Part shown: positions 1 to 44,193 of the stretch, piece after piece
Layout: each line of letters starts with the position of its first letter
How positions within the stretch are numbered: position 1 is the first letter of the stretch
From: Ignavibacteria bacterium GWC2_36_12
Lineage (GTDB): Bacteria; Bacteroidota; Ignavibacteria; Ignavibacteriales; Ignavibacteriaceae
Length of the DNA: 44,193 nt
Assembly (NCBI GenBank): GCA_001802795.1
Contig: MGZZ01000002.1
Coordinates: 1 to 44,193 of the forward strand
Direction of reading: 5' to 3'
Notes under the pieces: model-generated
What the model was told of the DNA's origin: nothing
Seen by the model: only the letters and a program-made list of their open reading frames with translations
Databases searched by the model: none
Program-made: the position numbers and the translations under genes

Positions 1-1
1 C

Positions 2-154
2 TATAAAGAGGGAAACGCACAAAAACATCTCATAGATATTCAGGGGATTCTTGCTAATTCAAAAGAACTTATTGATTTTGATTTTCTTAACAAGGCTATT
101 GCCGACAGGTCACTAGATGAATATTGGGGTAAAGCCATAGAAGGCACAACATAG
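2..154 (+). CDS. C-terminal tail of a nucleotidyltransferase-like protein (partial)
   Basis: The frame is open from the window edge and gives 50 residues before TAG; the 5' part lies outside the window. The peptide contains KHLIDIQGILANS followed by a short acidic stretch and LDEYWGKAI. That pattern resembles the C-terminal helical region of stand-alone nucleotidyltransferase proteins of the DUF6036/AbiEii type, where a K-[HD]-x-x-D-I helix precedes a short terminal helix. The family guess fits the neighbourhood, which is full of minimal nucleotidyltransferases, but no catalytic motif is visible here, so the call rests on a short tail only. Confidence 0.4.
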   Translation, partial: YKEGNAQKHLIDIQGILANSKELIDFDFLNKAIADRSLDEYWGKAIEGTT

Positions 155-605
155 TAAACAGGAGGCAGTAAGCATTAATAAGCAATGAAATGATGAATAA
201 TGTGAGATGGGAATGACTACGAATAACCAATGACTATTGAAAAGGAAGATGTTTGATGGAAAATGGAAGATGGAATGACAACTGAATGACCAATGACTAT
301 TGAAATGGAAGATGGTTGATGGAAGACTTGTCCGGCGTCCTGTCCGCCGAAATCTCTGATGAAGGCGGAAGCCCGAAGGGCGGAGACGGATGTAAAATGG
401 GAATCTTTCAATCTTTCAATTTTGTAATTGCCCGAATAACAATTGATTGACTACGAATGACCAATGACAATTGAATGACCAATGACGAATGATGGGATGA
501 TCCTGTATCCCGCATCTGGTATCCGGTATCAGAGGCAAGTAGAATGAGATGATGGGATTATGCGATAATTGTATTTATATTAAAATAATATTAAATATTC
601 TTGTA
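155..605. repeat. Degenerate word-repeat block 1
   Basis: No gene is supportable here. The block is built from recurring words: AATGACCAATGAC with ATTGA variants, GATGGTTGATGGAAGATG, an AATCTTTCAATCTTTCAAT stretch, and GGTATCC/CGCATC words just before the MNT gene. A compound hairpin sits inside it near 328-390. Words recur with small changes rather than as exact copies. The ORF on the opposite strand (217-411) is just a translation of the repeat. Confidence 0.75.
328..390. repeat. Nested hairpin element (TCCGCC...GGCGGA type)
   Basis: TCCGCC at 343-348 pairs with GGCGGA at 364-369 across an AAATCTCTGATGAA-like loop, followed by a second GCCCGAAGGGC hairpin. Related copies lie near 1545-1605 and 4195-4230, and a cousin with a different loop lies at 38667-38699 and 40495-40526. 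It interrupts the GATGGAAGA...GACGGATG word repeat, as if inserted there. Confidence 0.6.
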
Positions 606-1025
606 ATGAAAAAAGAAGTATATAGTAGGCTAAAGGATTCCTTATCGGGTAGACAGGAAATTGATTTTGCTTACATATTTGGGTCGTTTGTTAAATCCGA
701 TCATTATCATGACATTGATGTTGCTGTACATCTGGAGAAAAATTTCAATCCGGATGACTACAAAAAATTTCCATATGGATATGAAAGCAACTTAATATCC
801 GATATTTCGGCTTTGTTAAGAAATGATAAGATTGATTTGGTGATCATTAATAAAGCGGGAATTCTGATACAACAACGTATCATAAATACCGGCGTACTTT
901 TATTCGAACGCAACAAATATAAAAGGATAAGCTACGAAAATTATATCCGGCGTCTTTATATTGATGCCGAACCTTTGAGAAAAATAAAAATGTTTTATTT
1001 AAAGAGACATTTAAATAATGCCTGA
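606..1025 (+). CDS. mntA: MntA-like minimal nucleotidyltransferase antitoxin
   Basis: A 139-residue MNT-fold nucleotidyltransferase. GS at residues 26-27 and DID at 36-38 form the metal- and nucleotide-binding signature, and D77 in KIDLVII is the likely third carboxylate. In the MntA/HepT family this enzyme neutralises the HEPN RNase by transferring AMP to a tyrosine next to its active site. The ORF track starts at 549, but the first 19 residues translate the upstream repeat block, so the ATG at 606 (MKKEVYSRL) is preferred. The stop overlaps the HEPN start by 8 nt, implying translational coupling. Confidence 0.85.
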   Translation: MKKEVYSRLKDSLSGRQEIDFAYIFGSFVKSDHYHDIDVAVHLEKNFNPDDYKKFPYGYESNLISDISALLRNDKIDLVIINKAGILIQQRIINTGVLLFERNKYKRISYENYIRRLYIDAEPLRKIKMFYLKRHLNNA

Positions 1026-1437
1026 CCTGGAAATTATTGAAAAACACCTGTCTGCTTATATATCGGATCTTAGCAATCTTGAAAAGCATAGTCCGGTTAC
1101 GGCAGATGATCTTAAAAGAAATACTGACCTTTTGTGGATATTGGAACGAGGTGTTTATCTTTTAATTCAGAATCTTTTTGATATGCTGGCTCATATAGTG
1201 TCCGCTGACTTTAATGAAAAATGGGATTATTACTCTGACCTTGGAGAAGTGCTCAGCAAAAATAATATTATTACCGATGAAGAAAAAAAGATACTAACAC
1301 AAATGGCAGGTTTCAGAAACAGGTTGAGTCATGAATATCTTGGTTTAGAAGCAGGTGTGTTAGCTGATATTGTGAATAACAGGTTAAACGATTTCAAAAA
1401 ATTCCTCCAGTTAATTAAAAGTTACTGTAAGCTTTAA
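1018..1437 (+). CDS. hepT: HepT-like HEPN RNase toxin (DUF86)
   Basis: A 139-residue all-helical HEPN protein. FRNRLSHEY gives the RX4HXY motif with R100, H105 and Y107. In characterised HepT proteins Arg and His are the ribonuclease residues, and the Tyr is the residue AMPylated by the partner MntA. The gene overlaps the upstream MNT gene by 8 nt, the canonical arrangement. It ends shortly before the next repeat block. The motif is intact, so the toxin is predicted to be active. Confidence 0.88.
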   Translation: MPDLEIIEKHLSAYISDLSNLEKHSPVTADDLKRNTDLLWILERGVYLLIQNLFDMLAHIVSADFNEKWDYYSDLGEVLSKNNIITDEEKKILTQMAGFRNRLSHEYLGLEAGVLADIVNNRLNDFKKFLQLIKSYCKL

Positions 1438-1828
1438 TCTTCCTCAATGACTAATGACAATTGACTAATGACCAATGACTATTGATTGACTACAAATGAC
1501 CAATGACAATTAAATGACCACGAAAGATGATGAGCTTATGTGATTGTCCGACGACCTGTCCGCCGAAATCTCGATGAAGGCAGAAGTCTGAAAGACGAAG
1601 ACGGATGTATGATGGAAAATGGGAATGACAACTGAATGACCAATGACTATTGAAATAACCCCGAATGCCTGCCCGCCGTAATATAATGCAGGCGGGAGCA
1701 ATGACAATTGAATGACCAATGATTATGAGAGAGCCTTGCTTTTTTAAGTCCCGATAAGTATTGTTAAACATTCAATTAAAAAAATAACCTCGTACAGATA
1801 GTTCAAGTTCACAAAGAAAGGGATTTAA
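1438..1828. repeat. Degenerate word-repeat block 2 with two nested hairpins
   Basis: This is gene-free DNA between hepT and the HicB-like gene. It starts with several TGACNAATGAC words. It then carries the TCCGCC-type hairpin (about 1545-1605, arms partly decayed) and a GC-rich hairpin at 1672-1696 (CCCGCC...GGCGGG), an identical copy of which lies at 7420-7444. The last 80 bases before 1829 lack words and may hold the promoter of the next operon; no clear promoter motif was picked out. Confidence 0.7.
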
Positions 1829-2011
1829 ATGGAAAGGATTGTAAACATAAAGATTGAAAAATTACCGGAGGGTTACTATCTGGCAACCTCAGATAATGTA
1901 CAAGGTTTAGTAGCTCAGGGAAGAACTATTTCTGAAACAATTGAAATAGCCAGGGATGTAGCTAAAAAATTAATTGAAGCAGGGAAAAATGGACACAAAA
2001 ACCCTCGGTAA
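1829..2011 (+). CDS. HicB-like antitoxin, orphan
   Basis: A 60-residue protein with the HicB N-terminal fold signature: alternating hydrophobic strand, EGYYLATS, LVAQGRT and a following helix ETIEIARDVAKKLIEA. In HicAB systems this partial RNase H-like domain binds and blocks the HicA RNase. Here no HicA gene follows. Instead the last 23 nt overlap the start of a fused MNT-HEPN gene, so either HicA was lost or HicB now belongs to that module. The preceding AAAGAAAGGGATTTAA could act as a ribosome binding site. The C-terminus (GKNGHKNPR) looks non-native and may be a junction. Confidence 0.7.
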   Translation: MERIVNIKIEKLPEGYYLATSDNVQGLVAQGRTISETIEIARDVAKKLIEAGKNGHKNPR

Positions 2012-2885
2012 ATTTCTCCCGAAATCTCACTTTCTTGAATTGCCCTTTTCTGTAGTTGCAATGGTTGCATTTGGGTCACGGGTAAAAGAATATTATAATG
2101 AAGATTCTGACCTGGATTTACTGGTGGTTGCTTCTGGCATTCCACAGAAAAGGCACAGGAGAGGGAAGGAGATCGCTTTACTGAAAAAACGATTGCCGCT
2201 TATGCCGATGGATATTCTCCTTCTTTTAAAGGAAGAAACTCTGTCTAATTTCAAAAACCACAACCCCCTTTTTCTGGATATTGCAACAGAGGGAATCATA
2301 CTTATTGATACTGATGGACTACTGGCAAATATAATTGAAGAAACACGAAATTATATTAAGCAGAATAAAATTCAAAAAGTAACAGATGGATGGATTTTCC
2401 CGGTTAAAGAAGGCGCTCCTACATTTTTATCAAAAGTTAGTAATGAAGACTTTTCTAATGCCATGCTTCGGGATGGAGAAAGGGATCTGGCGATTGGTAA
2501 AAGATTAAAAGAAGAGGCTTTTTTTGATAAATCGGTTTATCACTTTCAGCAGGCAGTAGAGAAGTTTATAAAAGCTATACTGATAGCCATGGGGATTTTT
2601 AAAAAGACACACTTTGTCGGGGAAGAATTAAGAGCTCTTATAGATAAGGGTACTATTCCCGGGCATTGGAAAGAACAATTATCTGATGCTGCAGAAATTT
2701 CCGAAGGAATTGAGCCTGAAGTTTCGCTTAGTCGGTATCCCGGAATTTCTCAGGATGCTCTCTGGCTTCCCTATGAGGAATATGAAGAATCGGATTCTCA
2801 GCAGGCACAGCAAAAAGCAGAAAGAGTGTTGTTAATAGCAAAGAATTTTGTCACACAATGGTTTGGAAGTAAGAAAGAAGAATGA
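1989..2885 (+). CDS. Fused MNT nucleotidyltransferase-HEPN protein
   Basis: About 298 residues. The N-terminal MNT domain has GS at residues 29-30 and DLD at 41-43, followed by an acidic DIL strand. Residues about 160-290 form a HEPN domain of the PF05168 type (YHFQQAVEKFIKAILI helix, later SRYPG and LPYEEY). Fusion puts in one chain the enzyme and RNase-like partners usually encoded as a pair. The tracked start at 1974 is TTG; the ATG at 1989, preceded by AGCAGGGAAAA, is better. It overlaps the HicB-like gene by 23 nt. No RX4HXY motif was seen, so the HEPN part may not be a HepT-type RNase. Confidence 0.78.
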   Translation: MDTKTLGKFLPKSHFLELPFSVVAMVAFGSRVKEYYNEDSDLDLLVVASGIPQKRHRRGKEIALLKKRLPLMPMDILLLLKEETLSNFKNHNPLFLDIATEGIILIDTDGLLANIIEETRNYIKQNKIQKVTDGWIFPVKEGAPTFLSKVSNEDFSNAMLRDGERDLAIGKRLKEEAFFDKSVYHFQQAVEKFIKAILIAMGIFKKTHFVGEELRALIDKGTIPGHWKEQLSDAAEISEGIEPEVSLSRYPGISQDALWLPYEEYEESDSQQAQQKAERVLLIAKNFVTQWFGSKKEE

Positions 2886-3373
2886 AAAGATGAAAGATGT
2901 TTGATGGAAGATGGGAAATGGATGATGGTTGATGGAAGACGAAAATAGTAAATGAGAATCTTGCAATCTTATAATGACTAATGACTAATGACCAATGACT
3001 ATTGAATGACGGGAGATGGCAAAGGGCAAAAGTGAAAGTGAGACAATGAGATGATGGGAATGTGAGATGATGAGAAATTCTGAATCCAGTATCCGGTATC
3101 CCGCATCCAGCATCCGGTATCAGAGTTCAGTAAGCAGTAGGCAATGAATGACCACGAGAGAGAGATGATGAGTGATGTAATTATGTGAGTTGGGAAAAGG
3201 CAAAAGGCATAGGGATGATGAGCGATAAGAAGTGAGAAACGGCAGAAGGCAAAGGCGGAAGTTGGGACAGTTATATAAAAGGCAGTTCAATACAAGAAGA
3301 AAACCTAAACTTGTTTTTAAACCCGACTGATTTGTAATGTATATTTGGTAAAAAAATACAGCTAATTTTAATA
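2886..3373. repeat. Degenerate word-repeat block 3
   Basis: No gene is seen. GATGGAAGATGGGAAATGG words come first, then AATGACTAATGACCAATGAC, GGCAAAGGGCAAAAGTG, and a CAGTATCCGGTATCCCGCATCC run ending in TATCAGAG, followed by TGAGATGATG words. The repeat words stop near 3270; the remaining ~100 bases are ordinary AT-rich sequence ahead of the MNT gene. Confidence 0.7.
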
Positions 3374-3715
3374 ATGATCAAATTAAAATATTTATCTGAA
3401 GAAGAAAAAAAAGCTGTGGAGGAGATTAAAGAAAGAATCTTATCTCTTTCAGGAATAAAATTAAAGGGCATTTATCTCTTCGGCTCGAAAGCGCGGGGTG
3501 ACTATGATCCGGAGTCGGATATCGATCTTGCCATAATCATTGATGGACTTGACAGAGGAATGAAACGAAAAATTATTGACATTGTTGCAGAAATTGAGAC
3601 AAAGTACATCGTTGTTGTTTCTTCATTAGTTTTATCCTTAAAGGATTTTACCGATCTTAAAGAACACGAAAGAAGAATAGCACTTGATATTGAAAGAGAA
3701 GGTTTGCCCGTATGA
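3374..3715 (+). CDS. MNT-domain nucleotidyltransferase antitoxin
   Basis: A 113-residue protein with a complete MNT signature: GSKARGDYDPESDIDL, GS at residues 37-38 and DID at 49-51. This form is typical of antitoxins paired with UPF0332-type HEPN proteins. The stop codon overlaps the next gene's start in an ATGA arrangement, implying coupled translation. The start is ATG with weak Shine-Dalgarno context. Confidence 0.85.
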   Translation: MIKLKYLSEEEKKAVEEIKERILSLSGIKLKGIYLFGSKARGDYDPESDIDLAIIIDGLDRGMKRKIIDIVAEIETKYIVVVSSLVLSLKDFTDLKEHERRIALDIEREGLPV

Positions 3716-4140
3716 CCCAACAAAATAAAAAGATCAATATTTCACAGGAACTTGAAAGAGCAAAAGATTGTCTTAAGTCTGCAGAACTGCTGATGTCTCA
3801 CGGGCAATATGCTGATGCAGTCTCAAGGTTGTATTATTATGTTTATCACAATATTAGAGCTTTGCTGCTTTCCAGGGGTTTTGAGCCGAAAACACATGAA
3901 GAAACATTAAGGCTTCTTGGTTTGCACTTCATTAAACCCGGGATATTTGAGCCTGGTTTATCTCACAGTTTCGCTAAACTCATGAAATATCGCGGTGAAG
4001 CTGACTATAACCCCTCATATGTTTTTACAAAGGAAGATTATGACGATTTTAAAAGGGAGTCTGATTTACTGAATAGTCAAATAATAGAATTCCTTCAAAA
4101 AGAAGGACTGATTAATAAAAGCGGAACGCGGGACCAATGA
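3712..4140 (+). CDS. HEPN-domain protein (UPF0332/PF05168 type)
   Basis: A 142-residue helical protein. The helix SRLYYYVYHNIRALLLSRG, then KTHEETLRLLGLHF and later YRGEADY, are typical of HEPN proteins partnered with MNT nucleotidyltransferases. It lacks the RX4HXY motif of HepT, so catalytic activity is uncertain. The last residues (SGTRDQ) and the stop codon are encoded by repeat sequence (GCGGGACCAATGAC), so the original C-terminus was probably replaced when the repeat block formed. Confidence 0.8.
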   Translation: MTQQNKKINISQELERAKDCLKSAELLMSHGQYADAVSRLYYYVYHNIRALLLSRGFEPKTHEETLRLLGLHFIKPGIFEPGLSHSFAKLMKYRGEADYNPSYVFTKEDYDDFKRESDLLNSQIIEFLQKEGLINKSGTRDQ

Positions 4141-5010
4141 CAAATGACAATTGAATGACCAATGACTATTGAATGGAAGATGTTTGATGGAAGACCTGTC
4201 CGGCGTAGCCCGAAGGGCGGAGACGGATGGAAGATGGAATGACAACTGACTGACTAATGTCCGATGACCAGAGTTGGGAAATGGCTCGCCTCGTCTCCGA
4301 CTCGTCGGAGCGGGCAAACGGCAAAAGTGGAGTGAGACAATTAGATAATGGGAAATTGAGACTTTGGGACTGTGGGATGATGAGAGATGAGTAATGTGAT
4401 ATGAAAAATGGGAGAGGCAATATGCGATGAATGACTACGAATGACCAATGACTATTAAATGACGGGAGATGGCAAAGGGCAGACGGCAGAAGTGAAATGG
4501 TAAATGGATGATGGAAGATGTAAAATGGAAATTGTAGAACGAACTTAATAACTTAATAACCTGAGAGCTTAACAACCTATTAACCCTGATACCAATCCGG
4601 TATCCCGCATCCGGAATTAAGTTACTGAGCTATTAAGCTATTGAGAATCGTAAACCCAATAACCCAATTTCTTAACAACCTAATAACTTGAAAAAATCAA
4701 TCTTTTAATCTTTCAATTTTGTAATTGCCCGAATAACAATTGATTGACTACGAATGACTAATGACAATTGACTGACTATCGTTGGATGATGAGATGCTGA
4801 GAAATCCGGTATCCCGCATTCGGTATCCCGTATCATAGTTCAACTGAATGACCAATGACAATTGACTGACGAATGATGGGATGATCCCGTATCCCGCTGA
4901 TTAAGCGAATGGTATCGGAGCGCAGTGTTTATAAGCCGTTATAATAGAATGTTAAAGAAATTAAAAGTATTTTAACATTAGCTACTTTGCAGAAAGTGAA
5001 AAAAATTTTT
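4141..5010. repeat. Degenerate word-repeat block 4 (largest on the left flank)
   Basis: About 0.85 kb without a gene. Five word classes follow one another: AATGACCAATGAC, GATGGAAGATG, GGCAAACGGCAAAAGTG, TTAATAACTTAATAACC/AACCTAATAACTTG, and GGTATCCCGCATCC. Nested in it are the GCCCGAAGGGC hairpin (4195-4230) and a CTCCGACTCGTCGGAG palindrome (4295-4310). A short CGCTGATTAAGCG palindrome near 4893 breaks the GTATCC word. The last ~100 bases are plain AT-rich leader for the next operon. Confidence 0.72.
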
Positions 5011-5430
5011 ATGGACAAGCATCATTTATTTCAAATGATAAAAGATTTTCTTTTAAAAGAAAAGGAGATAGAATTTGCTTATCTATATGGGTCTTACGCA
5101 GTGAATAAAGAAACACCTTTAAGCGACATAGATATTGCTGTATATCAAAAATCCGATAAGCCCGCGTATGATTTTCGAATGACCGAATTTAAAATTGAAA
5201 GTAGTTTAGTCAGAATATTACCCGAATATAAATTTGATGTGAGAAGCCTTAACGATGCCCCAATAATAATAATAGGCAAAATACTAAACGAAGGCAAAGT
5301 TTTATTCTTTAAGGATGAAAAATTCTATTATGATTACCTTGTAAATAACAGGTTGAGGTATATGGATTATTCCATCACCTATAATCCCTTGTTCGATCAA
5401 AGGTATGAGAATTTGTTAAATGATAGATAA
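5011..5430 (+). CDS. mntA: MntA-like minimal nucleotidyltransferase antitoxin
   Basis: A 139-residue MNT protein with GS at residues 27-28 and DID at 39-41, and FDVRSLNDAPIII further on. The tracked start at 4987 is TTG; the ATG at 5011 (MDKHHLFQ) aligns better with the paralogue at 606. It ends 11 nt inside the HEPN gene. It resembles the 606 copy in length and ending but is clearly diverged, so it is a separate lineage rather than a recent duplicate. Confidence 0.84.
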   Translation: MDKHHLFQMIKDFLLKEKEIEFAYLYGSYAVNKETPLSDIDIAVYQKSDKPAYDFRMTEFKIESSLVRILPEYKFDVRSLNDAPIIIIGKILNEGKVLFFKDEKFYYDYLVNNRLRYMDYSITYNPLFDQRYENLLNDR

Positions 5431-5857
5431 ACAAAAAATAGAGAGCCTGTTTAAAGAGCTTGATACGTATTTAAAAGAAGTAAAGCAATTGAGTCTTTTA
5501 TCTGAAGTAGAATATTTAACTAATGTCAGGAATATTTATAGCGGAAGATATTTGTTGCAAATTTCTATAGAAACCTGCATCAACATAGGCAATCATATTA
5601 TCTCAAGAGAAGCATTGGGAATTCCCAAGGATTATTCCGACACTTTTAGAATACTTCAAAGTAACAATATTATATCTACATCTCTTCTGGAGAGATTAAT
5701 ATTAATGACAAGATTTCGTAACAGGATTGTTCATCTATATTGGGACATTGATGATAAGCTGGTTCTGGAAATAATAAAAAATAATTATGAAGATTTCATT
5801 AATTACAGAACTGAAATACTGGAACATCTGAAAAAAAATCAGTCTAAGGATCTATAA
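5420..5857 (+). CDS. hepT: HepT-like HEPN RNase toxin (DUF86)
   Basis: A 145-residue HEPN protein with FRNRIVHLY, giving an RX4HXY motif at R100, H105 and Y107, the same positions as in the 1018 toxin. Predicted role: ribonuclease toxin held inactive by tyrosine AMPylation by the upstream MntA. The 11-nt overlap with that gene supports co-expression. It ends just before a tandem repeat block. Confidence 0.87.
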   Translation: MIDKQKIESLFKELDTYLKEVKQLSLLSEVEYLTNVRNIYSGRYLLQISIETCINIGNHIISREALGIPKDYSDTFRILQSNNIISTSLLERLILMTRFRNRIVHLYWDIDDKLVLEIIKNNYEDFINYRTEILEHLKKNQSKDL

Positions 5858-6275
5858 GAAAATATTGATCTTGCGTTTCTGATACTATATCCCTAGACAA
5901 TTGAATGACCAATGACGAATGATGGGATGATCCGGTATCCCGCATCTGGTATCCGGCATCAGAGTCCAACTGTATACCAATGACAACTGAATGACCAATG
6001 ACAATTGATGGGATGATCCGGTATCCCGCATCTGGTATCTGGTATCCGGCATCAGAGTCCAACTGTATACCAATGACAATTGAATGACCAATGACGAATG
6101 ATGGGATGATCCGGTATCCCGCATCTGGTTTATCAACCGAAGGTTGGTATCCGGTATCTCGTATCCCGTTAAATCAACCGAAGGTTGGAATCCCGTATTT
6201 GGTCCTAAATGTTGGTAGGGGTGATGGTTGATGGAAGATTTTTACAGAAGTTATTGATAATTTTATGAAAACAAT
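5858..6275. repeat. Tandem array of composite word repeats (three copies of ~86-93 bp)
   Basis: Three near-tandem copies begin near 5897, 5983 and 6076. Each runs ACAATTGAATGACC, GATGGGATGATCCGG, TATCCCGCATCTGG and CATCAGAGTCCAACTGTATACC. The third copy is interrupted by TTATCAACCGAAGGTTGGT, a small palindromic insertion (CAACCGAAGGTTG, 6134-6146), repeated at 6175-6187. This is the clearest place to see a composite unit amplified and then invaded by a palindrome. Confidence 0.8.
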
Positions 6276-7394
6276 ATGAACCCTTTCAGCTACGGCACAA
6301 TAGTAAAAGAACCCTATTTTTTTAACAGGCATGTTGAATGCGATAAGATAGTCTCTACGCTTTCCGGCGGGAACAATCTTGTGTTATTTGCCCCGCGCAG
6401 GTTTGGAAAAACATCCTTGGTCTTGTACGCAGTTGAAAAATTAGAAAAAATGAAATATACGTGTGTGTATTTCGATTTTATGCCGGTTTATTCCCGTGAA
6501 TCTTTTATTCAAACATACTCAAAGGCGTTAGTTTCCACCCAAAGCAACTTGCAAAAGGCAGTAAAGGCTACTGCGGCATTTGTTAAAGGCATTCGTCCAA
6601 AATTAGTTTTTGATCAGTCAGGCAATCCTGAGTTCTCTTTAGATTTTACAGAAAATAAAATTGATGAGAAAACACTTGGAGAAATTCTTGATCTACCTGA
6701 ACATCTGGCATCGCCGGATAAACGTTTTATCATTGTACTTGATGAGTTCCAGGAAATAAATAAGCTAAATGGTGAAAATTTTGAAAAATTATTCCGTAGT
6801 AAAATACAGCATCACCAATATGTAAACTATCTGTTTTTAGGCAGCCGTACACATTTGCTGAATGATATGTTTAATAACAAAGGGCGGGCATTTTATAATG
6901 CAGCTATGTTGATGCAAATTGGTTCTCTGCCGCAAGAAGAAACAGTTGATTTCCTGATAAGCAGGTTTGCTTCCTCAGGTATTAAAATAGAGCAGCATCT
7001 AGCTCTGTTCATCATCGAACAAGCAGGCGTCATTCCTTATTACATTCAACTTTTAGCTGCTGAAGTTTGGCAGTACGTGGTGAATTCTATACAAAAAATT
7101 GATAGGGAGCTTATTATTAAGTGTGCCGAAAAAATTGTTGATTTGAAAAGCGATTATTATTACGAACTTTATGATAAACTATCAGCATATCAAAAAAAGT
7201 TGTTAAAAGCACTTGTGGTAAGCGGCGAAAATGTATTTTCTTTAAATTACACAAAGAAATTTCGCCTTACGGCAGCGTCAACTACTCAAAAAGCGCTTGC
7301 CGGGCTAATTGAATCTGGAATTGTTGAAAAAGTAAATGGTCGCTATTTTATCGGGGATCCATTTTTTAAACAATTTATTATCCGTTACGCTTAG
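6276..7394 (+). CDS. AAA/archaeal-type ATPase with C-terminal winged helix
   Basis: A 372-residue P-loop ATPase. Walker A is APRRFGKTS (residues 39-47), Walker B is FIIVLDEFQEI (151-161), and GSRTHLL near 189-195 fits a sensor strand. The C-terminal ~70 residues look like a winged helix (LTAASTTQKALAGLIESGIV). The layout matches the ATPase_2/PF01637 proteins that are common single genes in Bacteroidota and archaea, often near toxin-antitoxin loci; their role is poorly defined. It is a lone gene with repeat blocks on both sides. Confidence 0.78.
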   Translation: MNPFSYGTIVKEPYFFNRHVECDKIVSTLSGGNNLVLFAPRRFGKTSLVLYAVEKLEKMKYTCVYFDFMPVYSRESFIQTYSKALVSTQSNLQKAVKATAAFVKGIRPKLVFDQSGNPEFSLDFTENKIDEKTLGEILDLPEHLASPDKRFIIVLDEFQEINKLNGENFEKLFRSKIQHHQYVNYLFLGSRTHLLNDMFNNKGRAFYNAAMLMQIGSLPQEETVDFLISRFASSGIKIEQHLALFIIEQAGVIPYYIQLLAAEVWQYVVNSIQKIDRELIIKCAEKIVDLKSDYYYELYDKLSAYQKKLLKALVVSGENVFSLNYTKKFRLTAASTTQKALAGLIESGIVEKVNGRYFIGDPFFKQFIIRYA

Positions 7395-7730
7395 TGGCGT
7401 TACGCTCCTGGGCGTAATGCCCGCCGTAATATAATGCAGGCGGGACCAATGACCATTGTATGACTATCGAATGACAATTGAATGACCAATGACTATTGAA
7501 TGGAAGATGTTTGATGGAAGATGGGAAATGGCTCGCCTCGTCTCCGACTCGTCCGAGCGGGCAAATGGCAAAAGTGAAATGATAAATGGATGATGGTTGA
7601 GGGAAGATGTAAAATGGCAATCAAGTAATCTTGCAATCTTTTAATTCTACGATTACAATGAATGACTACTGAATGACCAATGACTACTGAATGACCAATG
7701 ACTATTGAATGACAGCGAAGTTAATGACTA
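7395..7730. repeat. Degenerate word-repeat block 5
   Basis: It starts with a second, identical copy of the CCCGCC...GGCGGG hairpin (7420-7444) and continues with AATGACAATTGAATGACC words, GATGGAAGATG, a CTCCGACTCGTCCGAG palindrome (7542-7557, one base from perfect), AATCTTGCAATCTTTTAAT and a final run of ACTGAATGACC words. The words run directly into the truncated glycosyltransferase at 7731. Confidence 0.75.
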
Positions 7731-8003
7731 ATGAACTTCGGACACGTAATTTTTGAATCTCTATACTTTGGAACACCAGTGATTTGCTCAGGCACAACAG
7801 CATGGGACAAATTGGATGAATTTAATGCTAGTTGGAATATAAAGCTTGATAAGTCTCAGCAATATGTAACCTTAATAGAAAATTTAATTTTGCTTGATGA
7901 TGATTCTTATTGCAGGTATTTAAAAGGTTGTAAAGTGCATTTAGATTTTTTAAAAAACGAGAAAGATATTATTAAGAATAATCTTCTGCTATTTGAAAAC
8001 TAA
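7731..8003 (+). pseudogene. C-terminal fragment of a GT4-type glycosyltransferase
   Basis: Only about 90 residues remain. The start, NFGHVIFESLYFGTPVICS, is the characteristic donor-binding segment of GT4 (GT-B fold) enzymes, which normally lies about 80-100 residues from the C-terminus. The N-terminal ~250 residues are missing. The apparent ATG comes from the repeat word CTAATGAACTTC, so the repeat block replaced the front of the gene. It marks the left border of the polysaccharide cluster. Confidence 0.8.
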
Positions 8004-8228
8004 TTTTATATAAAGCTTCGGGTACAATTAGATGATCATTCGACAAATTTTCTTAATGCAGATGGATTTACTTGATTGGGGTTCTTTGGGCAGAACTATA
8101 AATTAAAAACTGCTAAAATGTTAGTATCTCAAATTAGGGAAACTTTACGCTAACACAGCATTAATGATTATTAAAAGTTAATTTATAATAATTGTTGATT
8201 TGAATAAATTTATTGATAAGGTAAAAAT
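8004..8228 (+). other. Non-coding gap with a decayed coding remnant
   Basis: No intact gene. One frame near 8030-8153 reads DDHSTNFLNADGFT, a stop, then GFFGQNYKLKTAKMLVSQIRETLR and a stop, which looks like the mutated tail of a lost gene. The last ~70 bases are AT-rich and should contain the promoter for the rfbF-led operon; no convincing promoter motif was identified. Confidence 0.35.
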
Positions 8229-8999
8229 ATGAAAGTAGTAATTCTTGCCGGCGGGTTGGGGACGCGCCTGAGTGAAGAAACTTCAATTAAGCCGAAACCG
8301 ATGGTCGAAATAGGTGGTAAGCCAATACTCTGGCATATAATGAAAATATATTCTTACTATGGATTCAATGAGTTCATAATATGTCTTGGATATAAGGGTT
8401 ATGTTATAAAAGAATATTTTGCAAATTATTTTATACATCAATCGGATATTACTATTGACATGGAAAATAATAAGATTGAAACACACAATCATCATGCAGA
8501 ACCCTGGAAAGTAACATTAATTGATACAGGCGATAAAACATTAACCGGCGGAAGAATTCTTAGAATAAAAGAGTATGTAAAAAACGAAACTTTTATGATG
8601 ACATACGGTGATGGAGTTGCTAACGTAAATATAAAAAACTTAATTAAAAGGCATAGGGAAAAAAACAAAATTGCAACAGTTACAGCAGCTCAACCTTTTG
8701 GTAGATTCGGTTCATTGGATATAGATAAAGATAATAATGTAAGACATTTTATTGAGAAGCCTGCTGGCGATGGAGCTTGGGTAAATGCAGGCTTTTTTGT
8801 GCTTGAAACGGCTGTATTTAAATATATTGAACATGATTTAATATCTTTCGAAAGAGAACCTCTTGAGAAGGTCGCAAAAGAAAATCAATTGGCAGCCTTT
8901 CATCATAAAGGATTCTGGATGCCGATGGATAAGCTTTCCGATAAGGTAGAACTCGAAAAATTATGGGATAGTGGTAAAGCACCATGGAAAATTTGGTAG
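8229..8999 (+). CDS. rfbF: Glucose-1-phosphate cytidylyltransferase
   Basis: A 256-residue sugar nucleotidyltransferase that makes CDP-glucose from CTP and glucose-1-phosphate, the entry step of CDP-3,6-dideoxyhexose synthesis. The N-terminus LAGGLGTRLSEETSIKPKPM carries the GxGTRL nucleotide loop and the KPKPM motif; MTYGDGVAN is the metal-binding region, and GFFVLE follows. The length is normal for RfbF/DdhA. It is the first intact gene of the cluster, 32 nt from rfbG. Confidence 0.95.
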   Translation: MKVVILAGGLGTRLSEETSIKPKPMVEIGGKPILWHIMKIYSYYGFNEFIICLGYKGYVIKEYFANYFIHQSDITIDMENNKIETHNHHAEPWKVTLIDTGDKTLTGGRILRIKEYVKNETFMMTYGDGVANVNIKNLIKRHREKNKIATVTAAQPFGRFGSLDIDKDNNVRHFIEKPAGDGAWVNAGFFVLETAVFKYIEHDLISFEREPLEKVAKENQLAAFHHKGFWMPMDKLSDKVELEKLWDSGKAPWKIW

Positions 9000-9031
9000 T
9001 CTAAAAATTAATTACATTAGATGAATCAAAG

Positions 9032-10132
9032 ATGAAAAATCTTTTTGGTGGTGTTTATAAAAATAAAAAAGTTGTAATTACGGGTGACACGGGCTTTAAG
9101 GGTTCGTGGCTTGCAATCTGGCTCAAAGAATTAGGCGCTGATGTTTATGGATACGCACTACCTCCAAAGAGGGAAAAAGATAATTTTGTTACGACCAGAT
9201 TAAATGAAATTATTCATCATGAAGATGGTGATATAAGAGATAAAAAACATTTATTGGATTTTTTTAAAACAATTAAACCTGAAATTGCTTTTCATTTAGC
9301 AGCACAACCACTTGTAATAGATTCCTATAATGACCCGCATTATACATTTGAAACAAACTTGATGGGGACGGTTAATTTTTTTGAAGCAGTGAGGGAAACG
9401 AAATCTGTTAAAGTCGCCGTTAATATTACCAGTGATAAGTGTTATCAAAATAATGAATGGAATATGGGTTATAAGGAAACAGATGCTATGGGTGGTAAAG
9501 ATCCTTACAGTGCTTCAAAAGGGTGTTCTGAATTAATTACGCATTCGTACTTGAATTCATTTTTTCTAAAAGAAGGAAGTGCAAATGTTGCCTCAGCAAG
9601 AGCCGGAAATGTTATTGGCGGAGGGGATTGGGCTGAGAACAGAATTGTTCCGGATTTTTTTAGGGCAATAAAAAATGGAGCAACATTATTTCTTCGTTAC
9701 CCGGATGCAACAAGACCCTGGCAGCATGTTTTAGAGCCATTAGGCGGCTATTTACTTCTTGCTTCAAAATTGTTTTCTGAAGGGAAGAAATTTCAAGGCG
9801 GTTGGAATTTCGGACCAAGGGATCAAGACAATTTTTCGGTGAAAGACCTTATTGCGAATATTATTAATAAAAGTGGTACAGGGGTATATGATATTGATAA
9901 AGTAAATGAAAAAGTACAAGAAGCAGGTTTATTAAAATTAGATATTGCAAAAGCACAAAATTACCTCGGTTGGAATCCTGTCTTAGACTTTGATGAAACG
10001 GTTAAAATGACTGTTTATGGTTATACTGATGAGAATAGTCATGATAACCTTTATGAAAAAAGGGTAAAGCAAATAAATGAGTATTTGTCGATAGCTGCAA
10101 TAAAAAATATTGCTTGGGTTGAGAATGGGTGA
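9032..10132 (+). CDS. rfbG: CDP-glucose 4,6-dehydratase
   Basis: A 366-residue extended SDR enzyme converting CDP-glucose to CDP-4-keto-6-deoxyglucose. The NAD-binding loop is GDTGFKGSWL (residues 18-27), TSDKCYQN follows at 133-140, and the catalytic YSASK has Y159 and K163. The length and the GFKGSWL variant of the Rossmann motif are specific for RfbG. It sits between rfbF and rfbH as in other dideoxyhexose clusters. Confidence 0.95.
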   Translation: MKNLFGGVYKNKKVVITGDTGFKGSWLAIWLKELGADVYGYALPPKREKDNFVTTRLNEIIHHEDGDIRDKKHLLDFFKTIKPEIAFHLAAQPLVIDSYNDPHYTFETNLMGTVNFFEAVRETKSVKVAVNITSDKCYQNNEWNMGYKETDAMGGKDPYSASKGCSELITHSYLNSFFLKEGSANVASARAGNVIGGGDWAENRIVPDFFRAIKNGATLFLRYPDATRPWQHVLEPLGGYLLLASKLFSEGKKFQGGWNFGPRDQDNFSVKDLIANIINKSGTGVYDIDKVNEKVQEAGLLKLDIAKAQNYLGWNPVLDFDETVKMTVYGYTDENSHDNLYEKRVKQINEYLSIAAIKNIAWVENG

Positions 10133-10180
10133 CAATTAACTGGTAAAAAGTAAAAAGCTATAGAAAAAGAAAATAGATTT

Positions 10181-11491
10181 ATGAATCATAAAGAAATAAG
10201 AAAACAAATATTAGGATTAACAACCCAATATTACACTGAAAGATTTGCAAACGAAAAATTTGAAAAAGGGAAAACACGGGTAAACTACGCCGGTAGAGTT
10301 TTTGACGAAAAGGAGTTAGTTAACTTAGTTGATGCAGCACTCGATTTTTGGTTAACAGAAGGGAGATACTCTGAAGCATTCGCCGAAAAAATATCAGAGC
10401 TTTTAGGCATCTCAAATGTTATACTTGTTAATTCCGGATCATCAGCTAACCTTGCAGCGTTTTCTGCCTTAACATCAGAAAAACTGGGGGATAAAAGATT
10501 AAAACCCGGAGATGAAGTAATTTCAGCGGCAGCTAGCTTTCCTTCAACGGTTACACCAATTATTCAGAATAATATGATTCCCGTTTTTGTTGATGTTGAT
10601 ATTCCAACATACAACATCGACATTAATATGATGGAAAAAGCTATTTCAGAAAAAACACGCTGCATTTTTTTAGCTCATACACTCGGCAATCCTTTTGATA
10701 TAAATGCTGTAATGAAATTAGCTAAAGAATATAATCTTTGGGTAATTGAGGATAACTGCGATGCTTTTGGAAGTAAATATAGGGGGAAATATACCGGTAC
10801 ATTTGGACATATTTCAACAATAAGCTTTTATCCTGCGCATCATATTACGACCGGGGAAGGTGGGGCTGTTTTAACTAATGACGAACAGCTTGCTAAAATT
10901 ATTAAGTCATTTAGAGACTGGGGGCGTGATTGCTATTGTGCCGGAGGAGAAAACAATACATGCGGAAAAAGATTTTCTCAACAATTCGGAACTCTTCCTT
11001 TTGGATATGATCACAAATATGTCTATTCGGAAATTGGTTACAATTTAAAGATGACTGACATGCAAGCCGCTATAGGTGCCGCACAAATTGATAAGCTGCC
11101 GATGTTTTGTAAAAAGAGAAAAGAAAACTTTAACAGATACAATCAGATTTTTGAAAAGTATTCTGATTTTTTAATTCTTCCGGAAGCCACAGAACATTCG
11201 GATCCAGCTTGGTTTAGTTATATAGTTTCGGTAAAAGAAGATGCACCTTTTAAAAGAGACCAAATTGCTAAATACTTGAACGATAACTTAATCGAAACAA
11301 GAAATTTATTTGGAGGAAACATAGTAAGACAACCGGCGTTTATTGGAAAGGACTTCAGAATAGCTGAGCATCTGAACAATTCCGATTACATTATGAATAA
11401 TACTTTTTTCCTTGGGACATATCCCGGGATTACTAGAGAGAAATTGGATTATTTTGAAAGCACACTTGATAATTTCATACGTAAATACTAA
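10181..11491 (+). CDS. rfbH: CDP-4-keto-6-deoxyglucose 3-dehydrase (E1)
   Basis: A 436-residue PMP- and [2Fe-2S]-dependent dehydrase that removes the C-3 hydroxyl. The usual PLP lysine is replaced by histidine in SFYPAHHITTGEGG (H220, H221), the hallmark of E1. Cysteines C193, C251, C253 and C261 reproduce the C-X57-C-X-C-X7-C iron-sulfur motif exactly. All key residues are present, so it should be active if it receives electrons from an E3-type reductase, presumably the next gene. Confidence 0.96.
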   Translation: MNHKEIRKQILGLTTQYYTERFANEKFEKGKTRVNYAGRVFDEKELVNLVDAALDFWLTEGRYSEAFAEKISELLGISNVILVNSGSSANLAAFSALTSEKLGDKRLKPGDEVISAAASFPSTVTPIIQNNMIPVFVDVDIPTYNIDINMMEKAISEKTRCIFLAHTLGNPFDINAVMKLAKEYNLWVIEDNCDAFGSKYRGKYTGTFGHISTISFYPAHHITTGEGGAVLTNDEQLAKIIKSFRDWGRDCYCAGGENNTCGKRFSQQFGTLPFGYDHKYVYSEIGYNLKMTDMQAAIGAAQIDKLPMFCKKRKENFNRYNQIFEKYSDFLILPEATEHSDPAWFSYIVSVKEDAPFKRDQIAKYLNDNLIETRNLFGGNIVRQPAFIGKDFRIAEHLNNSDYIMNNTFFLGTYPGITREKLDYFESTLDNFIRKY

Positions 11492-11499
11492 ACAATTCT

Positions 11500-12186
11500 T
11501 TGGCTATCGTAAAAAAATATAAAGCGAAAGTAGAAGAAATTAAAAATCCTTTCCCTGATATTTATACTGTTACTTTTTCTTCAGATAAAAGATTTCAATT
11601 TTTGCCGGGACAATTTTTACACTTAGCCTTAGACGAATATGACGGCATTGGTCAATGGCCTGAATCAAGATGCTTCTCAATGCAGAGTAGTCCAATTGAA
11701 CCGCAAATAACCATCACATTCTCGATAAAAGGTAGATTTACAAAACGGATAGCTGATAAATTGTACGAAGGAAAAGAAGTCTGGCTTAAGCTGCCTTACG
11801 GCGACTTATTTTCTCAAGCTCATTCATTAAATAATTGTGTTTTTATTGCAGGAGGAACCGGAATTACTCCCTACCTGTCCCTTTTTACTGATGGATCATT
11901 TGCAAAATATGTTAAGCCGGTGTTGTATTTCGGAGCCAGGTCACAACAATATAATATTTACAATAAAGAATTAGAAAAAACTAAAATAATAAACTACGGT
12001 ATCTCAATTAAAACATTTTATGAAAATATTGATGGTTTTCTTAAAATTGAAGAAATTTTTAATGATTACGGTAATTTAGCTACTTATTTTATTTCTGGTC
12101 CTCCATTGATGATAAAATCATTTAAGAATTTTTTATTGTCAAAGGAATTAGAAGAAAAAAAAATCAGAACGGATGAGTGGGAATAA
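11500..12186 (+). CDS. FAD/NAD(P)H reductase, E3-like, lacking the ferredoxin domain
   Basis: A 228-residue ferredoxin-reductase-fold protein. SRCFSMQSSP (R57, S60) is the flavin-binding RxxS region and IAGGTGITP (from residue 116) binds the nicotinamide cofactor. Its position directly after rfbH points to the CDP-6-deoxy-delta-3,4-glucoseen reductase role. Known E3 proteins (AscD/DdhD) are about 330 residues with an N-terminal plant-type [2Fe-2S] domain that is absent here; no CxxxxCxxC cluster is present. The start is TTG at 11500, 8 nt after rfbH; no ATG start fits. Confidence 0.8.
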   Translation: MAIVKKYKAKVEEIKNPFPDIYTVTFSSDKRFQFLPGQFLHLALDEYDGIGQWPESRCFSMQSSPIEPQITITFSIKGRFTKRIADKLYEGKEVWLKLPYGDLFSQAHSLNNCVFIAGGTGITPYLSLFTDGSFAKYVKPVLYFGARSQQYNIYNKELEKTKIINYGISIKTFYENIDGFLKIEEIFNDYGNLATYFISGPPLMIKSFKNFLLSKELEEKKIRTDEWE

Positions 12187-12223
12187 TTCGTGAAATTTAT
12201 TTTAATTCGTGAAATTTATTTTT
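12185..12223. repeat. Perfect 19-bp tandem duplication in the intergenic gap
   Basis: AATTCGTGAAATTTATTTT occurs twice back to back, filling the gap between the E3-like reductase and the next gene and abutting its ATG. Perfect identity suggests a recent slippage or duplication. It sets the spacing ahead of the start codon. Confidence 0.85.
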
Positions 12224-12224
12224 A

Positions 12225-13139
12225 ATGAAAACAATATTGCTGACAGGAGCTACCGGGTTTATAGGATCAAATTTATTAGAGACAATACTTTCTGAAAATT
12301 ATAATGTTGTAGGGCTTAAGAGATCTACCTCAGATATTTGGCGAATAAAAGAATTTTTAAGTGATAGCAGATTAAAACTAATTGATATTGATAAAGTTCC
12401 ATTAGATAATATATTTACCAAAGAACATATCGATATACTTATCCATTCTGCATGGAGTGGTGTAAAAGCTGAAGATAGAAATTCCTTAATATTACAATTA
12501 GATAATTTTGATTTTGCAGTAAGATTATACCACCTGGCAATTAATGCCGGCGTTAATAAAATAATTTCACTTGGTTCACGAGCAGAATACGGTGATTATG
12601 AAGGAAGAGTTGATGAGAACTATCCATGCAATCCCACAGATGCTTACGGTATAGCAAAAATGTTTACAAGCAGATTATTACAAACATTAGCTGAGCAATC
12701 GAATACTAAATGGTTCTGGATCAGACTTTTTTCTTTATTTGGGCCGAAAGAAGATGGTAAATGGCTTTTACCGTTTGCAATAAATAAGATGCTAGACAAT
12801 GAAGCAATCAATTTGACAGGATGTGAACAAAGATATGATTATTTATTTGTTAAAGATTTTTGCAAAGGCATTATTTTGTTGATGAATAGTGAAATTAGCG
12901 GGATTTATAATTTATCTTCAAATAATTCTATGCAGCTTAAAGAAATTTTGTTCCTTATTAAAGATATTCTTAAGTCTAAATCAAAACTTAATTTTGGCGC
13001 GCTCGAATACAGAAAAAATCAGGTAATACACATGGAGGGTGACTCAGCTAAATTTTATAATGAAACGAACTTTTCAATTTCACCCTTAATTAATAGTTTA
13101 ACTGAAACAATCAATTATTATAGGAATATTAAAGTCTAA
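12225..13139 (+). CDS. NAD(P)-dependent SDR reductase/epimerase, candidate YerF-like ketoreductase
   Basis: A 304-residue extended SDR. GATGFIG (residues 8-14) is the cofactor loop and YGIAK (Y141, K145) the catalytic pair. Its family does not fix the substrate. Lying between the dideoxy-sugar genes and a YerE-like thiamine enzyme, it is a reasonable candidate for the reductase that acts on the branched 4-keto sugar (YerF role in yersiniose synthesis), or for a 4-ketoreductase giving abequose- or paratose-like products. The gap to the thiamine-enzyme gene is only 4 nt. Confidence 0.75.
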   Translation: MKTILLTGATGFIGSNLLETILSENYNVVGLKRSTSDIWRIKEFLSDSRLKLIDIDKVPLDNIFTKEHIDILIHSAWSGVKAEDRNSLILQLDNFDFAVRLYHLAINAGVNKIISLGSRAEYGDYEGRVDENYPCNPTDAYGIAKMFTSRLLQTLAEQSNTKWFWIRLFSLFGPKEDGKWLLPFAINKMLDNEAINLTGCEQRYDYLFVKDFCKGIILLMNSEISGIYNLSSNNSMQLKEILFLIKDILKSKSKLNFGALEYRKNQVIHMEGDSAKFYNETNFSISPLINSLTETINYYRNIKV

Positions 13140-13143
13140 TTAA

Positions 13144-14874
13144 ATGAAAGTCTCCGATTATATTGCAGAGTTTTTAGAATCGCAAAGAATTACCTGTGTT
13201 TTTGAATTGGCAGGGGGAATGATAACACATTTGTTAGACTCACTACATCGTAAAGGAAAAATAAAAATTGTAAGTATGCATCATGAGCAAGGTGCTGCAT
13301 TTGCGGCAGATGCCTTTGGTCGAATTACAGGTTTACCTGGTATTGCTTTAGCAACAAGTGGACCTGGTGCAACAAATCTACTAACTGGAATTGCTAGTTG
13401 CTATTTCGATTCATCACCTGCAATATTTATAACCGGGCAAGTAAATACGCATGAGCAAAAAGGGAATAAAGATATCCGTCAGCTGGGTTTTCAAGAGACT
13501 GATATTGTTAAAATGGCTCTACCAATTACAAAAAAAACTTTTAGTGTTAAAACAAGCGAAGATGTTCCAAGAATCTTTGAGGAAGCCTTTCAAGTTGCAA
13601 TATCAGGACGGCCCGGCCCGGTTTTAATAGATTTACCAATGAACTTACAAAGAGGCGAAGTAAACATTTTCAATTTTGATAAAATCAAAAAGCATGCAAA
13701 TAATACTATTGATAATATTGCAAAAAAGGATTTAGATCAGATAATTGAAAAATTAATTCAGGCGAAGAGACCATTGATTTTAGCCGGTAGAGGTATACGT
13801 TCGGGTTTCGTTCTTGATGAATTTATAAAATTTGTTGAAAAGATTAATATACCTGTAGTTTCTTCATTACTTGCTGTCGATGTCTTACCATTTAATCACC
13901 CTTTGCGTGTTGGTTTTATTGGAAGTTATGGAAATAGATGGGCAAATATTGCATTAGGGACTTGTGACTGTTTGTTGGTATTGGGAAGCCGGTTAGATAT
14001 TAGGCAGACAGGCGCTGATGTTGATTCATTTAGTAAAGATAAAACGATAATTCATATTGATATTGAAAAAACAGAAATTAACAATAGGGTTAAAACAAAA
14101 ATTGGTATTAATACTGACCTTAATGTCTTTTTAAAGCAAATCAATAATGCAATTGCAAGGATACAATTTCCTCTAAAAAAAGAATGGTTAAATACTATTA
14201 CTGAATTAAGATCAGCATGGCCTGATATAAAAGAGTTAAATAATATTGAAGGCATTAACCCCAATGTTTTTGTTCATAAACTTTCTGAAAAAGCTAACCG
14301 AGTAAAATATTTTATTGCAGATGTTGGAAATCATCAAATGTGGGCTGCACAATCATTAGAATTATCTAAAGAACAATTATTTATTACCTCAGGCGGTATG
14401 GGAGCTATGGGTTTTGGATTGCCGGCTGCGATAGGTGCTGCAATTGCAAGTAATAACTCAAGCACTGTTGTCATAGCCGGCGATGGTGGATTTCAAGTTA
14501 ATATCCAGGAACTTCAAACTATTGTTAGTAATAAATTACCAATAAAAATTATTGTACTGAACAATAATTGCCTTGGCATGATCAGGCAGTTTCAGGATAG
14601 TTATTTTGATAGCCGTTATCAATCTACTTATTGGGGATATGGCTCACCGGATTTTGAAAAAGTTGGTAAAGCCTATGGTATTGATTCCAAAACAATATCG
14701 GGCGAAAATGAATTTGATGAAGCGCTTAAATGGTTTTTTGATGACGATGATGAAACGAAATTATTACAAGTTATGATTGATGTGCATACTAATGCGTATC
14801 CAAAATTAGCATTTGGCAAGCCAATTGCTGAAATGGAACCATTTTCTAAACCCTTAGATATAGAGGGGACGTGA
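13144..14874 (+). CDS. Thiamine-diphosphate enzyme, acetolactate-synthase-like (YerE candidate)
   Basis: A 576-residue protein with the three-domain layout of the acetohydroxyacid synthase/pyruvate oxidase family. HHEQGAAFAADA carries the catalytic Glu (E48); GDGGF (residues 446-450) with NNN about 25 residues later is the ThDP-Mg motif. The cell's branched-chain amino acid synthase would normally sit with ilvN/ilvC, absent here. In a CDP-4-keto-3,6-dideoxyglucose cluster the known parallel is YerE, which attaches a two-carbon unit from pyruvate to C-3. The function is inferred from context; the family is clear. Confidence 0.82.
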   Translation: MKVSDYIAEFLESQRITCVFELAGGMITHLLDSLHRKGKIKIVSMHHEQGAAFAADAFGRITGLPGIALATSGPGATNLLTGIASCYFDSSPAIFITGQVNTHEQKGNKDIRQLGFQETDIVKMALPITKKTFSVKTSEDVPRIFEEAFQVAISGRPGPVLIDLPMNLQRGEVNIFNFDKIKKHANNTIDNIAKKDLDQIIEKLIQAKRPLILAGRGIRSGFVLDEFIKFVEKINIPVVSSLLAVDVLPFNHPLRVGFIGSYGNRWANIALGTCDCLLVLGSRLDIRQTGADVDSFSKDKTIIHIDIEKTEINNRVKTKIGINTDLNVFLKQINNAIARIQFPLKKEWLNTITELRSAWPDIKELNNIEGINPNVFVHKLSEKANRVKYFIADVGNHQMWAAQSLELSKEQLFITSGGMGAMGFGLPAAIGAAIASNNSSTVVIAGDGGFQVNIQELQTIVSNKLPIKIIVLNNNCLGMIRQFQDSYFDSRYQSTYWGYGSPDFEKVGKAYGIDSKTISGENEFDEALKWFFDDDDETKLLQVMIDVHTNAYPKLAFGKPIAEMEPFSKPLDIEGT

Positions 14875-15050
14875 TTGATATAATTAAAAAACTTAACTTT
14901 GAATTTCTACTGTAGCGTCGCTTATCATATTATCTGTTTGAAAAGAATCCATTTATAATTTGTAATGCATTTTATTTTAAGGCAAAGAAACACTCAAGTA
15001 AAAAATAATTCTTTTATATAGCAATTATAATTTACATAATGAGTTAACAA

Positions 15051-16073
15051 ATGATAAAAGCAATTCTAAAAAAATCTTTAAGTATTGAAAAAAGGAATAA
15101 ATTAGTATTTATACTTAGAAAAATCGAAGAATATTTTTATAATACAATTGATATCCTATTATATCCATTTACAATCTTAATGGCGATTCTATTCAAGTAT
15201 TTTAGGAAACACTCCCTTAAGAATTTCCCTTTTACTAAAAGAATTTTATTAAAGGTTGGTGTTTTCCCTATATTGGATCATTATTATGAACCTCTTTTTA
15301 ATCATAAACATCTTCGATATTCGCTTCGACTAAATAGAAGTTTACCCGGTATTGACTTTAATGATAATGAACAATTAGAAATTTTGGAGAAATTTAATTA
15401 TAATAATGAATTATTAGAATTCCCTATTGAAAAGAAACATGATGCAATTGAATATTGTTACAATACCGGCGCATTTTTATCTGGCGATGCTGAATACTTG
15501 TATAATATGATTCGATTATTTAAACCAAAAAGAATAATTGAAATTGGTAGTGGTAGTTCAACTTTAATGGCAAAGAATTCAATTGAAAAAAATAAAAATG
15601 AAAATAGTGATTATATCTGTGAACAAATATGCATTGAACCTTATGAACAACCTTGGTTAGAGCAAATGAGAGTGCAAGTTATTCGAAAAAATGTAGAGAC
15701 TATTGAGTTGAATTTCTTTTCATCACTTGAAAAGAATGATATACTTTTCATTGATTCTTCTCATATTATTCGTCCGCAAGGTGATGTATTATTTGAATAT
15801 TTAGAGATTTTACCGTCATTAAACGAAGGAGTTATTGTCCATATTCACGATATTTTTACTCCTAAAGATTATCTTGATGAGTGGTTCAGTGAAAATTTTT
15901 GGAACGAACAATATCTTCTTGAAGCATTTCTTTCATTTAATAAATCTTTTAGAATTATTGGCGCAACTAATTATTTATCTCATAAGTTTAATAAACAGTT
16001 TTCCGAAAAATGTCCTATTTATAAAATGCAAACGGGACGTGAACCGGGCTCATTTTGGATAATTAAAAATTAA
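15051..16073 (+). CDS. Class I SAM-dependent methyltransferase
   Basis: A 340-residue protein. RIIEIGSGSSTL (residues 161-172) is the SAM-binding motif I, and LFIDSSHIIRPQGDV and VIVHIHDIF match later motifs of the Methyltransf_24-type family often found in polysaccharide clusters. The first ~100 residues are basic, with a hydrophobic stretch near 40-50 that may associate with the membrane. The acceptor is probably a sugar hydroxyl but is not determinable. It is preceded by a 176-bp AT-rich gap. Confidence 0.78.
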   Translation: MIKAILKKSLSIEKRNKLVFILRKIEEYFYNTIDILLYPFTILMAILFKYFRKHSLKNFPFTKRILLKVGVFPILDHYYEPLFNHKHLRYSLRLNRSLPGIDFNDNEQLEILEKFNYNNELLEFPIEKKHDAIEYCYNTGAFLSGDAEYLYNMIRLFKPKRIIEIGSGSSTLMAKNSIEKNKNENSDYICEQICIEPYEQPWLEQMRVQVIRKNVETIELNFFSSLEKNDILFIDSSHIIRPQGDVLFEYLEILPSLNEGVIVHIHDIFTPKDYLDEWFSENFWNEQYLLEAFLSFNKSFRIIGATNYLSHKFNKQFSEKCPIYKMQTGREPGSFWIIKN

Positions 16074-16107
16074 ATAGAATAATTATAATAGACGGTTTTA
16101 TAATTTA

Positions 16108-16929
16108 ATGGGTATTTCAGCTTTTCTCCCGGTATTTAATGAAGAAAAAAGAATTGAATATTCACTCATTTCTTTACAATGGTGTGATGAAGTTATTTTA
16201 TTGGATAAAAACAGTACTGATGGCACTATAGACCTTGCAAAAAAATATGGTGCAAAAATATATTTGATGGAGAATTCAGATAATTATAATCCATTAGAAT
16301 TGAATTATCTAATTAAATATTGCAAAAAGGAATGGGTGATTTTATTTACTGCAAGCGATCTTATTCATCCTCAACTTGCTTCTGAAATTAAAAGATTAAC
16401 AGACAAAGATGATTTCGATTACGATGTTATCGAAGTTCCATTTAAACGGTACATACTGGGTATTGAAGATAAAAGATCTCCATGGAAATCTGGTTATGCC
16501 TCCATGGTTTTCCGGAAAAATATTCTAAAAATAAATAACGATAGAGTACATGATGCCCTAAATTTAGATACAGAAAAGCGTTACAAATTGAAAGGTCCAA
16601 AGGATCAATGTATATATCACCTTACGCATGAAACTGTTGATTCCATGATGAATCGTCATTTAAGATATTGGCGGGCAGAAGCCCAATTTGCAGGTAATGA
16701 GACTTTGAAAAAAGCATTTTATTCTGTTTTATATGCAATCAAAACAATTATTATAAATCGCAAATCGTTTTTATTGGGATGGAAGGGGGTAATGCTAGGG
16801 TTTGCATTTATTACCTACTATATGATGTCGTTTGTTTATAAATGGGAAAAAAAATATTCTACAGCAGAGAAAACATACACAGATATTAGAAAACAAATTC
16901 ACAATGATTGGGCAAACCATAAGAAATAA
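16108..16929 (+). CDS. GT2 family glycosyltransferase (WaaE/KdtX-like)
   Basis: 273 residues with a GT-A fold start: ISAFLPVFNEEKRIEYSL and DEVILLDKNSTDGT, the nucleotide-binding loop (residues 31-40). The C-terminal half has an amphipathic/hydrophobic helix (MLGFAFITYYMMSFVYKW) suggesting membrane association. The compact size and the INNDRVHDAL region resemble LPS core GT2 enzymes of the WaaE group. It lies 2 nt before the flippase gene, so the two are probably translated together. Confidence 0.82.
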   Translation: MGISAFLPVFNEEKRIEYSLISLQWCDEVILLDKNSTDGTIDLAKKYGAKIYLMENSDNYNPLELNYLIKYCKKEWVILFTASDLIHPQLASEIKRLTDKDDFDYDVIEVPFKRYILGIEDKRSPWKSGYASMVFRKNILKINNDRVHDALNLDTEKRYKLKGPKDQCIYHLTHETVDSMMNRHLRYWRAEAQFAGNETLKKAFYSVLYAIKTIIINRKSFLLGWKGVMLGFAFITYYMMSFVYKWEKKYSTAEKTYTDIRKQIHNDWANHKK

Positions 16930-16931
16930 GC

Positions 16932-18467
16932 ATGAAGCAAGATAATACCCAACCCAATAAAACAATGAATAATATAGCCACCAGCGCATTGGCCTGGGGC
17001 TTTCCGGTATTACTAGGTTTTATTTTTACCCCGTTTATTTTGAAATATATTGGAAAGGATGCGTATGGAATACAGGTGTTAATAATATCTGTAGCCGGTT
17101 ACTTGGCATTACTTGATTTTGGATTGAATGGCGCAGGCACAAAGTACTTAGCTGAGTTTAACGCTCAAAAAGATATAAAATCAATTCAAGACCTTCTCGG
17201 TACAACATTAACTGCATATACAATACTAGGATTTATAGGCGCTTTAGTAATTTGGTTTATTTCGCCGTGGCTATGTGTAAGTGTATTTTCCGTACCTAAC
17301 CTTTTGGTTAATGAAAGTATCTCCGCTTTTAGAATAGGCGGATTAGGTTTTTTTTTAAGCATGATAACCTGGTGGTATACGGCAATTCCAACCGGGCTGC
17401 AGCGTTTTGATATTTTTAATTGGATATCTATTGCATTTGGAGTATTAAATACTGTTGGTAATTTTTTAGCTGCATATTTAGGTTATGGACTTATCGGTAT
17501 TATAATTTCAGGAATTGTTGCAAATATAATAGCGATAATATTATATGCAATTTATACACGTAAGATTTTAGTTTCTGTAAAAATTAGGTATAGCTTCAAA
17601 TGGTACATGTTCAAAAAAACTATGTCGTTTGGAATATATATGATTGTTTTTAGCTTTTTCGCTATTATTTTTGCCCAGTTAGATAAAACAATTATCGGAA
17701 TAATGTTAGGAACTACGGTTCTTACTTATTACGTAATACCGCTATCGGTTTCGTCTATTAACCAGCAGGTTAACGGTAAAATAATGCAGATTTTGTTTCC
17801 CAAAGCAAGTGAAATATATGCTCTTTATGATATACACCGGCTTAAAAGTTTATTCAAAAGAAGTTTTAACATGAGTGTTATAGTTGGGTTATTGATTTCA
17901 ATTCCTTTAATAACCTTCTCTTTCCCAATTTTAAAATTTTGGATTTCAATTGACATGGCAATGCACGCTCATTTTACTATGATTATATTGGTGGCAGCCT
18001 TCTTTTTAGCCGGTATAATACCATACAGTATTATAACCGGTATGGGTTTCCCAAAATATTATACTTATTCCTCAATTATTTCGGGCGTTTGCGGACTTAT
18101 ATTTTATCTGCTTTTAATAAAACCATTTGGCGCCGGCGGTGCTGCTGCTGCAAAACTGATCAGCATCTTAATGACGGTGTTCTTTTATATTTATATTTCC
18201 AGGAAACATCTTGACATAAAAGCAGTAGATTTGATGAAGATTGCATATCCAACAATTTCAATAGCATGTATTATCGGTATTAGTTTTTATTTCATTTCAG
18301 ACTTCATTTCTAATCTATTTTATTTATTTCTTTTCTCATCTATTGCTGATATAATCTTCATTACTTTTGTATGGATTTTGGGAATTGTAAATGAAGAAGA
18401 AAAACAAAAAATTCTGGTCTTCTTAAGGATAAAAACTGTAATTGAAAGAAATACGAAGAACAAGTGA
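16932..18467 (+). CDS. wzx: Wzx-type oligosaccharide flippase
   Basis: 511 residues with about 12-14 hydrophobic segments and the polysaccharide-transporter N-terminus (ALAWGFPVLLGFIFTPFILKYIGKDAYGI). It would flip the lipid-linked repeat unit across the inner membrane for assembly by the Wzy-like protein at 26953. The end overlaps the next gene's GTG start by 4 nt. The weakly conserved sequence leaves the exact family open, but the topology, length and context agree. Confidence 0.88.
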   Translation: MKQDNTQPNKTMNNIATSALAWGFPVLLGFIFTPFILKYIGKDAYGIQVLIISVAGYLALLDFGLNGAGTKYLAEFNAQKDIKSIQDLLGTTLTAYTILGFIGALVIWFISPWLCVSVFSVPNLLVNESISAFRIGGLGFFLSMITWWYTAIPTGLQRFDIFNWISIAFGVLNTVGNFLAAYLGYGLIGIIISGIVANIIAIILYAIYTRKILVSVKIRYSFKWYMFKKTMSFGIYMIVFSFFAIIFAQLDKTIIGIMLGTTVLTYYVIPLSVSSINQQVNGKIMQILFPKASEIYALYDIHRLKSLFKRSFNMSVIVGLLISIPLITFSFPILKFWISIDMAMHAHFTMIILVAAFFLAGIIPYSIITGMGFPKYYTYSSIISGVCGLIFYLLLIKPFGAGGAAAAKLISILMTVFFYIYISRKHLDIKAVDLMKIAYPTISIACIIGISFYFISDFISNLFYLFLFSSIADIIFITFVWILGIVNEEEKQKILVFLRIKTVIERNTKNK

Positions 18468-19012
18468 ATATAACTAAATCCAAATTAGATGGTGTCGTTT
18501 TAATTAGCCCCATTGTCTTTAATGACGAGAGGGGAAAATTTGTTAAAACATATCGAGAAGATTTATTTGTTTCATTAGGTCTTTCTGATGAATTCAAGGA
18601 AGAGTTTTTTACAATTTCTAAAAATAGAGTATTAAGAGGGCTTCACTTTCAAACGCCGCCTTTTGATCATTCGAAAATAGTTTATTGCCCTAAGGGTGAG
18701 GCGATGGATGTAGTTGTAGATTTAAGAAAGAATTCGCCTACTTATGGTGAATTTGACGTTTTTCATCTAAATAACATGTGCAATAATATTCTTTATATAC
18801 CCAAAGGGTTTGCGCATGGTTTTTATGCTATAAGCGATGAAGTAATAATGATGTATAAAGTTTCTTCAGTTCATTCTCAAGAGAATGATAGTGGTATTCT
18901 GTGGAATTCACTGCCAATACCATGGCCAGACGATAATCCTATTATTTCTCAACGGGATAAGAATCTTTTACCTTTCAATTTATTTCTAAGTCCGTTCAGC
19001 TATAAAAAATAA
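18464..19012 (+). CDS. RmlC-like sugar 3,5- or 5-epimerase
   Basis: A 182-residue cupin of the dTDP-4-dehydrorhamnose epimerase family: DERGKFVKTYRE, VLRGLHFQTPP with the catalytic His (H61), GEAMDVVVDLRK, IPKGFAHGF, and Y131 in YKVSS matching the acid residue of RmlC. No rmlA, rmlB or rmlD is present, so dTDP-rhamnose synthesis is unlikely. The known parallel in a CDP-dideoxyhexose route is AscE, the C-5 epimerase of ascarylose synthesis. GTG start inside the wzx stop; the TAA shares one base with the next ATG. Confidence 0.85.
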   Translation: MNITKSKLDGVVLISPIVFNDERGKFVKTYREDLFVSLGLSDEFKEEFFTISKNRVLRGLHFQTPPFDHSKIVYCPKGEAMDVVVDLRKNSPTYGEFDVFHLNNMCNNILYIPKGFAHGFYAISDEVIMMYKVSSVHSQENDSGILWNSLPIPWPDDNPIISQRDKNLLPFNLFLSPFSYKK

Positions 19013-19908
19013 TGAAAAAAAAATATTTAATATCAGGCGGCTCAGGTTTTATCGGGTCACACCTTGCAAAAAAATTAGTTGATTTGGGAAACGAAGTACA
19101 TATAATAATTATACCCAGCTGCAACATTGATTTACTGAAAGGTTATGAAGAAAACATAATCTTTCATGAATATGACGGTACTTTTCATAGTCTCGATAAT
19201 GCATTAGTAAATTCAAAACCCGATGTAGTCTTTCATCTTGCCTCTGTGTTCATTTCTCAGCATCAACCAATTGATATTGACAATCTTATATTGAGTAATA
19301 TTTTGTTTGGGACTCATTTGGTTGAAGCTATAGTGCAAAATGGTGTGAGGAAACTTATTAATACCGGCACATCATGGCAGCATTATAACAATTCAGAATA
19401 CGACCCAGTAAATTTATATGCTGCAACCAAGCAAGCTATGGAAGATATAATAAAATATTATTGCGAGGCAGATAAATTGTACGCAGTGCATCTTAAATTA
19501 TTTGATACATACGGACCCAATGACCCCCGACCTAAACTTTTGAATTTATTGAAGAAAGCTATTTTAACCGGTGAAGTATTGGAAATGTCAGGTGGCGAAC
19601 AACTTATTGATTTAGTTTATATTGATGATGTTGTGGAGGCATTTTATATTGCTTCAGAATTTATATTTAATACAAAATATATTAATTGCTCTTATGGTAT
19701 AAGTTCTAATTCTCCTATCAAACTGAAAAATTTAATTGAAATAATTTCGGATGTTATTGGTAGAAAAATACCCATAAAATGGGGTGGCAAACCTTACAAA
19801 ACAAGAGAAGTAATGGTGCCCTGGAATACTTTCTCGCAACTGGAAGGATGGGCTCCAAAGATTGAATTAGAAGAGGGTATAAAAAATTGTTTTCAAGAAA
19901 TTGTATGA
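19012..19908 (+). CDS. RfbJ/AscF-like CDP-4-keto-3,6-dideoxysugar reductase (SDR)
   Basis: A 298-residue SDR with GGSGFIG (residues 9-15) and YAATK (Y136, K140). The stretch NTGTSWQHYNNSEYDPVNLYAATKQ is characteristic of CDP-abequose/paratose synthases. Together with the coupled RmlC-like epimerase it forms a plausible AscE/AscF-like pair giving an L-configured 3,6-dideoxyhexose. The exact stereochemistry of reduction cannot be read from the sequence. Confidence 0.8.
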   Translation: MKKKYLISGGSGFIGSHLAKKLVDLGNEVHIIIIPSCNIDLLKGYEENIIFHEYDGTFHSLDNALVNSKPDVVFHLASVFISQHQPIDIDNLILSNILFGTHLVEAIVQNGVRKLINTGTSWQHYNNSEYDPVNLYAATKQAMEDIIKYYCEADKLYAVHLKLFDTYGPNDPRPKLLNLLKKAILTGEVLEMSGGEQLIDLVYIDDVVEAFYIASEFIFNTKYINCSYGISSNSPIKLKNLIEIISDVIGRKIPIKWGGKPYKTREVMVPWNTFSQLEGWAPKIELEEGIKNCFQEIV

Positions 19909-19914
19909 AATATA

Positions 19915-20889
19915 ATGCATAATATGGAAATTGCACGATATCCCTTGATTAGTGTTTGCATACCAACATATAATAGACAAGATCTTTTAAAGAGAGCATT
20001 AAATTCAGTTATTATTCAGCAATACTGGAATATGGAAATTATTATTTCAGATAATTGTTCACCCCAAAAAATTTGGGAAGAAATCAGACAATTGGATACA
20101 CTTGATTCAAGAATAACTGTAAGGAGGAATTTGGAAAATCTAGGATGGACTGGAAACCTAAATGAGTGTTTAAAAATTGCCAAGGGAGAATATATTATTT
20201 TTCTATGTGATGACGATGAGTTTCTTCCTGGATTGATAGAAAAAGAAGCCGAAATTCTCTGTAAAAACAATAATGTAGGATTAATACATACCGATGGGTA
20301 TTATTGCGATTTTAATGGCAATATTATCAGAAGTCAAAGCACTAGCAAACCGATTTTGAAAGCAGGGGAAGAAGCAATTGAGAAAATATTTTTTAAAATG
20401 GACGTTTTTTTTTCATCAGCCATGGTGAGAAAGAAATGTTATGATGAATTAAGTGAATTCACTAATACTTGTAGTGCTGACTGGGAAATGTGGGCAAGAA
20501 TTGCCCAATATTATGATGTGGCTTACATACAGGAACCTCTTGTAAAATTTCATCAGCACAATATTTCGATGATGCCAGCAATTAAATTTGAAAGCGATAC
20601 TCTTTTTTTAATGGAAAAAATCCTTTCATATCTACCGATTGAGAAAAGAGAATTGATGAAGCAAACACTGTTAAAAAACCTAGGAGCAGTTTTTTTCGCT
20701 TTTGTGCAAAAAGCATGGCAAGAAGGGAAATGGAAGCATGGTAGTTCTTTTCTTCTTATTGCAAGAAAATATTCAGGTATTGTATTGTGGATTAAAAAAT
20801 TATTAACGTTAATTATATATTCAGTGCCAAGAAGAATAAAATATAGCCGTTTAACTAAAATTAAAAGAAACGAAACCTTTGTTTCTTAA
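19915..20889 (+). CDS. GT2 family glycosyltransferase
   Basis: 324 residues. SVCIPTYNRQDLLKRALNSV is the GT-A nucleotide-binding start, LCDDDEFL the DxD-containing motif, and the C-terminal ~80 residues are basic and partly hydrophobic. It resembles the EpsH/WcaA group used for O-antigen assembly. The start at 19915 is 6 nt after the reductase stop; a second in-frame ATG lies three codons later (MEIARYPLIS) and could be the real start. Confidence 0.87.
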   Translation: MHNMEIARYPLISVCIPTYNRQDLLKRALNSVIIQQYWNMEIIISDNCSPQKIWEEIRQLDTLDSRITVRRNLENLGWTGNLNECLKIAKGEYIIFLCDDDEFLPGLIEKEAEILCKNNNVGLIHTDGYYCDFNGNIIRSQSTSKPILKAGEEAIEKIFFKMDVFFSSAMVRKKCYDELSEFTNTCSADWEMWARIAQYYDVAYIQEPLVKFHQHNISMMPAIKFESDTLFLMEKILSYLPIEKRELMKQTLLKNLGAVFFAFVQKAWQEGKWKHGSSFLLIARKYSGIVLWIKKLLTLIIYSVPRRIKYSRLTKIKRNETFVS

Positions 20890-21232
20890 ATTTCTGGCAA
20901 ATAAATTTATGTTCATTTGAAAACTTTGACCTGAATTTGTTCTGATAACGCACAAAATATATGTTAGAAAATGAAATGCTCAAAAAACTCAGGAATTTGT
21001 TAAGAGGAGATATAAAAATTTATATTATTTTTTGGATACTTTTAATATCTTATTCTTGTTTCAAATACTGCGACATGGCATTCCCCCCAACATTGTTTAT
21101 TTTTTCATTATTTGATTGAAATTAAATATATCTGTTTTGTTTATTCGATGTGAACATTATAAGATTAAAGCCGAAATGTTTTAATTCTTAAATTATATTA
21201 GCCCATAGTCACTTACAAATTTTAATAATCCA
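20890..21232 (+). other. AT-rich gap with a 52-residue hydrophobic ORF (possible remnant)
   Basis: The gap holds one short open frame, 20961-21119, reading MLENEMLKKLRN then a single hydrophobic segment (YIIFWILLISYS). It could be a tiny membrane protein or the dead N-terminus of a lost membrane gene; nothing downstream in the other frames continues it. No repeat words of the flanking type occur here. It may also contain a promoter for the second half of the cluster. Confidence 0.3.
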
Positions 21233-22144
21233 ATGGCTAAGATTTCTGTTCTGACATCCTTATACAATTGTGACCAATACCTTACTGGTTATTTTGATGC
21301 TCTTAACAAAATTACCAATCTTTATGAAGTCGAAGTTCTATTATTGCATAATGAACCAAGCGAATCAGAATTATTTCTCATTAAAGAAGCTATAACATGT
21401 CTCCCATTTGTAAGACATATTGTGATTCCGAAAAGAGAAAGTTTATATGCTACATGGAATCGAGGGATAAAATTGGCGAATGGAAAATACATAGCTGTAT
21501 GGAATGTTGATGATGTAAGAATCCCCAATTCCCTTTTTTTACAATCGAAGACACTTGATGAACACCCAGAAGAAACTATGACTTATGGCGATATGATATT
21601 AAATACTAAATATGGAAGTACCGCAGGAAAGCTCGTTCAAGCTCCTGCTTATCCTATTAAAAAGTTTGATTTTTTACGCAGCCATTATATAGGCTGTTTT
21701 CCTATGTGGCGCAAAGAAATTCATAATATATTAGGCTATTTCGATGAGCAATTCCGGTTAGTAGGAGATTACGAATTTCAAATACGAGTTGTACGAGCTT
21801 TTCCGTTGGTTAAAACAGAGGCCTTGATAGGTTATTATTTAACTTCGGTACCCTCCAAATTAAGTAGCAATAGCAGTATACAAAACATTGAACGAACCGC
21901 TGTAGAAGTAAGATATGGTGTTTTTGATAAAATGAATTTATTATATATAATTAAGGCAATTTATAAACATAAAATATTTGTTTTGTATTGGCTTAACTCA
22001 AAATATTTAGTTTCAAACTTTTTTAATAACTACTTTGTCTTTATCCTTATAAGGATCCCATTAATTATTTTTTCTTTTTTATACTTACCACTCAATATTG
22101 TCCGGCATTTTAAAAGATATTTTATTAATAATACTCATAATTAA
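21233..22144 (+). CDS. GT2 family glycosyltransferase
   Basis: 303 residues. The N-terminus ISVLTSLYNCDQYLTGYFDAL is a GT-A start and VWNVDDVRIP holds the DxD-type motif. FPMWRKEIHNILGYFDEQFRLVGDYEFQIRV is the acceptor-side region of GT2 enzymes. The tail has hydrophobic segments (FVFILIRIPLIIFSFLYLP) suggesting membrane contact. It is one of several acceptor-specific transferases in the cluster; its linkage cannot be assigned. Confidence 0.83.
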   Translation: MAKISVLTSLYNCDQYLTGYFDALNKITNLYEVEVLLLHNEPSESELFLIKEAITCLPFVRHIVIPKRESLYATWNRGIKLANGKYIAVWNVDDVRIPNSLFLQSKTLDEHPEETMTYGDMILNTKYGSTAGKLVQAPAYPIKKFDFLRSHYIGCFPMWRKEIHNILGYFDEQFRLVGDYEFQIRVVRAFPLVKTEALIGYYLTSVPSKLSSNSSIQNIERTAVEVRYGVFDKMNLLYIIKAIYKHKIFVLYWLNSKYLVSNFFNNYFVFILIRIPLIIFSFLYLPLNIVRHFKRYFINNTHN

Positions 22145-22178
22145 TGTTCTATAAATAAACAATTAAATATATTTAACT

Positions 22179-23234
22179 TTGGAAATAGCAGTTATTACCG
22201 GCTCAGCTGGTCTTATTGGAAGCGAATCCGTACAATTTTTTTCCAAAAATTTCGACCTCATTATAGGTATTGATAATGATATGAGAAAATACTTTTTCGG
22301 CGCAAATGCTTCTACTGAATGGAATAAAAATCGTTTGGAACGGGAAGTTCCTAATTACAAACATTATAACGTCGATTTGCGAAACTACCATGAGATTGAA
22401 ACATTGTTTAAAAATTATGGGAAGGATATAAAACTGGTTGTTCACACAGCAGCTCAACCCAGTCACGACTGGGCTGCCAAGGAACCAATTACAGATTTCA
22501 CGATAAATGCTGTTGGCACACTAAATATGTTAGAAATTACACGGTTATATTGCGAAAAAGCGGTCTTTATTTTTACTTCTACAAACAAGGTTTATGGTGA
22601 TACTCCTAATTATTTGCCTTTGGTAGAAAAGGAGACCCGTTGGGAAATTAATGAAAATCACATATTCTATAAAAATGGAATAAACGAATCGATGAGCATC
22701 GATAACTCGAAACATTCGTTATTCGGTGCCTCAAAAGTTGCTGCTGATATTTTGGCTCAGGAATATGGTAAATATTTTGCAATGAACGTCGGAATTTTTA
22801 GAGGTGGTTGCCTTACCGGACCCAACCATTCAGGCACACAACTTCACGGGTTTCTTTCGTACCTTATGAAATGTGCTGTTACTGGTGAACACTATTCAGT
22901 TTTTGGTTATAAAGGCAAACAAGTACGGGATAATATTCATAGCTGGGATTTAGTAAACATGTTCTGGCAATTCTTTCAAAACCCCAGACAGGGAGAGGTC
23001 TATAATGCTGGAGGAGGCCGTTTCTCAAACTGTTCCATGATTGAAGCAATTCAGCTTTGTGAAGAAATTACAGGAAAAAAAATGAACTATAGCTATATGG
23101 AAACTAATCGCATAGGGGACCACATATGGTACATCAGTGATTTATCGAAATTCAAGGAGCACTATCCCGAATGGCAGTGGAAATATAACATGAATGATAT
23201 TTTAGTACAAATTTTTCAAAATGTTAAAAAATAA
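22179..23234 (+). CDS. CDP-paratose 2-epimerase-like SDR with Phe in place of catalytic Tyr
   Basis: 351 residues. GSAGLIG (8-14), TSTNKVYGD (133-141) and [14 protein letters not shown] align with the RfbE/TyvE epimerase group, which converts CDP-paratose to CDP-tyvelose. The catalytic YxxxK box reads FGASK (F182, K186), so the tyrosine is absent. In RfbE-type epimerases this Tyr supports hydride chemistry at C-2, so the reaction or the base may differ. It begins with TTG at 22179; no upstream ATG is in frame. It shares the boundary with the next gene (1 nt apart). Confidence 0.72.
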
Positions 23235-24164
23235 ATGTCTATGCTTTTAATAGCTATTTTTTCGTTAAACAGAGCTATACTTTTAGAAGCTCTTCTAAAC
23301 AGCGTCACTAAAAACCTTTTATCCGACGATGGTTTAGTATCCATTAAAGTGTTGTATGGCAGTACGGATGAAAAATTTGAAGAAGGTTACCACATACTTA
23401 AAGTAAAAATTAAAGATAATCGAATTGAATTTATTCGAAAAGAGCTTGGGAAATACCAAACGGATCTAAGCTTATTATTAAGACCTCGAAATTTTTGGTA
23501 TTATTTAAAATACCCATTTTTTAGGGTCACTGCTAAAATATATAATTTTAAAGAACTCTTAGAAAAGATGCTGAAAGAGTCGAATAGCAGTTGTGTATCG
23601 TTTTTTACAGATGATAGTCTGATTTTAGAAAAAATAAAAATTACTCCTGAAATTTTGTCGTTAGTAAACGCTGATCCGGAACAAAATTCATTTAGTTTAC
23701 GACATGGATTAAATATCAGAAATAATCCTTCTTCCATTAAATCTTATAAAGGTTTTTATTCTTGGAAATTTGATGAACTATACAACGACTCACATTGGTC
23801 TTATCGTTTTTCGATTGACGGACATATTTATAACACAAAATTTATACTTTCGTTTATAAAGAGAATATTATATGTCAACCCCAATTCGTTCGAAGGTGTT
23901 GTATGCCAATATGCAAAAATCAAAAATAAATTATCACAAGGATATTGTTTGTCAAATTCAGTGTTAGCTGGTTTCGAAGTAAATAGAGTACAAACGGCAT
24001 TTGCTAATAATAATTTAGACATTGATAACGCCATGCTTAATGATTTTTTTCTTAAAGGGTTTCAATTAAATTATATTTTTGATAAAGAAAATGTAAAAGA
24101 TTTTCGACCAAAATTAATTAATATACAGTTATCTAGTCCATCTGAGACAATAAATTTGTTATAG
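23235..24164 (+). CDS. Probable glycosyltransferase (GT-A-like)
   Basis: 309 residues without a textbook GT2 start. FFTDDSLIL is a DxD-like motif, FSLRHGLNI and HWSYRFSIDGHIYNTKFI are acceptor-side features seen in a family of poorly named cluster glycosyltransferases, and NPNSFEG precedes the C-terminal helix. The role would be sugar transfer in repeat-unit assembly. It directly follows the epimerase and may use its product; that is inference. Confidence 0.6.
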   Translation: MSMLLIAIFSLNRAILLEALLNSVTKNLLSDDGLVSIKVLYGSTDEKFEEGYHILKVKIKDNRIEFIRKELGKYQTDLSLLLRPRNFWYYLKYPFFRVTAKIYNFKELLEKMLKESNSSCVSFFTDDSLILEKIKITPEILSLVNADPEQNSFSLRHGLNIRNNPSSIKSYKGFYSWKFDELYNDSHWSYRFSIDGHIYNTKFILSFIKRILYVNPNSFEGVVCQYAKIKNKLSQGYCLSNSVLAGFEVNRVQTAFANNNLDIDNAMLNDFFLKGFQLNYIFDKENVKDFRPKLINIQLSSPSETINLL

Positions 24165-24231
24165 CTTAAAATATATTATATCTCTTAATTAAAGTTAGGC
24201 GATATGATAAGTGCAAAAATTTACTAATAAT

Positions 24232-24751
24232 ATGAAGAAATTACTGAAAAAAAATATTAAAAAATTAAAAAGAACATTATATGAACCTGTTTCAGCTTAC
24301 TATGAAGGGTTATTAAAAAAATATAAACATAACAATAAAGTTCATATTTGTAATTTTAGTTTTTTCGAATTTAAATACGGATACAATTATTACTCCTAAT
24401 GGAGAAGCATCCTCCATAATAAAGAAATCAAATTCGCCTACTGAACTAATCAGAATATTGGATTTCTCTGAATATCTTTTAAAAAATCCTATGGAAATTG
24501 ATCTTATGTCTATAAATATTGAGGGCGCTGAATACGATGTATTGAACGCGTTAATTGATTCAAAATTGATACAACAAGTGAAAAATTTACAAGTTCAATT
24601 TCATTTTTTTGATGATCAATTTTATGTAAATAAAAGAGATGAAGTCTTAAAAAAAATTTTGATGACTCACAAAGTAAAATTGAGTTTTCCATTTGTATGG
24701 GAAGGTTTTGAAAGAAAAATCTCTGTACAGAAGGTAAAAAATGGATATTAA
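24232..24751 (+). pseudogene. Broken FkbM-family methyltransferase
   Basis: Two pieces in different frames. The first (from ATG 24232) ends at a stop after FKYGYNYYS. The second frame, open from about 24363, reads NTDTIITPNGEASSIIKK and continues into DLMSINIEGAEYDVLNAL, the FkbM motif with the conserved acidic residue. The SAM-binding middle expected between VHIC and NTDT is missing, so an internal deletion accompanies the frameshift. The end overlaps the next gene's start by 11 nt, keeping the operon spacing. Confidence 0.85.
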
Positions 24752-25682
24752 AATCACAGTCGCAACGCCTGTATATAATCGTGAAGATTGCATAGGAAGA
24801 TGTATTGAAAGCGTGCTGCAGCAGAGCCAGCTTCCTTTCGAAATGCTGTTGGTTGACGATGGTTCTACTGATACCACAAAAGAGGTTATAAAAAAATATA
24901 AAACTGAAAATTCGATAATTTCACTTTTTGAGGCTCCTAAAAATGGAGGTGAAAACTATGCACGTAATAGATGTGTTGAAAATGCAAAAGGCGACTTTAT
25001 CTTATGGCTTGATAGTGATGATTATCTAGTTCCGAATGCAATAGAAAGTGTATTAACAGGCATTGATAATAATCTAGGCTATTTACATTATATGTTTTTA
25101 ACATCAGATAGAGAATCTGAATTTAAAGCCAGTCCTGAATTCTCACAAAAAAAGCACGTTACTAGCTTCGAAGATTGGTTAACAGGTAAAGTATCTGGTG
25201 ACTTTGTTCATGTTATGCATAAATCCGTTTTTGCAGGGCTTCCTTTTTTTGAAGAGGTACGAGGATTCCCGGGAGTAAATTTTATTCGCATACATAGGAG
25301 AACAAAAAAACAATTGTTTATTAATACGCTTGTTACTATAAGGGATCGTAATCGTGATGATGCACTTAGTTTAATAGGTATTCTTGATAATAAAAAGTCA
25401 ATTTGGGAAAGTTACATCAATAATAAATACTTCTTAGCTAATTTTGAAAACGATCTGTTTATAATCAATAAACAATTATTAAATAAAATAGTAAGAGCAC
25501 ACTTATTATTAGGGATCTCAATTAATGAAATTAAAAGCAATAATGATATCTTGCTAAGACTAAAAAAAAGGGGAATTAACTTTTATTTATTAAAATTTCT
25601 AAATAATAGTCTTTTTAGTAAAATCCTCTACTTGACTTTAGTCTCGTATGTAAAGATTAAACATTTCAAGTTTCGCAGATAG
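24741..25682 (+). CDS. GT2 family glycosyltransferase
   Basis: 313 residues with the canonical start ITVATPVYNREDCIGRCIESVLQQS and MLLVDDGSTDTT, then LWLDSDDYL (DxD motif). The C-terminal third is lysine-rich with no clear membrane segment. It overlaps the broken FkbM gene. The strong GT2 motifs make the family secure; donor and acceptor are unknown. Confidence 0.9.
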   Translation: MDIKITVATPVYNREDCIGRCIESVLQQSQLPFEMLLVDDGSTDTTKEVIKKYKTENSIISLFEAPKNGGENYARNRCVENAKGDFILWLDSDDYLVPNAIESVLTGIDNNLGYLHYMFLTSDRESEFKASPEFSQKKHVTSFEDWLTGKVSGDFVHVMHKSVFAGLPFFEEVRGFPGVNFIRIHRRTKKQLFINTLVTIRDRNRDDALSLIGILDNKKSIWESYINNKYFLANFENDLFIINKQLLNKIVRAHLLLGISINEIKSNNDILLRLKKRGINFYLLKFLNNSLFSKILYLTLVSYVKIKHFKFRR

Positions 25683-25740
25683 AAAAAAGTAGAATGAGAA
25701 ACTAGGGAGTAACCCTAATCAACCGACACGCATATTTAAC

Positions 25741-25899
25741 ATGAAAATAGTACACATAAATTATTCTTTTACGCCGGGCGGTGCAGAAGCTTTATTGATT
25801 GATATTGTTAATGAGTAAGCAAAAACTCAAAATGTATCATAGTTTTTTATAAATTGAAAAAAAAATGTCTATGTAAATATCTTTAATTTAAAATTTTTC
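25741..25899 (+). pseudogene. Remnant 5' end of a GT4 glycosyltransferase
   Basis: ATG at 25741 opens MKIVHINYSFTPGGAEALLIDIVNE, the typical GT4 N-terminus, and stops after 25 residues. Further GT4-like residues (VFYKLKKKN, then VNIFNLKFF) persist in broken frames until the next gene. It closely resembles the start of the intact GT4 gene at 25900 (MKILHLIFSLNIGGAETML), so it is the stub of a related, largely deleted gene. Confidence 0.75.
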
Positions 25900-26949
25900 A
25901 TGAAAATTTTACATCTAATATTCTCTCTTAACATCGGTGGTGCAGAAACCATGCTCGTTGATATCTTGGACCAACAAGTAAAATCAGGCAGGGAACTTTT
26001 TTTAATTGTTGTTAATAAATCCGTTAGTTATAAATTATTGAATAGAATTAATAAAAAAATTAAAATAATTCTGTTAAATAGACCTGAAAGTAGTAGAAAT
26101 CCTTATTGGTATGTATTGCTCAACTATTGGTTGGTAAGTTTAAAACCGGACATAATTCATTGCCATAACGAAACATTAATTAAATTCATTTTGCCAATTT
26201 TTCATAAAAAGTCAGTACTTACAATTCATGACATAGGAATTGAGTTTAAAAATTATGGTTATTATAAAAAATTGTTTTCAATTTCTCACACAGTAAAAAA
26301 TGATATATTAGAAAGATATAATATTGACTCGAATGTTATATATAATGGTATAGAAACAAAAAAAATCGAGACAAAAAAACGTTATAATGCCAACTTATTA
26401 TTTAGGATAATAATTGTAAGTCGTCTGCAACATGAAAAGAAAGGTCAACACATTGTCTTAGAAGCTTTATCTATTCTAAAAAAGAAAGGTATTAACAAAA
26501 TACACCTTGATTTTATTGGTTCAGGTAAATCTGAATCATACCTGAAAAGTATGACGGAGAGATTGGGTCTTGAACAACAAGTAAGTTTTCTGGGCCTCCA
26601 AGATCGTGAATATATTTATTCCCATTTAAAAGATTACGAACTTTTAATTCAACCCTCAATATACGAAGGTTTTGGGCTTACAATAATAGAAGCAGTAGCT
26701 GCTGGCTTACCGGTTTTGGTTTCTGCTTGTGATGGACCCTTAGAACTAATGAAAGAGTTAAACACTGGGTATATGTTTAATAAAGGGGATGCAAAAGATT
26801 GTGCAGAAAAAATTGGAAAAATAATGTTGGAATATGGAACTTACAAGATGCTTCAGAATATTGAACAAAATAAAAATAAGGTCAAAGAAAATTTCGATAT
26901 TTCTTTTACTGCAAATGAATATTTGCAAAATTATATAAAACTAATATAA
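25900..26949 (+). CDS. GT4 family glycosyltransferase
   Basis: 349 residues, GT-B fold. MKILHLIFSLNIGGAETML is the acceptor-domain start; IIVSRLQHEKKGQHIVLEAL opens the donor domain, and PSIYEGFGLTIIEAVAAGLPVL holds the EGFGxxxxEA motif. All expected GT4 motifs are present and the length is normal. It lies 4 nt ahead of the polymerase gene. Confidence 0.92.
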   Translation: MKILHLIFSLNIGGAETMLVDILDQQVKSGRELFLIVVNKSVSYKLLNRINKKIKIILLNRPESSRNPYWYVLLNYWLVSLKPDIIHCHNETLIKFILPIFHKKSVLTIHDIGIEFKNYGYYKKLFSISHTVKNDILERYNIDSNVIYNGIETKKIETKKRYNANLLFRIIIVSRLQHEKKGQHIVLEALSILKKKGINKIHLDFIGSGKSESYLKSMTERLGLEQQVSFLGLQDREYIYSHLKDYELLIQPSIYEGFGLTIIEAVAAGLPVLVSACDGPLELMKELNTGYMFNKGDAKDCAEKIGKIMLEYGTYKMLQNIEQNKNKVKENFDISFTANEYLQNYIKLI

Positions 26950-26952
26950 TAA

Positions 26953-28218
26953 ATGCAATCAACTAATATAATATTCGATCATTCGAAAAAAGCGAGCATA
27001 AGGTTTATAGTAGCTTTTGGCTTTCTTGTTTATAGTTCAGGCACCTTTGTGCAAACGGAAGAAAATTTGTATAATACCCCACTTCTAGTTTTTCAAATAA
27101 GCCTTCTCTCTTATTTCCTTTTTTATAAATTATTTTGGCCAACAGTTTTTAAATTAAATTTTCCACTTTGGCAAACATATTTTATTCTAATTATCTCATT
27201 CCTATTTGTAGGTTTGTTCAGGGATGAATTTATGGAATCGATGCGTAATTCCATTTCATGTATAATCACTTTAATAAATATTATCGCATTTTCTTCATTT
27301 TTACATAGTATGTCCTTTAAGAAATCATTCAGGCTTTTACTATTATGTTTATTTGCGGTTATAACACTTAGTTTTATAGTTTATTATATCAATACAGGTA
27401 ATCTGGATATAGAAATTGTAAGAACCGAAAGATATGGCAAAGAAAGGTTATATGGCATTTTTGGTGGCGGGCTCGTTGGAATTATTGCAGGCTTTACTTT
27501 TGTTTTAGCTGTAATATCAATTTTCTTTAAATATTATCGATTCAATTTCTTCCCAATATTATGTATAGCATTTTCAGTATTAATATTACTTTTTTCGGAT
27601 AATAGGACTGGAATGATTATAAGCACTATTGCCTGTTTATATATAGTTGCTAAAAATTTCAAGTATTTAGGATTAGCATCCCGGTTAATTATTATCATTT
27701 TATTATCTTTAGCAGTTGTTTTTTTTATTAATTATTCTCAAAGTAGTATTGGAGGTATTGAGTTCTTAAACGATTTTGCTCTTAGAGTCAAAATTTGGGA
27801 TGTTTCATTTCAACAGGTTTTAGTTTATCCATGGACAGGTATGGGAAACACAGATTTCTTTTTACGCAGTTCTCTGGCTATAGCCGTTTTTGGTTATTTA
27901 AGTGATGCTCATAATGCTTATCTCAATCTTCTATTACAATCTGGATTTATTGTCTTTATTCTTTTAATGTATTTTTTATTTAAACTTTTACTAAAATTCA
28001 AAGATTATAATAAAAGGGTAAAAAAAATTTCCGGTTTATATAGTATACCCTTTTATTGGTTTGCGGTGGCTCTAACGGGTGCAACATATTTTAACTTTGC
28101 AGGCACATTTGATTCTTACTTGCTCGGCATTAGTCTAATCGGACTTTTATTACACCCTGAAATTGCTTTACAATCAAGATTGCAAATTCATAATATAAAG
28201 CCAGTTCCCTTACCTTAA
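26953..28218 (+). CDS. wzy: O-antigen polymerase/ligase-type membrane protein (Wzy-like)
   Basis: 421 residues with about ten hydrophobic segments. DNRTGMIIS and, in the periplasmic loop region, GMGNTDFFLR and DAHNAYLNLLLQSG are signatures of the O-antigen polymerase/ligase family (PF04932). With one flippase and no other candidate in the window it is most likely the Wzy polymerase. Ligase (WaaL) activity cannot be excluded from sequence alone. Confidence 0.85.
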   Translation: MQSTNIIFDHSKKASIRFIVAFGFLVYSSGTFVQTEENLYNTPLLVFQISLLSYFLFYKLFWPTVFKLNFPLWQTYFILIISFLFVGLFRDEFMESMRNSISCIITLINIIAFSSFLHSMSFKKSFRLLLLCLFAVITLSFIVYYINTGNLDIEIVRTERYGKERLYGIFGGGLVGIIAGFTFVLAVISIFFKYYRFNFFPILCIAFSVLILLFSDNRTGMIISTIACLYIVAKNFKYLGLASRLIIIILLSLAVVFFINYSQSSIGGIEFLNDFALRVKIWDVSFQQVLVYPWTGMGNTDFFLRSSLAIAVFGYLSDAHNAYLNLLLQSGFIVFILLMYFLFKLLLKFKDYNKRVKKISGLYSIPFYWFAVALTGATYFNFAGTFDSYLLGISLIGLLLHPEIALQSRLQIHNIKPVPLP

Positions 28219-28248
28219 TACTAATAAAAACATAAAACAAGTTTCTCT

Positions 28249-29307
28249 ATGAGGATTTTAATAACAAGTCCGTCACTTGATATTAATAAAAATATAAGTG
28301 GTATATCGTCTGTTGTGGCTAATATCATTAAGTGGCAGAGGGATAAATATATAGTTTTTACATCTGGAAGATCTGATAATGAAAAAAGAGATGTTAAATG
28401 GTTATTAAATCAATTCTTTTTTTTAATTAGATATATAAAAATTTTAAGAGTATCAAATATCAATGTTGTGCATATTAATTCGGCAATGTCAGAACTTTCA
28501 ATTATTAGAGATTACTTTCTTATATCCATAGCAAAAATTTTACGAAAAAAGATAGTTTTGCATATTCATGGCGGAAAATACCTTTTTGCCAGTCATAAGC
28601 CTATTATTTTAAAATATTTTATACAAGATTCCTTAAAAAAGAGTGACCAGATAATTGTTTTGAGCGAATTAGAAAGGGATAACATTAAAAATAAATTTAA
28701 TGTTGATAATATTAATATATTACAAAATTGTATAGAATTAAATCATGCAAAAACAATTCCCTTTGAAGATAAAAAAAATGTTATAGTTTTTTTAGGTCGT
28801 ATAGTAAAAGATAAGGGCTTAAATGAAATAGTAGAAGCCTTTAGATTGCTGAATAAAAAGACTAATGACTTTTTCTTTGAATTATGCGGCGTTGGTCCTG
28901 ATTTTGCTATATATGATAACCTATTTAATGAATTATTAGGAAATAGATATAAATATAATGGTGTAGTAAATGGATCTGAAAAATGGGACTTTTTGAAAAA
29001 TGCTAAAATATTTTTATTGCCCTCATACTATGAAGGACTTCCCATATCTCTTCTGGAAGCAATGTCTACCGGTTGTATTCCTATTGTCACTCCTGTCGGC
29101 TCGATTAAAGAAGTAATAAAAGATGAGTACAATGGAATTATTGTGAATAAATATGCCCCAGATGAAATAATGGAAGCTATCCTACACATTATCAAAAATC
29201 AACAAGTTGCAGAATATATGGCTCTCAATGCTGCACTTACAATAAAAGAGAGATTCAATATCTTGAATTATAAAGAGCAACTTAATAAAATTTACGATTG
29301 TTTATAA
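28249..29307 (+). CDS. GT4 family glycosyltransferase
   Basis: 352 residues. VVFLGRIVKDKGLNEIVEAF-like donor domain start (VIVFLGRIVKDKG) and PSYYEGLPISLLEAMSTGCIPIV are GT4 motifs; the N-terminal HIHGGKYLF matches the acceptor-domain loop. It follows wzy after 30 nt and precedes the WecG-like gene by 4 nt. Very AT-rich like its neighbours, consistent with a shared origin. Confidence 0.9.
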   Translation: MRILITSPSLDINKNISGISSVVANIIKWQRDKYIVFTSGRSDNEKRDVKWLLNQFFFLIRYIKILRVSNINVVHINSAMSELSIIRDYFLISIAKILRKKIVLHIHGGKYLFASHKPIILKYFIQDSLKKSDQIIVLSELERDNIKNKFNVDNINILQNCIELNHAKTIPFEDKKNVIVFLGRIVKDKGLNEIVEAFRLLNKKTNDFFFELCGVGPDFAIYDNLFNELLGNRYKYNGVVNGSEKWDFLKNAKIFLLPSYYEGLPISLLEAMSTGCIPIVTPVGSIKEVIKDEYNGIIVNKYAPDEIMEAILHIIKNQQVAEYMALNAALTIKERFNILNYKEQLNKIYDCL

Positions 29308-29311
29308 GCCC

Positions 29312-30046
29312 ATGATAAATGTAAGCAAAAAAATTAAAGTATTAGGATTGGAAATTTACTGTGGTAAGCTTGAAGAATTATGTCTTAATAATAAATTTTT
29401 AGTAAATACAATTAGTCCAAATTCCTTTGCTATTTCTGAAAAAGATAAGACATTTAAAGATGCATTAAAAAATACAGATATTCTTGTTTTAGATGGATTA
29501 TATTTTGGTTTAGCCCCTCTATTATTAAGGGGTATTAAAGTAAAAAAAAACTCCGGGACAGATTGTTTTTATTATTTCTTAAGTCGGGCCAATGAAATTT
29601 CCGGGAAAGTATTCTTTCTAGGTGCTAGCCTTGAAACATTAGTTAAAATGGAAAAGAAAGCAAGAATAGATTATCCATCCATAACTACAGAATCTTACGC
29701 TCCACCATTTAGGGAATCTTTTACAAAAGATGATAACGAAAAAATGATTAAGGTAATTAATCAGTTCAATCCCGATATATTATTTATAGGTATGACAGCA
29801 CCTAAACAGGAAAAATGGGCATATGAACACAAAGATAAAATAAATGCAAATATAATTTGTACAGTAGGGAATGTATTTGATTGGTTCGCCGATAATCAAA
29901 AACGACCCGGAAAAATTTGGATTAAATTAGGCTTAGAATGGTTTATTAGAACTATTAGACGACCCGAAATATTAAAAAGATATCCTAATGTTTTTAAGTT
30001 TTTCTGGATACTTTTTTTAAATATAATCAGAATCAGAAAAGACTAA
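29312..30046 (+). CDS. WecG/TagA/CpsF family glycosyltransferase (GT26)
   Basis: 244 residues. NTISPNSFAISEKDKTFKDAL and LVLDGLYFGLAPLLL match the N-terminal region of the family, and GMTAPKQEKWAYEHK and GNVFDWFADNQKRPG the conserved C-terminal core. Family members add the second sugar (such as ManNAcA or ManNAc) to an undecaprenyl-linked primer. It ends one base into the following ATG, so it is coupled to the Gfo/Idh gene. It probably acts soon after the WecA-like initiating enzyme at 42413. Confidence 0.92.
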   Translation: MINVSKKIKVLGLEIYCGKLEELCLNNKFLVNTISPNSFAISEKDKTFKDALKNTDILVLDGLYFGLAPLLLRGIKVKKNSGTDCFYYFLSRANEISGKVFFLGASLETLVKMEKKARIDYPSITTESYAPPFRESFTKDDNEKMIKVINQFNPDILFIGMTAPKQEKWAYEHKDKINANIICTVGNVFDWFADNQKRPGKIWIKLGLEWFIRTIRRPEILKRYPNVFKFFWILFLNIIRIRKD

Positions 30047-31095
30047 TGGGGCAAATTAAGCTCGGTTTTATTGGTCTCGGACGAATGGGGATTACCCACC
30101 TGTCAATATTAAATTCTAACCCCAATGTAAATATCACTTCAGCGTGTGATCCCTCAATAATTATTAATATTTTTTTCAAAAAATATTTTGATAGTATTAA
30201 TCTCTATCATGATCACACTGAGCTTATAGATAAAGAAAAACCCGATGCAATTATTGTATCTACACCTCCAAATCTTCATTACCAGGTTGTTGAGGAAGCA
30301 ATAAAAAATAATATAAATATTTTTGCAGAGAAGCCTTTTACATTGTCTTACAAAGAATCTTCTATCTTAGCAAACCTTGCTGAAGAGAAGGGGATTATAA
30401 ACCAGGCTGGTTATGTTAACCGTTTTAATGATATGTTCCTTAAGACAAAAGAATTAATAGTAAATAATGTTATCGGTAAACTAACAGGTTTTAAATCGGA
30501 AATGTTCAGCAATACTATCAGTAAAGAAGATACGGTTGAGGGATGGCGTGGAAACGAAGAATTGGGAGGCGGCTGCCTGAATGAGATGGCATCACATGCA
30601 GTAGATCTTGTTAATTATATTATCGGTGTACCCGATATGGTCTCAAAAAGCGTACTTAGCAAAATTCTTTCTAAAAGTGTAGATGATGTTGTTTCCAGTA
30701 CTTTTATATATAAAAATGGAATAAGTGGGACGTTGTATGTTAACTGGTGCGACCCGGCATATAGAAAGCCTTCGAACAAACTAGAAATATCCGGCACCGA
30801 AGGTCAACTTTGGGTTGATCAGCATGGCATCAAAATTTTCTTAAAGAGAGCCTACGAAATGTATAATCTGAAAGAAGGATTGAATAAAATTTATATAACG
30901 GATGTATTTAATAATGTTCCTTTTTATGTAAGAGGCAATGAGTTTACGAGCCAGCTATATCATTTTATAAAATGCTTAAACGGCGGGGATGTAAAAAAAG
31001 TGTGTACTTTTAGGGATGCCGCTGAAACGCAAAAAGTGCTTAATATGATTCGCGAAGATTCAAAAAAGGGGAAGTTTTACGATGCAAAAAATTGA
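30046..31095 (+). CDS. Gfo/Idh/MocA family oxidoreductase
   Basis: 349 residues. GFIGLGRMGITHLSIL is the Rossmann motif, EKPFTLSYKES the catalytic EKP signature, and GGGCLNEMASHAVDLVNYI the C-terminal domain helix with the conserved His. Family members oxidise or reduce sugar ring carbons with NAD(P). Overlapping by 14 nt with the following gene, the pair probably serves one modification step. Confidence 0.9.
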   Translation: MGQIKLGFIGLGRMGITHLSILNSNPNVNITSACDPSIIINIFFKKYFDSINLYHDHTELIDKEKPDAIIVSTPPNLHYQVVEEAIKNNINIFAEKPFTLSYKESSILANLAEEKGIINQAGYVNRFNDMFLKTKELIVNNVIGKLTGFKSEMFSNTISKEDTVEGWRGNEELGGGCLNEMASHAVDLVNYIIGVPDMVSKSVLSKILSKSVDDVVSSTFIYKNGISGTLYVNWCDPAYRKPSNKLEISGTEGQLWVDQHGIKIFLKRAYEMYNLKEGLNKIYITDVFNNVPFYVRGNEFTSQLYHFIKCLNGGDVKKVCTFRDAAETQKVLNMIREDSKKGKFYDAKN

Positions 31096-31969
31096 TAAAG
31101 TAATTTTGGGTGACAACCAGTTTTTTGGAATTAATCACATGTCGCAGGAAAAGGCTCAACAATTAGGAGAGAGGTTTCGCGAATTAAAAGATATAATTGC
31201 AGTTTACGATTATGCTGTTGAGAATGGAATTAATGCAATAATGCTAAACAGTAATGACAGGGCAAAAGAAATATGCGATTATTTCAGGGCTAACAAAACC
31301 CGGTATTCCGATATAAGCTGGTATCCTTCTCTGCCATATCCACATAAATATGCTAACCTGGTTGCTGAGAAGGGAATTGTATCCGCTGTTAATGAGGTTA
31401 TATTTTCTGATAATTCTACAAAAGGTTTGTTAAGTCTGGTAGCTAAAGGCAGCAGTGCTTTGTTAGGACAGGATGCGGTCAAAATAATGCAGATGCTTGT
31501 GGATATAGAAATTAAAGCGTTTCATGATTTGAATATCAAAGTCATTTTTCTTCAAAACATAATTACTGATCTCCTTCTTGGTTTAAAAGCTAAAATCTTT
31601 TTTAAAGAATATGCCGACTATATAAGAAAGAAATATAATGTTCTGCCGGGATTTTTAACTATGAATCTCCCCCATCTTGTTAAGCATTTTACCGAGTGGG
31701 GTATCGAAGAAGTTGTTATCTGCTCATCAATTAATAAAATTGGATATTTAATGTCACCTGATATTAAGACATACGAGGAAACTCTCAAGAATATAGATAA
31801 AAACAAATATCAGATTATGGCAATGTCTGTATTAGCTTCCGGTGCAATTCCTCCCGAGGATGCAATTCAATATATCACAGGTCAAAAAGTAAATTCAATA
31901 GTTTTTGGAGCTTCATCTGAAAAGAACATAAAAGAAACCACACAGTTAATTAATAGTTATTTTAATTAG
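31082..31969 (+). CDS. Uncharacterised TIM-barrel-like protein coupled to Gfo/Idh oxidoreductase
   Basis: 295 residues, not confidently recognised. ILGDNQFFGINHMSQEKA starts the protein, repeated alternation of hydrophobic strands and helices (DYAVENGINAIMLNS, LNIKVIFLQN, GIEEVVICSS, IMAMSVLASGAI, VNSIVFGASS) suggests a beta/alpha barrel, and the last two strands resemble an aldo-keto-reductase-type barrel end. It has no classical catalytic tetrad that I can place. It overlaps the oxidoreductase by 14 nt and is the last gene of the cluster before repeats resume. Confidence 0.55.
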   Translation: MQKIDKVILGDNQFFGINHMSQEKAQQLGERFRELKDIIAVYDYAVENGINAIMLNSNDRAKEICDYFRANKTRYSDISWYPSLPYPHKYANLVAEKGIVSAVNEVIFSDNSTKGLLSLVAKGSSALLGQDAVKIMQMLVDIEIKAFHDLNIKVIFLQNIITDLLLGLKAKIFFKEYADYIRKKYNVLPGFLTMNLPHLVKHFTEWGIEEVVICSSINKIGYLMSPDIKTYEETLKNIDKNKYQIMAMSVLASGAIPPEDAIQYITGQKVNSIVFGASSEKNIKETTQLINSYFN

Positions 31970-32039
31970 CGAAGTTAAAGTCCTGATCTATAGGGTAGCT
32001 AAAGATAGTGGCTATTCAGACTAAAATCGAACAAAATTG

Positions 32040-32180
32040 CCACGACATTTAGGGTCTGTTGTACAAGTGTCATTCTGAATTTATTTCAGAATCTAAAGTT
32101 GTGAAACAAGTAATATTGAGACTCTGAAACAAGTTCAGAGTGACAAAAAAAAGTTATACAACAGACCTTTTATGTCGTGG
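32040..32180. mobile_element. MITE-like element with 27-bp terminal inverted repeats
   Basis: The ends are CCACGACAT...GGTCTGTTGTACAA (32040-32066) and its complement at 32154-32180, matching at about 20 of 27 positions with the outer CCACGACAT exact. Inside is a second inverted pair, GTCATTCTGAATTTATTTC (from 32069) and the complement of GTCACTCTGAACTTGTTTC (ending 32144). There is no ORF. The RNA could fold into one long double hairpin, so it may also end transcription of the polysaccharide cluster. Confidence 0.75.
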
Positions 32181-32442
32181 AATAGAATAAAGGAACAAAA
32201 ATCCGGCTTTAGCCACATACTGCGTAACTTCAGTTAATTATCAATAATAATCAGTTGAATTACATAAAACTTTTTCTAAAATGAATAAAAAGTTACTCTG
32301 CCTTTCTCATTTTACACATAAGCGTATATTTGTAATAAATATTTTACAAATATGAAACAAGTGTGTAAATACCATTGCTCATTAGCACATCCTACCGCTG
32401 ATTTGGGCATAACGGATTATTACCTCGTAAGTAAAAGCTTTA
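32181..32442. other. Gene-free stretch with a promoter-like TATATTTG
   Basis: No gene. TATATTTG at 32325-32332 matches the Bacteroidota -7 element (TAnnTTTG), but no TTG sits at the right distance upstream, so it is weak. It is followed by TTTGTAA...TTACAAA, a short inverted repeat. The stretch precedes a remnant of an outer-membrane barrel gene. Confidence 0.3.
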
Positions 32443-32631
32443 GTGAAACAGAGAGAACTATATTCCCAATGTTTATATAGAAAGCATTTTGATGACATTC
32501 GTCTTGTAACCCGGCAAGAGATAGCAGAAAAATTATTGCTGATAAGAAGAGAGATTGATTTCGTTTACATCATACACTGTAAATGGGCAGTCGGCGGTGA
32601 CCGGTCATCGGTAGTAGGAAGTATAGAGTAG
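32443..32631 (+). pseudogene. Possible N-terminal remnant of a Wzi-like capsule assembly protein
   Basis: The 62-residue frame contains DDIRLVTRQEIAEKLLLIRREIDFVY. This lines up with DIRPLSRQMIAEKLLVIE near the start of the intact barrel protein at 36301, a region conserved in that family. The frame then runs into repeat sequence (GGTGACCGGTCATCGG) and stops. It is likely the stub of a paralogous barrel gene cut by repeat-associated deletion; the short match leaves doubt. Confidence 0.45.
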
Positions 32632-32774
32632 GAAGTATTGAGACTATAATTAAAAGAGTTAAAGATTAAAAAATTGAAAGATTGACCTTCATTCAATAGT
32701 TATCCTATATACTTTGATTTTTGAAAATTTATTTCAGATCTTAGAAAGAATTTAATTTAAAATAGAGATTTATT
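32632..32774. repeat. AGGAAGTATTGAGA word repeat and leader of hicBA
   Basis: Begins at the end of a word run (GTAGGAAGTATAGAGTAGGAAGTATTGAGAC, 32613-32643) shared in spirit with 33362-33436 and 35385-35403. AAAAGATTGAAAGATTG words follow, then ordinary AT-rich leader. Confidence 0.55.
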
Positions 32775-33011
32775 ATGAAAAGCATTAAAATTATAATTGA
32801 ACATCACGAGGACGGATACATAGGGTATCCCATAGGCTTTACACGGGGAGCGATTGTTGGTCAGGGAGATACTTATGCTGATGCACTTACGGATACCGAA
32901 AGTGCGATCCAATTTTTCATAGAGCAGTATGGAAAAGATAAGTTCTTTGAACATCTTGAAGGGGGTAATGAAATGAAGGAAGCTTATATTGCAGAAGCAG
33001 TAATATTATAA
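32775..33011 (+). CDS. hicB: HicB antitoxin
   Basis: 78 residues: strand KSIKIIIEHHEDGYIGYPIGF, GAIVGQGDTYADALTDTESAIQFFI, the classic HicB partial RNase H-like fold with the QGDTxxEA loop. The last base of its stop overlaps the A of the next ATG, so it is coupled to HicA. Antitoxin-first order is the less common arrangement but well known. Short for a DNA-binding HicB; no ribbon-helix-helix or HTH domain is evident. Confidence 0.88.
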   Translation: MKSIKIIIEHHEDGYIGYPIGFTRGAIVGQGDTYADALTDTESAIQFFIEQYGKDKFFEHLEGGNEMKEAYIAEAVIL

Positions 33012-33247
33012 TGAAATTTCCTGTTGATGTTCCAAAAGCAGATGTAATAAAGGTATTTAAAATCTTAGGGTTTTCCATTGTTCGGGAGGGGAACCATATA
33101 ATATTGGAACGCACAAATCCTGATGGCAGCAAAACACCCCTTGTATTACCCAATCATCGTAAAATAAAATCAAGCACGCTTCGTTCTGTTTTAACTCAAT
33201 CGGGGATTGACCGTAATGATTTTCTGGAAGCATATAATAAGGTTTAG
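33011..33247 (+). CDS. hicA: HicA mRNA interferase toxin
   Basis: 78 residues with the dsRNA-binding-like HicA fold: DVIKVFKILGFSIVREGNHIILER carries the catalytic His (H29) after G-N, and LPNHRKIKSSTLRSVLTQSGI is the conserved C-terminal helix region. HicA cleaves mRNA during stress and is blocked by HicB. Unlike the HicB-like gene at 1829, this pair is complete. Confidence 0.92.
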   Translation: MKFPVDVPKADVIKVFKILGFSIVREGNHIILERTNPDGSKTPLVLPNHRKIKSSTLRSVLTQSGIDRNDFLEAYNKV

Positions 33248-33515
33248 TTGATTTTTGCTTTAGTAGTTTAAGTTGTGGAAAGAAAAATCATAAGGGAAAA
33301 ATGTTACCATAGAGACTGTTTGAAAAACAAATAGAGGTGCTGCAAATGTTGGTAAAAACAATTTAGTATGGAGTATTGAGCCTGCATGCCGGTTTACCTA
33401 CCGATAGATATGGTAGGCAAGGTAAGGAGTATTGAGATGGCAAGGAGTTGCAATTGTATATCTTGGAAAAGAGGGTTACTGTTAAATTTTGGATTAGCGA
33501 ATTGTTTTATGTAAA
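33248..33515. repeat. AGTATTGAG word repeat split by a hairpin
   Basis: No gene. GAGTATTGAG at 33371-33380 and 33427-33436 bracket a hairpin of the CCTGC..CCGGT..CCTACC type (CCTACC 33397-33402 paired with GGTAGG 33412-33417). This resembles a palindromic insertion into a word repeat, from the same broad family as the one inside the ATPase gene at 33955. The rest is AT-rich. Confidence 0.6.
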
Positions 33516-33544
33516 TTTGCAATACTATTGCATAATTGCATAAG
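33516..33544 (+). promoter_or_regulatory. Three TTGCA direct repeats upstream of the DUF4143 ATPase
   Basis: TTGCA occurs at 33517, 33528 and 33536, spaced 11 and 8 bases, ending about ten bases before the ATG. Similar closely spaced TTGCAATA repeats precede related ATPase genes in my recollection of Bacteroidota genomes. They could be an autoregulatory operator. Inference from position and repetition only. Confidence 0.45.
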
Positions 33545-33550
33545 TTATGT

Positions 33551-34750
33551 ATGTATATTGAAAGAAAAATAACATCTCACTTAAACAAAGTTCTTGACAA
33601 ATTCCCTGTTGTATCGGTAACCGGTCCTCGTCAGTCAGGTAAAACAACTTTATTGAAATCTGCCTTTTCTTCGTATACATATTATAACCTGGAACGTGTT
33701 GATTACAGGGAGATGATTCAATCAGACATAGTTGGATTTCTAAAGAATGCTGGTCCACATGTAATTTTCGATGAAGCGCAGAATTTACCGGACCTTTTTA
33801 GCTATATACAGGTGATTTCGGATGAAAGAAACTCTGCGGGTCAATATATATTATCAGGTTCCCAGAGCTTTTTATTAAGCGAAAAAATATCACAATCTCT
33901 TGCAGGTCGTGTAAGTGTTAATCATCTTTTCCCCTTCGATATAACGGAATTGAACCTGCCTACCGGTCAGGCAGGCATAACAGAAAAACAAAGCCTGTAT
34001 CAGACTATAATTAAGGGCTTTTATCCGAGGATATATGATAAAAACATACAACCCGAAGATTTTTATCCCTCATATCTGCAGACCTACATAGAGAGAGATA
34101 TAAGAACATTAAAATCAATTGAAAACTTAAATACTTTTGCCAGATTTTTAGGCTTATGTGCAGGCAGGGTAGGACAGATATTAAATATTACATCGCTTGC
34201 AAATGATGCGGGAATAGCAGTAAATACAGCTAAAACCTGGCTTTCCTTATTGGAATCAAGTTTCATAATCTTTTTACTTCAACCTTACTATAAAAATTTT
34301 AATAAAAGATTAATAAAATCACCCAAAATATATTTTTATGATACCGGGGTAGTATCCTCACTTCTTAAATTAACAAATCCCGATTCGGTTAAGAACCATT
34401 TTGCGTACGGTGCACTCTTTGAAAATTTAGTGATTAGCGAAATAATTAAAAGCATCACTCACTCCGGGAAAAAACCCGCAGTCTATTATTGGCGTGAGAG
34501 CAACGGCATCGAGATTGATTGTATTGTAGAAAGAGGAGAGGGTTCATTAACTGCTATTGAGATTAAAGGGGGTGAAACTTTTAATAGTGATTTTATAAAA
34601 GACTTGAAGAAATTTCCCGGCATTTCTACCAAACAAGCTATTAAAAAAGTTTTGCTCTATACAGGCGAAAAAGCTTTTAACGTAATAGACATAAGTATTA
34701 TTCCTTTTAATAAGCTTATTGATTTGCTCAAAGAGCTCAAAACCTATTAG
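33551..34750 (+). CDS. AAA_14/DUF4143 family ATPase
   Basis: 399 residues. Walker A GPRQSGKTT (25-33), Walker B HVIFDEAQ (70-77), and the ILSGSQSF sensor strand, then the DUF4143 C-terminal half (FYDTGVVSSLL, YWRESNGIEIDCIVE, a PD-(D/E)xK-like core with D and E-x-K in IEIKGG). Its role is not established, although it is common near toxin-antitoxin loci. The tracked TTG start at 33536 lies within the TTGCA repeats, so ATG 33551 is preferred. A palindrome insert adds LPTGQAG at residues 136-142 without breaking the frame. Confidence 0.88.
   Translation: MYIERKITSHLNKVLDKFPVVSVTGPRQSGKTTLLKSAFSSYTYYNLERVDYREMIQSDIVGFLKNAGPHVIFDEAQNLPDLFSYIQVISDERNSAGQYILSGSQSFLLSEKISQSLAGRVSVNHLFPFDITELNLPTGQAGITEKQSLYQTIIKGFYPRIYDKNIQPEDFYPSYLQTYIERDIRTLKSIENLNTFARFLGLCAGRVGQILNITSLANDAGIAVNTAKTWLSLLESSFIIFLLQPYYKNFNKRLIKSPKIYFYDTGVVSSLLKLTNPDSVKNHFAYGALFENLVISEIIKSITHSGKKPAVYYWRESNGIEIDCIVERGEGSLTAIEIKGGETFNSDFIKDLKKFPGISTKQAIKKVLLYTGEKAFNVIDISIIPFNKLIDLLKELKTY
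33955..33975. repeat. Palindromic element inserted in frame in the ATPase gene
   Basis: CCTGCCT and AGGCAGG (7-bp perfect arms) surround ACCGGTC. In the reading frame it encodes part of the peptide LPTGQAG, which interrupts the otherwise conserved FDITEL..TEKQSL region of the ATPase. Related CCTGC/CCGGT/GGTAGGCA hairpins occur in non-coding DNA at 33381-33426. Confidence 0.75.
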
Positions 34751-34786
34751 AATTGAATTAAAACACATTTATGCTGATCAGAAACT

Positions 34787-34815
34787 GTTAACCCGAGTTT
34801 CAAACTTAGGTTAAC
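34787..34815. terminator. Hairpin after the ATPase gene, possible terminator
   Basis: GTTAACC (34787-34793) pairs with GGTTAAC (34809-34815), with an inner AGTTTCAAACT palindrome. It follows the ATPase stop by 37 bases. There is no U tract, so it may be a mini-palindrome repeat rather than a terminator, and it overlaps the end of the next inverted-repeat element. Confidence 0.4.
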
Positions 34816-35049
34816 CAATGTATTTAGAGTCTGTTGCATAACTATTTTGTCGATCCTCTACGAGGATCCGTTTTACTTTGTTCATACTTTTATTACAAAA
34901 ATTGAACATCTACAATGTTCTTTTATAGTTTTGACCTCGTAGAGGTCAAATTATTGTAAAAAAGAATAAATCAAAAAAAATTAATCCTCGTAGAGGATTT
35001 ATAAATTTAATCAACAGAGTTTTGCAACAGAGTCTTTATCCATTGGTAA
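34811..35049. mobile_element. MITE-like element with nested CCTCGTAGAGG palindromes
   Basis: The outer ends, TTAACCAATG...GAGTCTGTTGCA (34811-34838) and the complement of TGCAACAGAGTC...CATTGGTAA (35023-35049), form an imperfect inverted repeat. Its core GTCTGTTGCA parallels GTCTGTTGTA in the element at 32040. Inside are three palindromes sharing CCTC-TAC/GTA-GAGG: 34852-34868, 34933-34947 and 34983-34999. There is no ORF. Together with the 32040 element it defines a family with a common edge and different inner cargo. Confidence 0.75.
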
Positions 35050-35497
35050 TAAAAGAAAACACTATAACTTAGATTTAACGGTTTTAACCGTTTACATTAT
35101 AAGATATCAGTCTAAGATTGATGGTTAATGAAAATGAGAAGTGGAATTAAAATCTGGAAAAAAAATGTCTAAAATAGATAGTTATATAACTATTTTTACA
35201 ATCTTAAATTTATTTTGGACAGCACTGTTACAGAGTAAAACATAGAAAAGAAGCTATCGGTAAATCCCAGAAAATCAGAAGTCAGAGATCAGTGTATAGC
35301 AACCTAGAGCATAGGCAGAGAGCAAAGTTTACCCTCCGTAGCCTTAGCGAAGGAGGGCAGGTAATCGGTTATCGTCGATAGCATAGAGTAGTGAGTATTG
35401 AGACGTGTGTGCCGGAAGACGCTGCCTGTTTTAATTTGATAAATAATTTTTTTATGTTACCCGATAAATACAATGAGAAGTAGAATTTATAGATAAT
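35050..35497. repeat. Gene-free stretch with palindromes and word repeats
   Basis: Contains AACGGTTTTAACCGTT (35077-35092), ATAGTTATATAACTAT (35178-35193), an AGAAGTCAGAGATCAG word (35278-35293) matching the inverted repeats around the four-helix gene at 37997, a CCCTCC...GGAGGG hairpin (35332-35357), and another AGTAGTGAGTATTGAGA word. The last ~80 bases are the leader of the MntA/HepT pair. Confidence 0.6.
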
Positions 35498-35782
35498 ATG
35501 AGACTTTCAAAAAGAGAAATAGAAGCCATTCGGTCAGTTATCACTAAATATGATAGCTCTGCAAAGATTCATTTATTTGGATCAAGAGTTTACGACGATA
35601 AAAGGGGAGGAGATATTGATTTGCTTATTTTTTCTGGCAAATTAAATTTTGAAAAAAAAATAAAGATAAAGGTAGAACTTAAGGAACTGCTTGGCGACCA
35701 AAAAATAGATATAATAATAGCGAAAGATAAATTAAACCCGTTTGTCGATTTAGTTTATGATACATCTGTCAGGTTGTCGTGA
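35498..35782 (+). CDS. mntA: MntA-like minimal nucleotidyltransferase antitoxin
   Basis: A 94-residue, very short MNT protein: LFGSRVYDDKRGGDIDL with GS at 28-29 and DID at 39-41, and D71 in KIDIIIA as the third acidic residue. The short form equals the MNT core with nothing added. It overlaps the GTG of the HEPN gene by 4 nt. Predicted to AMPylate and silence the downstream HepT. Confidence 0.85.
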   Translation: MRLSKREIEAIRSVITKYDSSAKIHLFGSRVYDDKRGGDIDLLIFSGKLNFEKKIKIKVELKELLGDQKIDIIIAKDKLNPFVDLVYDTSVRLS

Positions 35783-36237
35783 ATAAGATATTATCACTTC
35801 TTCAAAGTGAATTGAAGTTGATGAATGATGCTTCATCAATTCTAAAATACAGTTATGAGAAATGTAAAAAGATAAAGATAAAAAGGGAATATACACTTAA
35901 AGAACTTGATGCGTTTGAAAACCTGTCCTCCCGCTTTGCAAGATTAAATGACATAATTTTACAAAAGACACTAAAAACTATCCACTCAATTGATCTTGAT
36001 GAAATAAATACAATCAGAGATTCAATTAACTTGGCTGAGAAAAAAAACCTGATTAAAAGTGCTCGTAAAATGATTGAAATGCGCGAACTTAGAAATTCCA
36101 TTGTACATGAATATATCCCCGATGTAATAAAAAGTATTTTTATTAGTGCCTTAAAATTAACGCCGCTTTTGCTTAAGGATGTTGAGTTAATAAATTCTTA
36201 TTGTACTGACAAATTCATTGAAGAGAAAGATTTGTGA
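35779..36237 (+). CDS. hepT: HepT-like HEPN RNase toxin
   Basis: 152 residues, helical, GTG start coupled to the MNT stop. LRNSIVHEY gives RX4HXY with R105, H110 and Y112, so the nuclease and AMPylation-target residues are intact. The N-terminal half is more charged than in the left-flank toxins and shares little with them, indicating independent acquisition. It lies 63 nt before the wzi-like gene. Confidence 0.85.
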   Translation: MNKILSLLQSELKLMNDASSILKYSYEKCKKIKIKREYTLKELDAFENLSSRFARLNDIILQKTLKTIHSIDLDEINTIRDSINLAEKKNLIKSARKMIEMRELRNSIVHEYIPDVIKSIFISALKLTPLLLKDVELINSYCTDKFIEEKDL

Positions 36238-36300
36238 AACTATAATCTACATTCCCAAAACATTAAACCTCTAAAAATTATTTCTCCCCGGATTATCCGA

Positions 36301-37947
36301 ATGAAAAAAACTACCCTCTGTTTTCTTTTTCTTGCAAGTATTGTATTGCATTCTCAGTCAGTTTATGAGCCGGTGTATAATACAAATATTTATGATTTTC
36401 TTGAAAGAACGGCTGATAAAGGGATTATAAATTTATTTACTGATATCCGTCCGTTATCCCGCCAAATGATAGCTGAGAAGCTGTTGGTTATAGAATCCAA
36501 CCAAAGCGAGCTTACCGAAACTGAAAAGGCAAGATTAGATTTTTATAAAAGAGAATATGCTTTTGAAATAAAATTTATTGAAAAAGATACCTCTGAAATA
36601 TCGGAATTCTTTTCTTCCGATAAAGATTTTAGATTTAACTTCTTTAAATTTTATTCCCCCGGATTTACTTTTGTTGCTGATCCGGTTTTAGGCTTAGGTT
36701 ACGAGTTACGTTCTAAAACATATCATCAATATACCGGTATTCAGTTTCATGGAAGAATAAGCGACAACTGGGGTTTTTATTTTAATTATAGAGATAACCT
36801 GGAACAAGGGAACAAAATAGATGTCGGCAAAAAATTTACTCCTTCTACAGGTATAATAATATCAAAAAGTTCAACGAACAGCATTCAGTACAGCGAGACC
36901 CGTGGTGGAATCAGTTATGGCTGGGATTGGGGGCTTCTTACAGCAGGAAAAGATTTTATAAATATAGGCTCAAGCTATCAGTCTCAGGTAATTTTATCCG
37001 GTAAAACCCCAAGCTTTCCGTTTATACGATTAGAGATTATCCCTGTAAGTTGGTTCAAATATAATTTTATACACGGCTGGTTGAATTCCAATTTAATTGA
37101 TTCAGGCACAATAAGATATACGGGTGTCACGTCAACGTTTGAGGACAGATCGAAAACATTTTCGAAGAGACAAAAATACTATGTTGGTCATTCACTTTCA
37201 TTTGAGCCGCTTGATAACTTATGGCTGACTTTAGGCGAATCGATTATTTACAGTGACCAATTGGAATTTATATATTTCATTCCTGTTTTCTACAGGTTTG
37301 CCGATCATTATAACAGTAAAGGTGGTGGAGACACAGGGGATAATGCACAAATATTTTTTAATACTTCTTATCGCTGGGAAGAAATAAAAAGTAAATTCTA
37401 TCTTTCATTATATATTGATGAGCTTTCACCCGAAAGTATCTTTAGCGGCAGTAATAATGCACAGGTCTACGCCGTAATATTTGGGGGTAAATTTACAAAT
37501 CCTATATGGAGCAATAATTATTTTACCCTTGAATACACTGCGTTAAAACCTTACAACTATATGAATGGGGACCCGGCGCAAACTTATTTCAGTTCCGGGT
37601 ATCAGCTCGGTCACTGGATTGGCTCTAATGCCGTACAGCTATATGCCGAAATGGAGCAGTACCTGCCTTGCCTAATAAATTTAAAAGCTTATTATACTTA
37701 TGTAATTAAGGGAGAAAAAGAAAATATAAACAGCTATTACGACAGGGTCACCCCGACTTACCCACTCTTAGCAGGAGACAATAGTTATTATTCAGATATC
37801 GGGGGAGAAATTTCTTATAGTCCTCTTAACGATCTTTCACTCGAATTAAAATTTAGTTATATAAACGTAGCGAGCGGAAGATTTGAAAGCGAGTACGGGA
37901 TTGATAAAGACTTTTCATTTGGTACTTTTGTCAGGTACGGGTTTTGA
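36301..37947 (+). CDS. Wzi-like capsule assembly outer-membrane beta-barrel protein
   Basis: 548 residues starting with a signal peptide (MKKTTLCFLFLASIVLHSQS). The N-terminal part, with DIRPLSRQMIAEKL, is the segment typical of the Cap_assemb_Wzi family in Bacteroidota, and the rest alternates aromatic-rich strands expected of an outer-membrane barrel ending in FVRYGF, a C-terminal Phe. The probable role is surface attachment or export of the polysaccharide. The stop codon is followed at once by an inverted repeat bounding the four-helix gene. Confidence 0.85.
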   Translation: MKKTTLCFLFLASIVLHSQSVYEPVYNTNIYDFLERTADKGIINLFTDIRPLSRQMIAEKLLVIESNQSELTETEKARLDFYKREYAFEIKFIEKDTSEISEFFSSDKDFRFNFFKFYSPGFTFVADPVLGLGYELRSKTYHQYTGIQFHGRISDNWGFYFNYRDNLEQGNKIDVGKKFTPSTGIIISKSSTNSIQYSETRGGISYGWDWGLLTAGKDFINIGSSYQSQVILSGKTPSFPFIRLEIIPVSWFKYNFIHGWLNSNLIDSGTIRYTGVTSTFEDRSKTFSKRQKYYVGHSLSFEPLDNLWLTLGESIIYSDQLEFIYFIPVFYRFADHYNSKGGGDTGDNAQIFFNTSYRWEEIKSKFYLSLYIDELSPESIFSGSNNAQVYAVIFGGKFTNPIWSNNYFTLEYTALKPYNYMNGDPAQTYFSSGYQLGHWIGSNAVQLYAEMEQYLPCLINLKAYYTYVIKGEKENINSYYDRVTPTYPLLAGDNSYYSDIGGEISYSPLNDLSLELKFSYINVASGRFESEYGIDKDFSFGTFVRYGF

Positions 37948-37948
37948 A

Positions 37949-38418
37949 AATCAGAGAACAGAAGTCAGAGAAAAGAAATTAGAAGGGGGGTTATTAGTGA
38001 GAATAAATTCAGCAAAGGATTTAGATGTTTATAAAAAGGCTTATACATTAGCAATGCAGATATTTCAGATTAGTAGATCATTTCCAAAGGAAGAACGATA
38101 TGCTCTAACGAATCAAATAAGACGTTCTTCACGTTCTGTTTGTTTGAATCTTAGAGAAGCATGGGCAAAACGGCGGTACGAGGCGCATTTCGTGAGTAAG
38201 CTAACTGATTGTGATGGAGAAAATAATGAAACAGATTCATCATTGGATTTTGCAAAAGATTGTGACTATATCAGTAACGAAGAACATCAATTGTTGACTT
38301 CGTTGACAGCAGAGGTAGGCAGAATGCTCGGTTCTATGATTAATAGCCCGGATTCATTCTTAATAAAATCCTCTAACAATTAATTCTGACTTCTGATCTC
38401 TAATCTCTGACTTCAGGA
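37949..38418. mobile_element. IVS-like unit: four-helix-bundle gene flanked by inverted repeats
   Basis: Left arm AATCAGAGAACAGAAGTCAG (from 37949) and right arm CTGACTTCTGATCTCTAAT (38386-38404), extended by CTCTGACTTC (38405-38414), are reverse complements with two mismatches over about 20 bases. They enclose only the gene at 37997. The left arm begins next to the wzi stop and the right arm 2 nt after the small gene's stop. The layout matches the intervening sequences found in some 23S rRNA genes, but this copy is not in an rRNA. Confidence 0.7.
37997..38383 (+). CDS. Four-helix-bundle protein (S23/IVP, bAvd-like)
   Basis: A 128-residue protein: DLDVYKKAYTLAMQIFQISRSFPKEERYALTNQIRRSSRSVCLNLREAWAKRRYEAHF is the strongly conserved core of the 23S rRNA intervening-sequence protein family, whose structural relative bAvd serves diversity-generating retroelements. 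No reverse transcriptase or variable repeat is here. The GTG at 37997 with GAAGGGGGG upstream is preferred to the tracked 37883 start, which overlaps the wzi gene. The function of the family is unknown. Confidence 0.88.
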   Translation: MRINSAKDLDVYKKAYTLAMQIFQISRSFPKEERYALTNQIRRSSRSVCLNLREAWAKRRYEAHFVSKLTDCDGENNETDSSLDFAKDCDYISNEEHQLLTSLTAEVGRMLGSMINSPDSFLIKSSNN

Positions 38419-38721
38419 GACATTAGAGATAACAACCTCATCCCTATCCTTGCTGAGGTCTCACTCCTTCCTAGTAAGAGCATCAGCGATAATCTGCGAA
38501 ATCTGCGAGAAAGAATATTTCACGCAGAAGGTGCGAAAAAAGCTTGCGATGAGGAACTTTGCGGGCAGCTTACTATTTGTATATAATACTTTACAAATAG
38601 TAACACTTATAGAGAAAAAACATCAGCGATAATCTGCGAGATCTGCGAGAAAAAAGATTTCCCGCAGACCTGTCCGCCATAAATTCCATTGAAGGCGGAT
38701 GCGCAGAAAATATAACCCCGT
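38419..38721. repeat. TCAGCGATAATCTGCGAGA word-repeat block
   Basis: AGCATCAGCGATAATCTGCG (38482 on) and CATCAGCGATAATCTGCGAG (38620 on), each followed by ATCTGCGAGAAA and TTTCACGCAGA or TTTCCCGCAGA. A TCCGCC..GGCGGA hairpin sits at 38667-38699. The 60-residue ORF at 38450 is a translation of this block, not a gene. The middle (38570-38610) has TATTTGTATATAATACTTTACAAATA, an inverted repeat. Confidence 0.75.
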
Positions 38722-39126
38722 TCAATTCTCAACAATTATATCGTCGTCAAAAATGAACAAAGCACTTGTTACTGCATCTTCATTCATTCTTAAATGAATA
38801 GCCTTTATTTTCTTTATAAAAATTTTATCTAATCCTTTTAATAATTTTTTCTCAATCTTATCACTAAGTTTGCTGTTCATTTTCATATTCTTCTTTCTGC
38901 GGAATTGCTCTAACTTTATTAATATCCCCTGCTCTTGTTCGACTATCCTTTCGGAAAATATTTTGGATATTAACCCTTTTTTCTGCCCGTTTATTTCCTC
39001 TGCCAACGATTTTCCCCATTTTACAGCAGTTGGCTTTGTTATTTTTAGTCGTCCGCAGATCTTTTCATAAGTGTAACCCAGTGCCCTCATTTCGATAAAC
39101 TTATATTTGAGTTCTTCTTTTTTCAT
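38722..39126 (-). CDS. Small HTH protein of unknown function
   Basis: 134 residues, the only convincing minus-strand gene. The N-terminal GYTYEKICGRLKITKPTAVKWGKSL is a helix-turn-helix of the resolvase/transposase type; the rest is Lys/Glu-rich helix (coiled-coil-like) ending in an acidic FIFDDDIIVEN. There is no catalytic domain. Its upstream side has three AAAGTAAA repeats, possibly an operator, and its end runs to the word-repeat block. It could be a regulator or the DNA-binding piece of a mobile unit; the family is not recognised. Confidence 0.6.
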   Translation of the reverse strand: MKKEELKYKFIEMRALGYTYEKICGRLKITKPTAVKWGKSLAEEINGQKKGLISKIFSERIVEQEQGILIKLEQFRRKKNMKMNSKLSDKIEKKLLKGLDKIFIKKIKAIHLRMNEDAVTSALFIFDDDIIVEN

Positions 39127-39442
39127 TGATTTGCCCCGAATGGTTAACGGAAAGTAAAATTTTAATGATTTTTTTGATTATAAAAGTAAACAAAAAGTAA
39201 ATTAAAATTCGCCAAAATTTATTTTTTAGTTCAATTTTAAATTAATATATATAGAGATTTCTCATAGTAAAATATCTGCTGAAATTTGCTCTTCGGGTTT
39301 TAAAAAATTTATAAATCAGGTCAGTGTCAGTCAGCGGAAGGTTTGAGAGTGAGTAGAGGATTTATCAGCGTTAATTTGCTGGATCAGCGAGAAAAAAAAA
39401 TTCTGTTCCTGATTCCAACAATTTGTTTGTTAGCAATAAATT
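39127..39442. promoter_or_regulatory. AT-rich leader with AAAGTAAA repeats, then a word repeat
   Basis: AAAGTAAA occurs at 39151, 39183 and 39194 just upstream of the minus-strand HTH gene; spacing and position suggest a binding site. An AT-only stretch follows, then one TCAGCGTTAATTTGCTGGATCAGCG word (39366-39390). No gene here. Confidence 0.4.
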
Positions 39443-39874
39443 AATTGAAGAAATTGCCGGTAAATTCTTATGTGAAATTTTGATACAGTATACCCGGATC
39501 ATGTTTATGTGTCTGAAAATAATACGAATAAAATAACCAGTTACTGGAAAGCAGTCTTATACAAACTGAGTTTATTAAAGTTTAGCTGGATGCCCTCTCA
39601 TCCGACTTTCTTTTCAAAAAGAGACGGATACATTAAGTCCGGTCTGTTCAATATTGGTCTGAGAATTGCCGTCGACTATGATATGATGCTCAGACTACCG
39701 ATATACTATGAAGACACGACAGGCTACGAAGGTGATACACTTGTAAAAATGAGGCTGGGAGGGGTCAGCAACCGGAGTTTGAAACATATGATTATGAAAA
39801 GCCAGAGGATTACATTACGATTAGCAGCAACGGTTTCCCCTCCCGCTCTTTACATTGTTCTTTAAGCTTATAAG
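39443..39874 (+). pseudogene. Decayed GT2 glycosyltransferase C-terminal fragment, copy 1
   Basis: The open frame 39509-39865 reads FSWMPSHPTFFSKRDGYIKSGLFNIGLRIAVDYDMMLRLP and LVKMRLGGVSNRSLKHMIMKS, the acceptor-domain half of WcaA-like GT2 enzymes. The N-terminal catalytic half is missing. After KHMIMKS the homologous reading shifts by one base (EDYITISSNGFPSRSLH), so a frameshift adds to the truncation. A second, worse copy lies at 41848-42258. Confidence 0.82.
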
Positions 39875-39941
39875 AAAGTTAAAGCAGTTCTTCTTATAAA
39901 TATCCCCAAAATTCATTTACAAAAAATTTCTCTATAAATCA

Positions 39942-40030
39942 GCGTTAATCTGCTGGATCTGCGAGAAAATTTTCCCGTAGACCTGTCCGCCATAAATCAG
40001 CGTTAATCTGCGGGATCAGCGAGAAAGTAA
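39942..40030. repeat. Word-repeat block ahead of the GxxExxY gene
   Basis: Two tandem copies of TCAGCGTTAATCTGC-GGATC-GCGAGAAA (39938-39966 and 39997-40026), with a truncated half of the TCCGCC hairpin (39982-39995) between them. The second copy runs to the start codon of the GxxExxY gene. Confidence 0.8.
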
Positions 40031-40033
40031 TTG

Positions 40034-40417
40034 ATGGACAAAATAGAAAATAGTATCTCATACGATATCCGTGGAGCGGCTTTTAAAGTTTATAGTAAAT
40101 TAGGTCCGGGCTTGTTCGAATCTGTTTATGAAACGGCAATGATATACGAGTTAAAAAAGAAGGGGAGAAAAGTCAGGTCACAAGTTGAATTGCCTGTTAT
40201 ATATGAGGAAGAAAAATTAGAGCTGGGTTTTAGGTTGGATCTGTTAGTCGACGAACTGGTAATCATTGAAATTAAATCTGTTGAAGCCCTTGCCCCGGTA
40301 CATTATAAACAACTGCTAACTTATTTAAGATTGACAGGATTAAAACTGGGTCTTCTAATCAACTTTAATACAGACGAGATAGAAAAAGGGATAATAAGAA
40401 TTGTTAATAACCTTTAA
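40034..40417 (+). CDS. GxxExxY protein (PD-(D/E)xK-nuclease-like)
   Basis: 127 residues. GLFESVY (G26, E29, Y32) is the name-giving motif; GFRLDLLVDELVIIEIKS supplies D69, E79 and K81 arranged as a PD-(D/E)xK core. Nothing is established about its function, but the fold suggests nuclease activity. ATG 40034 is preferred over the TTG at 40031. It is enclosed by TCAGCGTTAATCTGCG repeats on both sides, and a mutated copy of its first 12 codons lies at 41808. Confidence 0.88.
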   Translation: MDKIENSISYDIRGAAFKVYSKLGPGLFESVYETAMIYELKKKGRKVRSQVELPVIYEEEKLELGFRLDLLVDELVIIEIKSVEALAPVHYKQLLTYLRLTGLKLGLLINFNTDEIEKGIIRIVNNL

Positions 40418-40555
40418 AAAAGTTTCACGCAGAATCCGCAGAAAAAAGCGCAGAAAAAATCAGCGTTAATCTGCGAGTAAAAGATTTCACGCAGACCTGT
40501 CCGCCATAAATTCCATTGAAGGCGGAGGGCGCAGATAATTTCGCAGAGAATTAAA
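40418..40555. repeat. Word-repeat block after the GxxExxY gene
   Basis: TTTCACGCAGAATCCGCAGAAAA, then ATCAGCGTTAATCTGCGAG, TTTCACGCAGACC and a full TCCGCC..GGCGGA hairpin (40500-40526), ending GCGCAGATAATTTCGCAGAGAA. It touches the TTG start of the next gene, so the repeats form that gene's whole leader. Confidence 0.8.
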
Positions 40556-41668
40556 TTGTCAAACATTACCTACAAAAAAATTTTTTATACAATCCTGATT
40601 TTAGCTTTGCTAATAAGGGTGTACATAGTTTTCTTTTCGGGTTTATCATGGTACGGACCCGATACTGAAAATTATATTAAAATGGCAAAAGCGATAGTCG
40701 ATGGAAACCCTATCTCCTTTTTCCCGAATGGTTTTCCACTGCTTCTCGCCGGTACAATGTTTTTAAGTCCCGGTAATTTTCCGGTACTCATCGTTCTGCT
40801 GAACATTGTTATGCAGATCGCCGCTGTAATCTTAATGGAAAAAATTCTATCCCGGTATAACATTGAAGAAAAAACAAGACTGCTTATTATTTTTATTATC
40901 GCTTTTTATCCTAACCTGGTAAACAATGCAAGGCTTATTCTTACCGAGAGCACCTCACTGTTTTTAATTGTATTAAGCCTGCTGCTTTATACTTACGGGA
41001 GGTACCCCGCATCCGGCTTTGCCGGTTATTTGACTTATACATTCAGACCCTCACTCTTCTTAGTTTTCCCCTTTATAATTATATATGATCTTTTCAGGAG
41101 AAAAAAAATCTCTGCTCTAAAAACAGCTTCCGGTTTTTTAGCAGGACTCCTGATTTTTCTTTCCCTCGAATGGACGGGAGTAGTAGCTTCACCCAGTAGC
41201 TACGAGTATAATGCTCTTGTTGCAATTAATGCTTACGGTTATAAGATAGATTTTCAACTGGAAAATGCAAGTGAGTATGAACTAAAGCACCCGGTAGAAA
41301 CATACTTTAATTTTATTGCAGAGCATCCGGTTGAATATACATTGCAGAGATTTTTATCATTATGGAATTTATGGGGTCCGACAATATATTTTGGTTATAA
41401 CATTACCAGCTTTATGTTGTATGACATAAGGTTCCCGCTTTTTATTCTAGCTGTGCTTGCTTTCCTATTCAGAAATAAAATGGGATATGAGAAGGAGCTT
41501 ATAATATTACTGTCCTTTCCTGTAATCTCGCTTACGCTTATTCATTTCTTTTTCCTTTCTACACTGCGACACCGGACAGTTGCGGAACCGTTTGTAATTG
41601 TTCTTGCCATATTATTCCTGAACTATTTAGTTAAACTGTACAAGTCTTCGAAAATATTTAGCGGATAA
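40556..41668 (+). CDS. GT39-like membrane glycosyltransferase
   Basis: 370 residues with about nine hydrophobic segments. SWYGPDTENYIKMAKAIVDG in the first loop, with its conserved acidic residue, and FFPNGFPLLLAG match the PMT/ArnT-like (GT39/PF13231) family, which uses polyprenyl-phosphate sugars. Its start is TTG abutting the repeat block, so the true 5' end could have been altered. Codons are less AT-rich than in the central cluster. Confidence 0.8.
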   Translation: MSNITYKKIFYTILILALLIRVYIVFFSGLSWYGPDTENYIKMAKAIVDGNPISFFPNGFPLLLAGTMFLSPGNFPVLIVLLNIVMQIAAVILMEKILSRYNIEEKTRLLIIFIIAFYPNLVNNARLILTESTSLFLIVLSLLLYTYGRYPASGFAGYLTYTFRPSLFLVFPFIIIYDLFRRKKISALKTASGFLAGLLIFLSLEWTGVVASPSSYEYNALVAINAYGYKIDFQLENASEYELKHPVETYFNFIAEHPVEYTLQRFLSLWNLWGPTIYFGYNITSFMLYDIRFPLFILAVLAFLFRNKMGYEKELIILLSFPVISLTLIHFFFLSTLRHRTVAEPFVIVLAILFLNYLVKLYKSSKIFSG

Positions 41669-41802
41669 TCACAAGGAAAAAATAATCTGCGATAACCAGC
41701 GAGATCTGCGAGAAAAAAAGTTTCACGCAGATGACGCAGACCTATCCGCCATAAATCAGCGTTAATCTGCGGGATCAGCGAGAAAAAAGATTTCACACAG
41801 AA
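41669..41802. repeat. Word-repeat block, second GxxExxY-type locus
   Basis: AATCTGCGATAACCAGCGAGATC, CTGCGAGAAAAAAAG, TTTCACGCAGATGACGCAGACC, then TCCGCCATAAATCAGCGTTAATC and a truncated hairpin half, as at 39942. It ends in TTTCACACAGAAAATCTACG, which runs into a dead GxxExxY start. Confidence 0.78.
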
Positions 41803-41807
41803 AATCT

Positions 41808-41843
41808 ACGGATAAAATAGAAAACAGTATTTCATATAATGAT
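41808..41843 (+). pseudogene. Dead 5' end of a second GxxExxY gene
   Basis: Twelve codons read (ACG)DKIENSISYND against MDKIENSISYDI in the intact gene; the start codon is ACG instead of ATG and the synonymous differences are GAT/GAC, AAC/AAT and ATT/ATC. Homology then stops at the beginning of the GT2 fragment. The gene was probably deleted after insertion beside the repeats. Confidence 0.75.
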
Positions 41844-41847
41844 TTTA

Positions 41848-42258
41848 AGTCGAAAAAATTGCCGGTAAATTTGTGTCCATAAATATTGATGCTCGTATAC
41901 AGGCATTGTTTAGGCATTTAAAGGTAATATTAATAAAGTAATCAGTTATAGGAAGCCAAGCGAGGATAGTTAAAATCAGCCTGGATGTCGCCCCTTCTAC
42001 ATTTTTTGTAAAAAAAGAGGGATATGATAATTGCGGGTTGCATAATATTGGTCTGAGAATTGTAGCGACTATGTTAAGATGATTAGCTTATTGACATACT
42101 ATGGATACAGGAACGGCTGCATAAATTAAAAACTTGTAAAAATACGCCTGAGAGGGACCGGCAGCAGGAGTTTGAGGAATATGATTACGAAAGCAAAGAG
42201 GAATATTTTGCGCTAAGTAATAAAGGCTTCCCCTCCTGGTGCTCACATTACTTTTAGA
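41848..42258 (+). pseudogene. Decayed GT2 glycosyltransferase fragment, copy 2
   Basis: No long frame is left, but pieces match copy 1 at 39443 in order: GAAAAAATTGCCGGTAAATT, AGCCTGGATG, ATATTGGTCTGAGAATTG, an LVKIRLRGTGSRSLRNMITKAK reading and GGCTTCCCCTCCTGG. Several frameshifts and a degraded middle. Both copies come from one ancestral gene or a local duplication of the whole segment, and both are bounded by the same repeat words. Confidence 0.8.
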
Positions 42259-42316
42259 AAATATAAGAAAGTTGAACCAGTTTTATAAAGTTAACAATTA
42301 ACTAATAAACATAAAC

Positions 42317-42347
42317 TTGCAAATATTCTACACATACTGTATCTTTG
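42317..42347 (+). promoter_or_regulatory. Candidate Bacteroidota-type promoter
   Basis: TTG at 42317-42319 and TATCTTTG at 42340-42347 are separated by 20 bases, matching the Bacteroidota primary-sigma consensus TTTG-N(17-21)-TAnnTTTG closely. The start of transcription would be near 42354, about 60 bases before the ATG of the transferase gene. Confidence 0.6.
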
Positions 42348-42412
42348 TCAGTGATTAAATTATTTTTTTTGAGAGGAATTTAGTAAATAATAATCATGAT
42401 CGGGGGTTTTAG

Positions 42413-44071
42413 ATGATATATTTGATAGTTTTTTTTACAAGCCTTGTACTGACTCTTTTTTTTACTCCAGCGCTCATTGATTTTATTACCCGAATAAAAG
42501 TGGTTGATTTACCGGGCGAAAGACGGGTAAACAAAAGCGCTATTCCCAGGATGGGCGGGCTTATCATTTATGTGGTAGTTCTGATATTAGTAATAAGTTT
42601 TTACGGGAATCTTAACTCTGTAAGATTTTTTATTTTAGCTTCCGGTCTCATTGCTCTGCTCGGGATCGTGGACGATATGGTTGGAGTTAAGTGGAATCAT
42701 AAATTCATTATCCAGTTCCTGATGTCTTTCTTTCTTATTTATTTTCTTGCAGGCAATTTCGATGTGGTGAATTTTTTCGGCATAGAGCTTGTCTTCCCTC
42801 TTAATTATCTTCTTATGATTCTGCTTATAGTTGGAGTAATAAATTCCATAAACATGCTCGATGGTCTCGATGGTCTTGTAAGCGGTTTTTCTTTGCTTGT
42901 ATTGTTTGTAACTTTTCTTGTGGGCTATAATACCGGGAATAGTCTGCTGCTTATTCTTTCCGCGAGTTTAATGGGAGCGCTTATCGGTTTTCTTAAGTTT
43001 AATGCTTTCCCCGCGAAAATATTTCTCGGTGATACCGGCTCGTACACACTGGGATTTTTTCTTATAACAGCATCGTTGCTGGCAGGCATAAGTTCAAAAA
43101 CCCGCACCCTCGATCTTACATTTGCCGTTATATTGCTTTCGGTTCCTATACTCGATACTGTTAAAGTTATGCTGATGAGGCTGTTGAACAAAAGGAACCC
43201 GTTTTTACCCGACAGGTCTCATATTCATCATATACTGCTTGAAAAAATACCATCACATAAGATTACTGTTTTTATAATAGAAAGCATAGCACTTCTTTTT
43301 GCCGCGCTTTCAATTTATTATCTCTTTGGAAATAAATCTTCAGCTTTAATTGTTTATCTCTTTTTTGCTGTTCCGGTTTTATTTATGCCCTATTTGCTTA
43401 AAGTTGTCAAAGAGCCTTTCTACCCGGAATTTCTGAAAGTAATGAGAAACCGGTTCCCGCAAATTTTTATTAATTTTTATTTAAGATTTATTATCCCGCT
43501 TATTTCTATTCTTACTGTAGCGATGCTTATCGGGCTGGCACCGGTTCAAACCAATACGGGTGATGCTATAATCATTCTTTCGATTCTTTTTGTAATCCTG
43601 ATGTTTGTTTACAGCCTGATTAATTACCAGAAGAATAAATACTTCAACGATATACTTGTATTCTTTAACCTTATGCTTTTTCTTTTTTACAGTAATTACT
43701 CGCATAAAGTTTATTCGCTTTTTAACATATCCGGTTATATGGAAATTAATCCAAAGACGGTTTTAATAATAATGCTTCTGCCCAGCGTGTTGTTTTTCGT
43801 ATTCTTCAGGGAAAAGATGCTGCGGGGAAAATCTTTATTATTTGCCGGCATTGATCTGGTTATACTTGTCTTTATTATGCTGCTTTCGGTTTCATCAAGC
43901 CTTCTGCCCGAAACGCCTTTTGCGAATGCTAATCTTATTTTGTTTCACAGTTTCCTTCTCTATATTTTCTATAAAGTATTTGTTATACTAAAAGGGAAAT
44001 ACAGGATGCCGGTATTTTATCTTTCCTTTGTTATCCCTATTGTTGTTCTTATTCGCTTGCTCGTAGTATAA
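42413..44071 (+). CDS. WecA/MraY-like polyprenyl-phosphate sugar-1-phosphate transferase with long C-terminal extension
   Basis: 552 residues. VDDMVG (86-91), NMLDGLDG (147-154), the FLGDTGS loop (D207) and SHIHH (270-273) are the Mg-binding and catalytic motifs of the glycosyl transferase family 4 (PF00953). It would link the first sugar phosphate to undecaprenyl phosphate, initiating polysaccharide assembly. WecA-type enzymes are about 330-360 residues; here roughly 200 more residues with several hydrophobic segments follow. GAGAGGAATTT upstream may serve as ribosome binding site. Confidence 0.9.
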   Translation: MIYLIVFFTSLVLTLFFTPALIDFITRIKVVDLPGERRVNKSAIPRMGGLIIYVVVLILVISFYGNLNSVRFFILASGLIALLGIVDDMVGVKWNHKFIIQFLMSFFLIYFLAGNFDVVNFFGIELVFPLNYLLMILLIVGVINSINMLDGLDGLVSGFSLLVLFVTFLVGYNTGNSLLLILSASLMGALIGFLKFNAFPAKIFLGDTGSYTLGFFLITASLLAGISSKTRTLDLTFAVILLSVPILDTVKVMLMRLLNKRNPFLPDRSHIHHILLEKIPSHKITVFIIESIALLFAALSIYYLFGNKSSALIVYLFFAVPVLFMPYLLKVVKEPFYPEFLKVMRNRFPQIFINFYLRFIIPLISILTVAMLIGLAPVQTNTGDAIIILSILFVILMFVYSLINYQKNKYFNDILVFFNLMLFLFYSNYSHKVYSLFNISGYMEINPKTVLIIMLLPSVLFFVFFREKMLRGKSLLFAGIDLVILVFIMLLSVSSSLLPETPFANANLILFHSFLLYIFYKVFVILKGKYRMPVFYLSFVIPIVVLIRLLVV

Positions 44072-44193
44072 TAAACTTAGGGTCGTATCATATTTTAGGA
44101 ATTTCAGTCAGTTACGGGCTCTAAAATCCGGAGAATTCTGTCTCTTTTCCTTTAATCTCTCTATATTAGCACCTCAGATTATAAATTAAAAAG
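44072..44193. other. Window end, no gene seen
   Basis: 122 bases after the last stop codon. No repeat word, hairpin or coding remnant was recognised; the region runs off the window. Confidence 0.5.

Follow-up and report, generated by a model that had tools for sequence, protein, structure and literature searches.

CDP-ascarylose synthesis in Yersinia pseudotuberculosis proceeds through the CDP-glucose route of ddhA, ddhB, ddhC, and ddhD and is finished by the cupin epimerase AscE and the SDR reductase AscF. In work that Salinger et al. are said to have reported in 2015, the epimerase WbcA is a C3 epimerase of the CDP-6-deoxy-D-gulose pathway, and its substrate keeps the C3 hydroxyl.

We analyzed a stretch of 44,193 nucleotides from Ignavibacteria bacterium GWC2_36_12, here called the window (contig MGZZ01000002.1, or C2, positions 1 to 44193). 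Like the ascarylose system, the window combines a ddhA to ddhD route with a cupin epimerase/SDR reductase pair; unlike that system, the pair stands apart from ddhC, at a distance of 7 kb, and its precursor would be shared with a YerE/YerF branch. The CDP context and the parallel with AscE/AscF, both proposed in a first-pass annotation, are supported by synteny and by the epimerase and reductase trees, and the likeness is one of gene context rather than of compared Yersinia AscE and AscF sequences. The collections searched yielded no Yersinia asc cluster; in them, the Gammaproteobacteria sample with RfbH comprised 10 genomes, none of which could be linked to Yersinia, and a GalF probe gave no match. 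We consider it probable that the pair is an AscE/AscF-like finishing module that yields a CDP-3,6-dideoxy-L-hexose and draws on a precursor pool common to it and the yersiniose module. If so, a single intermediate of a short CDP-sugar pathway would give rise to two rare surface sugars in a lineage far from Yersinia.

The gene pair and its cluster

The epimerase gene (EPI) spans 18464-19012 on the plus strand (GTG start, 182 aa), and the reductase gene (RED) spans 19012-19908 on the same strand (ATG start, 298 aa). The open reading frames and the sequence bear out the one-base junction described earlier: the EPI stop and the RED start share position 19012, within TAATG. The GTG start of EPI in turn overlaps the stop codon of the upstream gene, a Wzx flippase by sequence (16932-18467, plus strand; Polysacc_synt_3). 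EPI matches the Pfam family dTDP_sugar_isom at 178.5 bits and the NCBIfam rmlC model at 164.3 bits, above the cutoff of 155.75. RED belongs to the SDR epimerase/dehydratase superfamily, with no specific family assigned by Pfam or NCBIfam, and retains the glycine motif (GGSGFIG), the NTGT stretch, and Y136-x3-K140. By context, EPI is a predicted AscE-like CDP-sugar epimerase and RED a predicted AscF-like 4-ketoreductase coupled to it.

On the same strand, the genes 5′ of the pair run in the order ddhA, ddhB, ddhC, ddhD-like, YerF-like, YerE-like, methyltransferase, glycosyltransferase, and Wzx, so that all four ddh genes lie in the cluster of the pair, and the first three exceed curated cutoffs. 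They are ddhA/rfbF, glucose-1-phosphate cytidylyltransferase (8229-8999; NCBIfam TIGR02623, 429 bits; 62% identity to Salmonella RfbF); ddhB/rfbG, CDP-glucose 4,6-dehydratase (9032-10132; TIGR02622, 458 bits); and ddhC/rfbH, the C3 dehydrase of CDP-4-keto-6-deoxyglucose (10181-11491; NF011936, 698 bits; 54% to Salmonella RfbH). The ddhD-like flavin reductase (11500-12186) yielded only an NAD_binding_1 domain. Because it lacks the 2Fe-2S (Fer2) domain, the route of electrons to DdhC is in question; FAD, NAD, and Fer2 domains are all found in its counterparts (Salmonella RfbI, L187, and L160). Directly 5′ of the YerE-like gene is a YerF-like reductase gene (12225-13139) whose product is 38 to 40% identical to its positional counterparts in L187 and L188 and falls outside the RED clade. 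The YerE-like ThDP enzyme itself (13144-14874; TPP_enzyme N, M, and C domains) is a predicted enzyme for attaching a two-carbon unit to C4.

On the 3′ side of the pair, 22179-23234 (plus strand) encodes an SDR resembling CDP-tyvelose 2-epimerase (123 to 125 bits with PDB 9rl0 and 1orr; 33% to Salmonella RfbE), and its sequence makes a third branch of the cluster possible. A 54% identical relative lies at L081:17328-18380, a locus that also has an EPI/RED pair. A gene for an AAA/DUF4143 protein (33536-34750) follows the polysaccharide genes. RED had no match in the viral contigs searched with it.

Placement of the epimerase and the reductase

Relatives of EPI were gathered by searching 396 genomes in the phylum and by scanning genome contigs, and we labeled them by their neighboring ddh or rml genes. 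In the resulting tree of 69 sequences, many of them found by searching with an alignment of CDP-context epimerases, which is a caveat on sampling, a branch with 100/99 support parts 25 ddh-context epimerases, including window EPI, and one orphan from 30 rml-context epimerases. The orphan (L056:9630-10166) is of CDP type, and no ddh or rml gene was recognized in the stretches examined around it. Where a locus has both ddh and rml sets, as two do, the RmlC-type epimerase stands beside the rml genes. Leave-one-out profiles sorted 55/55 labeled sequences correctly and gave window EPI 249 bits with the CDP profile and 196 with the dTDP profile. At positions 28, 46, 48, and 69, members of the CDP clade have K, E, Y/F, and H, versus E, Q, N, and Q in RmlC, with very few exceptions; window EPI has K28, E46, F48, and H69. 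Pairing EPI with the genome's own rmlC was rejected (AU p=6e-5). Placing EPI basally on the RmlC side was not rejected (AU p=0.30), which makes the profiles and the signature residues important here. Membership of EPI in a CDP pathway is thereby demonstrated at the level of sequence, phylogeny, and synteny.

The catalytic residues of Salmonella RmlC are His63, Lys73, Tyr133, and Asp170 (PMC7949155). They correspond to His61, Lys71, Tyr131, and Asp165 of window EPI, with His, Tyr, and Asp read from the alignment, in which Lys71 is invariant. EPI thus has the fold family and the catalytic His, Asp, Tyr, and Lys of RmlC, but it falls in a separate clade, has other residues at the four signature positions, and has other gene neighbors. 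Its closest sequence in the PDB is 5buv (WbcA), a member of the same CDP-pathway clade, at 181 bits versus 136 for the next and with 48% identity. That the closest characterized relative of EPI is a C3 epimerase counts against our main reading.

RED falls in a clade of 16 reductases, all from ddh clusters, with support of 98/95; the sister clade contains RfbJ and RfbS, the CDP-abequose and CDP-paratose synthases (the Salmonella RfbJ, RfbS, and RfbE references were taken from plasmid records). Like these, RED is an SDR 4-ketoreductase, by prediction, of a CDP-3,6-dideoxyhexose cluster. Its identity is only 22% to Salmonella RfbJ and 24% to RfbS, however, and grouping RED with RfbJ and RfbS alone was rejected (AU p=0.002). 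The earlier description of RED as RfbJ-like therefore holds for a distant relation and fails for membership in the RfbJ/RfbS clade. At three loci (L055:10557, L074:1416, and L082:10467) EPI is followed by a different SDR, and these SDRs form their own clade with 100/100 support; the same type of epimerase may therefore serve different products.

Association with ddhC and the two branches

Apart from the window, 15 loci combine ddhC, EPI, and a RED-type reductase, mostly in the order ddhA-ddhB-ddhC-EPI-RED (L054, L060, L065, L076, L078, L079, L080, L081, L086, L102, L103, L180, L160, L161, and L194, the last with a reductase assigned by best hit outside the tree). EPI and RED overlap or nearly touch at these loci except at L078 and L102, where RED comes before EPI, and at L079, where another open reading frame lies between them. 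A search of the 396 genomes with RED alone found three others, each with ddhA-ddhB-ddhC-EPI-RED, and on a Sphingomonas plasmid the genes are compactly arranged as ddhD-A-B-C-EPI-RED-wzx. Every locus outside the window with a RED-type reductase has ddhC (16/16; 15 in the tree plus L194). One member of the RED clade, on a Sulfitobacter plasmid, has ddhABC and no epimerase seen in the stretch examined, so the pairing of EPI and RED, well established by phylogeny and synteny, is strong without being absolute.

Our main argument for the substrate comes from the YerE-like gene. Among the 15 ddhC/EPI/RED loci, YerE was seen only at L079 in the stretches examined; at the other 14, no gene in view outside the pair is an evident user of the product of DdhC, which argues for the 3-deoxy ketosugar as the substrate of the pair. 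Two points temper this. In the window, the presence of ddhC can already be explained by yersiniose synthesis, which counts against our main reading. In addition, a count over the 21 EPI loci shows no significant link between ddhC and RED when taken alone (Fisher p about 0.17), because only two of those loci are without ddhC.

The loci without ddhC (L084 and L087, with EPI at L084:9992-10525 and L087:9956-10516) have the order ddhA-ddhB-EPI, with neither ddhC nor RED in the stretch examined; the open reading frames downstream at L084 are unlike sugar genes. Both loci may be WbcA-like. The window pair could act before DdhC, with EPI epimerizing CDP-4-keto-6-deoxyglucose at C3 and RED reducing C4 to give CDP-6-deoxy-D-gulose or a related 6-deoxyhexose. 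The required intermediate is also made by the window cluster, and both the 48% identity to WbcA and the place of these two loci in the EPI clade are in keeping with such a role. We nevertheless consider it unlikely, since the relatives of EPI and RED travel with ddhC, which is found at every RED-type locus, and 14 of the 15 ddhC/EPI/RED loci show no YerE to use the product of DdhC, whereas both loci without ddhC also lack a RED-type reductase. Furthermore, WbcA has a Cys at the position of the catalytic Tyr, while window EPI has Tyr131.

The YerE/YerF module shares its cluster and, on our reading, its precursor with EPI/RED, yet it constitutes a separate branch. The closest relatives of window YerE (61 to 63% identity) are in two genomes of the phylum (L187 and L188), in operons with the order ddhD-ddhA-ddhB-yerF-yerE-ddhC and without an EPI/RED pair; conversely, EPI/RED occurs without YerE in the stretches examined at, for example, L054, L065, L160, and L194. 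Synteny and sequence thus demonstrate that the two modules are separable. They occur together in the window and at L079, where EPI, RED, YerE, and a further SDR are close neighbors, which would also suit a single sugar, an L-configured C4-branched octose made by EPI, YerE, and a ketoreductase in series. We hold this to be quite improbable because each module is found without the other, a separate YerF-like reductase is already in place, and YerE consumes the 4-keto group, so that a C4-branched product would leave nothing for a 4-ketoreductase and two products are likelier than one. A version in which the EPI step either precedes or follows that of YerE and in which the second reductase tailors the side chain or another position would be new to CDP routes, and we rate it as very unlikely. 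Between the alternatives offered in the first-pass annotation, two sugars are thus favored over one L-configured branched sugar.

Returning to the AscE/AscF-like reading, DdhA, DdhB, DdhC, and DdhD would produce CDP-3,6-dideoxy-4-keto-D-glucose. EPI would then invert C5 to give an L-configured 4-ketosugar, with His61/Asp165 as the base, Tyr131 as the acid, and Lys71 stabilizing the enolate, and reduction of its 4-keto group by RED would give a CDP-3,6-dideoxy-L-hexose. This product would be ascarylose or, with the opposite configuration at C4, the sugar configured like colitose. YerE and YerF would meanwhile use CDP-3,6-dideoxy-4-keto-D-glucose to make a branched sugar of the yersiniose type, such that one pool would supply two sugars of a single surface polysaccharide. 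We infer epimerization at C5 over C3, the configuration of the product, and the operation of the two branches side by side in the cell.

The rml genes of the genome and the annotation of CDP-type epimerases

That no dTDP-rhamnose genes accompany the pair, as stated earlier, is correct inside the window and incorrect for the genome as a whole; scans of the genome's own contigs led us to reject the idea that the organism has no rml genes. An rmlA-like match begins just beyond the right edge of the window, at C2:44227 (343.6 bits, partly masked and slightly below the RmlA cutoff of 360.65), and adjoining it is a second rmlC (C2:45045-45566), which at 217 bits outscores window EPI. Matches to rmlB (C122:40706, 449 bits) and rmlD (C178:5686, 243 bits), on two other contigs, are both above curated cutoffs. 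From these matches, the organism appears to encode its own dTDP-rhamnose route, and with rmlA, rmlB, rmlD, and a second rmlC in the genome, window EPI is not needed to complete it. The first-pass annotation had weighed rml genes elsewhere in the genome together with firm clustering of the epimerase with RmlC; rmlA, rmlB, and rmlD are indeed found elsewhere, whereas the clustering is absent from the tree, the profiles, and the AU comparison with the genome's own rmlC. EPI could be a duplicate RmlC serving dTDP-L-rhamnose synthesis, given its score above the NCBIfam rmlC cutoff, the rmlA, rmlB, and rmlD genes, and the catalytic residues in common, but this is extremely unlikely when a better rmlC adjoins rmlA, when the neighbors of EPI are wzx and the reductase rather than rml genes, and when the tree, profiles, and signature residues group it with the CDP-pathway epimerases and the AU test rejects joining it to the other rmlC of the genome.

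The database label of rhamnose epimerase is very probably wrong for EPI, judging from these comparisons. If our reading is true, many proteins annotated automatically as RmlC, for example in Sphingomonas and Qipengyuania plasmid records, belong to CDP-deoxyhexose pathways. The four alignment positions and the ddh neighborhood tell CDP-type from RmlC-type epimerases, which makes such reannotation testable. At L160:6441-7004 and L161:6438-7001, CDP-type epimerases are annotated as rfbC, dTDP-4-dehydrorhamnose 3,5-epimerase.

Follow-up and report, generated by a model that had tools for sequence, protein, structure and literature searches.

Several described systems join short palindromic repeats to a small gene. 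RAYT (TnpA-REP), a Y1 HUH transposase, is associated with REP/REPIN sequences (PMC3116915, PMC8266576): cognate palindromes flank its gene, palindromes of these words also lie elsewhere without a gene, and gene and repeats are coupled at the genome level. In the intervening sequences (IVSs) of 23S rRNA, which RNase III excises, an S23p gene is enclosed by terminal inverted repeats (PMC4990558); in these, and in the IVP family (TIGR02436/PF05635), a small gene is looped between inverted repeats. MITEs and other short dispersed palindromes are compact intergenic inverted repeats. The locus analysed here, found in a 44,193-nt stretch of DNA (the window) from Ignavibacteria bacterium GWC2_36_12 (contig MGZZ01000002.1), contains a gene coding for a GxxExxY protein. 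It resembles RAYT/REP in all three respects, but its protein is an unrelated PD-(D/E)XK nuclease and its arms lack a GTAG-type REP, consisting instead of arrays of CRCNRAK words spaced 9–11 nt apart, with a consensus common to several phyla. The GxxExxY unit is thus an analogue of RAYT/REP, not a member of that system. It shares the looped gene with the IVS/IVP elements, and non-rRNA IVP copies in the window's phylum also have word arms; however, the two proteins are unrelated, the IVP word differs from copy to copy while GxxExxY keeps one consensus, and GxxExxY units, like the one in the window, are intergenic among protein genes, not within a 23S rRNA gene, and code for another protein. The gene-less copies are as compact and intergenic as MITEs, but have no transposase-type parent, their coupled gene codes for a nuclease, and no target duplication was detected.

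The ORF extends from position 40031 to 40417 (+ strand); the ATG of the GxxExxY gene is at 40034, giving a protein of 127 aa (40034–40417). Profile searches assigned it to TIGR04256 (GxxExxY family; 143 bits, cut-off 35) and PF13366 (PDDEXK_3; 143 bits, cut-off 22), and all three motif residues (G26, E29 and Y32) are present. D69, E79 and K81 were invariant in an alignment of 58 relatives, as were G24, G26, E29, Q93 and Y97, and the D..ExK..QxxxY motif can be recognized. Structure prediction from the single sequence was unusable (pLDDT 41); the model built from the 58 GxxExxY sequences was confident (pLDDT 94.5). Its best PDB match was modest (4ic1, Cas4 SSO0001; TM 0.58, E 0.008), lambda exonuclease coming next, and the closest viral structure scored higher than the PDB best (TM 0.81). 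A sequence search of the PDB with the protein returned no match. With the catalytic residues present, and the core fold of the PD-(D/E)XK superfamily in the model, the protein can be modelled as a minimal Cas4/RecB-like nuclease (E29, D69, E79, K81, Q93, Y97), in agreement with an earlier note on this DNA that had read it as a GxxExxY, PD-(D/E)xK-like protein with D69/E79/K81. It has the fold and the D..ExK..QxxxY motif in common with Cas4, lambda exonuclease and RecB-type enzymes, but is only 127 aa long, with neither cluster cysteines nor a partner gene evident, and is encoded alone within a repeat cassette. GxxExxY genes were present in 152 of the 297 genomes sampled from the window's phylum, and in many genomes elsewhere. 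In the portions of the open-access literature available, the family was barely named, with neither a function nor a tie to repeats described; searches of this literature by topic or by the letters of the repeats found nothing describing a GxxExxY-repeat coupling.

The word arrays reach almost to the gene on both sides, as the earlier note had stated: the left one, AATCAGCGTTAATCTGCGGGATCAGCGAGAAA, ends at position 40026, 8 bases upstream of the ATG, and the right one, TTTCACGCAGAATCCGCAGA, begins at 40423, 6 bases past the stop codon. The two sides are mutually inverted (...AATCTGCGGGATCAGCGAGAAA | GxxExxY gene | TTTCACGCAGAATCCGCAG...), which places the gene in a loop flanked by inverted arms; the words of these arms point outward, a minority orientation (23 of 150 loci). 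The inner left arm, AAATCAGCGTTAATCTGCGGGATCAGCGAGAAA (39994–40026), carries the minus-strand words CGCTGAT/CGCAGAT/CGCTGAT, and the inner right arm (40423–40442) is its inverse. Word searches located, all listed on the + strand, a second left arm with two words plus the beginning of an opposite arm (39938–39982), a solo arm (39364–39389), and an arm with a hairpin (41746–41801) ahead of a truncated second GxxExxY gene, of which translation revealed a 5′ remnant comprising the first 11 codons (TDKIENSISYN; 41808–41842). Words and folding also delimited a gene-less palindromic unit on the right (40459–40548; words <<, TTTCACGCAGA, a nested TCCGCC/GGCGGA hairpin, words >>) and three further gene-less palindromes, at 38478–38540 (fold z −2.4), 38618–38707 (with the same nested hairpin; z −5.7) and 41676–41741 (z −5.3), the last two of which folded far better than shuffled sequences in single-strand folds. 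The recurrence of the words at 38.4–41.8 kb, pointed out in the earlier note, was confirmed by a count of strict words, 30 of the 42 in the window lying within 38.4–41.85 kb; the recurrences span positions 38482–38530, 38622–38707, 39364–39389, 39938–39982, 40459–40535 and 41676–41801. A second motif, CTGTCCGCCATAAATTCCATTGAAGGCGGA (the TCCGCC/GGCGGA hairpin, complete or shortened), was nested in the word arrays at four sites (38663–38699, 39976–39993, 40490–40526 and 41735–41752). Positions 39441–39889 and 41852–42282 are two diverged copies (70–75%) of a non-functional-looking segment, each adjoining word arrays; the former resembles, by eye, a C-terminal fragment of a glycosyltransferase, with no family match.

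Across the 3.83-Mb source genome the word pattern gave eight matches, seven of them at 38.5–41.8 kb of the window. The word family is therefore private to this locus; the idea that the window's words are dispersed through their own genome had to be rejected, and the 'dispersed repeats' of the earlier note are local here. By the same token, the words were nearly absent outside the locus, and not equally common elsewhere in the genome, the outcome that the note had named as contrary to its proposal. The genome contains one other GxxExxY gene, whose words belong to a different family and are likewise inverted on the two sides (CACGGATTACACTGATGACACGGATT | gene | AATCCGTGTAGATCAGTGTAATCTGTGTCATCCGTGT). 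Since this second copy also had inverted words, a systematic test of the flanks was carried out. The flank score was defined as the best local alignment between the 250 bp upstream of a gene and the reverse complement of the 250 bp downstream, with a threshold of 15. This score was reached by 81% of 72 GxxExxY loci from the phylum, whereas among 209 control ORFs taken from those loci 2.4% did so (p=2e-29). A cross-phylum set of 78 GxxExxY loci, drawn from a collection of 84,980 species, covered Bacteroidota, Acidobacteria, Cyanobacteria, Planctomycetes, Chloroflexi, several proteobacterial groups, Verrucomicrobia, Lentisphaerae, Nitrospiria, others, and one archaeal MAG; in this set, which represents at least 10 phyla, 90% of the loci reached the threshold compared with 2.4% of 546 controls. 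The comparison with matched control genes, which the earlier note had set in advance as its test, thus revealed a strong enrichment of repeats at GxxExxY loci. Outside Bacteroidota, 29 of 31 GxxExxY loci (94%) had inverted arms. At least two facing words were present on each side at 101 of 150 GxxExxY loci and at 3 of 755 controls. UPF0102, another small PD-(D/E)XK family, and ParE gave no locus reaching the score (0/30 and 0/25, respectively), while 13 of 20 RAYT loci, used as a positive control, did so with their own REPs. In most loci, then, and in at least 10 phyla, the GxxExxY gene and inverted word arms are coupled.

The arms follow a single 7-base consensus, CRCNRAK, over at least 10 phyla, with the variants CACAGAG, CGCAGAG, CACAAAG, CGCAAAG, CACGGAG, CACGGAT and CGCAGAT. 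Each arm consists of two to five word copies 9–11 nt apart (56, 87 and 32 counts for spacings of 9, 10 and 11 nt), and at the 150 loci the words pointed inward, toward the gene, in 112 cases. The two arms of one unit resembled each other (median similarity 18) more than arms of different loci did (median 9), and units within one genome may differ. The word letters clustered on the GxxExxY protein tree, requiring 20, 25 and 7 changes compared with 43.0, 45.2 and 17.9 after shuffling, so gene and arms travel together; an exception is the type-B copy L177, whose words are unlike those of its 75%-identical relative L176. Residue 115 of the protein (window positions 40376–40378) was D, N or E alongside words ending in T, and mostly L, H or R alongside words ending in G. 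This residue is a candidate word-specificity position, although two well-resolved independent pairs provide only a hint of such a role. At one locus (L074; G162:C30:42675-44056), CACAGAT words around the GxxExxY gene form a tandem array with a period of ∼47 bp, which suggests that arms are able to grow by tandem repetition. At another (L113:3174-4271), two near-identical GxxExxY cassettes with words in common lie in tandem ∼740 bp apart.

Gene-less copies of the arrays were sought with a three-word pattern, the same pattern read backwards serving as the control and the counts being tallied by hand from tables. Of the 152 genomes with a GxxExxY gene, 47 contained the pattern (172 matches in all), compared with five of the 145 genomes lacking the gene (five matches; p=7e-11 for the genome counts; p=0.004 when stratified by host family); the backward-read pattern gave four and six matches, respectively. 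Of 20 arrays inspected, 18 were more than 2 kb away from any GxxExxY gene. Compact palindromes of ∼95 bp (>>>><<<< or <<<>>>>) were frequent among the gene-less arrays, others being single arms; the arrays lay between genes in all relative orientations, some at most 10 bp from both neighbours. Gene-less palindromes of CRCNRAK words therefore occur almost only in genomes with GxxExxY.

The occupancy of orthologous sites was surveyed at the junction between the genes for methionine aminopeptidase (map) and a methyltransferase in 30 species of one genus. This junction contained a GxxExxY gene of type A in nine species and a truncated one in one more, while eight species carried a type B gene, ∼40% identical to type A and mostly with CACGAATT-like words. 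The junction was empty in eight species, was 85 bp long and gene-less in one, and was unassessable in one. In the two remaining species (L152 and L165) the gene was replaced by another palindrome beside an arm remnant, and the methyltransferase of L152 is 100% identical in amino acid sequence to that of the filled locus L151. The polA-heptosyltransferase junction was filled in the window's genome and in one sister species; in the other sister the GxxExxY gene was missing and a different palindromic repeat was present. In several other genera (L126, L128, L138, L139 and L147) the junction downstream of polA contained gene-less arrays of other, AAGAGTAAGA-like words, suggestive of a hot spot for such arrays. 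A sister species (G307) had a palindrome of the same words directly after the homologue of window ORF 40556–41668, in a position comparable to that of the palindrome at 41676–41741. When an empty site for the window's own cassette was sought, the sister contig stopped short of the corresponding position. Among congeners, then, one and the same junction may carry the unit, lack it or have re-acquired it independently, the kind of presence/absence at orthologous sites looked for in autonomous transposable elements, and this supports the view that the unit moves, or is repeatedly gained and lost; the empty sites could be losses. Of the mobile unit surmised in the earlier note, the coupling and the gain and loss at orthologous junctions are thus sustained. 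The comparison of filled and empty sites that it had proposed yielded presence/absence and independent occupancy, but left the ends and duplications undefined: the junctions were too diverged for base-by-base alignment, and they revealed neither a target-site duplication nor a clean recent insertion.

The same architecture accommodates other genes. Among loci coding for 23S_rRNA_IVP proteins, which are four-helix bundles, 20 of 27 reached the flank score. The source genome has 20 IVP matches (window positions 37950–38414 and loci L011-L029), mostly bracketed by inverted quasi-periodic arms; 19 own-genome copies mostly had a private word each, for example GTAGAATGTAGAATT, GGAATACTGGAATA or GCATGATTGCATG. 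When 394 kb of this genome were scored, each of the five ORFs with the highest scores, out of 151, was an IVP or GxxExxY gene, and a gene-blind scan for inverted repeats (the 394 kb plus the window) placed IVP and GxxExxY cassettes near the top. At L050:10468-11307, a RelE/ParE toxin gene with a small antitoxin-like ORF (a Phd/RelE-type pair) lies within similar arms (ATTACCGGATTAGCGAATTCGAAAATTTAATTCG). Since IVP proteins, which are not nucleases, and this one pair share the arms, mobilisation need not depend on the encoded protein, and the GxxExxY protein itself could be a passenger.

These results incline us to regard the GxxExxY gene and its words as a single selfish mobile unit that resembles REP/REPIN but has an unrelated nuclease, a reading that we consider reasonably probable. 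The GxxExxY protein would recognize the word array at the DNA level, each word spanning close to a helical turn, and would probably do so on an extruded or single-stranded palindrome. The nuclease may cut or trim at the array, and repair or replication could then copy the unit, with or without the gene, into intergenic sites. The main rival, because IVP genes and one toxin-antitoxin pair occupy the same architecture, is that the cassettes are copied by the replication or repair machinery of the host, through template switching, or else by a trans-acting enzyme, GxxExxY, IVP and a few toxin-antitoxin pairs being selfish cargo in the loop. We consider this rather unlikely, although it would suit the unrelated families found in like arms, the homogenization of arms within a unit expected from template switching, and the different palindrome that L152 and L165 carry where close relatives have the gene. 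A random passenger would not need one word consensus over at least 10 phyla with variants that track the protein lineage; in addition, ParE loci are generally armless and the catalytic residues of GxxExxY are invariant.

Other accounts appear less plausible still. The arms might act in RNA, forming a stem in read-through transcripts that is cut by RNase III as in IVSs, so that the insertion is harmless and the words are kept for pairing; 23S rRNA IVSs have exactly such inverted repeats and are excised in this way (PMC4990558), and the cassettes often lie between co-directional genes. A constraint of this type was nevertheless rejected, since transition mismatches between the arms showed no strand bias (sense strand, 103 G-U and 116 A-C; p=0.42); nor does a pure stem need words spaced by 10 bases with one cross-phylum consensus, or explain gene-less palindromes between genes of all orientations, and we hold this explanation to be improbable. 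It is very improbable that the words are the REPs of a RAYT encoded elsewhere, with GxxExxY as a hitch-hiker. Y1_Tnp genes were indeed present in all 16 of the array-bearing or GxxExxY genomes examined, but 20 Y1_Tnp loci from these genomes were flanked by other, classical palindromes and had 0.35 CRCNRAK words per locus compared with 8.4 at GxxExxY loci. RAYTs were therefore rejected as the cognate enzymes of these words, and the parallel drawn in the earlier note applies to the anatomy of the unit (cognate arms, gene-less palindromes, genome coupling) but not to its protein, which the note had already called unrelated. A palindrome at window positions 34846–35005 (GATCCTCTACGAGGATC; also at L044:15530-15703 and L047:205-458) is similar to the repeat bordering a Y1 (RAYT) transposase gene in the source genome (L371), which thus also harbours a classical REP system. 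Ordinary regulatory DNA (operators, terminators) or low-complexity sequence is an equally remote explanation: the arms do abut the start and stop codons, so that a promoter has no room elsewhere, but both ends are paired in inverted fashion, gene-less copies exist elsewhere, other small genes have no arms, and arms match within a unit, not between units. The controls refute it as a sufficient account, low complexity or chance being excluded as the source of the arms by the same-locus, UPF0102 and ParE loci.

Beyond the single selfish unit that we favour, a wider proposal can be advanced more tentatively, as a possibility that we hold to be somewhat short of an even chance: a cross-phylum mobile family in which a Cas4-like nuclease would read helically spaced words and drive the copying of palindromes with or without the gene, a REP/REPIN-like lifestyle independent of HUH transposases and paralleled by the S23p IVS elements. 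GxxExxY gene-repeat units look like a widespread and little described class. Their coupling gives the GxxExxY family a candidate substrate open to testing in vitro, accounts for the very common 'CACAGAG / CGCAGAG' class of intergenic repeats, and is relevant to a suggestion, reviewed in PMC4990558, that IVSs owe part of their mobility to the ORF that they carry.
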